This document shows positions 1 through 30,036 of a DNA stretch of 30,036 nucleotides, one piece after another. This DNA comes from a virus. The position numbers were made by a program, and so were the translations under genes. Location of the stretch: positions 1 through 30,036 of IMG/VR virus record IMGVR_UViG_3300028844_001002, one strand, 5' to 3'. Positions within the stretch are counted from its first letter, which is position 1. Each line of letters opens with the position of its first letter. Below the pieces are notes generated by a model. That model was not told the origin of the DNA. It made no database searches and worked only from the letters and a program-made list of their open reading frames with translations.

Positions 1-380
1 TCACAACACACTTCAATACACTCACGTGTGTTATTACATGGGATACCATATCTCTCAATCTGCGATATCAAATCCATGTAGGAATCTTTCTTAGTAACAT
101 CACCACGAATGAAAACGATTGTATCCTCGTCTAATTCAAAACCCTTGTCATCGCCTTCGTTATGAATTGTAATCTTACCATCGTCCTCTCTGACAATGTA
201 AGCACCATTGATTCTACAGTTGTAGCATTCTATTCCTAACTTCTCTGCCTTGGATACTAGTTTTGCAGAAGTGCCATCCCGAGCAATTTTCTTAGGACGC
301 TCAACAAGGACTACCAAACGATATGGTTTCTTCTTATTATCCTCATCTCTTGCTTCTGTTATTTCGTTAAATGATTTCAT
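1..380 (-). CDS. RimK-like ATP-grasp ligase, N-terminal part (cut by window edge)
   Basis: The open frame starts at an ATG at 380 and runs off the left edge, so only about 126 N-terminal residues are visible. It opens with MKSFNEITEARDED, then YRLVVLVERPKK and later NGAYIVRED. This is the N-terminal pattern I associate with the alpha-L-glutamate ligase (RimK/S6-modification) proteins of T4-like marine phages. The ATP-grasp catalytic domain would lie outside the window, so the family call rests on the N-terminus alone. RimK enzymes add glutamate to the C-terminus of ribosomal protein S6; the phage target is unknown. The first ten residues also look like a T4-type capsid-targeting peptide with an I-T-E cleavage site. 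The start overlaps the end of the upstream gene by 14 bases. Confidence 0.6.
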   Translation of the reverse strand, partial: MKSFNEITEARDEDNKKKPYRLVVLVERPKKIARDGTSAKLVSKAEKLGIECYNCRINGAYIVREDDGKITIHNEGDDKGFELDEDTIVFIRGDVTKKDSYMDLISQIERYGIPCNNTRECIEVCC

Positions 381-714
381 CTTTTTCTCTATGTAAATCC
401 ACAAAGTGTTCTGCATCAATCACTACTAATGGTTTACTTCTATTTCTTTTTATGACCACTAGTGGTTCATACCCTTTACAATTTTCTGAAGCTTGTTCAT
501 ATGCTTTCCATACGTTGACTGCTTCTTGGTTTTTACATTCAATGGAATAGGGGAACTTCTCTCGTGACTCACGTCCCATTATAATATCTTCCCCTTGTGA
601 ACCCATAGGTCTAGACTCTATATCTTCTTCATGAAGGTCTAGTGTATCCACCATTAACTTTGCAAACCACTGTTGTAGTTTTCTTCCTTTAGCTTTTGCT
701 GATGATGTCTTCAT
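367..714 (-). CDS. Small PD-(D/E)XK nuclease-like protein
   Basis: This 115-residue protein has an N-terminal basic helix (KAKGRKLQQWFAKL), then GSQGEDIIM with Asp43, then a strand with the E-x-K triad SIECKNQ (Glu59, Lys61) and a following helix (VNVWKAYEQA). That order matches the PD-(D/E)XK nuclease core seen in Holliday-junction-resolvase-like and VRR-NUC-like small nucleases. Related small proteins occur in T4-like marine phages. A role in recombination or DNA processing is likely, but the substrate cannot be read from the sequence. The start at 714 overlaps the end of the IscA-like gene by 26 bases, suggesting translational coupling in one operon. Confidence 0.6.
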   Translation of the reverse strand: MKTSSAKAKGRKLQQWFAKLMVDTLDLHEEDIESRPMGSQGEDIIMGRESREKFPYSIECKNQEAVNVWKAYEQASENCKGYEPLVVIKRNRSKPLVVIDAEHFVDLHREKDEII

Positions 715-1015
715 TAAATGTAATACTCACTCCACAACCACAACTGGCTTGTTCATTTGGATTCTGAAACGTAAACGTTTCATTCAATCCTTGTTTTTCA
801 TAATCTAATGTCATTCCATTTAAAAATGGTTGACTCATTGTATCTATCAAAAATTTAAACTTACCGTAATCTATCTCTAGGTCACCGTCTTTATATTCGT
901 CTCTGATAAAGACATATTCGTATCCGCTACATCCACCGCCAGTAACTCCAAGTCTAACTTTGTCAACTTGTTTCTCGATAAGTTTTTGTATGGCAATATC
1001 CGTTACTTCAATCAT
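689..1015 (-). CDS. IscA/ErpA-type iron-sulfur cluster carrier (HesB family)
   Basis: This 108-residue protein has full A-type carrier length and all three conserved cysteines: Cys29 in GVTGGGCSGYEY, and Cys92 and Cys94 in the C-terminal SCGCG. A-type carriers accept Fe-S clusters from the Isc/Suf scaffold and pass them to apo-proteins. In a phage this is an auxiliary metabolic gene, likely supporting host Fe-S supply during infection; this phage also spends iron on NrdB and several 2OG oxygenases. It lies just downstream of the carbamoyltransferase pair, with an 8-base gap. Confidence 0.9.
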   Translation of the reverse strand: MIEVTDIAIQKLIEKQVDKVRLGVTGGGCSGYEYVFIRDEYKDGDLEIDYGKFKFLIDTMSQPFLNGMTLDYEKQGLNETFTFQNPNEQASCGCGVSITFNEDIISKS

Positions 1016-1023
1016 TAAAATAT

Positions 1024-1647
1024 TTAGGCTATCTCGCTCTTATTCGCCTTAATAATTTCACTCATGTTTTTATGATGTAATGATTCAAAAGGAATATGAA
1101 TGTCTTGGTCTTCGGGAACGTATAAGAAATTAATCTCTGACTTGTTACAAGTATTAATTGCATCCTCAATAGTTTCAACTAATGGTTCACCACCTAAGTT
1201 AAATGAAGTGTTAAAGATAATTGGTACACCAGTCGCTTCATACATCTTCTCAATAAGGTCATAGTAGTTCTTGTTCTGTTCACGTGTAACAGTTTGAATT
1301 CTACATGTACCATCTGCATGTACTAGTGTTGGAATGTCTTTGTATGCTTTGTCTTTTGCTTTGATAGCGAATGACATCCATGGGGATTCCTGTAATTGCA
1401 ACATCTCAAAATACTCTTCAGCATGTTCTAACATGATGCTTCCAGCGAAAGGTCGATAGTACTCACGCCTCTTGACGTTGTTGACGATTTGTTTTGCTTC
1501 GGGATGTCTAGGGTCAAATAGAATAGACCTGTTGCCTAGAGCACGTGGGCCCCATTCTGATTCACCTTGGAAGATGGCGACAATTTGTGCCTTGTTGACT
1601 ATAAGGTCGATGACCTCATCTAAATCTCTAATAATTGCTGTCTTCAT
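1024..1647 (-). CDS. Carbamoyltransferase, C-terminal domain as a separate protein
   Basis: The 207 residues correspond to the Carbam_trans_C (YrdC-like) half of NodU/CmcH/TobZ enzymes. Visible motifs are FQGESEWGPRALGNRS (about 26-41), REYYRPFAGS (61-70) and FNTSFNLGGEPLVET near 145-160. In the family this half makes carbamoyl-adenylate from carbamoyl phosphate and ATP, and the Kae1-like half transfers the carbamoyl group to a hydroxyl. Here the two halves are separate genes. The start is clear: AGAGGA lies eight bases before the ATG, inside the last codons of the N-domain gene, and two bases separate that gene's stop from this ATG. The real acceptor substrate is unknown. Confidence 0.88.
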   Translation of the reverse strand: MKTAIIRDLDEVIDLIVNKAQIVAIFQGESEWGPRALGNRSILFDPRHPEAKQIVNNVKRREYYRPFAGSIMLEHAEEYFEMLQLQESPWMSFAIKAKDKAYKDIPTLVHADGTCRIQTVTREQNKNYYDLIEKMYEATGVPIIFNTSFNLGGEPLVETIEDAINTCNKSEINFLYVPEDQDIHIPFESLHHKNMSEIIKANKSEIA

Positions 1648-1649
1648 AA

Positions 1650-2933
1650 TTAATCCTCTATTACTGTTTCTAAATCGGAAGTAGCATCGCCCAATCCGTC
1701 ATTTGTTACTAATCCTAACTGCTCGTGTCTCAAGTGTTCTTCTAACCAAAGAGCAGCACCTGTTGCTGTACCACCATCATGTGGGATAGGGTCAACAAAG
1801 AATTGATAGTCGGGATACTTTTCTAAGTACTTGTAATTGTTTGTACAGTTTAAAGAATACCCACCACTTAACACTATGTTCTTACACTTTGGGAACATCT
1901 CTATTGCTTTGTCAATTAGTTTACATGACTCCGTAAACGAAGTCTGTTCAACTAGTTGTGCAACTGAATATTTGTTGTGTACGTTAAACGTAGCATCTGT
2001 TGGTGAGTAGGATGCCATACCCATAACTTTACCAGCAGCACGTCCTTCTTTATCTGTTCCAAGAGCGGCACTAATATTACTAAAGTTCATACCACTAGAT
2101 GGTTTAGATGTGAGAACATACTCTACTGCAGATGAATTGAAATTATCATCCTTCTTATTGATTGTCTTATCTTCTATAGTCCAAGTAGACTGTGACATCT
2201 CGTTTGGGAAATATTGTGTTTGCAAATCATCCATCATTCTAATGTTAGATAATTTCTGCCATTTAAGTTCACCCATTCTTGATGGGTCACTATAATAAAT
2301 TGATTCGATTTCTTGATAGCCTGGATATTCAGAATACAATGGTTGACCACCGCCGCCATCCCAAACTATAGTGATAGCACCTTTACCTTTGTCAAAGAAA
2401 GGTGAAAGAGCATATCCATTATATGCATGATATAGGTGATGATGTTCTCTTACAAAGTAACAAGCACGATTATCAATTTGATGTTTACGAATTTGGTCTA
2501 TGACATCATCATCTGCATTTTCGTTTTCATGTCTAAAGTCAATTGCTTTTTTACCCCACTTCTCTTGCAACTCTTCTAGACGTGATGTACCCAATGGGGA
2601 ATTTTGTAAGTCTTGCAAAAATTCTCTTGTCTTCAATCTATCTAATTGAATAGAGTGTTTGCCGGAAGGGTGTTTTGTATCGGGGGTGATTGTAACAGTA
2701 CACTGTCGTCTATCAAAAGAGGCGAATATAATTTCATCCCAGTCATGGACATCTCCAGCACGAACATCTATACTATCGTACAGACACGTCTCATCATTGT
2801 CGGGGTCGAAATCGGGACACCAGTACTTATCTCTGCGGTATCTTGCCTCATCAAACGAACCAGTTACCTTAGTCCCTTCCACGGTACCAACAGCGGCATC
2901 GTGTGAAATATTAATTCCAAGTATTTTTTTCAT
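1650..2933 (-). CDS. Carbamoyltransferase, N-terminal Kae1-like domain
   Basis: This 427-residue protein begins GINISHDAAV (His11) like NodU/TobZ enzymes. It has the metal-binding HHHLYHA motif (164-170), the ATP-loop WDGGGG (191-196), EGRAAGKVMGMASYSP (296-311), GGYSLNC (357-363) and HDGGTATGAA (385-394). It stops at the linker where single-chain family members continue into their C-terminal domain, which is the next gene. Together the two chains total 634 residues, close to a normal enzyme. An AGGA ribosome site precedes the ATG. Expected role: transfer of carbamoyl to a hydroxyl of a nucleoside, sugar or other small molecule; the substrate is not evident. Confidence 0.88.
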   Translation of the reverse strand: MKKILGINISHDAAVGTVEGTKVTGSFDEARYRRDKYWCPDFDPDNDETCLYDSIDVRAGDVHDWDEIIFASFDRRQCTVTITPDTKHPSGKHSIQLDRLKTREFLQDLQNSPLGTSRLEELQEKWGKKAIDFRHENENADDDVIDQIRKHQIDNRACYFVREHHHLYHAYNGYALSPFFDKGKGAITIVWDGGGGQPLYSEYPGYQEIESIYYSDPSRMGELKWQKLSNIRMMDDLQTQYFPNEMSQSTWTIEDKTINKKDDNFNSSAVEYVLTSKPSSGMNFSNISAALGTDKEGRAAGKVMGMASYSPTDATFNVHNKYSVAQLVEQTSFTESCKLIDKAIEMFPKCKNIVLSGGYSLNCTNNYKYLEKYPDYQFFVDPIPHDGGTATGAALWLEEHLRHEQLGLVTNDGLGDATSDLETVIED

Positions 2934-2947
2934 TATTAATCCTGTTG

Positions 2948-3121
2948 TTATTTGTCTAGTTCACTTCCGTATAGTGCTTCTAAACGTTCAATTGTTAAAA
3001 CTTCCGAGTCTAGTAAGTCTTGTAACATTTTTTGTCTACCACTGTGTTCGCCACTTTTGTAACTGAAAAACACACATGATGCAATAAACACTATGTGTAC
3101 AAGTATTAATTCTGTTCCCAT
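2948..3121 (-). CDS. Small single-span membrane protein (57 aa)
   Basis: The frame begins MGTELILVHIVFIASC, a single hydrophobic segment (about 4-20), followed by a basic stretch (YKSGEHSGRQK) and an acidic, probably helical tail (LLDSEVLTIERLEALYGSELDK). An excellent ribosome site, AAGGAG, lies five bases before the ATG, and the stop of the preceding small gene lies one base upstream. Function is not recognisable. The N-out/C-in type topology and tight packing with two other membrane genes suggest a small envelope-acting module. Confidence 0.7.
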   Translation of the reverse strand: MGTELILVHIVFIASCVFFSYKSGEHSGRQKMLQDLLDSEVLTIERLEALYGSELDK

Positions 3122-3122
3122 T

Positions 3123-3251
3123 TTATTTCTCCTTAAAGAATTCTTCGATATGTCTACCAGCGAGTATTACGATGGATGACCATACAAAGAGATTAACTAA
3201 CACAGACGTGATTGTCCATGGTAGTGTAAAGATAGTTGTCAATAGTTCCAT
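3123..3251 (-). CDS. Small membrane protein (42 aa)
   Basis: The frame reads MELLTTIFTLPWTITSV, then LVNLFVWSSIVILAG, giving one long hydrophobic segment (about 3-31) and a short charged tail RHIEEFFKEK. Its stop codon is separated by one base from the ATG of the next gene, and its ATG lies two bases after the stop of the upstream membrane gene. An AGGA motif ten bases upstream can serve as the ribosome site. No family is recognised; it could be a holin-like or superinfection-exclusion peptide, but nothing in the sequence proves that. Confidence 0.62.
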   Translation of the reverse strand: MELLTTIFTLPWTITSVLVNLFVWSSIVILAGRHIEEFFKEK

Positions 3252-3253
3252 AA

Positions 3254-3550
3254 TCAAAGTCCTAGCAATGCTCTTGTTAGATTATTTATAAGGAACAAAA
3301 GGCCCACTCCATTTAATAAAATCAATGCCCTATCTTTCCAAAGCACTGACACTATTAACCATAGAAAAATACCAACAATGGAAAGACTCAAATCATACAT
3401 TTGTAATTCGGGTATTCCACGGATTGACATTGCAACTAATACAAAAGCAGATGCAACCCACTTCACATACCAATCAAGGGTATACTTAGGGGTTGCACTT
3501 TTAAATATTCGTTTTGAATTCTGAAGTTCTTCTTCGTTGAATTCAACCAT
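3254..3550 (-). CDS. Membrane protein with three hydrophobic segments (98 aa)
   Basis: I start this gene at MVEFNEEEL because GGAG lies eight bases before that ATG; an upstream in-frame ATG nine codons earlier lies inside the previous gene and has no such site. After an acidic and basic N-terminus come hydrophobic spans at roughly 30-45, 58-76 and 79-92 (WVASAFVLVAMSI, LSIVGIFLWLIVSVLW, ALILLNGVGLLFLI). Similar small membrane proteins of unknown role occur in T4-like marine phages. It overlaps no gene but follows the 2OG oxygenase stop by four bases, so it is probably co-transcribed. Confidence 0.75.
   Translation of the reverse strand: MVEFNEEELQNSKRIFKSATPKYTLDWYVKWVASAFVLVAMSIRGIPELQMYDLSLSIVGIFLWLIVSVLWKDRALILLNGVGLLFLINNLTRALLGL
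3283..3290 (-). promoter_or_regulatory. Possible T4-type late promoter core (TATAAATA)
   Basis: The minus strand reads TATAAATA, identical to the T4 late promoter core, 32 bases before the ATG of the 42-aa membrane gene. It lies inside the 3' coding end of the upstream membrane gene, so it may be a coincidence of coding sequence. Confidence 0.3.
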
Positions 3551-3554
3551 TATC

Positions 3555-4322
3555 TTATCTCCAGTCTGGGCCAACACCCCATACTACTAGGGAACTACGT
3601 GAACCTCTAGTAACAGGTGTAACACAATGTCTAAGGAATGATGGGAAGAATATTACTGTTCCCTTTTGTCTCATTGCCTCTGCCATGTGTGGGTCTTCTG
3701 CCATACGAGCATCATCACCAACTAACAAGTCCCCACCTTCATATTCACTAGGGTCTGTTAACTGAATACTTGCACTCAGTTTGCGGTCATGACGTGTACC
3801 CATACCACCTAGGTATGAATCAATGTGCCAGTTATAGTGTTGGTCAGCACCACCTTCGACATAATCGTAACGAGTGTACTGTGGTACTTCAATGCTTTCC
3901 AAATCAAATCCAAAGGTATACATGTTTGTCATTTTCATTTGGTGTAACACTTCATTAAACATTTGATTAGAATAATCACATGATACATCCATCCAACCAG
4001 TTGTACAGTTTCTTATTTCTTCGTTGATACGTCCTTGGGGTTCGTCTCCTTGTTGGTATCCGACACTTCCTTGTCCGATTGATGGATGCTTCTCCATGTA
4101 CGAAACAAGTTCATCACACCACTCTGGCGAAAAAACATTATTAATGATTTCGATATCTCTAACTCTGGCGGGTGGTTGATTTGGTCTTTCTTCTTCTGCC
4201 ATTTGTCTAGTTGGCTCAACTTCATTAACAATCTTGGGTTCTTGATATTGTGTCGATTGCGGTTCTTCATTTTGGGAACCTCCAATAGATACAACGTTAG
4301 GGTTTGGTATATTAAATCTCAT
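3555..4322 (-). CDS. 2OG-Fe(II) oxygenase (prolyl-4-hydroxylase/PKHD type)
   Basis: This 255-residue protein has a low-complexity polar N-terminus (1-55), then the double-stranded beta-helix core. The iron ligands are visible as WHID (His166, Asp168) and LRHCVTP (His232), and the 2-oxoglutarate arginine is in RGSRSSLVVWGV (Arg242). TEY-like LTDPSEYEGGDLLV and GTVIFFPSFLRH are typical of the PKHD/P4H family. It should hydroxylate a protein or small molecule using O2 and 2-oxoglutarate; the target is unknown. Oxygenases of this type are common in pelagic T4-like phages. It is followed directly by the membrane gene cluster. Confidence 0.88.
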   Translation of the reverse strand: MRFNIPNPNVVSIGGSQNEEPQSTQYQEPKIVNEVEPTRQMAEEERPNQPPARVRDIEIINNVFSPEWCDELVSYMEKHPSIGQGSVGYQQGDEPQGRINEEIRNCTTGWMDVSCDYSNQMFNEVLHQMKMTNMYTFGFDLESIEVPQYTRYDYVEGGADQHYNWHIDSYLGGMGTRHDRKLSASIQLTDPSEYEGGDLLVGDDARMAEDPHMAEAMRQKGTVIFFPSFLRHCVTPVTRGSRSSLVVWGVGPDWR

Positions 4323-4335
4323 AATATTCTCCTAG

Positions 4336-4875
4336 TTATATTTTAATAAGAAAAGAACCGTCACTAAATTTCTGCTTCGTCTTTTCGGGAAACGTCTCGT
4401 CAACAGCGGAGACAACGCCAGGCCATTCATTTGTATAATCATGACCACCAATAAAAGATGTAGTATCTTTTTTAAGTTTGTTAAAGTAATTATTTATATC
4501 TGCTTTAACACCTTCGTAAGAATGGTCACCATCAATATAAATAAAATCTACTGAATTATTATAAAAAATACTATGTACGGTTTTACTGTCACCCATTAAG
4601 TATTTAATATTATTAAAAATATTTGTATCGTATGCACGTTCTTTAAATGCAATATCGATTGTTGTTATCTGTTTAAATAAACCACTCATGGCAAAGAGTG
4701 CTGTACTCTCACCACGGTTAGTTCCTATCTCAATCATAGATGCATTCTGTACACCTTGATGTTTAAGTGAAATAATTAAATCAATTAAACCAAACCAGTG
4801 GGTATTAAAACCCGCCTCACTAATCCAATCAGCAGGCGGATTCCAACGTTGACTTATTAAATTACTATTCTGCAT
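4336..4875 (-). CDS. Class I SAM-dependent methyltransferase (Methyltransf_24 type)
   Basis: This 179-residue protein carries motif I, MIEIGTNRGES (47-57), and the later DFIYIDGDHSYEGVKAD block (111-126) that defines the Methyltransf_24 group often found in capsule, glycan and antibiotic clusters and in marine phage genomes. The family methylates sugars or small molecules rather than DNA in the cases known to me; the substrate here cannot be assigned. The start overlaps the end of the MazG gene by 11 bases, pointing to coupled translation. Confidence 0.82.
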   Translation of the reverse strand: MQNSNLISQRWNPPADWISEAGFNTHWFGLIDLIISLKHQGVQNASMIEIGTNRGESTALFAMSGLFKQITTIDIAFKERAYDTNIFNNIKYLMGDSKTVHSIFYNNSVDFIYIDGDHSYEGVKADINNYFNKLKKDTTSFIGGHDYTNEWPGVVSAVDETFPEKTKQKFSDGSFLIKI

Positions 4876-5233
4876 CTGACTCTTTTACAAAAATACCATC
4901 AATCATTTTACCTTTACGGTCTTTAATATCAGAGTATGCAACTTCAAGACAATGACGTAAAGATAACCCATTACGTTCGGCAATATTAATTAACACTACC
5001 ATGATGTCACCAATGTCATCTGCAACGTCACGTTCTTTACAAACGTTATCAGATAGTTCACCCACCTCTTGAATGAGTTTACACACTTGGTCTTTATCCG
5101 TAGCACCATCAATAAGGTTTCTATCGTAGTGCCAGTTTTTAATTTTATTGACAAGTTTTTCAATTGTCTCTCCAGCGGATTGTCGTTCAAGACGTTCGAG
5201 TGTTGCTTTCTTGGTGTAGGTCATAACTTCCAT
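4865..5233 (-). CDS. mazG: MazG-like nucleotide pyrophosphohydrolase
   Basis: This is a 122-residue single-domain MazG. The metal-binding E-x-x-E is at Glu56-Glu59 (LIQEVGELSDN) and the second acidic site is ADDIGDIMVVL (Asp72, Asp73, Asp76). The family hydrolyses (d)NTPs to NMPs and pyrophosphate. Phage MazG has been proposed to tune alarmone or dNTP pools, and fits with the reductase and nucleotidase in this window. The start at 5233 is supported by GGAG nine bases upstream, embedded in the last codons of the DUF262 gene. Confidence 0.85.
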   Translation of the reverse strand: MEVMTYTKKATLERLERQSAGETIEKLVNKIKNWHYDRNLIDGATDKDQVCKLIQEVGELSDNVCKERDVADDIGDIMVVLINIAERNGLSLRHCLEVAYSDIKDRKGKMIDGIFVKESDAE

Positions 5234-5235
5234 AA

Positions 5236-6720
5236 TTACTTCTCCAGTTTAAATTGTTCGCAATATTCGAGGAATGCTTTTGCACTCATGTTTGATTTTT
5301 GTCTGTTAACACTTCGGGAACACACTACAAGGTTAGAGTATTCAGTCTTACCACCTTGCGACTTTGCAACATAGTGGTCACCCTCTGCATTATCTATGTC
5401 AAGAGGCAGACCTGTGTAATAATCAACACCACCCTGTTCCTCTAGTTTCTTGATTATCCACTCCTTTGGAAAAGAAGCATCATCGGTAAAGGTCACCCCA
5501 TACTCAACAGGGTCGGACTTATCAAGAATAGATTTAATCGTCATGATTGCATTCTTGTTGTAACCACCAAAGAGTTCCAGTGCTGGTGGCATAGGATTGC
5601 CGTTGTAGGTCGTTTCGTCTCTGAAGAGTGCTTTGTCTTTGTCACTCCATTCTTCCATGACACTAATAAACTTATTTGCAAAGACGGACTTGGTGACACT
5701 TGCCTTTGAATTTAATCTCCCAGTAATGTCCATGTAATACAACGCCATCATGTGAGTAAACATTGCAGTCAAACGATTTTTCTTTGCACTGGGTACACTC
5801 TGTACCAGTTCCTTGGTAACAGACAATAACTTGTCCATGAACTTCTTATCCGTAAAGGACTCCGCATAAGCACCCGTACCCGTAGTCACTTCTTTGACCC
5901 ACTTAGAGTGTCCTTGTTGCGAGATACCATCCGTCCAGTCATGTGATGGATAGGATAGGTATGCAAGTTGCGAGACCCACTGGTCTACTTCCATTCTTGC
6001 ATTGAGTTTAAAGTTCTTGGAGAAATGAGCTAACGTCTCCTTACCTTTAGAGTCGATTGCACGTGTGAACAAGGGATTAAACTTGAACGTCTGTGGCAAC
6101 CCCTTAGGCGTAGTCCTAGAGGTATCCCTTACGTACTCGGGGAACTCACCTAGGTATGCATTACGCTTCTCTTGTGGTTTCATATCGTTGGTGTTGTTCA
6201 ATACATCAACAAACATCTCTGAGATTTGTTCTTTCTTAAGATTCATATACCACACAGCGTCAACTGAGTGGTTTAATATGAACTGTTGCATCGACACGTC
6301 TAACTGATTAAAGTATAGACCACCCAACTTGACACCATTGATTGTTAAATTCGGTGCAAGTGGGAATTCGTTATTAGAAAAGTCTAGTAGACTGGAGAAA
6401 CGCTGTTGGCCATCCATCAATTCAAGTGCGATGACCTTACCATCCTCATCAAACTTGACAAGAATGTGTATTTGAGGAATCCTCTTAAAGGAATCTTCTA
6501 AAACAGTTTGGAGTATACCCTGCTTGAAGGGTATTGTTGCAACCCTTTCCCTCTGATAGGAACGGTTACCTAAAACAAACAGAGAACTGACGTAGGTAAA
6601 ACCAAACGAAACCTCTATTTCGCCTTTTGCAGAAAAGGCACTCCCCTCTTTTGATTGGTTTAGGGATTCCAAAGTCGATTTTAAAGTATCGAGACCATCA
6701 CTTGTACTAATATAAGACAT
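5236..6720 (-). CDS. DUF262-HNH protein (GmrSD/restriction-like)
   Basis: This 494-residue protein has a DUF262 (ParB/Srx-fold) N-terminal domain with the signature DGQQRFSSL (103-111) and upstream YQRERV (about 55-60). It ends in an HNH domain: a GDHYVAKSQGG block (447-457, His449), YSNLVVC (Asn463) and NRQKSN (472-477). The same domain pair builds GmrS/GmrD-like modification-dependent endonucleases and several anti-phage proteins. In a lytic-type phage it could attack competing phage DNA with modified bases or act on the host chromosome; both are inference. The first cysteine pair seen in many HNH proteins is missing (VDYYTGLPLD replaces it). A promoter with a palindromic -10 lies about 85 bases upstream, so it is probably the first gene of its transcript. 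Confidence 0.82.
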   Translation of the reverse strand: MSYISTSDGLDTLKSTLESLNQSKEGSAFSAKGEIEVSFGFTYVSSLFVLGNRSYQRERVATIPFKQGILQTVLEDSFKRIPQIHILVKFDEDGKVIALELMDGQQRFSSLLDFSNNEFPLAPNLTINGVKLGGLYFNQLDVSMQQFILNHSVDAVWYMNLKKEQISEMFVDVLNNTNDMKPQEKRNAYLGEFPEYVRDTSRTTPKGLPQTFKFNPLFTRAIDSKGKETLAHFSKNFKLNARMEVDQWVSQLAYLSYPSHDWTDGISQQGHSKWVKEVTTGTGAYAESFTDKKFMDKLLSVTKELVQSVPSAKKNRLTAMFTHMMALYYMDITGRLNSKASVTKSVFANKFISVMEEWSDKDKALFRDETTYNGNPMPPALELFGGYNKNAIMTIKSILDKSDPVEYGVTFTDDASFPKEWIIKKLEEQGGVDYYTGLPLDIDNAEGDHYVAKSQGGKTEYSNLVVCSRSVNRQKSNMSAKAFLEYCEQFKLEK

Positions 6721-6804
6721 AAACGTCTCCTAAATGTGAATCTGATTTATTGTGAAGGTGCCTTATGAGTCACCAGTGTAATAAAACTAGTTTCGGTTAA
6801 TATA

Positions 6805-6838
6805 ATACCATTATACATGGTATACCCTACTACGTCTA
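6805..6838 (-). promoter_or_regulatory. Promoter and palindromic operator upstream of DUF262-HNH
   Basis: Minus strand: TAGACG (6833-6838), 17 bases, TATAAT (6810-6815). The -10 lies within the inverted repeat ATACCAT-GTATA-ATGGTAT (6805-6823, seven-base arms). The -35 includes the stop codon of the glycine-zipper gene. The perfect -10 and spacing support a sigma70-type promoter. The inverted repeat could be a repressor site or a 5' hairpin. Confidence 0.55.
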
Positions 6839-7330
6839 GGGGTTTTTTTTCAATACACGTAGATTATTTCGAGTGCCGACAAGATAAACTTTATCACCAC
6901 TACTAAAATTAAATGCAGATGTCTTCTGCTGTATAATAGACTTAACACCGATGCCTGGCACGTCAACAATTAACTGTACACCATCCACGGTATTGCGAGA
7001 TTTATTCACCTCACGTCCAATCTTAGACCCTACGAGTCCGCCTGCGAGTGTACCAAGGACTTCCTCTGACTCACCCTTACCTTTCATACCCTCACGTGCT
7101 AGATAACCGCCTATGAGACCACCATAGAGAGAATATCCCTCTTCATCTTTCTTAATCTTAACAGAATATACAGAGACAACAGTCCCTTGATAGACATTCT
7201 CCTGTATTCTCACGTCTCCGAATCTATTATCATCGGGTCGGAGTTGGTCTTTTGCTTCTACGAGTGTAGATTGCAATACAAAATAAGTAATAAGGACAGC
7301 AAGTCCTAAGTGTGTTCCAGTAATTTTCAT
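6836..7330 (-). CDS. Secreted glycine-zipper protein (SlyB/17-kDa antigen-like)
   Basis: This 164-residue protein starts with a signal-peptide-like segment (HLGLAVLITYFVLQSTLVEA, cleavage likely after A26). A central glycine zipper follows, GGLIGGYLAREG then GTLAGGLVGSKIGREV, as in the Rick_17kDa_Anti and SlyB outer-membrane proteins. The C-terminal part is beta-rich (VQLIVDVPGIG, GDKVYLVGTRNN). No lipobox cysteine is visible, so it is more likely periplasmic or membrane-inserted than a lipoprotein. This is a bacterial envelope family and may be host-derived cargo. AGAGG five bases before the ATG is a good ribosome site. Confidence 0.75.
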   Translation of the reverse strand: MKITGTHLGLAVLITYFVLQSTLVEAKDQLRPDDNRFGDVRIQENVYQGTVVSVYSVKIKKDEEGYSLYGGLIGGYLAREGMKGKGESEEVLGTLAGGLVGSKIGREVNKSRNTVDGVQLIVDVPGIGVKSIIQQKTSAFNFSSGDKVYLVGTRNNLRVLKKNP

Positions 7331-7357
7331 AAAATCCTCTCAGTCTTTATTTTTGGC

Positions 7358-7376
7358 CAGAGAATTTTTTTCTCTG
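7358..7376 (-). other. Hairpin in the leader of the glycine-zipper gene
   Basis: A perfect seven-base inverted repeat CAGAGAA / TTCTCTG with a five-base loop, 28 bases before the ATG at 7330. On the minus strand no T-run follows, so it is more likely an mRNA leader or 3'-end processing structure than an intrinsic terminator. Confidence 0.4.
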
Positions 7377-7380
7377 AAGT

Positions 7381-7722
7381 GTTTTAAAACCCTTAAAGTA
7401 AATCTAGTGGGGCGCATGACCCGACTTCGAATCTCTCTAGGAGTCCCACAGCACTGTTTTGCGTTAGCCTGTGAGCGCCACTAAGGCGTTTCATAGTCCC
7501 CTACACACGCAATCGCTTAGAGAGCAGCTCAGAGGGTCAGAGACACACAGAATGTACTTCTCCTATCGCCATTTAAGGCGCTCTGAGAGCCCTACAGCTA
7601 TTGCGTTGTAGAGCAGCGGGCTTCTCATCCCGCTATGCATGTTCGGACATGACCCTCTGAGACTTCACATAGGTACATAATAAAAGAATAACTCTCAGAT
7701 TAACTTCTTTTTTCCCTGTTAC
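7381..7722 (-). ncRNA. Structured non-coding RNA candidate B
   Basis: Nearly 400 bases without a credible gene. The stretch from 7441 to 7620 is about 54% GC, clearly richer than the AT-rich genes around it. A perfect 11-base inverted repeat (7528-7538 with 7651-7661, CTCAGAGGGTC) encloses a row of local hairpins: 7567-7580 (CGCC/GGCG), 7592-7611 (CTACA/TGTAG), 7615-7634 (AGCGGG/CCCGCT) and 7638-7651 (CATGT/ACATG). A second hairpin of the CGCC-loop-GGCG type lies near 7477-7490. A promoter (7729-7757) points into it from the right. No known RNA family is recognised. A 33-codon frame beginning MKRLSGAHRL near 7495 has a weak AGGGG site and is less likely. Confidence 0.45.
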
Positions 7723-7728
7723 ACAGTA

Positions 7729-7757
7729 ATTATACCATTAATGGAAGGTCTTGGCAA
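7729..7757 (-). promoter_or_regulatory. Sigma70-like promoter driving RNA candidate B
   Basis: Minus strand TTGCCA (7752-7757), 17 bases, TATAAT (7729-7734). It sits across the 3' end of the preceding small gene and would start transcription near 7722, into the structured non-coding region. CCATTAATGG, a ten-base palindrome, lies just before the -10. Unlike the other strong promoters here, no ATG occurs at +1. Confidence 0.55.
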
Positions 7758-7968
7758 CCCCATTTATGACAATTTGTTCAATTTCTATCTGACCGATGAC
7801 CTCAATACCGAGACGTGCTTTGACCATCTCCATGGCTTTCTCCCACGACTCATTGAGATTATCCTTCGCACATGCAAGAAGCATCTCCTGTTTGGTTAGA
7901 TTAATCTCCACTCCCATACCTGTTGCGATGTGAGTACCGATGAGTCCGTGACCATCTTTCTTTATCAT
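7738..7968 (-). CDS. Small hypothetical protein (76 aa)
   Basis: I place the start at ATG 7968 (MIKKDGHGLIG) because AGGAG lies eight to nine bases upstream and the ATG overlaps the stop of a 32-codon frame as ATGA. A longer frame from 8004 lacks a ribosome site. The protein is mixed alpha/beta: ATGMGVEINLTKQEMLLACAK, then a helix NLNESWEKAMEMVKARLG, then a beta strand IGQIEIEQIVING. No family is recognised. It is the second gene of the transcript from the promoter at 8070-8099, an early-type context. Confidence 0.6.
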   Translation of the reverse strand: MIKKDGHGLIGTHIATGMGVEINLTKQEMLLACAKDNLNESWEKAMEMVKARLGIEVIGQIEIEQIVINGVAKTFH

Positions 7969-8063
7969 AACACTTCTCCTAGGATGATTAATACCATAAG
8001 ACATAGTAGGGGTTGAAGGAAGTCCGCATCAAGCAGACCGTTATTTCTTAATTTCTTTATCAT
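7965..8063 (-). CDS. Leaderless 32-residue peptide gene
   Basis: The ATG at 8063 is exactly six bases after a perfect -10 (TATAAT), where +1 is expected, so the mRNA would start with the start codon. The peptide begins MIKKLRNNGLLDADFLQP and ends in a hydrophobic stretch (LLCLMVLIILGEVL). Its stop TGA overlaps the next ATG (ATGA), a classic coupling arrangement. It could be a membrane peptide or a leader controlling the next gene. Both frames begin ATGATAAAGAAA. No family is recognised. Confidence 0.5.
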   Translation of the reverse strand: MIKKLRNNGLLDADFLQPLLCLMVLIILGEVL

Positions 8064-8069
8064 GTAGCC

Positions 8070-8099
8070 ATTATACTAAAAAGTGATGGCCATTGTCAA
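8070..8099 (-). promoter_or_regulatory. Strong sigma70-like promoter (copy 1 of a repeated cassette)
   Basis: Minus strand TTGACA (8094-8099), 18 bases, TATAAT (8070-8075), both consensus. The spacer ATGGCCATCACTTTTTAG is nearly shared with copies at 8261 and 16528. The ATG of a small gene is at the predicted +1. Confidence 0.8.
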
Positions 8100-8104
8100 G
8101 TTTT

Positions 8105-8254
8105 ATGGCGCCTCTGAAACCCTTATAGGCAAGGCATCTCAGAGCATTAACACATATGATATGCATGGTACTCTACTATACATCAGGAGTACCATTAACA
8201 CATAGACCTCTCAGACATGGGGTCTTTCGCCTGTTACCTTCGTCAATTCATCAT
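8105..8254 (-). ncRNA. Structured RNA candidate A between two promoters
   Basis: About 150 bases transcribed from the promoter at 8261-8290 carry only tiny frames (the leaderless one is MMN-stop). Two clear structures are present. One is a perfect nine-base stem ATGGTACTC / GAGTACCAT (8165-8173, 8187-8195) with a 13-base loop. The other is nested: CTCTGA/TCAGAG (8112-8117, 8139-8144) enclosing CCTT/AAGG (8121-8124, 8131-8134). The 12-mer CATTAACACATA occurs twice (8145-8156, 8193-8204). No T-run terminator ends it, so it may read into the next promoter and small genes. It could be a small RNA or a long structured 5' leader. Confidence 0.4.
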
Positions 8255-8260
8255 AGGTAT

Positions 8261-8290
8261 ACTATAACAAAAAGTGAGGGGCATTGTCAA
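8261..8290 (-). promoter_or_regulatory. Sigma70-like promoter (copy 2 of the cassette)
   Basis: Minus strand TTGACA (8285-8290), 18 bases, TATAGT (8261-8266). It differs from the copy at 8070-8099 at five of 30 positions. An ATG again lies exactly six bases downstream of the -10 (8252-8254), but the frame is only three codons long. Confidence 0.7.
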
Positions 8291-8530
8291 GTCTTTTTGC
8301 GTGGGAGCGCCTTGCCTTATCACATTTGTGGGTCGCTGTCAACATGCTCTCATGCTTGACTCTCCGCTAAAAATAGGTTTTGTATCCCCGAACAGCACCA
8401 CCAAAACCCACTTTATTCCACATTCTCCCATCCACTCCAAATACGAATATATTTACACACTTCTGCACACTACTACACACATTATATTCATCCTCTGATT
8501 CCGCTCTAAACAATTATATTCAAAACCCCC
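8291..8530. other. Non-coding stretch without an assignable feature
   Basis: Neither strand has a frame with a ribosome site or a protein-like sequence; the plus-strand frames here are low-complexity (Pro, Thr, His-rich) and cross the promoters. The octamer CCTCTCAG or close variants occurs at 7337, 8208 and 8541, and similar CTCAGAG words recur through 7330-8550. The meaning is unclear. The region separates the minus-strand promoter array from the single plus-strand gene. Confidence 0.4.
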
Positions 8531-8559
8531 TATACAAAGGCCTCTCAGCGTGTTATACT
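8531..8559 (+). promoter_or_regulatory. Plus-strand promoter for the DUF7220-like gene
   Basis: TATACA (8531-8536), 17 bases, TATACT (8554-8559), with the ATG at 8565, five bases after the -10. The mRNA would have at most one or two leader bases. The -35 matches consensus at four of six positions, so strength is uncertain. Confidence 0.45.
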
Positions 8560-8564
8560 AAGGT

Positions 8565-8795
8565 ATGAACAAAGAAACTCGAAGATATCACAAAGAAACC
8601 TTTACTACAGTCTTTACTGGTCTATTGATTAACTATCCTCTGAATCTAATCGGATTGTTTATCTGTATTGATGTTATAGGGATGACTTCTGCGTTTACTA
8701 TCGGCACAACCATTACTGCGTTCATGACCATAGTAGCGTATCTACGTGTCTTTACGATTAGACGTTACTTCGGGAAACGTCAACAAACCTCTTAG
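8565..8795 (+). CDS. Small two-span membrane protein (DUF7220-like)
   Basis: This is the only convincing plus-strand gene. The 76 residues form a short basic N-terminus (MNKETRRYHKET), two hydrophobic segments (TGLLINYPLNLIGLFICIDV, and TIGTTITAFMTIVAYLRVF) and a basic end (IRRYFGKRQQTS). The pattern of two spans followed by R-x-F-x-I-R-R-Y-F resembles the DUF7220 phage family; function is unknown. No usable ribosome site is seen (AAGG abuts the ATG), consistent with leaderless initiation. Its 3' end overlaps the convergent oxygenase-like gene by 38 bases, so antisense effects are possible. Confidence 0.7.
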   Translation: MNKETRRYHKETFTTVFTGLLINYPLNLIGLFICIDVIGMTSAFTIGTTITAFMTIVAYLRVFTIRRYFGKRQQTS

Positions 8796-9432
8796 TATTA
8801 CTGAATCCTTTCTCTATCGTATCCCATCCTTTGGTGTAATCTCTGAAATAGATATCCATGGCCAGCGAGTAGCGTGGTGTACGGTATACGTTGGTTTTGA
8901 CTTCGTGTCTGTGGTATGCACCTACTATGTGTAAGTCTCCCTTAATGTTTAACGTTTGTTTGGTATCTTCGTAATGAGTGTATGAGGGTTCTACTCCGTC
9001 TAGGAATATGTTGGTTGCGACCATTGGGACAAGTTGTGTTTTGGCTCGTTCCTGTGGTGTGGTATCTTTGTGAAAGTCGGATAGGGGTTCTTTGTCTTCT
9101 TCGTGGTGTTGGTGTGGAGTGATGTGTTCACCTTGTCTTAATATGTTACCCCAACATTGAAGTGTGAGATTGTTTATATCTTTGAATAGGTCTAACCCGA
9201 GCAGTCGTTGTGGTATATTCAACGGACGTATGTCGGGATGGGTTAACCAATTATAGACTACGTGTTGTTTTGTTAAAGGTGGGTAATTGGAATCGTTCCA
9301 TTCGGGATTGGGTAGTCTCAGTACGTCTCTTTCTGAACGTTTAAGTACCCTAGCAATGTGTTCGGATTCCTCTACAGAGAGGAACCCTTGCACGACATCG
9401 TGTGATGTATTAGTGTAGTTTACAGGAACCAC
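8758..9432 (-). CDS. Putative 2OG-Fe(II) oxygenase/cupin-like protein
   Basis: These 224 residues carry ITPHQHHEED (His107, His109), a strand NIFLDG, then GDLHIVGAYHRHEVKTN (His174/176) and TPRYSLAMDIYF (Arg187). That order, H-x-H, distal H, then R-x-S on a strand, fits a double-stranded beta-helix oxygenase but is more divergent than the others in this window. The start is a GTG at 9432 overlapping the upstream gene by 13 bases with no ribosome site, so translation is probably coupled. The 3' end runs convergently into the plus-strand gene. Confidence 0.5.
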   Translation of the reverse strand: MVPVNYTNTSHDVVQGFLSVEESEHIARVLKRSERDVLRLPNPEWNDSNYPPLTKQHVVYNWLTHPDIRPLNIPQRLLGLDLFKDINNLTLQCWGNILRQGEHITPHQHHEEDKEPLSDFHKDTTPQERAKTQLVPMVATNIFLDGVEPSYTHYEDTKQTLNIKGDLHIVGAYHRHEVKTNVYRTPRYSLAMDIYFRDYTKGWDTIEKGFSNTKRFVDVSRSNV

Positions 9433-10289
9433 AACAAAAGATACCAGTCATCTTTTGGATTCATATTGTTTTCTGTATTGTCGAGGTATAGGAATTTGAC
9501 CTGTTTTGTTACGTCCCTATACTCATGATTCCATTCGAGGAATGGTGCTTCTTCTTCACCACCATGTCCTGTCCATGCATCGGGGAAATAAGGTCTTACA
9601 CTGGTTTCCCACTGAGTGTTTAACTCATCGGTCTTTTCTTTATTCCCTACGTAATAAGGAGAGAATGCGCCTGGTTCTGTTGGTAACAATACTCCTTTGA
9701 AGTTTGTTGATAGGAACTCTGCGAATGATGTGGATTGTGCTGCGACTGGGTCTTCTTCAAATTTACGACAAAGATGCGAACAGTCACTACCATTGAATGA
9801 TACGTACCAGTCCTCATATCCTAATTCTTCTGTATTCCACCACTTAGTCACAAGTTGTAAAAACGGAAGCATGTCGTTCTTGATTTTCATACCAAGTTCC
9901 AAGTCCATATCGGGGATGAAGTCTAGTGCTTCTCTATGGTCACCAGCAGGTGGGAATCCAGCAATCACTCTAGTCTGACATAAATCAAGTGGGTGTAACA
10001 TTGCATCCCATAAAATGATTTTGTCATGTGAGTCGAATCCGTTACCCGTATCCATGAATTGCAACATATTGAATCGAACATCCGTGATGGACTCGTTCTC
10101 TACGTAATCAATGACTTTGATATCTTCATGCAATCCCGTAGCATCGTCCGTAAGACAATGAAGGTTGATGATTTGGTTTGGTGCGGTCATCGTAAAGATT
10201 CTCTTACGTGACATTTCGAGGTGTAATCTGTTGATATCCTCAGTTGTGCAAGAATCACCAATTTTTGAGGTGATAATTTGAATTGCCAT
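9420..10289 (-). CDS. Unknown protein (289 aa)
   Basis: I do not recognise this family. The start is good: AGGAG ten bases before the ATG (MAIQIITSKIGD). The protein is soluble and acidic with many Trp and Asp residues. Segments that could hold active-site residues are NLHCLTDDATGL (about 42-53), DSHDKIILWDAMLHPLDL (about 85-102) and FNGSDCSHLCRKF (about 163-175). The early strand-then-acidic pattern recalls glycosyltransferase-like folds, but that is only a hint. It is the first full gene after the palindromic promoter at 10345-10386, and is translationally coupled to the oxygenase-like gene downstream. Confidence 0.7.
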   Translation of the reverse strand: MAIQIITSKIGDSCTTEDINRLHLEMSRKRIFTMTAPNQIINLHCLTDDATGLHEDIKVIDYVENESITDVRFNMLQFMDTGNGFDSHDKIILWDAMLHPLDLCQTRVIAGFPPAGDHREALDFIPDMDLELGMKIKNDMLPFLQLVTKWWNTEELGYEDWYVSFNGSDCSHLCRKFEEDPVAAQSTSFAEFLSTNFKGVLLPTEPGAFSPYYVGNKEKTDELNTQWETSVRPYFPDAWTGHGGEEEAPFLEWNHEYRDVTKQVKFLYLDNTENNMNPKDDWYLLLWFL

Positions 10290-10321
10290 TATATATTTCT
10301 CCTGTAAAATAATATAGTTCG

Positions 10322-10351
10322 TTAGTTACCATTTATATATGGTAATCCCAT
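10322..10351 (-). CDS. Possible leaderless nine-residue leader peptide
   Basis: The ATG at 10351 lies exactly six bases after the -10, at predicted +1, and encodes MGLPYINGN then TAA. Its coding sequence forms most of the TTACCAT/ATGGTAA hairpin, so translating it would affect the fold, as in attenuators. It is too short to prove as a gene. Confidence 0.3.
   Translation of the reverse strand: MGLPYINGN
10326..10345 (-). other. Hairpin in the leader of the 289-aa gene
   Basis: Perfect seven-base arms TTACCAT / ATGGTAA around a six-base loop, just downstream of the promoter. It resembles the ATACCAT/ATGGTAT repeat at the 6805-6823 promoter and may be a regulator site of the same kind. Confidence 0.45.
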
Positions 10352-10386
10352 ATACCCATTATAATGGGCACATGGGATATCGTCAA
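10345..10386 (-). promoter_or_regulatory. Promoter with a nested palindrome over the -10
   Basis: Minus strand TTGACG (10381-10386), 17 bases, TATAAT (10358-10363). The -10 is the centre of the perfect palindrome CCCATTATAATGGG (10355-10368), itself flanked by ATCCCAT / ATGGGAT (10345-10351, 10372-10378). The 34-base symmetric block looks like an operator. It serves the 289-aa gene at 10289 and the genes downstream of it. Confidence 0.65.
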
Positions 10387-10390
10387 GTGG

Positions 10391-10504
10391 TTATTTAAAT
10401 GAATTCTCGATAACTCTATTGAGTGTACCGCATTTCATAAAATCATTAAATTTGTCTGCTTGTGTCCTAAGATACGAGGCAGACAATGATGCGTAATAAT
10501 GCAT
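10391..10504 (-). CDS. Small protein (37 aa)
   Basis: A strong AGGAG lies six bases before the ATG. The peptide reads MHYYASLSASYLRTQADK, then FNDFMKCGTLNRVIENSFK. It is amphipathic and helical, with no family recognised. It ends just before the promoter at 10345-10386 and is probably the last gene of the transcript from the tRNA-Ala region. Confidence 0.55.
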   Translation of the reverse strand: MHYYASLSASYLRTQADKFNDFMKCGTLNRVIENSFK

Positions 10505-10588
10505 TTTCGTCTCCTGTTATGTTTGAAACTATCCGACAACTGCACTTCCCATATAGGTACTTAGTCTTGTGTCTTAAGTGTTTCAGTT

Positions 10589-10608
10589 ATGTTACAACAT
10601 TGTAACAT
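10589..10608. other. Near-perfect 20-base palindrome
   Basis: ATGTTACAA and TTGTAACAT flank a two-base centre. It directly follows a TATATAAT motif on the minus strand, in the gap between two tiny genes. The size and symmetry fit an operator or a stable hairpin at the start of the 37-aa gene's mRNA. Confidence 0.5.
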
Positions 10609-10609
10609 T

Positions 10610-10623
10610 ATTATATAGGCGAT
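10610..10623 (-). promoter_or_regulatory. ATCGCCTATATAAT motif, copy 1
   Basis: The 14-mer ATCGCCTATATAAT occurs on the minus strand here and again at 25698-25711, each time just before a gene or hairpin. It contains TATAAT without a good -35, so it may be a phage-specific or activator-dependent promoter. Confidence 0.4.
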
Positions 10624-10757
10624 TAGAGTTTGACCAATATCGCAATCAATAATATGTTGGTTAAGAATATCTCTGCAGCTAATATAGTGTGATACCACAC
10701 CCATCTCGATTGATAGATTTTATTAACTGTGAAAGTTTCCTTCATTTCCTTTAACAT
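10623..10757 (-). CDS. Small single-span membrane protein (44 aa)
   Basis: The frame from ATG 10757 encodes MLKEMKETFTVNKIYQSRW, then VWYHTILAAEIFLTNILLIAI and LVKL: a basic N-terminus and one transmembrane segment (about 20-43). GAGG lies about five bases upstream; a second ATG four codons on has AAGGA abutting it. It overlaps the 3' end of the 65-aa gene by 35 bases in another frame. The protein-like composition and hydrophobic block make it a better reading than the alternative frame in the same region. Confidence 0.55.
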   Translation of the reverse strand: MLKEMKETFTVNKIYQSRWVWYHTILAAEIFLTNILLIAILVKL

Positions 10758-10920
10758 GTTGCCTCACTAAGCATATACGGTCAAACTCATCCAACTGAAC
10801 GGTGAGTGTTTCACCTACCACCAGTTTTGTTTGTTCCGTGGTTAACATTTCATCCTTATGTCTATCGGTGAAACATATACCATTCTCATTCACTTCAAAC
10901 ATATAATCTACGTACAACAT
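10723..10920 (-). CDS. Small hypothetical protein (65 aa)
   Basis: The sequence starts MLYVDYMFEVNENGICF and continues with TDRHKDEMLTTEQTKLVVGETL and a strand VQLDEFDRICLVRQ. It is beta-rich and acidic, with no family recognised. AGAGGA lies about nine bases before the ATG. The gene starts 22 bases after the tRNA-Ala CCA end, so processing of the tRNA may free its 5' end. Confidence 0.6.
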   Translation of the reverse strand: MLYVDYMFEVNENGICFTDRHKDEMLTTEQTKLVVGETLTVQLDEFDRICLVRQHVKGNEGNFHS

Positions 10921-10942
10921 TGTACTCTTCCTCTTTCTGACA

Positions 10943-11018
10943 TGGTGGAGCTAGAGGGAATCGAACCCACGACCTACTGGTTGCAAACCAGTCGCTCTCC
11001 CTACTGAGCTATAGCCCC
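10943..11018 (-). tRNA. tRNA-Ala (anticodon TGC)
   Basis: A 76-base cloverleaf. The acceptor is GGGGCTA/TAGCTCC (one G-T pair), the D-arm GCTC...GAGC, the anticodon stem ACTGG/CCAGT with loop TTTGCAA, and the T-loop TTCGATT with one T-T mismatch in its stem. Discriminator A and CCA are encoded. The first ten bases are shared with the 3' end of the PhyH-like gene, whose TAG stop lies at tRNA positions 8-10. Confidence 0.95.
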
Positions 11019-11647
11019 TTGTCGAAAATCCCATTGTAGAATGCATCCATCTTCATGGGTTTTTCGGTGTACACACATGCATATAGACCTCTTGGTTCAT
11101 CTGTCATGTTAGGTGTACTCTCGTGATATGTATCACCTTTGATGGCAACAATGTCTCCAGCATTAAACTTATAATTCAGTTCAGTGTCTTTGACTTGAAG
11201 TCCACCATTTCTAAAGTTCATGTCATCTAATATCCATGAACAGTTTACAGTATGTATTGCATTATTAGCATTACTCCCGTATTGATTATCGTAATGGGGT
11301 TCAAATGCGAAATCATCATCGATTCCCTTACCCATCTTATAGACCATTTGGTCATTGAACAGATGTGGTAAATCTGTTCCTAGTAGTGTGATTGCAATCT
11401 CTCTCATAAAAGGTGCCTTATAACATTTCTCTAGTTTCTGTTCGTACATCATAGCACATGCTATTCCGTCCCAGTGTACCTCTGGCCCATAATAACATGG
11501 TTTTCCTTTCATGTTATTGTCCAGCATCCATTGTCTGAGTGCAAGTCCTTCCTTACGTGCGATAGACAGCAAATCAGACGGTATAACAGAAGGTAGATGT
11601 ACCCACCCCCATTCGTTATAGTGTTTGAGTTGTTCCTTCGATATCAA
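11009..11647 (-). CDS. PhyH-type 2OG-Fe(II) dioxygenase
   Basis: These 212 residues show PhyH (phytanoyl-CoA dioxygenase) features: an N-terminal WGWVHLPSVIP start strand, the HxD iron site in FEPHYDNQYG (His118, Asp120), FNAGDIVAIKGDTYHES (His175) and EPRGLYACVYT (Arg186, 2-oxoglutarate). It should hydroxylate a small molecule or side chain, target unknown. It is one of a run of such enzymes. Its last codons AAG GGG CTA TAG are the 5' end of the downstream tRNA-Ala. Its first bases overlap the previous gene by four. Confidence 0.87.
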   Translation of the reverse strand: MISKEQLKHYNEWGWVHLPSVIPSDLLSIARKEGLALRQWMLDNNMKGKPCYYGPEVHWDGIACAMMYEQKLEKCYKAPFMREIAITLLGTDLPHLFNDQMVYKMGKGIDDDFAFEPHYDNQYGSNANNAIHTVNCSWILDDMNFRNGGLQVKDTELNYKFNAGDIVAIKGDTYHESTPNMTDEPRGLYACVYTEKPMKMDAFYNGIFDKGL

Positions 11648-11874
11648 AGTGCGACTGGTTTAGGGACGAATTCAATCTTTTTGCCACCCTGTCCCATTCT
11701 ACGGACTAACTCATTCTTTATCTTTTGTTTGAGTCTTCCTGTAGTGTTGGAATTGTTGTATTTCTCTATCAAGACTGAAGTACTCTGATTTTTCATGTAC
11801 TCGTGTTTGATGGTAGATTTACCAGTATTCCTATCTTTGATGGTTTGTGATTTGCCGAATTTAACTGGTGGCAT
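11644..11874 (-). CDS. Conserved basic phage protein (76 aa)
   Basis: I start at MPPVKFGKSQT because AGGAG lies seven to eight bases upstream; a five-codon longer start sits on that ribosome site. The rest has a basic patch (KDRNTGKSTIKHEYMKN) and a C-terminal helix (TGRLKQKIKNELVRRMG). A short protein with the same MPPVKF start and KNELVRRMG motif is, as I recall, common in T4-like marine phages, function unknown. Nucleic acid binding is plausible from the charge only. Confidence 0.65.
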   Translation of the reverse strand: MPPVKFGKSQTIKDRNTGKSTIKHEYMKNQSTSVLIEKYNNSNTTGRLKQKIKNELVRRMGQGGKKIEFVPKPVAL

Positions 11875-12007
11875 TCCTTTTCTCCTCATGATATTTTAGA
11901 CTGCATTCTGCACCGCAAAACACATGTCTAGTGTCCATAGTGTGATACTTTATATCCTCATGATTGATGGATACTCCGCACACACTACATGGATACGTGT
12001 TAGTCAT
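11861..12007 (-). CDS. Tiny zinc-finger protein (48 aa)
   Basis: The frame encodes MTNTYPCSVCGVSINHED, then IKYHTMDTRHVFCGAECSLKYH. Four cysteines in C-x2-C and C-x3-C pairs (Cys7, Cys10, Cys31, Cys35) form a treble-clef-like zinc site. Its ATG overlaps the last codons of the upstream oxygenase gene (AATGACTAA), and its end overlaps the next gene by 14 bases. No ribosome site is visible, so translation is probably coupled. The role may be structural or regulatory. Confidence 0.65.
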   Translation of the reverse strand: MTNTYPCSVCGVSINHEDIKYHTMDTRHVFCGAECSLKYHEEKRNATS

Positions 12008-12749
12008 TTATAATGACGCTATTAAATTTCTTTCTACCCTCTTGTTCTGTAGTAGAATCTTCCTCTAACCGAGCAATACGGTCTTCATTTGTCTCAGGCA
12101 GTCTATCGGAATCTTCATCCATACTGACATATCCTGTTGGCATTTCTGTTCCACCATGTTCTGCTTGTTGTTCGGGATTAGTGAACCACACACATAATGA
12201 GAATCTCTCACCCATAATAACAGGGTTAACACCATGGAATCTATTCACACAATTATTGAACACAATCATACTACCAGTATATGGTTTGATGACGTGGTCG
12301 TCAATCATGAAATCACCACCTCTAAAGTCGTCATTCAATGGTACTACGAGGGTTGCTGTATCAGCACTATCTGCATCATCTTGATGCATCGGCATAGCAG
12401 TATTAGCAGGATAACCAATAATACTCATATATGTGATTTCATCTAAATCATGTGTAAGGGGTAGTAATGGTCTAATCACTTCCTCAACCATTTCGAAGTG
12501 TGGATTGCTCTCACCGATAGAATAGATATCCCTATTCATATGGTCAACATACTTCAGTCTATCGTTCTCTTCCTCATTAACACATTCAACTATGTTTTTG
12601 TTCGACTCAACTGGATATGTTATTTCTGTGTATTCTGCGAGTTCCCACATCTTGATGAACTCCTCACATATATCGGGGTCGATTACTCCATGTCCTATGT
12701 ATAGGAATGATGAGTTTAAATTTTGTGCTTCTACAAATTCTTCTGACAT
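12000..12749 (-). CDS. 2OG-Fe(II) oxygenase
   Basis: These 249 residues contain MPMHQDDADSADTATLVVPL (His122, Asp124), a RGGDFMID turn, TGSMIVFNN, FHGVNPV (His172) and GERFSLCVWF (Arg182). This is a complete H-x-D...H...R double-stranded beta-helix set. The long N-terminal half probably contains support helices, and the C-terminus is an acidic tail (DEDSDRLPETNEDRIARLEE). Substrate unknown. It is separated by 16 bases from the DUF6445 gene upstream. Confidence 0.85.
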   Translation of the reverse strand: MSEEFVEAQNLNSSFLYIGHGVIDPDICEEFIKMWELAEYTEITYPVESNKNIVECVNEEENDRLKYVDHMNRDIYSIGESNPHFEMVEEVIRPLLPLTHDLDEITYMSIIGYPANTAMPMHQDDADSADTATLVVPLNDDFRGGDFMIDDHVIKPYTGSMIVFNNCVNRFHGVNPVIMGERFSLCVWFTNPEQQAEHGGTEMPTGYVSMDEDSDRLPETNEDRIARLEEDSTTEQEGRKKFNSVIIND

Positions 12750-12765
12750 TTTTCTTTACCTTTAA

Positions 12766-13464
12766 TTATCTGTTACTATTACGTGGGTGGAGAAATTGTA
12801 CTTGACTTATTCTCCATTTATCTCCAGTGTATTTAGTGTAGTCATCAATCCATGCTCCATGCAATCTATTGCCAGGGAACATGACACATCTATTGAACTT
12901 AGCAGGAATCATGTGTGCTACCTCAAATTGGTCTTCTACTGGGAATAGGAGACTATGTCTCTCATCGTTAGTAATCCACTCACCATTGTATACTGCAGTC
13001 CCACCACTTTCTTCTTTATCCATATACCATAACACATTGATGGTAGATGCTTCATCTGTTTGAGTCAATGGCGAATCAACGTGTGGGTAGTGTTGCATCT
13101 TATTATCAAAACACTCAATGGTTTGAAATATATTCCATTCGAATGCTTGTGCAGTTTCGTATCCTTTTTTCCACCATACATTACCACATATTTGACTGAG
13201 TCTTTCTATGTTCATCTCCCACATTCTTGTTGGATGTGAGATTGCTAGTGTGTTTCTACAATCATTGTACACTTTACCATTAAGTGTTTCTATCTCTTCA
13301 CTGTATTTCCATAGAGGATAGTCCGCATTTGTCAACCAATCATAGATTGTATCGGGGTCTTCGTAAAAATCATCAATTGTGATGACTTGGTTTTCTTTAT
13401 CGTATTGAACGTTCCATTGTGGCGATGGACGAAACATCTTATCTATTGAGAACGGTTGTCCCAT
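12766..13464 (-). CDS. DUF6445-type oxygenase-like protein
   Basis: These 232 residues show QHYPHVDSPL (His128, Asp130), INVLWYMDKEESGGTAVY, RCVMFPGNRLHGAWID (His202) and GDKWRISQVQF (Arg218). The layout matches the DUF6445 group, which has the 2OG-Fe(II) fold and active-site residues, but its reactions are mostly uncharacterised. The start overlaps the end of the next oxygenase by 22 bases, so the two are translated together. Confidence 0.78.
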   Translation of the reverse strand: MGQPFSIDKMFRPSPQWNVQYDKENQVITIDDFYEDPDTIYDWLTNADYPLWKYSEEIETLNGKVYNDCRNTLAISHPTRMWEMNIERLSQICGNVWWKKGYETAQAFEWNIFQTIECFDNKMQHYPHVDSPLTQTDEASTINVLWYMDKEESGGTAVYNGEWITNDERHSLLFPVEDQFEVAHMIPAKFNRCVMFPGNRLHGAWIDDYTKYTGDKWRISQVQFLHPRNSNR

Positions 13465-14222
13465 GGGTCTTCCTCCTTATGTACTGTGCTATAGTGAAAT
13501 TGGTCACCAAGTTCCTTGCATTCCAAATTCTCTCTAGCGTGGTCTAAATTAAATGAGATAGAAATCCTCTCATAATCATCGGGCAATTCATTAAAATCTG
13601 TGATGGGTGGTACTGAATGGAACATTGCTGAGGGCCACATCAAAAACTCACCACATTGTGGGTGAAACATTAATTCAGATTCATGCATCCCACTACCAAT
13701 AATACATGTGTTTTGTGGCATGTAATTTTTTGGGGGGGATGGGTTTGCAACTGTTTGTAATCCAAAATCCATCATTGCATTTGGTGATACAAATTTGATT
13801 GGTTGTGAGTCACTATCCGTCTTAACATAGTAAGTACCACTCACATATGAGTTGACATGGTTATGCATTTCATGGTGATGTGCTTTATTGTAGACGTTGA
13901 CCCAACAGAAGAAATGCACATCATGTCTTGACAAATGTGCCACTCTACATCCGTATGTGGCATTTATATAATCGATGTATGTGTCTTTAAGTTTGTTTGT
14001 CATGTCTATAAACCACGACTCTTTTTGCATCTCTTCACGGATATCACCATCAAAGTATGTGGTGTAATCCATTGCAGTATTCCCCTTACGTCTTCTCTTG
14101 ACCTTAGCGACTGCTCTTCTACACGATTCTGCTACCTTGTGGTGGTCTGCTTCCAATTCTCCATGCAACATGTAGATTGGAAAGACTGGGAAGATTGATG
14201 CCTTTTGGGGTTGATGGGTCAC
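13443..14222 (-). CDS. 2OG-Fe(II) oxygenase, TIGR02466/2OG-FeII_Oxy_5 type
   Basis: These 259 residues contain WVNVYNKAHHHEMHNHVNSY then VSGTYYVK (His120 and His122 region), and GEFLMWPSAMFHSVPP (His202) with ERISISFNLD (Arg219). The W-x-N...H-x-H...SG-x-YYV layout is that of TIGR02466 (PF13759) proteins, a phage- and marine-bacteria-rich oxygenase family. A basic N-terminal helix (AVAKVKRRRKG) could bind nucleic acid. Four bases overlap the spanin-like lipoprotein gene upstream. Confidence 0.82.
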   Translation of the reverse strand: MTHQPQKASIFPVFPIYMLHGELEADHHKVAESCRRAVAKVKRRRKGNTAMDYTTYFDGDIREEMQKESWFIDMTNKLKDTYIDYINATYGCRVAHLSRHDVHFFCWVNVYNKAHHHEMHNHVNSYVSGTYYVKTDSDSQPIKFVSPNAMMDFGLQTVANPSPPKNYMPQNTCIIGSGMHESELMFHPQCGEFLMWPSAMFHSVPPITDFNELPDDYERISISFNLDHARENLECKELGDQFHYSTVHKEEDPWDNRSQ

Positions 14223-14746
14223 TTAGATTGCACCTCTGCTACTACACCCTGTGAACCATCTTTCATGGTTACATTACGATACACTACAATCACTTCACCG
14301 AGTTGTTTGATGTATCTCTTAATCTCTTGATTGTTCTGTATCATGACTTTGTAATCACCTACTGTAGATGCAACAAAAACCACATCACCACTGTTCTGTG
14401 CTTTCATCTCATCCAAGAACCTATCTAAGTATGTGTAACCAACTGGCCAATCGGGATTCTCCCTTTCGAGTAAATCACATGTCTTTGGTCTTTTGAGTTT
14501 TTCTGTTCCGTCTTCGTCATATCTGACTGGGTCAAATGATATAGACCTTTTACATGGATTTGTTATACGTGCTTCTGATACTACGTACCATTTAGGAACT
14601 CCAAGTTCAAGTGGTCTTGGTAGTGTTGGTTGTATAATATCTATCTCTACAGGTTTAGATACTATCTGCACTTCCCTCTGTGGAAGTAATGAACAACTAG
14701 TCGTTAGAACTAGTAGACTCAAGATTACTAATTGCTTTTGAATCAT
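14219..14746 (-). CDS. Putative outer-membrane spanin (o-spanin) lipoprotein
   Basis: The N-terminus is a lipoprotein signal: MIQKQLVILSLLVLTTSC, with Cys18 as the likely lipidated residue (T-T-S-C, a relaxed lipobox). After SLLPQREVQIV comes a proline-rich linker (EIDIIQPTLPRPLELG) and a globular part of about 110 residues ending in GQGVVAEVQSK. The gene starts inside the coiled-coil spanin gene upstream by 50 bases in another frame, the Rz/Rz1-type arrangement. At 175 residues it is long for an o-spanin. Similar lipoproteins sit beside Rz-like genes in marine T4-like phages, as I recall. Role: fusing outer to inner membrane at lysis. Confidence 0.62.
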   Translation of the reverse strand: MIQKQLVILSLLVLTTSCSLLPQREVQIVSKPVEIDIIQPTLPRPLELGVPKWYVVSEARITNPCKRSISFDPVRYDEDGTEKLKRPKTCDLLERENPDWPVGYTYLDRFLDEMKAQNSGDVVFVASTVGDYKVMIQNNQEIKRYIKQLGEVIVVYRNVTMKDGSQGVVAEVQSK

Positions 14747-15080
14747 CTTCTATCCCCCTAATTACTTCTTCGGTGCCTTTGTTGAATCTTAGTTCCATCA
14801 ACCCTGGCTTTGCAACGGATAGTTTCTCGAAGTTGTGTTTACTTAAGATTGAAAGGTATTGTGCCTTATCCGCCTCAATCTGTGCGTTTTGTCTTGTGAG
14901 ATTCGATAGTGCTTGTGATTGTCTTTCGAAGTTCTCCTTAATCGATGCAATAGCATCTTGTTGTTCTTTTACCGCAACCTCAAGAGCAGCGTTATTCTTT
15001 ACCAACACTTCATTTTGTTGATACAGATAGTAACCACCTAGACTGAGTACGATAATGATTCCAATGAAAAATTGATTCAT
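14697..15080 (-). CDS. Putative inner-membrane spanin (Rz-like)
   Basis: This 127-residue protein has an N-terminal transmembrane anchor (FFIGIIIVLSLGGYYLY) followed by a long coiled coil (about 20-80: NNAALEVAVKEQQDAIASI, ENFERQSQALSNLTRQNAQI) and a conserved KPGLMELRFNKGTEEV block (about 96-111). That architecture and the overlap with a lipoprotein gene fit an i-spanin. It should span the periplasm and help disrupt the outer membrane. It ends with a low-complexity Ser/Asp tail that is the overlap region with the o-spanin-like gene. Confidence 0.68.
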   Translation of the reverse strand: MNQFFIGIIIVLSLGGYYLYQQNEVLVKNNAALEVAVKEQQDAIASIKENFERQSQALSNLTRQNAQIEADKAQYLSILSKHNFEKLSVAKPGLMELRFNKGTEEVIRGIEDDSKAISNLESTSSND

Positions 15081-15081
15081 G

Positions 15082-15309
15082 TTACTTCTCCTCTATCTTA
15101 TAGTCGAGACCATTCGCTGAACGTATCTCTACGGTCTTCTTGGTTTCGAAGTCTCTAAACTTAAGATGTTTTTCTTTTTGCACAAAGATTTTACGTGCTG
15201 TGTACTGTGATTTGTACATCTGACCCGTCTGTTCTGACTGTCGATATACTGTGATTTCATAGAGGGGCGATAGAATCATCTTCACCCATAGTTTAAATTT
15301 TTCCCACAT
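15082..15309 (-). CDS. Small basic protein near the spanin pair (75 aa)
   Basis: I start at MWEKFKLWVK because AAGG lies about seven bases before this ATG. An amphipathic N-terminus (WEKFKLWVKMILSPLYEITVY) may be membrane-associated. The rest is a beta-rich basic domain (ARKIFVQKEKHLKF, KKTVEIRSANGLDYKI). A protein of this form commonly lies just before the spanin genes in marine T4-like phages, function unknown. It is the first gene downstream of the hairpin at 15331-15364. Confidence 0.62.
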   Translation of the reverse strand: MWEKFKLWVKMILSPLYEITVYRQSEQTGQMYKSQYTARKIFVQKEKHLKFRDFETKKTVEIRSANGLDYKIEEK

Positions 15310-15330
15310 AATTAACCTTCCCATAATATA

Positions 15331-15364
15331 AAATATAAGACTAGTGTTTGCTAGTCTTATATTT
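15331..15364 (-). terminator. Long AT-rich hairpin, probable terminator after the nucleotidase gene
   Basis: Perfect 14-base arms AAATATAAGACTAG / CTAGTCTTATATTT with a six-base loop. On the minus strand the stem runs into TATATT, and it lies 23 bases after the stop of the nucleotidase. The stem is AT-rich and the T-run interrupted, so termination may be partial. Confidence 0.55.
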
Positions 15365-15386
15365 AGGGGTCAACGAAGGACTACTT

Positions 15387-15890
15387 TTAGTCGTTCTTTC
15401 TTAGTTCTTTAAGTTGAGCAATAGTATCTTCTGCACTCGTGTGTAGGATACCGATTCCTCCATGCTCTTCCCATGCATCAAGGTTCTTTTGTCTGTCATC
15501 AATAAGGACACTTCCTTTGATTGCAAACATACCTTTCTGACTACCAGTCATAGTGCAAGTGACTACCACTGTAGGACTCACATGTTCCTTAATCCATTCA
15601 TTCTTATCGAACACTACCAACTCTCTGTTGATGACACCTGCTGCAGTTAGGATTTCCCATGGCAATCCAGTGTGTCTTACATATCCTACCAAATCATACA
15701 TATCTGGCATAGGTGGTAACATTCTGAACAATCTCTTGTTCGTTAACTCTTCCTTCCTTTGGTCGTAATCATTGTGACCTTGGTCGGTGTTAGGGAACTC
15801 TCTCCCTGTCAATGTTTCAACTCCAGTGTTGAAATCCGCTAGTACTCCATCCATATCGATGAAGATTCTCTTTACTCTTTTATTTTCCAT
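15387..15890 (-). CDS. 5'(3')-deoxyribonucleotidase-like HAD phosphatase
   Basis: These 167 residues begin with the HAD motif I FIDMDGVLADFN (Asp12, Asp14), then motif II ILTAAG, Lys near DKNEWIKEH, and motif IV VLIDDRQKNLDAWEEHGG. This is the NT5C/5'(3')-deoxyribonucleotidase group, which removes phosphate from dNMPs and helps balance dNTP pools together with the reductase and MazG. The ATG lies at the +1 of a strong promoter and has no ribosome site, so it is expected to be translated from a leaderless mRNA. Confidence 0.8.
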   Translation of the reverse strand: MENKRVKRIFIDMDGVLADFNTGVETLTGREFPNTDQGHNDYDQRKEELTNKRLFRMLPPMPDMYDLVGYVRHTGLPWEILTAAGVINRELVVFDKNEWIKEHVSPTVVVTCTMTGSQKGMFAIKGSVLIDDRQKNLDAWEEHGGIGILHTSAEDTIAQLKELRKND

Positions 15891-15896
15891 ACGTAT

Positions 15897-15926
15897 AGTA
15901 TACTCGATTTATATGGCCATTGTCAA
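15897..15926 (-). promoter_or_regulatory. Sigma70-like promoter for the nucleotidase gene
   Basis: Minus strand TTGACA (15921-15926), 18 bases, TATACT (15897-15902), ATG at 15890 exactly six bases on. The start of its spacer, ATGGCCAT, is shared with the copies at 8070 and 16528. Confidence 0.75.
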
Positions 15927-15996
15927 GGTCATTTTGACCAAAAGAGGTCATATATGATATGATTCGGGGTCATTTTGACCAAAAGAGGTCATATAT
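15927..15996. repeat. 29-base direct repeat: gene end duplicated beside a promoter
   Basis: GGTCATTTTGACCAAAAGAG plus nine more bases occur at 15927-15955 and again at 15968-15996, 41 bases apart and identical. The right copy encodes the last residues (YDLFWSK) and the stop of the SprT-like gene. The left copy abuts the -35 of the next promoter. Each copy holds GGTCA-TTT-TGACC, an inverted repeat, so it may also be an operator. Confidence 0.85.
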
Positions 15997-16410
15997 CATC
16001 TCTTCTTTCTTGTATGCTTCACGTTCCCAAGGTTGACGGGAATAGGGTGTAAACTTGTATTTCTTACCTTTGTAGTTCACCAAAGATGGTGTTAAATCAC
16101 CACGTAAGAATTGTTTGGCATGGACTAGTTCATGTGCAAGTGTCATCATCATCTGTGACATTGATTGTGGTTTACCAGTCATTGGGTTGGTTTTACTGAT
16201 TTCTATATCAATGAAGTTTTTATCACCAAGACAATATCCTAGTGCATCGGGTATAGATTTAGTAAATGATATTTGGATTTCAACTTCACGTCTGAGACGT
16301 GGCATAAAATAGTGTATTGTAGAACGACAGAATTTAGAGATTCGTTTCTTCTCTGCAATTTGTCCTTTAAAGGATACGTCTATATTGTCAAACCATATCT
16401 TCTTCGTCAT
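15970..16410 (-). CDS. SprT-like zinc metalloprotein
   Basis: The frame continues upstream to 16434 (GTG), but I take MTKKIWFDN at 16410 as the likelier start; neither has an ideal ribosome site. The 146 residues show a zinc motif HELVHAKQ (HExxH) preceded by MSQMMMTLA, and an upstream strand GYCLGDKNFIDIEI. SprT-like proteins act as DNA-protein crosslink proteases or template-associated factors. The third zinc ligand is not evident; EREAYKKE may supply it. The C-terminus YDLFWSK and stop are part of a 29-base duplication. Confidence 0.62.
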   Translation of the reverse strand: MTKKIWFDNIDVSFKGQIAEKKRISKFCRSTIHYFMPRLRREVEIQISFTKSIPDALGYCLGDKNFIDIEISKTNPMTGKPQSMSQMMMTLAHELVHAKQFLRGDLTPSLVNYKGKKYKFTPYSRQPWEREAYKKEEMIYDLFWSK

Positions 16411-16570
16411 CAATTCTTTCAACCTCATCTTCACTTATTTCGGAACCACAGAACACACAATGTGCTATAATATAGTGATTCTCATCCATATCATAAAAGC
16501 ATTCGAATTCACTCTTACAACTGTTACATGATACTAAAAAGTTGTGGCCATTGTCAAGGTTAATTGTCAT
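16388..16570 (-). CDS. Small zinc-ribbon protein (60 aa)
   Basis: I start at MTINLDNGHN because GGAG lies eight bases upstream; a longer frame begins at 16603 inside the previous gene. The protein has two knuckles, CNSCKSEF and HCVFCGSE, then an acidic tail ending in EDMV, so it is a Cys4 zinc ribbon without enzymatic motifs. It could be a nucleic-acid or RNA-polymerase-binding factor. Codons 4-14 (LDNGHNFLVS region) coincide with a copy of the promoter cassette. It overlaps its neighbours by 11 and about 23 bases. Confidence 0.68.
   Translation of the reverse strand: MTINLDNGHNFLVSCNSCKSEFECFYDMDENHYIIAHCVFCGSEISEDEVERIDDEEDMV
16528..16557 (-). promoter_or_regulatory. Promoter-like cassette (copy 3) inside the zinc-ribbon gene
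   Basis: Minus strand TTGACA (16552-16557), 18 bases, TATCAT (16528-16533). Only three of 30 positions differ from the cassette at 8070-8099. The -10 has one mismatch and there is no ATG at +1, so activity is uncertain. Confidence 0.5.
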
Positions 16571-16751
16571 AATTTGGTCTCCATCCTGTGTTATCTTTCT
16601 CACTTTTCACCATAATTTTCTCATAAAGAGACTCAAATGACATCTTCTTGTCATTATAGACAGCATATGGTAATGGGTGTTTCGCTTCATCTGTATGAAA
16701 TTCAAGTCCAGCAGTGTATATACGTACAGTTTGATACTCTCTATCAATCAT
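16560..16751 (-). CDS. Small hypothetical protein (63 aa)
   Basis: The frame encodes MIDREYQTVRIYTAGLEFHT, then PLPYAVYNDKKMSFESLYEKI, ending in GWRPNYDN. It is a mixed alpha/beta soluble protein and I recognise no family. Only TTTGGG abuts the ATG, so the ribosome site is poor; a stable hairpin sits right upstream (16757-16774) and might expose or block it. It overlaps the zinc-ribbon gene. Confidence 0.5.
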   Translation of the reverse strand: MIDREYQTVRIYTAGLEFHTDEAKHPLPYAVYNDKKMSFESLYEKIMVKSEKDNTGWRPNYDN

Positions 16752-16756
16752 CCCAA

Positions 16757-16774
16757 AGAGGTGTTTCCACCTCT
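16757..16774 (-). terminator. GAAA-loop hairpin between genes
   Basis: A perfect seven-base stem AGAGGTG / CACCTCT closed by GAAA on the minus strand, a GNRA tetraloop, followed by TTTGGG. It lies 61 bases after the glutaredoxin stop and six bases before the next ATG. It may be a weak terminator or a structure controlling the 63-aa gene. Confidence 0.5.
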
Positions 16775-16835
16775 CACATATAACATCTTGGTCACTTAGT
16801 TTAGGTAGATATAGTACTCATTTGCTTGTCCCATA

Positions 16836-17075
16836 TTAGTCCACCAATACGTCTCCGTATCGTGTCCACTCAAGTAGTTTATCATAACCACCAATCGCTT
16901 GACCATCCACTCTGATTTGTGGAAACGTTCTTGCAGTTGGAAACTGTTCGAAGAGTTCTTCTCTAGTGAAGTCCTCACCCAGTTGTGAATATGTATATTC
17001 CAGTCCTTTTTGTTCACATAGAGCTTTTGCTTTATCACAAAATGGACATTGTGTTTTTCCAAATATTTCAATCAT
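16836..17075 (-). CDS. grx: Glutaredoxin
   Basis: This 79-residue protein has the redox motif TQCPFC (Cys10, Cys13), the cis-Pro segment RTFPQIRVDG and the glycine motif IGGYDKL, all typical of glutaredoxins. It should reduce the class Ia ribonucleotide reductase encoded beside it: the start overlaps nrdB by four bases. Regeneration by glutathione is known for the family. A second frame in the same stretch is a shadow. Confidence 0.93.
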   Translation of the reverse strand: MIEIFGKTQCPFCDKAKALCEQKGLEYTYSQLGEDFTREELFEQFPTARTFPQIRVDGQAIGGYDKLLEWTRYGDVLVD

Positions 17076-18169
17076 AGTTTAAAATCCTCAAAAGTTGAGT
17101 CGTCTACATCTTGTGTAATACCACCGATAACATACGACTCTATTTCTGTCTCTTGTGGTGCATTCTGTAATCCTCTACTGTTGAACCAATGTGATGTCCA
17201 TGGTAGTGGATTGTTCGTTGAACTGATATCATATATAGGGTTCAGTCCAATTGCACGTAATCTCTTATTAGCAGTATATTCAACATAGTTTCCTAACAGT
17301 TGTGTACTCAAACCAATCATTGACCCATGTTGGAATAGGAAATCTGCCCAGTCTTTCTCTTGTGCGACTGCATCCTCATACATAGTATACACTTCAGATT
17401 CACAATCCTTCATCACTTGAAGCATAAGTTTATCATTCTCTTGATTCTTATATGCTTTGAGTATGTGTTGCGACACTGCAAGATGTTGTGATTCATCTCT
17501 TGCGATTAGAGATATAATCTTTGCACTTCCTTCCATGAGTTTCAACTCACCGAATGCAAATGAACATGCAAATGATACAAAGAATCTAATCCCTTCTAGA
17601 ATGTTTACACTTATAAGTGCAAGGTATAATGCTTTATATAAATCATAGTCATCTACTTTTAATCCAAGTAATCTACGTCTACCTAACTGAATGAATTCAT
17701 CGTATTTCTTAGTTACTGACTCAGCACGTGCAACAATAGCAGGTGCATCTAAGATAGTGTCAAAGATATCACTTGGGTTACTATAAACATTCTTTATAAT
17801 ATGAGTGTAGGAACGTGAATGTATAGTCTCCATGAAGTCCCATGTAATGATACAAGATTCCAACTCGGGTAATGTCACAAATGGTAGGAATGCAATTGAT
17901 GGAGCACGTCCTTGTACACTATCCAATAGTGTTTGGTATCTTAGATTGGATGTGAAGATGTGCTTCTGTGCATCGTTCAGTGAATTGTAATCACTCCTAT
18001 CTTTCTGTAGCGATACCTCTTCGGGTCTCCAAAAGAATCCTAGTTGTGTCTGTGTAAGTTTATCAAATATAGGATACTTGAACTCATCAAATCTTTGTGT
18101 GTTTAGTGGTTCACCAAAGAATAATTTCTCTTTGGTAAAGTCTATGTTGTTCTTGTTAAATACTGTCAT
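17072..18169 (-). CDS. nrdB: Class Ia ribonucleotide reductase small subunit
   Basis: These 365 residues match NrdB in length and motifs: LLDSVQG (Asp83), the ETIHSRSYTHI block with Glu114, His117 and the radical Tyr121, and the second helix pair ending ARDESQHLAVSQH (a Glu-x-x-His site). The last residues (ESYVIGGITQDVDDSTFEDF) are the tail expected to dock on NrdA. NrdB stores the diiron-tyrosyl radical that starts reduction of ribonucleotides. It overlaps glutaredoxin downstream and the 2OG-like gene upstream by four bases each. Confidence 0.95.
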   Translation of the reverse strand: MTVFNKNNIDFTKEKLFFGEPLNTQRFDEFKYPIFDKLTQTQLGFFWRPEEVSLQKDRSDYNSLNDAQKHIFTSNLRYQTLLDSVQGRAPSIAFLPFVTLPELESCIITWDFMETIHSRSYTHIIKNVYSNPSDIFDTILDAPAIVARAESVTKKYDEFIQLGRRRLLGLKVDDYDLYKALYLALISVNILEGIRFFVSFACSFAFGELKLMEGSAKIISLIARDESQHLAVSQHILKAYKNQENDKLMLQVMKDCESEVYTMYEDAVAQEKDWADFLFQHGSMIGLSTQLLGNYVEYTANKRLRAIGLNPIYDISSTNNPLPWTSHWFNSRGLQNAPQETEIESYVIGGITQDVDDSTFEDFKL

Positions 18170-19155
18170 TCCTTTTTTTTCCTTTTCTTCTCTTCTGCTC
18201 TCACGAAATCATAACGATTCGACCATAGTACTCTTTCTTCAGGCGATGCATTGTGCCATGCTTTGTTTGCCTGACTGAATCTTTCGTTCTTTTTATTGCT
18301 ACTCTCATTACCGTATCTATTTTCTCTCCCATCCCACTGAAGATGGTTATGTTGAGCACAAAATTGGCCAGGAGCAATTGGTTCAGTAGATAATGGTAGT
18401 TCATCAATTGGGCCTGGATGTCTTATGAAATGTAAAAACATATGGTATGAGAATTCTCCTACAAAATAATCTCTCCAATGAGGACAATTTGGCCCTTGAT
18501 ATAACATGACATCGCCTGGATGTAGTGTAACCTTTGTACCAGTCCTGTCTTTATGACGTGGTGCTTGTGTCATCTCAAACATCTCGTCATGACCAAAGTC
18601 CTTTCCAAGATAGTTCTTATCATTCTGAATCCATATTGACCATGGTGACCCATCATCGGATGAATAGTCCAAACAAAGAGTAGCACTAATCTCACATGAT
18701 GGTCTATCCATGTGTGATTTTAGATATGCACCTCGTTCATACTTTCTACTGTATGCATAGGTTTCTTTTAAATCAAAATCTAATACTGGTTTTAGGTTCT
18801 CCCACAACCATCTATGCAATGCTACTGCAGGCGGAAATGAGTAAGCAGCGACTGACTTACCTAATGATTTTGTAGGTGACTCAAATATGATGTCGCCTTC
18901 TCTTTTGAGTACTGAGTCTTCTTGTCCTTCGATAGTCTTCCACGTGTCCATTGTCATATCAATGATATCTTGTGGTATAAAGTCTCTAAGAATCAGATAT
19001 CTATTCTCAATGAAAGACATGGTCGCTTCATTGGTGTGACCAAAAACGTATTTTCCGTCAGATTCGGGTTTTTCTGACCTAATTCTTACTGTCTTATCTT
19101 CATCAGACACATATTGTCGATTACTTCTATATCGCACATGCTTCGCAGTCTTCAT
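18166..19155 (-). CDS. 2OG-Fe(II) oxygenase-like protein between nrdA and nrdB
   Basis: I start at the Met of MKTAKHVRYRS, near GGGAG and overlapping the nrdA end by 29 bases; the exact start is uncertain. The iron site appears as AYLKSHMDRPSCEIS (His148, Asp150 from this start), followed by ATLCLDYSSDDGSPW, then GDVMLYQGPNCPHWRD (His226) and a strand SYHMFLHFIRH. This fits the double-stranded beta-helix family but has a different last strand from the others. The C-terminal part is basic (SEERVLW, ending KKRKKKE). Lying inside the reductase operon, it may act on nucleotides or DNA, but that is inference. Confidence 0.65.
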   Translation of the reverse strand: MKTAKHVRYRSNRQYVSDEDKTVRIRSEKPESDGKYVFGHTNEATMSFIENRYLILRDFIPQDIIDMTMDTWKTIEGQEDSVLKREGDIIFESPTKSLGKSVAAYSFPPAVALHRWLWENLKPVLDFDLKETYAYSRKYERGAYLKSHMDRPSCEISATLCLDYSSDDGSPWSIWIQNDKNYLGKDFGHDEMFEMTQAPRHKDRTGTKVTLHPGDVMLYQGPNCPHWRDYFVGEFSYHMFLHFIRHPGPIDELPLSTEPIAPGQFCAQHNHLQWDGRENRYGNESSNKKNERFSQANKAWHNASPEERVLWSNRYDFVRAEEKKRKKKE

Positions 19156-21418
19156 CATCTCCCTCATAATTGGTTTGTTGCAATGGTTCGTCTGTGACAA
19201 CGTCTTCAGTCTTACCATCCATAGTGTTTTGATAATAGGATGTCTTCCAACCATACTTATATGTGGTTAGAAAATCCCTCGCCATTACTGATACAGGAAC
19301 CTCATTGTTAGGATAGTTTTCGGGGTTGTATGACCAGTTACCACTAATACCTTGGTCAAAGAACTTCTGCATCACTGCTACGATATTTATATATCCAGTG
19401 TTATCTGGCATATCCCATAGTAATGTGTAAGAATTCTTCAAGTGTGTGTATTGTGGTACCACTTGTTTCAATGTACCCTTTTTACTCTTCTTAACACTCA
19501 GATAATCTCTAGGTGGTTCTACACCATTTGTTGCATTTGATACAACACTTGATGATTCACTTGGCATCTGTGCAGTTAGTGTAGAGTGTCTAAGACCATA
19601 TTCTTTGATGTCACCCCTCAGTGTTTCCCAATCATGGTTTAACACATGTGGTGTCAATTCATCAACTTCCTTTTTGTAAGTGTCGATGGGTAAAATACCA
19701 TCTGAATACTTTGTCCCACCAAAACCTAAACAAGCACCTTTCTCTTTTGCAATAGTGTTGGATGCTTTGAGTAAATAGTATTGGAATGACTCTGTAAGTT
19801 CATGTACCAATTTAAGTGCATCGGGGTCGCCATACTTGACTTTGTTCTTCGCTAGGAAGTGTGCAAGTCCAATATAACCAATCCCCAATGACCTACGGGC
19901 GATAGTAGATGCTCGAGCTGCTTCTACTGGATACTCTTGGTGGTCTATCAGTTCTTCAAGTCCTCTCACTGCGAGGTCACACAAGTTCTCCATTTCGTCC
20001 GCTTTTACTATTCCCACATTAATAGCACTCAGTATACACAATGCGATTTCACCCTTACCATCAATATGTTGGATTGGGTCTGTCGGTAGTGTAATCTCTT
20101 GACATAAGTTACTCATGTTAACTTTGTCTTTAAAACTACTGTGTGTATTGCAGTGGTCTATATTCATAATATAGATTCTACCAGTCTCTGCTCTTTCTTT
20201 TAGCAAATCGGTAATTAGTTCCCTTGCACTCACTTTAATCTTTGGGACGGATGTAGCACGTTCGTATTTCTCATAGAGTTCATCGAACTCGGGTGTTCCG
20301 AATGCTTCATAGAGCCCAGGAGCTTCGTGGGGTGAGAACAATGTGATGTCGTCATTCTTTAAAAATCTCTTATAGAATAACTCTGATAACTGAATAGAAT
20401 AATCTAACTTTCTGACTCTGTTATCTTCTGTACCTTTGTTGTTCTTGAGTACAAGAATGTCTTGTATCTCTTGGTGCCAGATAGGGAAATGAACTGTTGC
20501 ACTTCCTCCCCTTACTCCGTTTTGGGTGCAACATCTAACAGTTGATTCAAATTTTTTAAGGAATGGGATGACGCCCGTATGCTGGACTTCGCCTCCTCTA
20601 ATCCTTGAACCAATTCCTCTAATTCTTCCGGCGTTAATACCGATTCCGGCACGTTGAGCAACATATTTTCCAATGGCCATATCACTTGAGAAGATACTGT
20701 CGAGAGTGTCGTCTGTGTCGACAAGCACACACGAAGCAAATTGTCGTAAAGGAGTTCTAACTCCTGCCATGATAGGGGTTGGGATGTTGATTTTGAATGT
20801 TGAGATTGCATCGTAGTATTTTTTGACATAGTCTAACCTTTTGTCTTTATCATAGTTTTGGAACAGTGTCATGGATATTAACATATACATGAACTGTGGG
20901 GTTTCATAGACCAAATTTGCTGACCTATCTTGTACCAAATACTTGTCCACTATTTGTTGTAGACCAGCATAGGTAAAGTCTGTATCTCTTCCATGTTTAA
21001 TGAAAGAATCAATCCTGTTAATTTCTTCAGTAGAATATGAATTGATGATAGCATCATCATACACACCGAAGTCTATATTTCTATGTATGATTTCACCCAG
21101 TGGTGGATATATCTCTGAATCTTTCCACTTGGTATTGAACACTTGTTTTTGAATTGCAAATAGTAGTAATCTAGCTGCAACAAATTGATAATTGGGGTTC
21201 TCTAGTGTAATTAAGTCACTTGCACTTTTCACTAGAATCTTTTGAATTTCTTTTGTGGTGATACCATCAAAAAACTGAAGTCCACTATTCATTTCAACCA
21301 ATGATTCTGACACACCTGTAATTCCTCTGCATGATTTTTCTACCATACGATGAATCTTGTCTAGGTTGATGTCCGATTTCGAACCATCTGATTTTAATAC
21401 TTTAATCATAGCATTCAT
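19127..21418 (-). CDS. nrdA: Class Ia ribonucleotide reductase large subunit
   Basis: This 763-residue protein is full length. It has an N-terminal ATP-cone (about 1-90, IKVLKSDGSKSDINLDKIHRM), the catalytic barrel with SNLCQEITLPT and GEIALCILSAINV, and PSESSSVVSNATNGVEP. The C-terminus is EDCEACAI, the swinging cysteine pair that re-reduces the active site. It converts NDPs to dNDPs. The start overlaps the primase stop (ATGA). It is followed by the 2OG-like gene, nrdB and glutaredoxin, a complete dNTP-synthesis operon. Confidence 0.95.
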   Translation of the reverse strand: MNAMIKVLKSDGSKSDINLDKIHRMVEKSCRGITGVSESLVEMNSGLQFFDGITTKEIQKILVKSASDLITLENPNYQFVAARLLLFAIQKQVFNTKWKDSEIYPPLGEIIHRNIDFGVYDDAIINSYSTEEINRIDSFIKHGRDTDFTYAGLQQIVDKYLVQDRSANLVYETPQFMYMLISMTLFQNYDKDKRLDYVKKYYDAISTFKINIPTPIMAGVRTPLRQFASCVLVDTDDTLDSIFSSDMAIGKYVAQRAGIGINAGRIRGIGSRIRGGEVQHTGVIPFLKKFESTVRCCTQNGVRGGSATVHFPIWHQEIQDILVLKNNKGTEDNRVRKLDYSIQLSELFYKRFLKNDDITLFSPHEAPGLYEAFGTPEFDELYEKYERATSVPKIKVSARELITDLLKERAETGRIYIMNIDHCNTHSSFKDKVNMSNLCQEITLPTDPIQHIDGKGEIALCILSAINVGIVKADEMENLCDLAVRGLEELIDHQEYPVEAARASTIARRSLGIGYIGLAHFLAKNKVKYGDPDALKLVHELTESFQYYLLKASNTIAKEKGACLGFGGTKYSDGILPIDTYKKEVDELTPHVLNHDWETLRGDIKEYGLRHSTLTAQMPSESSSVVSNATNGVEPPRDYLSVKKSKKGTLKQVVPQYTHLKNSYTLLWDMPDNTGYINIVAVMQKFFDQGISGNWSYNPENYPNNEVPVSVMARDFLTTYKYGWKTSYYQNTMDGKTEDVVTDEPLQQTNYEGDDEDCEACAI

Positions 21419-22458
21419 ATTCTCTTGTACTCCTTTAGTTTCAGTTTTGCAGTGAGACCTTCGGTTGTACAGTTATCTATAATTGACACAATGTCTTCGC
21501 TTGTCATTCCACTCATTATCATATTGTTTATATCTTTCAATCCTTCTACTCTCTTATCATTCCAAATACACACACGGTAACCTTCATCGATTACCTCATC
21601 AATTTTCTTTAGAATTTCTTTGTTTCGTGGTTCATTGTCATAAATTATTATTGCATTGTCTTTTATAGCATTGTCGATTTTTTTAAAGTCACTACCACCG
21701 ACAGCAATACTGTTTGGTAGGAATAAACTGTCTAGTGGCCCTTCTGTAACATAGATAGTTTTAGTCATATTCACTTTATCAATGTTGAAGATGAGTGAAT
21801 CGTCATCTCGGAATCTCATTGTTAGATATCTTAATGGTGAGTCATCGATTGCTCTCCCACTAACACCAACAAGTTCCCCATTCTTGATGAATGGCAATAC
21901 AATTCTAGGATTGTTTCCTAGAGGTCTGTCTTTGTATTTATCTGACAAGAACGATAGACTTTGTGCAGAATCAACAAACCACAACTCTTTTTGTGACTCT
22001 ACTGGAATTTTTCTGTTGTCTAGGTACTCCCTTGCGACTTTACTTTCAATCGCTGGTTTCGCTATAAACTTCAAATTCTCAATGGTCATTTTTGTTGCAT
22101 CTGTATTTAGACTTTCAGTAGTCTTGGGTTTAAACTTGAATGCATTCGATGATGGCATTCTTTGATTGGTATTCTTCTTACCATGTTTCTCTTGTAGAAG
22201 TTCTTTAACATACTCCTTGTATTGTACAGGAAAATGGTCTTTCAAAAACGTCATTGATGATGTGGATTTACCACAGTTATGACACTTATATATGAATGAT
22301 TGGTCGACTAAAAAATGATATGCTCGTGCTTTGTAGCGATTCTTTTGGGAATCACCACAATAAAGACATCTGTGATTTAATGTACTGTCTCCCTTCCATT
22401 TACAAACCTCAAGATGAGGTGTAACTGTAGAGAGGTACTTTCGCTCTAACCATAACAT
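21415..22458 (-). CDS. DNA primase (T4 gp61-like)
   Basis: These 347 residues have an N-terminal zinc-binding domain (CLYCGDS, Cys31/Cys34; YKCHNCG, Cys59/Cys62) and a TOPRIM core (YVTEGPLDSLFLPNSIAVGG, then IIIYDNEPRNKEI). This is the T4 gp61 layout: it makes RNA primers at the fork with a helicase partner outside the window. The ATG lies exactly at the +1 of the promoter 22465-22493 and no ribosome site precedes it, so the primase is probably made from a leaderless mRNA. The stop overlaps the nrdA start. Confidence 0.9.
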   Translation of the reverse strand: MLWLERKYLSTVTPHLEVCKWKGDSTLNHRCLYCGDSQKNRYKARAYHFLVDQSFIYKCHNCGKSTSSMTFLKDHFPVQYKEYVKELLQEKHGKKNTNQRMPSSNAFKFKPKTTESLNTDATKMTIENLKFIAKPAIESKVAREYLDNRKIPVESQKELWFVDSAQSLSFLSDKYKDRPLGNNPRIVLPFIKNGELVGVSGRAIDDSPLRYLTMRFRDDDSLIFNIDKVNMTKTIYVTEGPLDSLFLPNSIAVGGSDFKKIDNAIKDNAIIIYDNEPRNKEILKKIDEVIDEGYRVCIWNDKRVEGLKDINNMIMSGMTSEDIVSIIDNCTTEGLTAKLKLKEYKRI

Positions 22459-22464
22459 ACACTC

Positions 22465-22493
22465 AGTATATCACTGAATGCATGTTATTTCAA
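22465..22493 (-). promoter_or_regulatory. Promoter of the primase-nrdA-nrdB operon
   Basis: Minus strand TTGAAA (22488-22493), 17 bases, TATACT (22465-22470), ATG six bases further. The -10 lies in TCAGT-GATAT-ACTGA, a small inverted repeat that could be an operator. Confidence 0.7.
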
Positions 22494-22507
22494 GTGGATT
22501 TTGGGAT

Positions 22508-22714
22508 TTATCCGGCGTCGATTAGTGCTTGAATTTCAGCGATTTGAGCAGTGTTTGTTGTGACTGAACTATCGTATGCGACCTTCTTAGGGTCGTCTGA
22601 TGCTAAGTCTGCATAACCTTCGGGTTGAACAGGCATTCCGTCACCTGACTCAAACCATGCTTTCCTTTCTGCTAGGTTGTCAATCGTTGGGATTGGCGAT
22701 AATGGTTCTGGCAT
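22508..22714 (-). CDS. Small acidic protein, paralogue of the next one (68 aa)
   Basis: The sequence contains ERKAWFESGDGMPVQPEGY and later TTNTAQIAEIQALIDAG. The gene upstream (22756-23007) has the matching ERLEFYKGEGKPVEPEGF and TNERQIASLEAEL, so the pair arose by duplication. Each has a helix, a G-x-G/D-P-x-x-PEG(F/Y) loop and a C-terminal coiled-coil helix. Function is unknown. AGGAG lies six to seven bases before the ATG; a CTAAATA motif is 28 bases upstream. Confidence 0.72.
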   Translation of the reverse strand: MPEPLSPIPTIDNLAERKAWFESGDGMPVQPEGYADLASDDPKKVAYDSSVTTNTAQIAEIQALIDAG

Positions 22715-22742
22715 GTTAATCTCCTAAATTAATGTTACTATC

Positions 22743-22749
22743 TATTTAG
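22743..22749 (-). promoter_or_regulatory. Late-promoter-like CTAAATA
   Basis: CTAAATA on the minus strand, 28 bases before the ATG at 22714, the distance and sequence expected for a T4-like marine-phage late promoter. Confidence 0.35.
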
Positions 22750-22755
22750 TAAATA

Positions 22756-23007
22756 CTAGTCTTCTTCGACTGCGAATTTACCTGCCTTTTCTTCTTCTTT
22801 TCTAGCAATTTCCGCAAGTACTTCAAGTTCTGCCTCTAAAGATGCAATTTGTCTTTCGTTAGTTGCAAGAGATTCTTCATACGATTTTACCGCCTCTTCT
22901 GTTGCATCCTTTCCATTGAATCCTTCGGGTTCGACTGGTTTGCCTTCACCTTTATAGAACTCTAAACGTTCCTCTTTGGTCATTTCCCCTAAATTTAAAT
23001 CTGTCAT
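22756..23007 (-). CDS. Small acidic coiled-coil protein (83 aa), paralogue of the 68-aa protein
   Basis: The sequence starts MTDLNLGEMTKEERLEFY and shares the PEGF loop and TNERQIASLEAEL helix with its neighbour. It is longer at the C-terminus by an acidic extension (AEIARKEEEKAGKFAVEED). Soluble and helical; no family name is known to me. AGGAG precedes the ATG by six to seven bases. A possible late-promoter core (GATAAATA, 23035-23042) lies 28 bases upstream, as for the paralogue. Confidence 0.72.
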   Translation of the reverse strand: MTDLNLGEMTKEERLEFYKGEGKPVEPEGFNGKDATEEAVKSYEESLATNERQIASLEAELEVLAEIARKEEEKAGKFAVEED

Positions 23008-23033
23008 TTGTTACTCCTAATTAGTGTACACTG

Positions 23034-23897
23034 TTATTTATCTTTTGACAAGTCTAAAACCTTGTCTTTTGGTACCTGTAATACAATTTTATTTGTTACT
23101 TTTGGTTGTGGTTTTGCGGTTACTTTTTTTTTCTGTGCTGGTAGAGTTTTTCTTTTTGGTGTAGGTTTCTTATCAACAATAAGTGCAACACTAGTGACCA
23201 AAAGTAACACTGCAAGTGGGTCAAACACAAAAATAAGTGCAAAAATCACCCACCTAACTGCGTTGTCAAGATACTTGACACTTTCCTCTTGACCGTATAT
23301 AACTTCTGCAACATACTTGATTGGCCCTATTTTCGAGTCCTGTTCAAGTTGTTTCCGTTGAATCGGAAGTTTGTCCTCCGTGTATTCTGTAATCAAGCCG
23401 ATCGCTGTATCTATATCTTCTGCAATTTGGTTTCTTTCGTCTCTCTGTTGTCTGTTGATATAGTTTCTATCTTGCGGTCTACCAGTAGATAACACTAGGT
23501 CTAAGTTTGCAACTCTATCTTGATATCTTTCTATCTTACCTTTCTCTGCACCAATCCTAGTGTCCAGTATGGATAGTTCTAAACTGTTCCCATCACCTAC
23601 TAGTGACACTTCAATGTTCGCCTTAGATAGATAACCAAATATACCAAGCGATGTTATGAGCATGAGTACCACAACTGAAGTTAGTAGATACCATTTTAGA
23701 TAGTTCATCTTCTCCCATGCGAGGTGAAGATAAGCAGCAGTCACAAGTTTACCAAATTCCAATGCAGTCATCATTACGACTGTTCCTAGATATGCACCAG
23801 CAAACATTGTCGCCATACCTATGACTGAGAAGTATGCAGCAATTCCAGCGATTACAATAGATGTAATTAGAGCTAAGTAATTTAATAGTTTCAACAT
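23034..23897 (-). CDS. Multi-span membrane protein with a coiled coil (287 aa)
   Basis: Hydrophobic segments lie near 5-25, 29-55 and 70-90 (NYLALITSIVIAGIAAYF, TMFAGAYLGTVVMMTALEF, WYLLTSVVVLMLITSLGIF). A long polar helical region follows (about 115-200: GAEKGKIERYQDRVANL, RQQRDERNQIAEDIDTA), then another segment (RWVIFALIFVFDPLAVLLLV) and a basic, Lys-rich tail. Proteins with this architecture occur in T4-like marine phages without a known function. It may act at the host membrane late in infection or in the virion, but this is not shown. Confidence 0.7.
   Translation of the reverse strand: MLKLLNYLALITSIVIAGIAAYFSVIGMATMFAGAYLGTVVMMTALEFGKLVTAAYLHLAWEKMNYLKWYLLTSVVVLMLITSLGIFGYLSKANIEVSLVGDGNSLELSILDTRIGAEKGKIERYQDRVANLDLVLSTGRPQDRNYINRQQRDERNQIAEDIDTAIGLITEYTEDKLPIQRKQLEQDSKIGPIKYVAEVIYGQEESVKYLDNAVRWVIFALIFVFDPLAVLLLVTSVALIVDKKPTPKRKTLPAQKKKVTAKPQPKVTNKIVLQVPKDKVLDLSKDK
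23035..23042 (-). promoter_or_regulatory. Late-promoter-like GATAAATA
   Basis: GATAAATA on the minus strand, overlapping the last codons (KDK-stop) of the membrane protein gene and 28 bases before the ATG at 23007. The agreement with the CTAAATA spacing of the paralogue supports it, but it is also coding sequence. Confidence 0.3.
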
Positions 23898-23899
23898 AG

Positions 23900-24667
23900 T
23901 TATACCTGTGAATTTCTTTTGATTAGGTCAAAGAGTTGGGCAGGTTCGTATTTCTTTTTCTTCTTCACCACTGGTACATCTGTTGCAACTGCAGTACCTG
24001 TAGCATTCAAGGGCGCATCCTCTAATATATCATACTTAAAATACTTCATACATGCATCCGCTAGTTGGTATCCTGCTATCTTATCACTAGGATAGTGGAT
24101 ACCAGCATGGACTCTACCCAATGCAGAGATTTCCGCCATTGCCAACAATTCAGATTTATGTTGGGGATAGATTGATGAGTAGTAGTTTGCAACTACTCTC
24201 GCCTGTAAGGCATGGTTTGAAGGATATGATGGTGATTGTGCAGTATCTGTATTGAAATAGTCCATTTCCATACCTAGTTTCTCTGCAAGTACATAAGGTC
24301 TCGGTCTCATGTATTGATTCTTAAATTGTCTACCAATGTGTCTTGCACTATCTGTGATTTTTTCTATATCATCATCTGTATATGCCAAATCATTGTTCGA
24401 CATGTATTCTTTGATATAATATGAAGTGTCTTCATCTGTGTTCAGATAACGTTTCTTCTGTTCATCTGTAAGTTTCTGAATCATACCAACCATCTGTTTG
24501 AGTTCTTTGATGGTTTGTGGACTAGAATTGGCAGTATTCGGTTTTAGCGATAACTCCTTCATAACTTTAGTGTCGAACAATTCACCCAATTCTTCTATCT
24601 TGGGTTTCTTAGTCTTCCCTGTATGTTTTAGACTGTCTACGTTTACTACTGCCTCAATAAACGTCAT
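23900..24667 (-). CDS. PAP2-type acid phosphatase-like protein
   Basis: The 255 residues contain the three PAP2/class A acid phosphatase signatures: KNQYMRPRP (116-124), SYPSNHA (147-153, His152) and GRVHAGIHYPSD (184-195, His191, Asp195). The N-terminal third is polar and helical, and the C-terminus is Lys-rich (VVKKKKKYEPAQ). No signal peptide is evident, so it acts in the cytosol or virion unless exported otherwise. It may dephosphorylate nucleotides or lipids. Its start overlaps the upstream gene by 14 bases. Confidence 0.8.
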   Translation of the reverse strand: MTFIEAVVNVDSLKHTGKTKKPKIEELGELFDTKVMKELSLKPNTANSSPQTIKELKQMVGMIQKLTDEQKKRYLNTDEDTSYYIKEYMSNNDLAYTDDDIEKITDSARHIGRQFKNQYMRPRPYVLAEKLGMEMDYFNTDTAQSPSYPSNHALQARVVANYYSSIYPQHKSELLAMAEISALGRVHAGIHYPSDKIAGYQLADACMKYFKYDILEDAPLNATGTAVATDVPVVKKKKKYEPAQLFDLIKRNSQV

Positions 24668-25214
24668 CTTCTGTTACCAATATTCTTTCTACTCCACATT
24701 GTGCGATATAGATGTTAACACCAAACACTATTGAGTGTTCTGCGATAACAGTTATAGGGGTCTTTTGTGGATAAGTTACACCGTTTTGTTCTTCTAGGTT
24801 TCTTCTAAGGTGGTAGTGTCTACCAACGTCAAGTGTCATAACTTGATTCGCTTCATGTAGGTCGTCTACATCAAATTCACCTGTATCTTTGATGTGTCTA
24901 TAAACCTTCTCACACAATTCTTCTGCTTGTTCTGCAGTGATACCTGTCTCTTCTTTCAGTAATGCGATTGCAACAGCGTATGATGCAAATCTAGATTTAC
25001 CAAAAGGCACCTTTTCTATGATTCGTTTTAAGTTAAAGACAAGTTTGTGTAGCATGGAATAAGCACTCTTCTCTTCGGATGTTTTTGGTTCTTTTTCAGT
25101 TCGTTTACCCTTGTTGGTAATCAAACCAAGTTTATATGCATCCGTGTCTACCCATTTCTGAGTTAACATTTTAATGATTCTAAAAACTATAAGTGTGTTT
25201 ATTAAGTTCGCCAT
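24654..25214 (-). CDS. Conserved phage protein of unknown function (186 aa)
   Basis: An N-terminal hydrophobic segment (INTLIVFRIIKML) is followed by MLTQKWVDTDAYKLG, FNLKRIIEKVPFGKSRFASY and a helical region, then a compact C-terminal domain (HYHLRRNLEEQ, HSIVFGVNIYIAQC). As I recall, proteins with this VPFGKSRFASY motif are conserved in marine T4-like phages near virion genes. An alternative start at MLTQKW (25169) would drop the hydrophobic part. Two bases short of the tRNA-Thr processing site region, it is probably co-transcribed with it. Confidence 0.65.
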   Translation of the reverse strand: MANLINTLIVFRIIKMLTQKWVDTDAYKLGLITNKGKRTEKEPKTSEEKSAYSMLHKLVFNLKRIIEKVPFGKSRFASYAVAIALLKEETGITAEQAEELCEKVYRHIKDTGEFDVDDLHEANQVMTLDVGRHYHLRRNLEEQNGVTYPQKTPITVIAEHSIVFGVNIYIAQCGVERILVTEDDVY

Positions 25215-25239
25215 ACTTCTATTTATGTATTCAAAATAG

Positions 25240-25315
25240 TGGAGCTCCCAAACCGATTCGAACGGTTGACCTACTGATTACAAATCAGTTGCTCTACCAG
25301 CTGAGCTATGGGAGC
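25240..25315 (-). tRNA. tRNA-Thr (anticodon TGT)
   Basis: A 76-base cloverleaf: acceptor GCTCCCA/TGGGAGC perfectly paired, D-arm GCTC...GAGC, anticodon stem ACTGA/TCAGT with loop TTTGTAA, T-arm loop TTCGAAT. Discriminator T and CCA are encoded. It lies between the 123-aa gene (stop two bases before) and the 186-aa gene. Confidence 0.96.
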
Positions 25316-25317
25316 GT

Positions 25318-25689
25318 TTATAAATCTCGTAACCTCTGTACAAGTGCATCGTCAAGAGGCATCTCGGGTGACCATGATTCATCAATGTATCCCAAATAGA
25401 GTAACATTGTTTTAACAGATACCCAATATTTCTCATCCTTTAATTTAAACTCCAACATTTTCATTGATGCATCAAAACCAAATACATTGAATATGGTAAT
25501 GATATGGTTTAACATAAGGCGTTCTCTCATCTCACCATTTTCATGGTATCTGTGTAAGAGGCGTTTAAGGTAACGGAATCTACGCAAATCTTCCTCAAAG
25601 TCTTCTATGGTCTCACATTGTGGGTCGTCATAGTGTTTTTGAGCGAATGCAGTAAAATTTTTGTTTGTAAGGGTATCAAAGAGTTTCAT
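25318..25689 (-). CDS. Conserved T4-like phage protein (123 aa, DUF7207-like)
   Basis: I start at MKLFDTLTNKNF; an earlier in-frame TTG at 25698 lies in the promoter motif. The protein is helical and basic/acidic mixed: FAQKHYDDPQCETIEDFEED, LRRFRYLKRLLHRYHENGEM, then LNHIITIFNVFGFDASMKML and a tail. This matches a conserved small family of marine T4-like phages that I know as DUF7207; function unknown. No ribosome site is visible. The ATG lies eight bases after TATAAT, so the mRNA would have little or no leader. Confidence 0.72.
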   Translation of the reverse strand: MKLFDTLTNKNFTAFAQKHYDDPQCETIEDFEEDLRRFRYLKRLLHRYHENGEMRERLMLNHIITIFNVFGFDASMKMLEFKLKDEKYWVSVKTMLLYLGYIDESWSPEMPLDDALVQRLRDL

Positions 25690-25697
25690 AATATACA

Positions 25698-25711
25698 ATT
25701 ATATAGGCGAT
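25698..25711 (-). promoter_or_regulatory. ATCGCCTATATAAT motif, copy 2
   Basis: Same 14-mer as at 10610-10623. The terminator T-run lies where a -35 would be, so a sigma70 promoter is unlikely without an activator; it may be an alternative promoter class. Confidence 0.42.
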
Positions 25712-25720
25712 TTCAGCCAT

Positions 25721-25749
25721 AAAAAAAGGGACATAAAGTCCCTCTTTTT
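25721..25749 (-). terminator. Rho-independent terminator of the virion gene operon
   Basis: On the minus strand AGGGAC-TTTAT-GTCCCT is followed by a run of seven T, 15 bases after the stop of the gene at 25764. Complementary A- and T-runs lengthen the stem and make it look bidirectional. Confidence 0.85.
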
Positions 25750-25763
25750 GTATCAACTAGTCT

Positions 25764-26183
25764 TTATACTAATGAACCGTAAACTTTGAATGAACCAGTT
25801 TCTAGTTTTTCGTATCTAACCTTTAGGGTATATGATTTAGATGATTCTTCGAACTCATCGTTTGGTGTGTCTACAGTTTTACCAAATGACTCATATCTAG
25901 TGAACTCTAAATCCATCTCACCAGCGTCATCGAACTCTTCGTTCTGTACAACACCCATTTCACCAACACTTCTTAGTTTAGTCATACCCAACTGCATAAG
26001 TTTAGATTCCATCTGTTGCAAAGCAGCAAGTGGATTCATGAACTCAACTGTTGCAGTGTGTCCTAAGATAGCGTTAACTTTTTGTTTAACGACTGAATCA
26101 TCAACGTCAAATGGTACCTTCTCTGAAGATAGACCAGCGCCGTCCATATATGATTCATCTAAAAAGTCTTTAAATTTCTTCAT
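25764..26183 (-). CDS. Head-associated protein candidate with capsid-targeting-like start
   Basis: These 139 residues begin MKKFKDFLDESYMDG. This resembles the T4 capsid-targeting peptide (MKTYQEFIAE in IPIII) and holds an L-D-E cleavage site. The rest (AALQQMESKLMQLGMTKLRS, then a beta-rich acidic part) is unrecognised. It is the last gene before the terminator at 25721-25749 and shares its context with virion genes. A packaged internal head protein is an inference. Confidence 0.6.
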   Translation of the reverse strand: MKKFKDFLDESYMDGAGLSSEKVPFDVDDSVVKQKVNAILGHTATVEFMNPLAALQQMESKLMQLGMTKLRSVGEMGVVQNEEFDDAGEMDLEFTRYESFGKTVDTPNDEFEESSKSYTLKVRYEKLETGSFKVYGSLV

Positions 26184-26200
26184 AATTTTTCCCTATTGTT

Positions 26201-26749
26201 TTATGCAACTACAGTAATTGTACCAGCAGCAGTTCCAACTCCAGCAATGTTAGTAATTGTAGATACAGTTGAAGTACCTTTATCTTTAATTGTTCCACCG
26301 TTCAATGCAATTGCGTTAGCACCAATTGAAAGTACATCATCAGCATCAGTAGCAGCGTTAGCAGCACCAATAACTAGTGTAAATACCAATTCGTTAGTAC
26401 CTGTACCACTTGCATATGATAATGTGTGGTTAGAATTAACACTGTTAACTACAGTTAGTTGTGGTGTTCCAGTTACGTCTACATCTTCGTTAAAAGTTGC
26501 AGTAACAGATAGTGTTCCACCTTCTGACTTGTCAAAAGCAGTGATATTCCAATCGATATCAGTTAAGTTAGCAGCACCCAAGGCAGTTGTTAGATTTTTC
26601 ATCGCAACTAATGTTTCAGTCAAAGTTCTTGAACCAACTTTACGAACTAATTCCCAACCGTGTGGTTTTGCTACCGTTTTTAATTTATCAGCATCAGATA
26701 ACCAATTTGGTTTTGATTCTGAACCTGAAGTATGTCCCCATAATGCCAT
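26201..26749 (-). CDS. Virion protein with a bacterial Ig-like domain
   Basis: The N-terminus (MALWGHTSGSESKPNWLSD) is typical, as I recall, of small virion proteins of marine T4-like phages. From about residue 75 an Ig-like domain follows (LSVTATFNEDVDVTGTPQLT, LVIGAANAATDADDVLSIG), the type with repeated V-T-x-x-G strands in surface and adhesion proteins. It is low in charged residues, with many Thr, Gly and Ala. Decoration of head or tail and glycan binding are plausible. It is flanked by head-associated candidates. Confidence 0.65.
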   Translation of the reverse strand: MALWGHTSGSESKPNWLSDADKLKTVAKPHGWELVRKVGSRTLTETLVAMKNLTTALGAANLTDIDWNITAFDKSEGGTLSVTATFNEDVDVTGTPQLTVVNSVNSNHTLSYASGTGTNELVFTLVIGAANAATDADDVLSIGANAIALNGGTIKDKGTSTVSTITNIAGVGTAAGTITVVA

Positions 26750-26762
26750 TTTAATTTCCTCT

Positions 26763-27308
26763 TTATTTGTTTGCGACTTTCAATATAGCATCAAAAGTCT
26801 TTTTAAACGTTTTTGCGTCTTTCTGTAAAAGTCTAGAGTATTTATCACGAATAGGGGCCTTAACCTTCATTAAAGTATCATAAACCTTTACCGCATCATC
26901 TCTCTTTACTTTCGTCTTTTTATTATCGTTGGTGGAGACTTCTCCATCCTTAATATGGTCTCTAAATTGACCAAGTTGGACAACGATATTTTTATCTGCC
27001 CATGCCTGTGAACCCATTGCAGTATCTTGGAAGGCAGAAATTGCCCTATCAAGTACTTCATCTTCAGATGCTTCAGAATACTTTCCGCCGGCCATTGTAG
27101 AAATTTTCTCTAACTTTTGTTTGAGTTCTTTCTCTGACTTAGACTGTTTAACAGCACGTGCAATTTTCTTATTACCAGCATCAGACATCATACCAAAGTC
27201 ACCCGCCTTTTCTAAAACAGCGTTAGTTTCTTTTGCCTCTTTCTTAGCATATCCCAGTTTCTTTAATTTTTCTTTAAAGAGTTTATATCTGGCGTCTACT
27301 CTATCCAT
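26763..27308 (-). CDS. Helical basic protein in the virion gene block (181 aa)
   Basis: Almost entirely helical and Lys-rich: YKLFKEKLKKLGYAKKEAKE, NKKIARAVKQSKSEKELKQK, then YSRLLQKDAKTFKKTF. No catalytic motif or known family is seen. Such basic helical proteins in T4-like virion blocks can be internal head or DNA-associated proteins. The start overlaps the 73-aa gene by one base. Confidence 0.6.
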   Translation of the reverse strand: MDRVDARYKLFKEKLKKLGYAKKEAKETNAVLEKAGDFGMMSDAGNKKIARAVKQSKSEKELKQKLEKISTMAGGKYSEASEDEVLDRAISAFQDTAMGSQAWADKNIVVQLGQFRDHIKDGEVSTNDNKKTKVKRDDAVKVYDTLMKVKAPIRDKYSRLLQKDAKTFKKTFDAILKVANK

Positions 27309-27529
27309 TATCCGAACCTTTTGGCAAATGTTTTAAGGTCGATAGTTTCAAAGTCTCCAAACTCATTTTGGATTTTAAATCCTAACTTATTACTACCATA
27401 TATTACTGGTTTAGCAGTATAGGTACCATTCTTGTATTTTAACCCACTGATTTCTGAACCGTATATGCCCAACTTTTTCATTTTTGGTGCTGCTTCTACG
27501 ATACTTCTATAGGTTTCCATTAAGTCCAT
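27308..27529 (-). CDS. Small protein with a capsid-targeting-like start (73 aa)
   Basis: It begins MDLMETYRSIVEAAPKMKK: the M-x-x-Y-x-x-I-V-E-A stretch resembles the T4 capsid-targeting peptide with an I-V-E cleavage site. The remaining part is a beta-rich basic domain (LKYKNGTYTAKPVIYGSN, KIQNEFGDFETIDL). Unrecognised. It follows the 515-aa gene by one base. Confidence 0.58.
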   Translation of the reverse strand: MDLMETYRSIVEAAPKMKKLGIYGSEISGLKYKNGTYTAKPVIYGSNKLGFKIQNEFGDFETIDLKTFAKRFG

Positions 27530-27530
27530 A

Positions 27531-29078
27531 TTACTTCAATCCCTTAGTCAATATTTTATCTATCTGAGGTGTTGATGTGTCTTGTTCTGTTGGGTCACCA
27601 TATGATGATTTACCGATAACTACTCTTAGAAAGTCATTGACTGCCTTTTTACCACCTTTAAGTCTGACATGTTTACCCATCATTGAACTTTTTAAACCAA
27701 ATCTTTTTGCCTGTTTTGCAATTTCCATCGCATGTTTATTTTGGTCTGCAGGTTTTGATATTTTGTTTCTTATATCTACAGTGAGGTCTGCAACTTGTTC
27801 ATCCAAAGTAACTGCATCTTCCCACATTGTTCTATAAGAATCCATAACAGATTCATTTTTCTTTTTCTTTGCGATTGCAATTGCTGCCTGTTGTGCAGAT
27901 GCCATTTCTGTTGTTAGAACTTTTGGTTTAAATTTCTTTAACACTTCTTTGTGATACTTAGACATGTCATACTTACCAGCATCAACTGCGAGTTCACCTT
28001 GACTTAATCCGTCATCATTGAGTTCTAGTTTGATTAACTGTTGACTTTTAAAGTAGTCCAATGCTTTCTGAGCATCTCTTTTGTTTCTGAATTTGTATTC
28101 TGCATACTCTACTTTTTCTTGTATGTTGTCACCCTGTTTGAGATATTTTTTTGCTTTAACTCTATCGTGATAAGTGAACTGGTAGTTCTTACCATTCTTA
28201 TCGTCTTTAACAATGTAACCTTTTGGAGTCATCTTGGTGACTTTACCCATGTACTTAGCACCGTCAGCACGATAGTAATCTACTTCTGTACCAACTTTGA
28301 TTGAGTTCTTAGTCTCTGCACCCATACCATGTTTTGCAAGAACTCTGTAGTTCTCGTTTATTCTTTCTTCTTTGATTTTACCTTTAACTATATCTTCAAG
28401 GTCACGAGACAACCAATCAAAAAACTCATCGGGGTCATCAGACTTAATTTCATTGTTATTCAATGCCCATGTTGTTAGGTCATCTTCTGCTTTCTTACCG
28501 GCAGACCCTGAGAATGATAAATCACCAGTTTTGTATGCTTTTGTAAGTTCTCTTTTGTGTTTCCTGAAGATATCTTTTATCTTCATTGCTTCTGATACAG
28601 TTTCTTCTGACATTTTTTCAACTGCAGACATAAACTTCTTGAGTTTATTTGAATCGCCTGAAACAACAACTCCGTCTTTACCTGACCAAGAAATTTTAGT
28701 TTTCTTTGATTTTAGTCCGTGTTTACTTGCCATCTTGACGACAAGATTTGATTGAACTGCATCATCAGTATGGATTACCATTTCTGCACTTTCTGATATA
28801 GTCTCTTCGTTTGCATACTTAAGTGCAGACTGTACTTCTTTTGATTTGAGAATCTTATCACCAAAGAACTTCTTAATTTCTTTAGATGCAATATCCATAG
28901 CACCACTCATGTCGAGTGCAACTTCTACTGCCCTTTTGACTTTTGCATCTGATACTTTGTTTTTTCTGAAGTAGTTTGTAACTTCTTGACCAGTAAGTTT
29001 CATCTTACCATATGGCCCAAGTGGATTTACTTTACCATCTTTGTCTAGAACTTTTTTTGCTTCATGAAACAGATTCAT
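27531..29078 (-). CDS. Modular virion protein candidate (515 aa)
   Basis: A chain of small domains joined by Glu/Ser-rich linkers (EETISESAEM, EETVSEAMKI, IKEERINENY, QEKVEYAEY). Domain 108-154 (MASKHGLKSKKT...KLKKFM) and domain 448-488 (AKRFGLKSSMM...KAVNDFL) look like copies of one fold. The middle has an SH3-like part (about 250-315, GTEVDYYRADGAKYMGKV). Near 412-421 it carries MDSYRTMWED, similar to a capsid-targeting peptide. No enzyme motif is visible. The linkers could be sites for the head protease. GGAG stands about nine bases before the start, and TATAAATA overlaps the ATG. Confidence 0.6.
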   Translation of the reverse strand: MNLFHEAKKVLDKDGKVNPLGPYGKMKLTGQEVTNYFRKNKVSDAKVKRAVEVALDMSGAMDIASKEIKKFFGDKILKSKEVQSALKYANEETISESAEMVIHTDDAVQSNLVVKMASKHGLKSKKTKISWSGKDGVVVSGDSNKLKKFMSAVEKMSEETVSEAMKIKDIFRKHKRELTKAYKTGDLSFSGSAGKKAEDDLTTWALNNNEIKSDDPDEFFDWLSRDLEDIVKGKIKEERINENYRVLAKHGMGAETKNSIKVGTEVDYYRADGAKYMGKVTKMTPKGYIVKDDKNGKNYQFTYHDRVKAKKYLKQGDNIQEKVEYAEYKFRNKRDAQKALDYFKSQQLIKLELNDDGLSQGELAVDAGKYDMSKYHKEVLKKFKPKVLTTEMASAQQAAIAIAKKKKNESVMDSYRTMWEDAVTLDEQVADLTVDIRNKISKPADQNKHAMEIAKQAKRFGLKSSMMGKHVRLKGGKKAVNDFLRVVIGKSSYGDPTEQDTSTPQIDKILTKGLK

Positions 29079-29080
29079 AT

Positions 29081-29683
29081 TTATACTCCAAATAATGCGT
29101 ATGCGAGATTGTCATCATGTTTAATGATGATTGATGCAACGTCTTCTCTAAACATTGTGTCACCGTTATAAGCAGCAACGATTTCTTTACTGAACTTTGG
29201 TGTCATATGTGGGATGCCGTCATCGTTAACAAGAGTAACGTTATCCATAGCTTTCATCAACATCTTACCATACTTTTGAGAATCTTTAAACTCTGATTCT
29301 CTTTTCATCAATTTCTTGAGGTCTTGTTTGATTTTATTGAGTGATGCAGACTTGTACTTGTATTCTACAAAGTCTTCCATTCCCTGACTGTTGTCTTCTT
29401 TAACTTTTTTTTTCTTGTCGTAAGAGCAGTCACCCAATTTTAAGAACTTTTTTACAGGTTTTACTTTTCCTTCTTCGACTTCTTCGTCCTTCCCTTTGTA
29501 GTTTTTATCTACATAGTCAAAGAACTTCTTCTTTTCTTCGTCTGATTTAAAATCTGCTGGTGAGTCTACACCAAACTTTTTAAGTGCTTTTTGAAAGAAC
29601 TCTTCGTAATCGCCTTCCATGGCAAGTACTGCTTCCATTGTGTTGATTAGGTCTTCTGATAAACCCATAGATGTGAATTTCAT
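29081..29683 (-). CDS. Acidic/basic head-associated candidate (200 aa)
   Basis: It begins MKFTSMGLSEDLINTMEAVL and has an acidic helical N-terminus, a Lys/Glu-rich middle (DYVDKNYKGKDEEVEEGKVK), and a C-terminal helical part (YKYKSASLNKIKQDLKKLMK, then PKFSKEIVAAYNGDTMFRED). No family is recognised. The composition and neighbours (one-base overlap with the gene upstream and two bases to the one downstream) place it in the same virion operon. Confidence 0.58.
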   Translation of the reverse strand: MKFTSMGLSEDLINTMEAVLAMEGDYEEFFQKALKKFGVDSPADFKSDEEKKKFFDYVDKNYKGKDEEVEEGKVKPVKKFLKLGDCSYDKKKKVKEDNSQGMEDFVEYKYKSASLNKIKQDLKKLMKRESEFKDSQKYGKMLMKAMDNVTLVNDDGIPHMTPKFSKEIVAAYNGDTMFREDVASIIIKHDDNLAYALFGV

Positions 29684-30036
29684 TATTGTTTTAATTCTCC
29701 ATTTTCGAAGTAGTCGAACATTTTCTCTTTACCTTCTTCATCCAAACGTAAAGATTTTGCCAATCTACCTAACATGTTTCTTTCTACAAGTTTTTCTACA
29801 GTTTTTTCTACTGAAAGTTTTTCTTCTTTAACTTCAACTTCATCTTTAAGAGGTTTAACCCCAGCATCTTTGAACATTGCCATTAGTTTAGCGTTGGTAG
29901 GTAGTGTAATCTTTTTCTCTTTACCTAACTGAACAATTAACTTTTCGAATCCTTTTGGGTTTTGTTTCTGCATTGATTGGACTACTTTGACACCAGTCAT
30001 AGATAGCATCTTTGCAACACCGTATTGTGAATCTTT
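29683..30036 (-). CDS. Head-associated candidate, 5' end cut by the window edge
   Basis: The reading frame is open to the window edge (KDSQYGVAK precedes the first visible Met), so the start is outside. The visible 117 residues read MTGVKVVQSMQKQNPKGFEK, LGKEKKITLPTNAKLMAM, and a helical C-terminus (KLVERNMLGRLAKSLRLDEE, ending ENGELKQ). It is basic and helical with no known family. The stop overlaps the start of the next gene by one base. Confidence 0.6.
   Translation of the reverse strand, partial: KDSQYGVAKMLSMTGVKVVQSMQKQNPKGFEKLIVQLGKEKKITLPTNAKLMAMFKDAGVKPLKDEVEVKEEKLSVEKTVEKLVERNMLGRLAKSLRLDEEGKEKMFDYFENGELKQ

Follow-up and report, generated by a model that had tools for sequence, protein, structure and literature searches.

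A sigma70 promoter at the apex of a putative read-through-silencing hairpin in marine T4-like phages

Why would a phage carry the -10 box of a near-consensus promoter at the very centre of a palindrome? The locus that raises this question lies in a 30,036-nt stretch of viral DNA (the window), a 30-kb contig from an uncultured marine T4-like phage in which almost every gene is on the minus strand. The window encodes nrdA/nrdB, a glutaredoxin, a gp61-type primase, many 2OG-Fe(II) oxygenases, and two tRNAs. Among named phages, the primase is most similar to those of Methylophilales phage Melnitz and of Synechococcus myophages (36-37% identity). Genes resembling 2OG-Fe(II) oxygenases are unusually dense (3555-4322, 11009-11647, 12000-12749, 12766-13464, 13443-14222, and 8758-9432; minus strand). 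Positions 689-1015 and 1024-2933 (minus strand) hold an IscA/ErpA-like Fe-S assembly protein and a NodU-type carbamoyltransferase, the latter apparently split over two ORFs.

The symmetric elements described at this locus in an earlier note are all present. CCCATTATAATGGG, a perfect palindrome containing TATAAT, occupies 10355-10368 and is bracketed by ATCCCAT (10345-10351) and ATGGGAT (10372-10378). The TATAAT at its centre (10358-10363, minus strand) is the -10 hexamer of a near-perfect sigma70-type promoter, TTGACG-N17-TATAAT, which matches the consensus at 11 of 12 positions and has its -35 hexamer, TTGACG, at 10381-10386 on the same strand. We refer to this locus as P1. Six nucleotides after the -10 box is the ATG of a nine-codon ORF, ATGGGATTACCATATATAAATGGTAACTAA (MGLPYINGN*; 10351-10322, minus strand), a leaderless geometry. 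As the note had stated, this ORF overlaps a second hairpin, TTACCAT/ATGGTAA (10345-10326, minus strand), which lies in the 5' end of transcripts started at this promoter. The first full-size gene after the promoter is orf289 (9420-10289, minus strand), which has the Shine-Dalgarno (SD) sequence AGGAG; its family is unassigned, and a tblastn search against a named-phage collection returned no match. In the same region, TATAAATG (10330-10337, minus strand) is a possible but weak candidate for a degenerate T4-type late promoter (7/8 match), and in one relative, L151, TATAAATA occurs just downstream of the hairpin. On the upstream side, the 37-aa ORF MHYYASLSASYLRTQADKFNDFMKCGTLNRVIENSFK* (10391-10504, minus strand), which has an SD of its own, has its stop codon just before the -35 hexamer, so that its mRNA must enter the hairpin unless it is processed or terminated. 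Near the start of this ORF, the ~36-nt stretch ATTACGCATCATTGTCTGCCTCGTATCTTAGGACAC is identical in three relatives (L150, L152, and L153), synonymous sites included, even though the neighbouring orf289 proteins share just 28-59% identity, and an additional nucleic-acid signal may lie there.

From the symmetry, the earlier note had proposed a repressor combined with an attenuation-like device. The promoter and the idea of control by an RNA structure are upheld by our analysis, but neither the repressor nor attenuation in the form proposed is. In minus-strand RNA, the nested palindromes are a single uninterrupted 15-bp stem (left arm 10378-10364, right arm 10359-10345) closed by a UAUA loop (10363-10360), because the gtg/tat gap between them pairs as G·U, U-A, and G·U. 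The predicted folding energy, computed like all others here for 37°C, is -23.6 kcal/mol (z = -5.5) versus -17.1 kcal/mol for the plus-strand version. Palindromes with at least 15 of 17 complementary arm positions number one in the window, against 0.017 expected per dinucleotide-shuffled window, and no further copy of this palindrome is found within the window. Rfam covariance models matched nothing in the window except the two tRNAs, and the palindrome element corresponds to no known Rfam family.

We consider it likely that P1 is a sigma70 promoter with its -10 box placed at a hairpin's apex, and that read-through RNA folds and is silenced while locally started RNA stays open. RNA polymerase arriving from the co-directional genes upstream would copy both arms, and the resulting RNA would fold and bury the start codon 6 nt after the -10 box; in relatives with a U-tract, the hairpin would also serve as an intrinsic terminator. 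RNA from the local promoter would begin at or next to the start codon, without the left arm, and would be unstructured. The hairpin cannot form in this RNA, as the left arm lies upstream of the predicted start site. With read-through silenced, expression would depend on the local promoter. The computed probability that the AUG of the nine-codon ORF is unpaired is 0.00 in read-through RNA and 0.81 in local RNA. For the SD of orf289, it is 0.73 in both alike, so that this site is not buried at P1. In the window, the guarded start codon would open just the nine-codon ORF, and the present role of the P1 hairpin for orf289 is the weakest link of our reading. The same device may guard the primase gene in this phage, and DNA polymerase and other genes in its relatives.

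At the primase, a hairpin with a 17-bp stem (P2; 22452-22488, minus strand) surrounds the -10 box TATACT (22470-22465) of the promoter TTGAAA-N17-TATACT, which is followed by N6-ATG (22465-22493, minus strand). The right arm contains the start codon of the T4 gp61-type DNA primase gene (21415-22458, minus strand; phrog_47, 4.7e-69), and the computed probability that its AUG is unpaired rises from 0.12 in read-through RNA to 0.67 in local RNA. P1 and P2 share the leaderless geometry, with an ATG at the predicted start site, 6 nt after the -10 box, and no SD. When 60,326 windows of 40 nt on the coding strand of a 120-kb relative, G001, are ranked by hairpin stability, P1 comes first and P2 second; the apex of each is occupied by a sigma70 -10 box. 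The P2 design is kept in all 12 loci fetched, where the only stem changes are swaps between G·U and Watson-Crick pairs. Among primase relatives down to 59% identity, a -10 box lies shortly before the ATG and mostly has a hairpin over it, with arms that differ. Across 28 distinct primase upstream regions, the arms paired with their own partners at -11.3 kcal/mol versus -6.4 kcal/mol when swapped, and none of 2,000 random pairings was as good, in a comparison that ignores relatedness.

The geometry extends to other genes. At 78 of 78 DNA polymerase loci, a -10 box lies 5-8 nt upstream of the ATG (N6 in all of the matches listed), and the hairpins there are smaller but co-varying (-9.4 kcal/mol for own arms versus -7.6 kcal/mol for swapped arms, with 0 of 2,000 random pairings as good, relatedness again being ignored). 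Further instances were found at orf378 (phrog_19197) in G013, with a folding energy of -24.7 kcal/mol, and at a phrog_455 gene and an SD-led gene in G014. Promoters that lie within an intrinsic terminator, with a stem around the -10 box and then U6-U7, were seen at G014 45283, at G007 61960, and in L150. The device is not obligatory, since some leaderless promoters of G001 (103843 and 86735) lack the hairpin. Promoters near distant homologs (40% identity) of the neighbouring PhyH-like gene are also without such a device. The primase start of Melnitz has the geometry TTGACA-N17-TATATT-N7-ATG and no comparable hairpin, and among the annotated starts in 100 kb of this phage, five have a -10 box near the ATG, none of them with a hairpin. 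Neither the promoter geometry nor the hairpin was found at the primase starts of metaG-MbCM1 and S-SZBM1. The device is absent from the three annotated cyanophage records examined, where the gene upstream of the polymerase overlaps or directly adjoins the polymerase start, so that no room is left for it.

Two other promoter types of these phages also have an ATG close by. A second early-promoter class in the window (minus strand; 8099-8070, 8290-8261, 15926-15897, and 16557-16528) has a shared spacer, TTGACAATGGCC..CACTTTTT..TATAAT, with conservation that extends past the hexamers, and is often followed by N6-ATG. On the minus strand of G001 (L014-L020), 6 of 10 intergenic T4-type late promoters TATAAATA have an ATG at about +13, 5 nt past the motif, and a seventh has one at +16, which suggests that this phage makes leaderless late mRNAs as well. 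Late promoters of the form TATAAATA-N5-ATG are common and mostly lack hairpins.

It is possible that the P1 hairpin is simply a terminator or mRNA 3'-end structure of the upstream 37-aa ORF, and that its overlap with the promoter reflects compact packing. The hairpin begins 12 nt past the stop codon of that ORF, its stem is GC-based like that of an intrinsic terminator, and relatives of the G007 and L150 types have U6-U7 after the stem, giving an intrinsic terminator with a promoter in the loop. However, no U-tract directly follows the stem in the window or in its relatives L003 and L004, and the same geometry occurs without a U-tract at the buried start codons of primase and polymerase. Packing alone would also not put a -10 box, which is foreign to an ordinary intrinsic terminator, at the apex each time. 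We therefore regard this explanation as unlikely.

A repressor operator, in which a dimeric phage or host protein would bind the dyad over the -10 box and shut the promoter off, would account for a perfect dyad that covers this box and for the four CCCAT/ATGGG half-sites spaced 8 bp apart. The motif, however, is unique to P1 within the window, and the behaviour of the arms in relatives is not that of a binding site. Five contigs with a 98%-identical orf289 and one found by pattern resolve into three haplotypes, several contigs among the relatives being near-duplicates. In these close relatives, variation peaks in the palindrome core amid highly conserved flanking DNA, although TTGAC of the -35 hexamer is invariant in the alignment and TATAAT is invariant despite its replaced flanks. 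The L004 group has different inner arms and a 6-bp insertion that widens the spacing of the outer arms from 20 to 26 bp. The outer pair has changed from A-T to G-C on both sides, RNA folding is retained (-18.8 kcal/mol), and 12 nt separate the -10 box from the ATG, versus 6 nt in the window. At loci orthologous to P1, flanked like P1 by the 37-aa ORF on the upstream side and by a homolog of orf289 (28-59% identity) on the downstream side, the arms are unrelated in sequence. They nevertheless paired with their own partners at a mean of -21.1 kcal/mol versus -9.9 kcal/mol when swapped, and the true assignment was the best among 720 permutations, with relatedness ignored. The earlier note had looked to conservation of the arms in relatives; they are not conserved as sequence, having been replaced, but they are conserved as complementarity. 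As the half-sites are fixed neither in sequence nor in spacing, and as the arms differ at every other promoter and phage of this design, we find an operator very improbable.

The symmetry itself is also RNA-like. Under an operator or a cruciform, G·T and A·C oppositions would be expected to be equally common; within the palindromes, we counted 21 G·U versus 3 A·C oppositions on the coding strand. At 31 of 34 loci that were not chosen by folding, coding-strand RNA was more stable than its complement (p = 2e-6). The mean strand difference was -0.3 kcal/mol in ordinary coding-strand windows and -1.0 kcal/mol in strongly folding ones. This strand bias points to selection on coding-strand RNA, and the selected molecule must then be read-through RNA, because locally started RNA is without the left arm. 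That the arms change and yet stay complementary, together with the coding-strand bias, speaks for a structure of the read-through transcript rather than for a cruciform or a repressor operator. A DNA hairpin of the non-template strand, or a cruciform, might instead tune promoter opening; it would be centred on the -10 box, and a coding-strand DNA hairpin would likewise give a strand bias. A cruciform, however, would be strand-symmetric, unlike our data, stems of up to 17 bp per arm far exceed a transcription bubble, and the right arms extend into coding sequence around the start codon, all of which leaves this explanation with very little probability. The conserved element, in our view, is the hairpin straddling the -10 box, and any action of it would be on read-through transcripts.

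Translation of the nine-codon leader might control the overlapping hairpin and hence orf289, as the overlap and the retention of TTACCAT/ATGGTAA with two compensated pairs in L003 would allow, but such attenuation is the least credible explanation of all, given that the leader has 9 codons in the window, 5 (MGLPI) in L003 and L004, and 19 in G007, with differing residues, that the second hairpin is missing from the L004 group, that the main hairpin is impossible in local RNA, and that the local transcript has no terminator/antiterminator pair. Given the near-consensus sigma70 elements, we set aside the possibility of a hairpin promoter of the N4 type, used by a virion RNA polymerase. The leader itself probably has another origin. 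In L153, G014, and G011, a gene of 110-114 aa (MGFxNL..., phrog_27048-like; 110 aa in L153) starts at the post-promoter ATG and is directly followed by the orf289 homolog. The alignment of L153 with the window runs across the 37-aa ORF and the promoter as far as ATGGG and resumes at the orf289 ribosome-binding region. Because the leader is not conserved and other phages start a leaderless gene at that ATG, it is probably the deletion scar of a lost leaderless gene of this kind; insertion of the 110-114-aa gene in the other lineages would be a less simple alternative.

The logic of silencing read-through transcripts has precedents. In the fold-back inhibition of IS10 and IS50 transposase, read-through transcripts hide the start and internal-promoter transcripts do not; these systems differ from P1 and P2 in using the inverted repeats of transposon ends and an SD-led gene. 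In T4, early transcripts of genes e, soc, 49, and I-TevI are silenced by a hairpin and an internal late promoter frees the start, with further occlusion hairpins of this kind at segB and at mobE of phage Aeh1 (PMC3014915, PMC2988022). In those hairpins, as here, the promoter lies in the 5' arm or loop, so that local RNA is without the 5' arm. There, the SD and/or AUG is hidden in long transcripts and exposed in local ones; in our phage, the predicted burial covers the AUG of the primase and of the nine-codon ORF, but not the SD of orf289. The T4 set uses late promoters (TATAAATA), whereas the embedded promoter here has sigma70 -35 and -10 elements with a 17-nt spacer. The T4 genes are SD-led lysis, capsid, and endonuclease genes, whereas here the starts have leaderless geometry, with the ATG 6 nt after the -10 box, and the targets are primase, DNA polymerase, and the heads of early operons. 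In Bacillus subtilis, a hairpin of 20 or more bp at sigG has been proposed to keep read-through mRNA from being translated, and here, too, the hairpin is impossible in RNA that starts at the gene's own promoter (PMC5942855). Unlike P1 and P2, sigG is a single bacterial sigma-factor gene with a ribosome-binding site and leader, not a recurring phage design. Our literature search on promoters within hairpins and on leaderless genes of T4-like phages, whose coverage was incomplete, yielded nothing beyond the T4 and sigG cases. What appears to be new is thus the combination of a sigma70 promoter, a leaderless start, and replication-gene targets.

Taken together, these observations lead us to favor, with moderate confidence, a view in which phages of this marine T4-like clade place the promoters of essential replication genes (DNA polymerase and primase), along with those of some early operons, in the apices of silencing hairpins. 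Such genes would have leaderless mRNAs and would be expressed from their own promoters only, and the hairpins would turn over rapidly in sequence while their structure is kept. Marine T4-like phages have been reported to be without identifiable middle promoters, as stated for Melnitz and cyanophages (PMC9004378), and a structure-based switch, if true, would be one answer to how the timing of their replication genes is set. Leaderless translation may also be widespread in these phages, and gene calling that relies on SD sequences would misplace or miss such starts.

Follow-up and report, generated by a model that had tools for sequence, protein, structure and literature searches.

A copy of a repeated sigma-70 early promoter, read here from sequence comparisons, probably acts as an internal promoter for an SprT-like gene in a marine phage and seems, at the same time, to have been captured as coding sequence of the zinc-ribbon gene upstream. 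The stretch of DNA analysed here (the window) is a 30,036-base IMG/VR virus contig that belongs among the marine T4-like phages, to judge from its genes and from its matches to cyanophages, HTVC008M and Melnitz phages. We take its genes to include NrdA, NrdB, a glutaredoxin and 2OG oxygenases. The locus runs entirely on the minus strand, in the order NrdB, glutaredoxin, the 16560-16751 ORF, zinc ribbon, SprT-like gene and 5'(3')-deoxyribonucleotidase (Table 1). Relative to L139, L140 and L141, which have CTAT or CTAC there, a 4-nt CTAT is missing from the window at 16815; this gap disrupts a longer form of the small upstream ORF and is either a true mutation or an assembly error.

Table 1. Features of the zinc-ribbon/SprT-like locus and promoter cassettes of the window
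Feature	Coordinates	Strand	Remarks
In-gene early-promoter cassette	16528-16557	-	-35 TTGACA 16552-16557, 18-nt spacer, -10 TATCAT 16528-16533
Predicted transcription start of the internal promoter	16521	-	Inferred, about 6 nt past the -10, after the first Cys codon
Insertion of 24 nt (8 codons) relative to the shortest orthologues	16535-16558	-	Inferred from alignment; DNA comparison with L157, L146 and L151
Zinc-ribbon gene, 60 aa (CxxC...CxxC), read through the cassette	16388-16570	-	ATG 16570, stop 16388-16390
Small upstream ORF	16560-16751	-	Stop codon 16560-16562, 2 nt ahead of the cassette; overlaps the zinc-ribbon start
SprT-like gene (metallopeptidase-like, HExxH; 146 aa), proposed to be driven by the internal promoter	15970-16410	-	ATG 16410
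5'(3')-deoxyribonucleotidase gene	15387-15890	-	Pfam NT5C
Second cassette	15897-15926	-	Before the 5'(3')-deoxyribonucleotidase gene; ATG exactly 6 nt past the -10
Third cassette	8070-8099	-	Perfect TTGACA-N18-TATAAT
Fourth cassette	8261-8290	-	TTGACA-N18-TATAGT

A repeated early-promoter cassette lies within the zinc-ribbon gene

On the minus strand, positions 16528-16557 read TTGACAATGGCCACAACTTTTTAGTATCAT, a sequence of the form TTGACA-N18-TATCAT. Measured against a sigma-70 early promoter (-35 TTGACA, -10 TATAAT, spacing of about 17 nt), it agrees at 6/6 positions of the -35 and 5/6 of the -10, with a spacing of 18 nt; the -10 departs from the clade form TATAMT, and the 18-nt spacer is common to the whole cassette family. 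It is identical to the 8070-8099 copy at 27 of 30 positions. A pattern search of the window allowing up to 3 mismatches returned four copies (8070, 8261, 15897 and 16528), all on the minus strand, where 0.05 were expected from shuffles. An independent weight matrix, for which 38 cassettes from lineages other than that of the window served as the training set, recovered exactly the same four sites at 34.9, 31.4, 27.5 and 25.6 bits, the fifth-best site of the window scoring 1.7 bits and the best in 3 Mb of simulated sequence 13.9 bits. The earlier note had placed a near-copy in codons 4-14 of the 60-aa zinc-ribbon gene; the copy is indeed in frame within the gene, but it spans codons 5 (second base) to 15 (first base), codon 15 encoding the first zinc-binding Cys.

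Related loci, about 40 of them distinct, were gathered by scans with the deoxyribonucleotidase and NrdB proteins, and most carry TTGACA-N18-TATAMT at the deoxyribonucleotidase junction. Two large relatives each have some twelve or more cassettes, most of them intergenic, and in the 120-kb relative G001 TTGACAATGSCC occurs four times, twice at the zinc-ribbon/SprT locus; the presence of cassettes differs between related loci. This form and position suggest that the cassette is the clade's standard early-type promoter, of the host (sigma-70) type. No match to the cassette family was found in HTVC008M, and exact matches in four unrelated viral contigs (L011, L017, L024 and L030) probably reflect chance resemblance in coding sequence.

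The 15897 and 8070 copies have upstream stem-loops (z -2.86 and -2.29, respectively), whereas none beside the 16528 copy is stable (z 0.98 upstream, -1.37 downstream). The region 8000-8560, in which no long minus-strand ORFs occur, contains two cassettes, a possible 32-aa ORF starting at 8064 and, at 8100-8160, a stable stem-loop; it gave no Rfam match. At three of the four window cassettes an ATG lies exactly 6 nt past the -10 (15890, 8064 and 8254), and the resulting mRNAs would be leaderless, as is the lambda cI mRNA transcribed from PRM. The deoxyribonucleotidase gene has this arrangement in nearly all related loci; beyond that gene, however, ATG at +6 is modestly over-represented (7/47, P=0.003), which weakens a universal leaderless rule, and many cassettes are followed by a leader of 25-30 nt. 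The in-gene copy has no start codon at its predicted +1, which rules out a leaderless mRNA of the kind proposed at 15890. A more distant T4-like set (G011 and the upstream regions of L196, L198, L199, L200 and L204) uses another repeated promoter, TTGACACATAGGTACA...TATAAT, often also with an ATG 6 nt past the -10.

The cassette would supply the N-terminus of the zinc ribbon

A candidate Shine-Dalgarno sequence (GGAG, 16579-16582) stands 8 nt upstream of ATG 16570, a good spacing, and this ATG is the sole ATG, GTG or TTG start between the end of the upstream ORF and the first CxxC; the ORF would be translated through the cassette. The two CxxC knuckles (C15, C18, C38 and C41) are invariant in 22 sequences. 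The best Pfam match of the window protein (E=0.014) is below the gathering cut-off, and 17 of the 22 sequences of the family give weak matches to Zn_ribbon_8. In the AlphaFold2 model (mean pLDDT 70 overall and 87 for residues 11-20), residues 8-14 form a strand; the cassette-coded residues are predicted to form the first strand of the zinc ribbon, where orthologues carry FRIYC-like residues.

Among the 21 zinc-ribbon sequences from other lineages that were compared, the cassette is absent from all 21, the N-termini read M-K-I-K-V-Y/F-C or similar, and the first Cys is at residue 7-11 instead of 15; the LDNGHNFLV peptide was found in none of these 21. The earlier note had seen its dual reading as vulnerable to homologues that keep the same residues without the cassette; about 20 distinct orthologues have neither. 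Coding constraint by itself is ruled out, both by the absence of these residues from cassette-free orthologues and by the rarity with which recoding yields the match (P about 1e-4).

In DNA, L157 reads ATGAAGATTAAA-GTATTT-TGT and the window ATGACAATTAAC-CTTGACAATGGCCACAACTTTTTA-GTATCA-TGT, an in-frame difference of 24 nt; in the alignment to the shortest orthologues, this gain is restricted to the lineage of the window. The orthologous codons, GTATTT or GTATAT followed by TGT, are already -10-like. Part of the -10 may therefore be native, and recombination at the short GTAT-T similarity may have added the -35 and the spacer.

The SprT-like gene is the proposed target

The translation of the SprT-like gene contains HELVH, matches PF10263 below the cut-off (E=0.021) and strongly matches PHROG families of unknown function. 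A cassette lies at most 160 nt upstream of the long type of this gene in 6 of 11 lineages including that of the window (5/10 without it); for the short type the count is 0 of 17 (Fisher p=0.0012, the window lineage being counted; the lineages are not fully independent). In the other five cassette-bearing long-type lineages, the cassette is found just past the upstream gene or abutting the start of the SprT-like ORF. The window has overlapping zinc-ribbon and SprT-like genes, with the predicted transcription start 111 nt ahead of ATG 16410. A transcript begun there would not contain the first Cys codon and so could not serve the zinc ribbon. In relatives the promoter belongs to the next gene downstream, which makes it likely that the cassette functions as a promoter. 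A promoter copy grown over by the gene and a promoter hidden in the gene had been offered as alternatives; the evidence favors both together.

In L148 (3478), L164 (3479), L169 (3099) and L187 (2346), the first ATG of the SprT-like ORF abuts the -10 and a transcript would begin past it; translation in these relatives may instead start at a TTG or ATG near codon 12 that follows an AAGGA-like site. At its end, the SprT-like gene carries a 41-bp tandem duplication (15927-15999) that is absent from the otherwise near-identical L140, and the apparently heavy divergence of the gene between the window and L140 is an artefact of it.

Alternative explanations

The cassette may have been inserted, perhaps recently, and now be nothing but a protein N-terminus, its transcription start lost; we consider this unlikely, though it is the alternative that fares best. 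The off-consensus TATCAT speaks for it, as do 4 of the 11 lineages with a long SprT-like gene, in which no cassette lies within reach (a fifth has one only some 300 nt upstream). It also draws on the lack of informative variation: the in-gene copy occurs in only two haplotypes, on seven contigs besides the window, and the first 90 nt of the zinc-ribbon gene, cassette included, are identical in both. With the 5' half of the gene invariant, the haplotype comparison is uninformative on promoter selection. Against such a relic, the -35, the spacer length and 16 of the 18 spacer bases still agree with the intergenic 8070 copy, and the gene downstream is of the type that bears such a promoter in relatives.

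It is less probable still, and indeed improbable, that the promoter is real and the zinc-ribbon ORF has ceased to function as a gene, which would make the dual reading one on paper only. A start at this promoter would remove the first Cys codon, and some relatives' ORFs overrun the cassette with a better start downstream (G001 at 79898; L148 and L164). No alternative start, however, keeps both CxxC motifs of the window gene, whose four Cys do not vary in the family and whose Shine-Dalgarno spacing is good; moreover, between the two haplotypes the gene shows two synonymous substitutions, one missense substitution and an in-frame gap of 3 nt.

Chance resemblance of coding sequence to the promoter consensus is very improbable: coding sequence can now and then mimic the cassette at a lower score, as a 20-bit matrix match in conserved codons of the relatives' nrdA shows, but the 27/30 identity to another copy, the null maximum of 13.9 bits, the random synonymous recoding of the cassette peptide (observed score attained in 0.013% of trials, P=1.3e-4) and the absence of the cassette residues from orthologues all stand against it.

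Relation to known systems and proposed dual function

Shuffled early-promoter cassettes (PeSLs) are established in T4-type phages (Arbiol 2010; Comeau 2014; both as cited in PMC4503421). By that account, PeSLs resemble the window cassettes in being repeated host-type early promoters at gene junctions, near accessory genes, with turnover between related T4-like genomes; near-copies occur at several junctions here too (four in the window) and vary among relatives. PeSLs as there described, however, combine a promoter with a stem-loop between genes, whereas the 16528 copy has no associated stem-loop and sits inside a protein-coding frame. The cassette may also mediate gene shuffling, as suggested only by the turnover of neighboring genes. 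Marine T4-like phages of a related group (Melnitz and HTVC008M, Kyanoviridae) have sigma-70-type host promoters, like the window cassette. The Melnitz annotation (PMC9004378) retained promoters only if intergenic or at most 10 bp from an ORF end, a rule by which the in-gene copy would have been discarded. Ordinary internal promoters of bacterial and phage operons likewise lie inside one gene and drive the next. Such promoters usually arise by local sequence evolution; the 16528 copy, unlike them, is recognizable as a copy of a repeated cassette and came into the gene as an in-frame segment specific to one lineage.

In the scheme that we propose, a copy of the clade's repeated sigma-70 early promoter would have entered the zinc-ribbon gene in frame, at its 5' end. 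Transcription by RNA polymerase would begin at about 16521 and yield an mRNA with the SprT-like gene but not the zinc ribbon, and on mRNAs reading through from upstream the cassette would be translated as zinc-ribbon residues 5-15, including the first strand. We give roughly even weight to the broader view that a mobile cassette has been co-opted as protein-coding sequence and is still active as a promoter for the next gene, that the LDNGHNFLV strand replaces the native N-terminus of the zinc ribbon, and that promoter shuffling in T4-like phages also remodels proteins. If this is true, a single 30-nt stretch would be both promoter and protein code, and would owe this to a captured repeat cassette and not to slow drift; annotation rules that drop in-gene promoters would miss real ones, and promoter shuffling in T4-like phages would alter proteins as well as expression.
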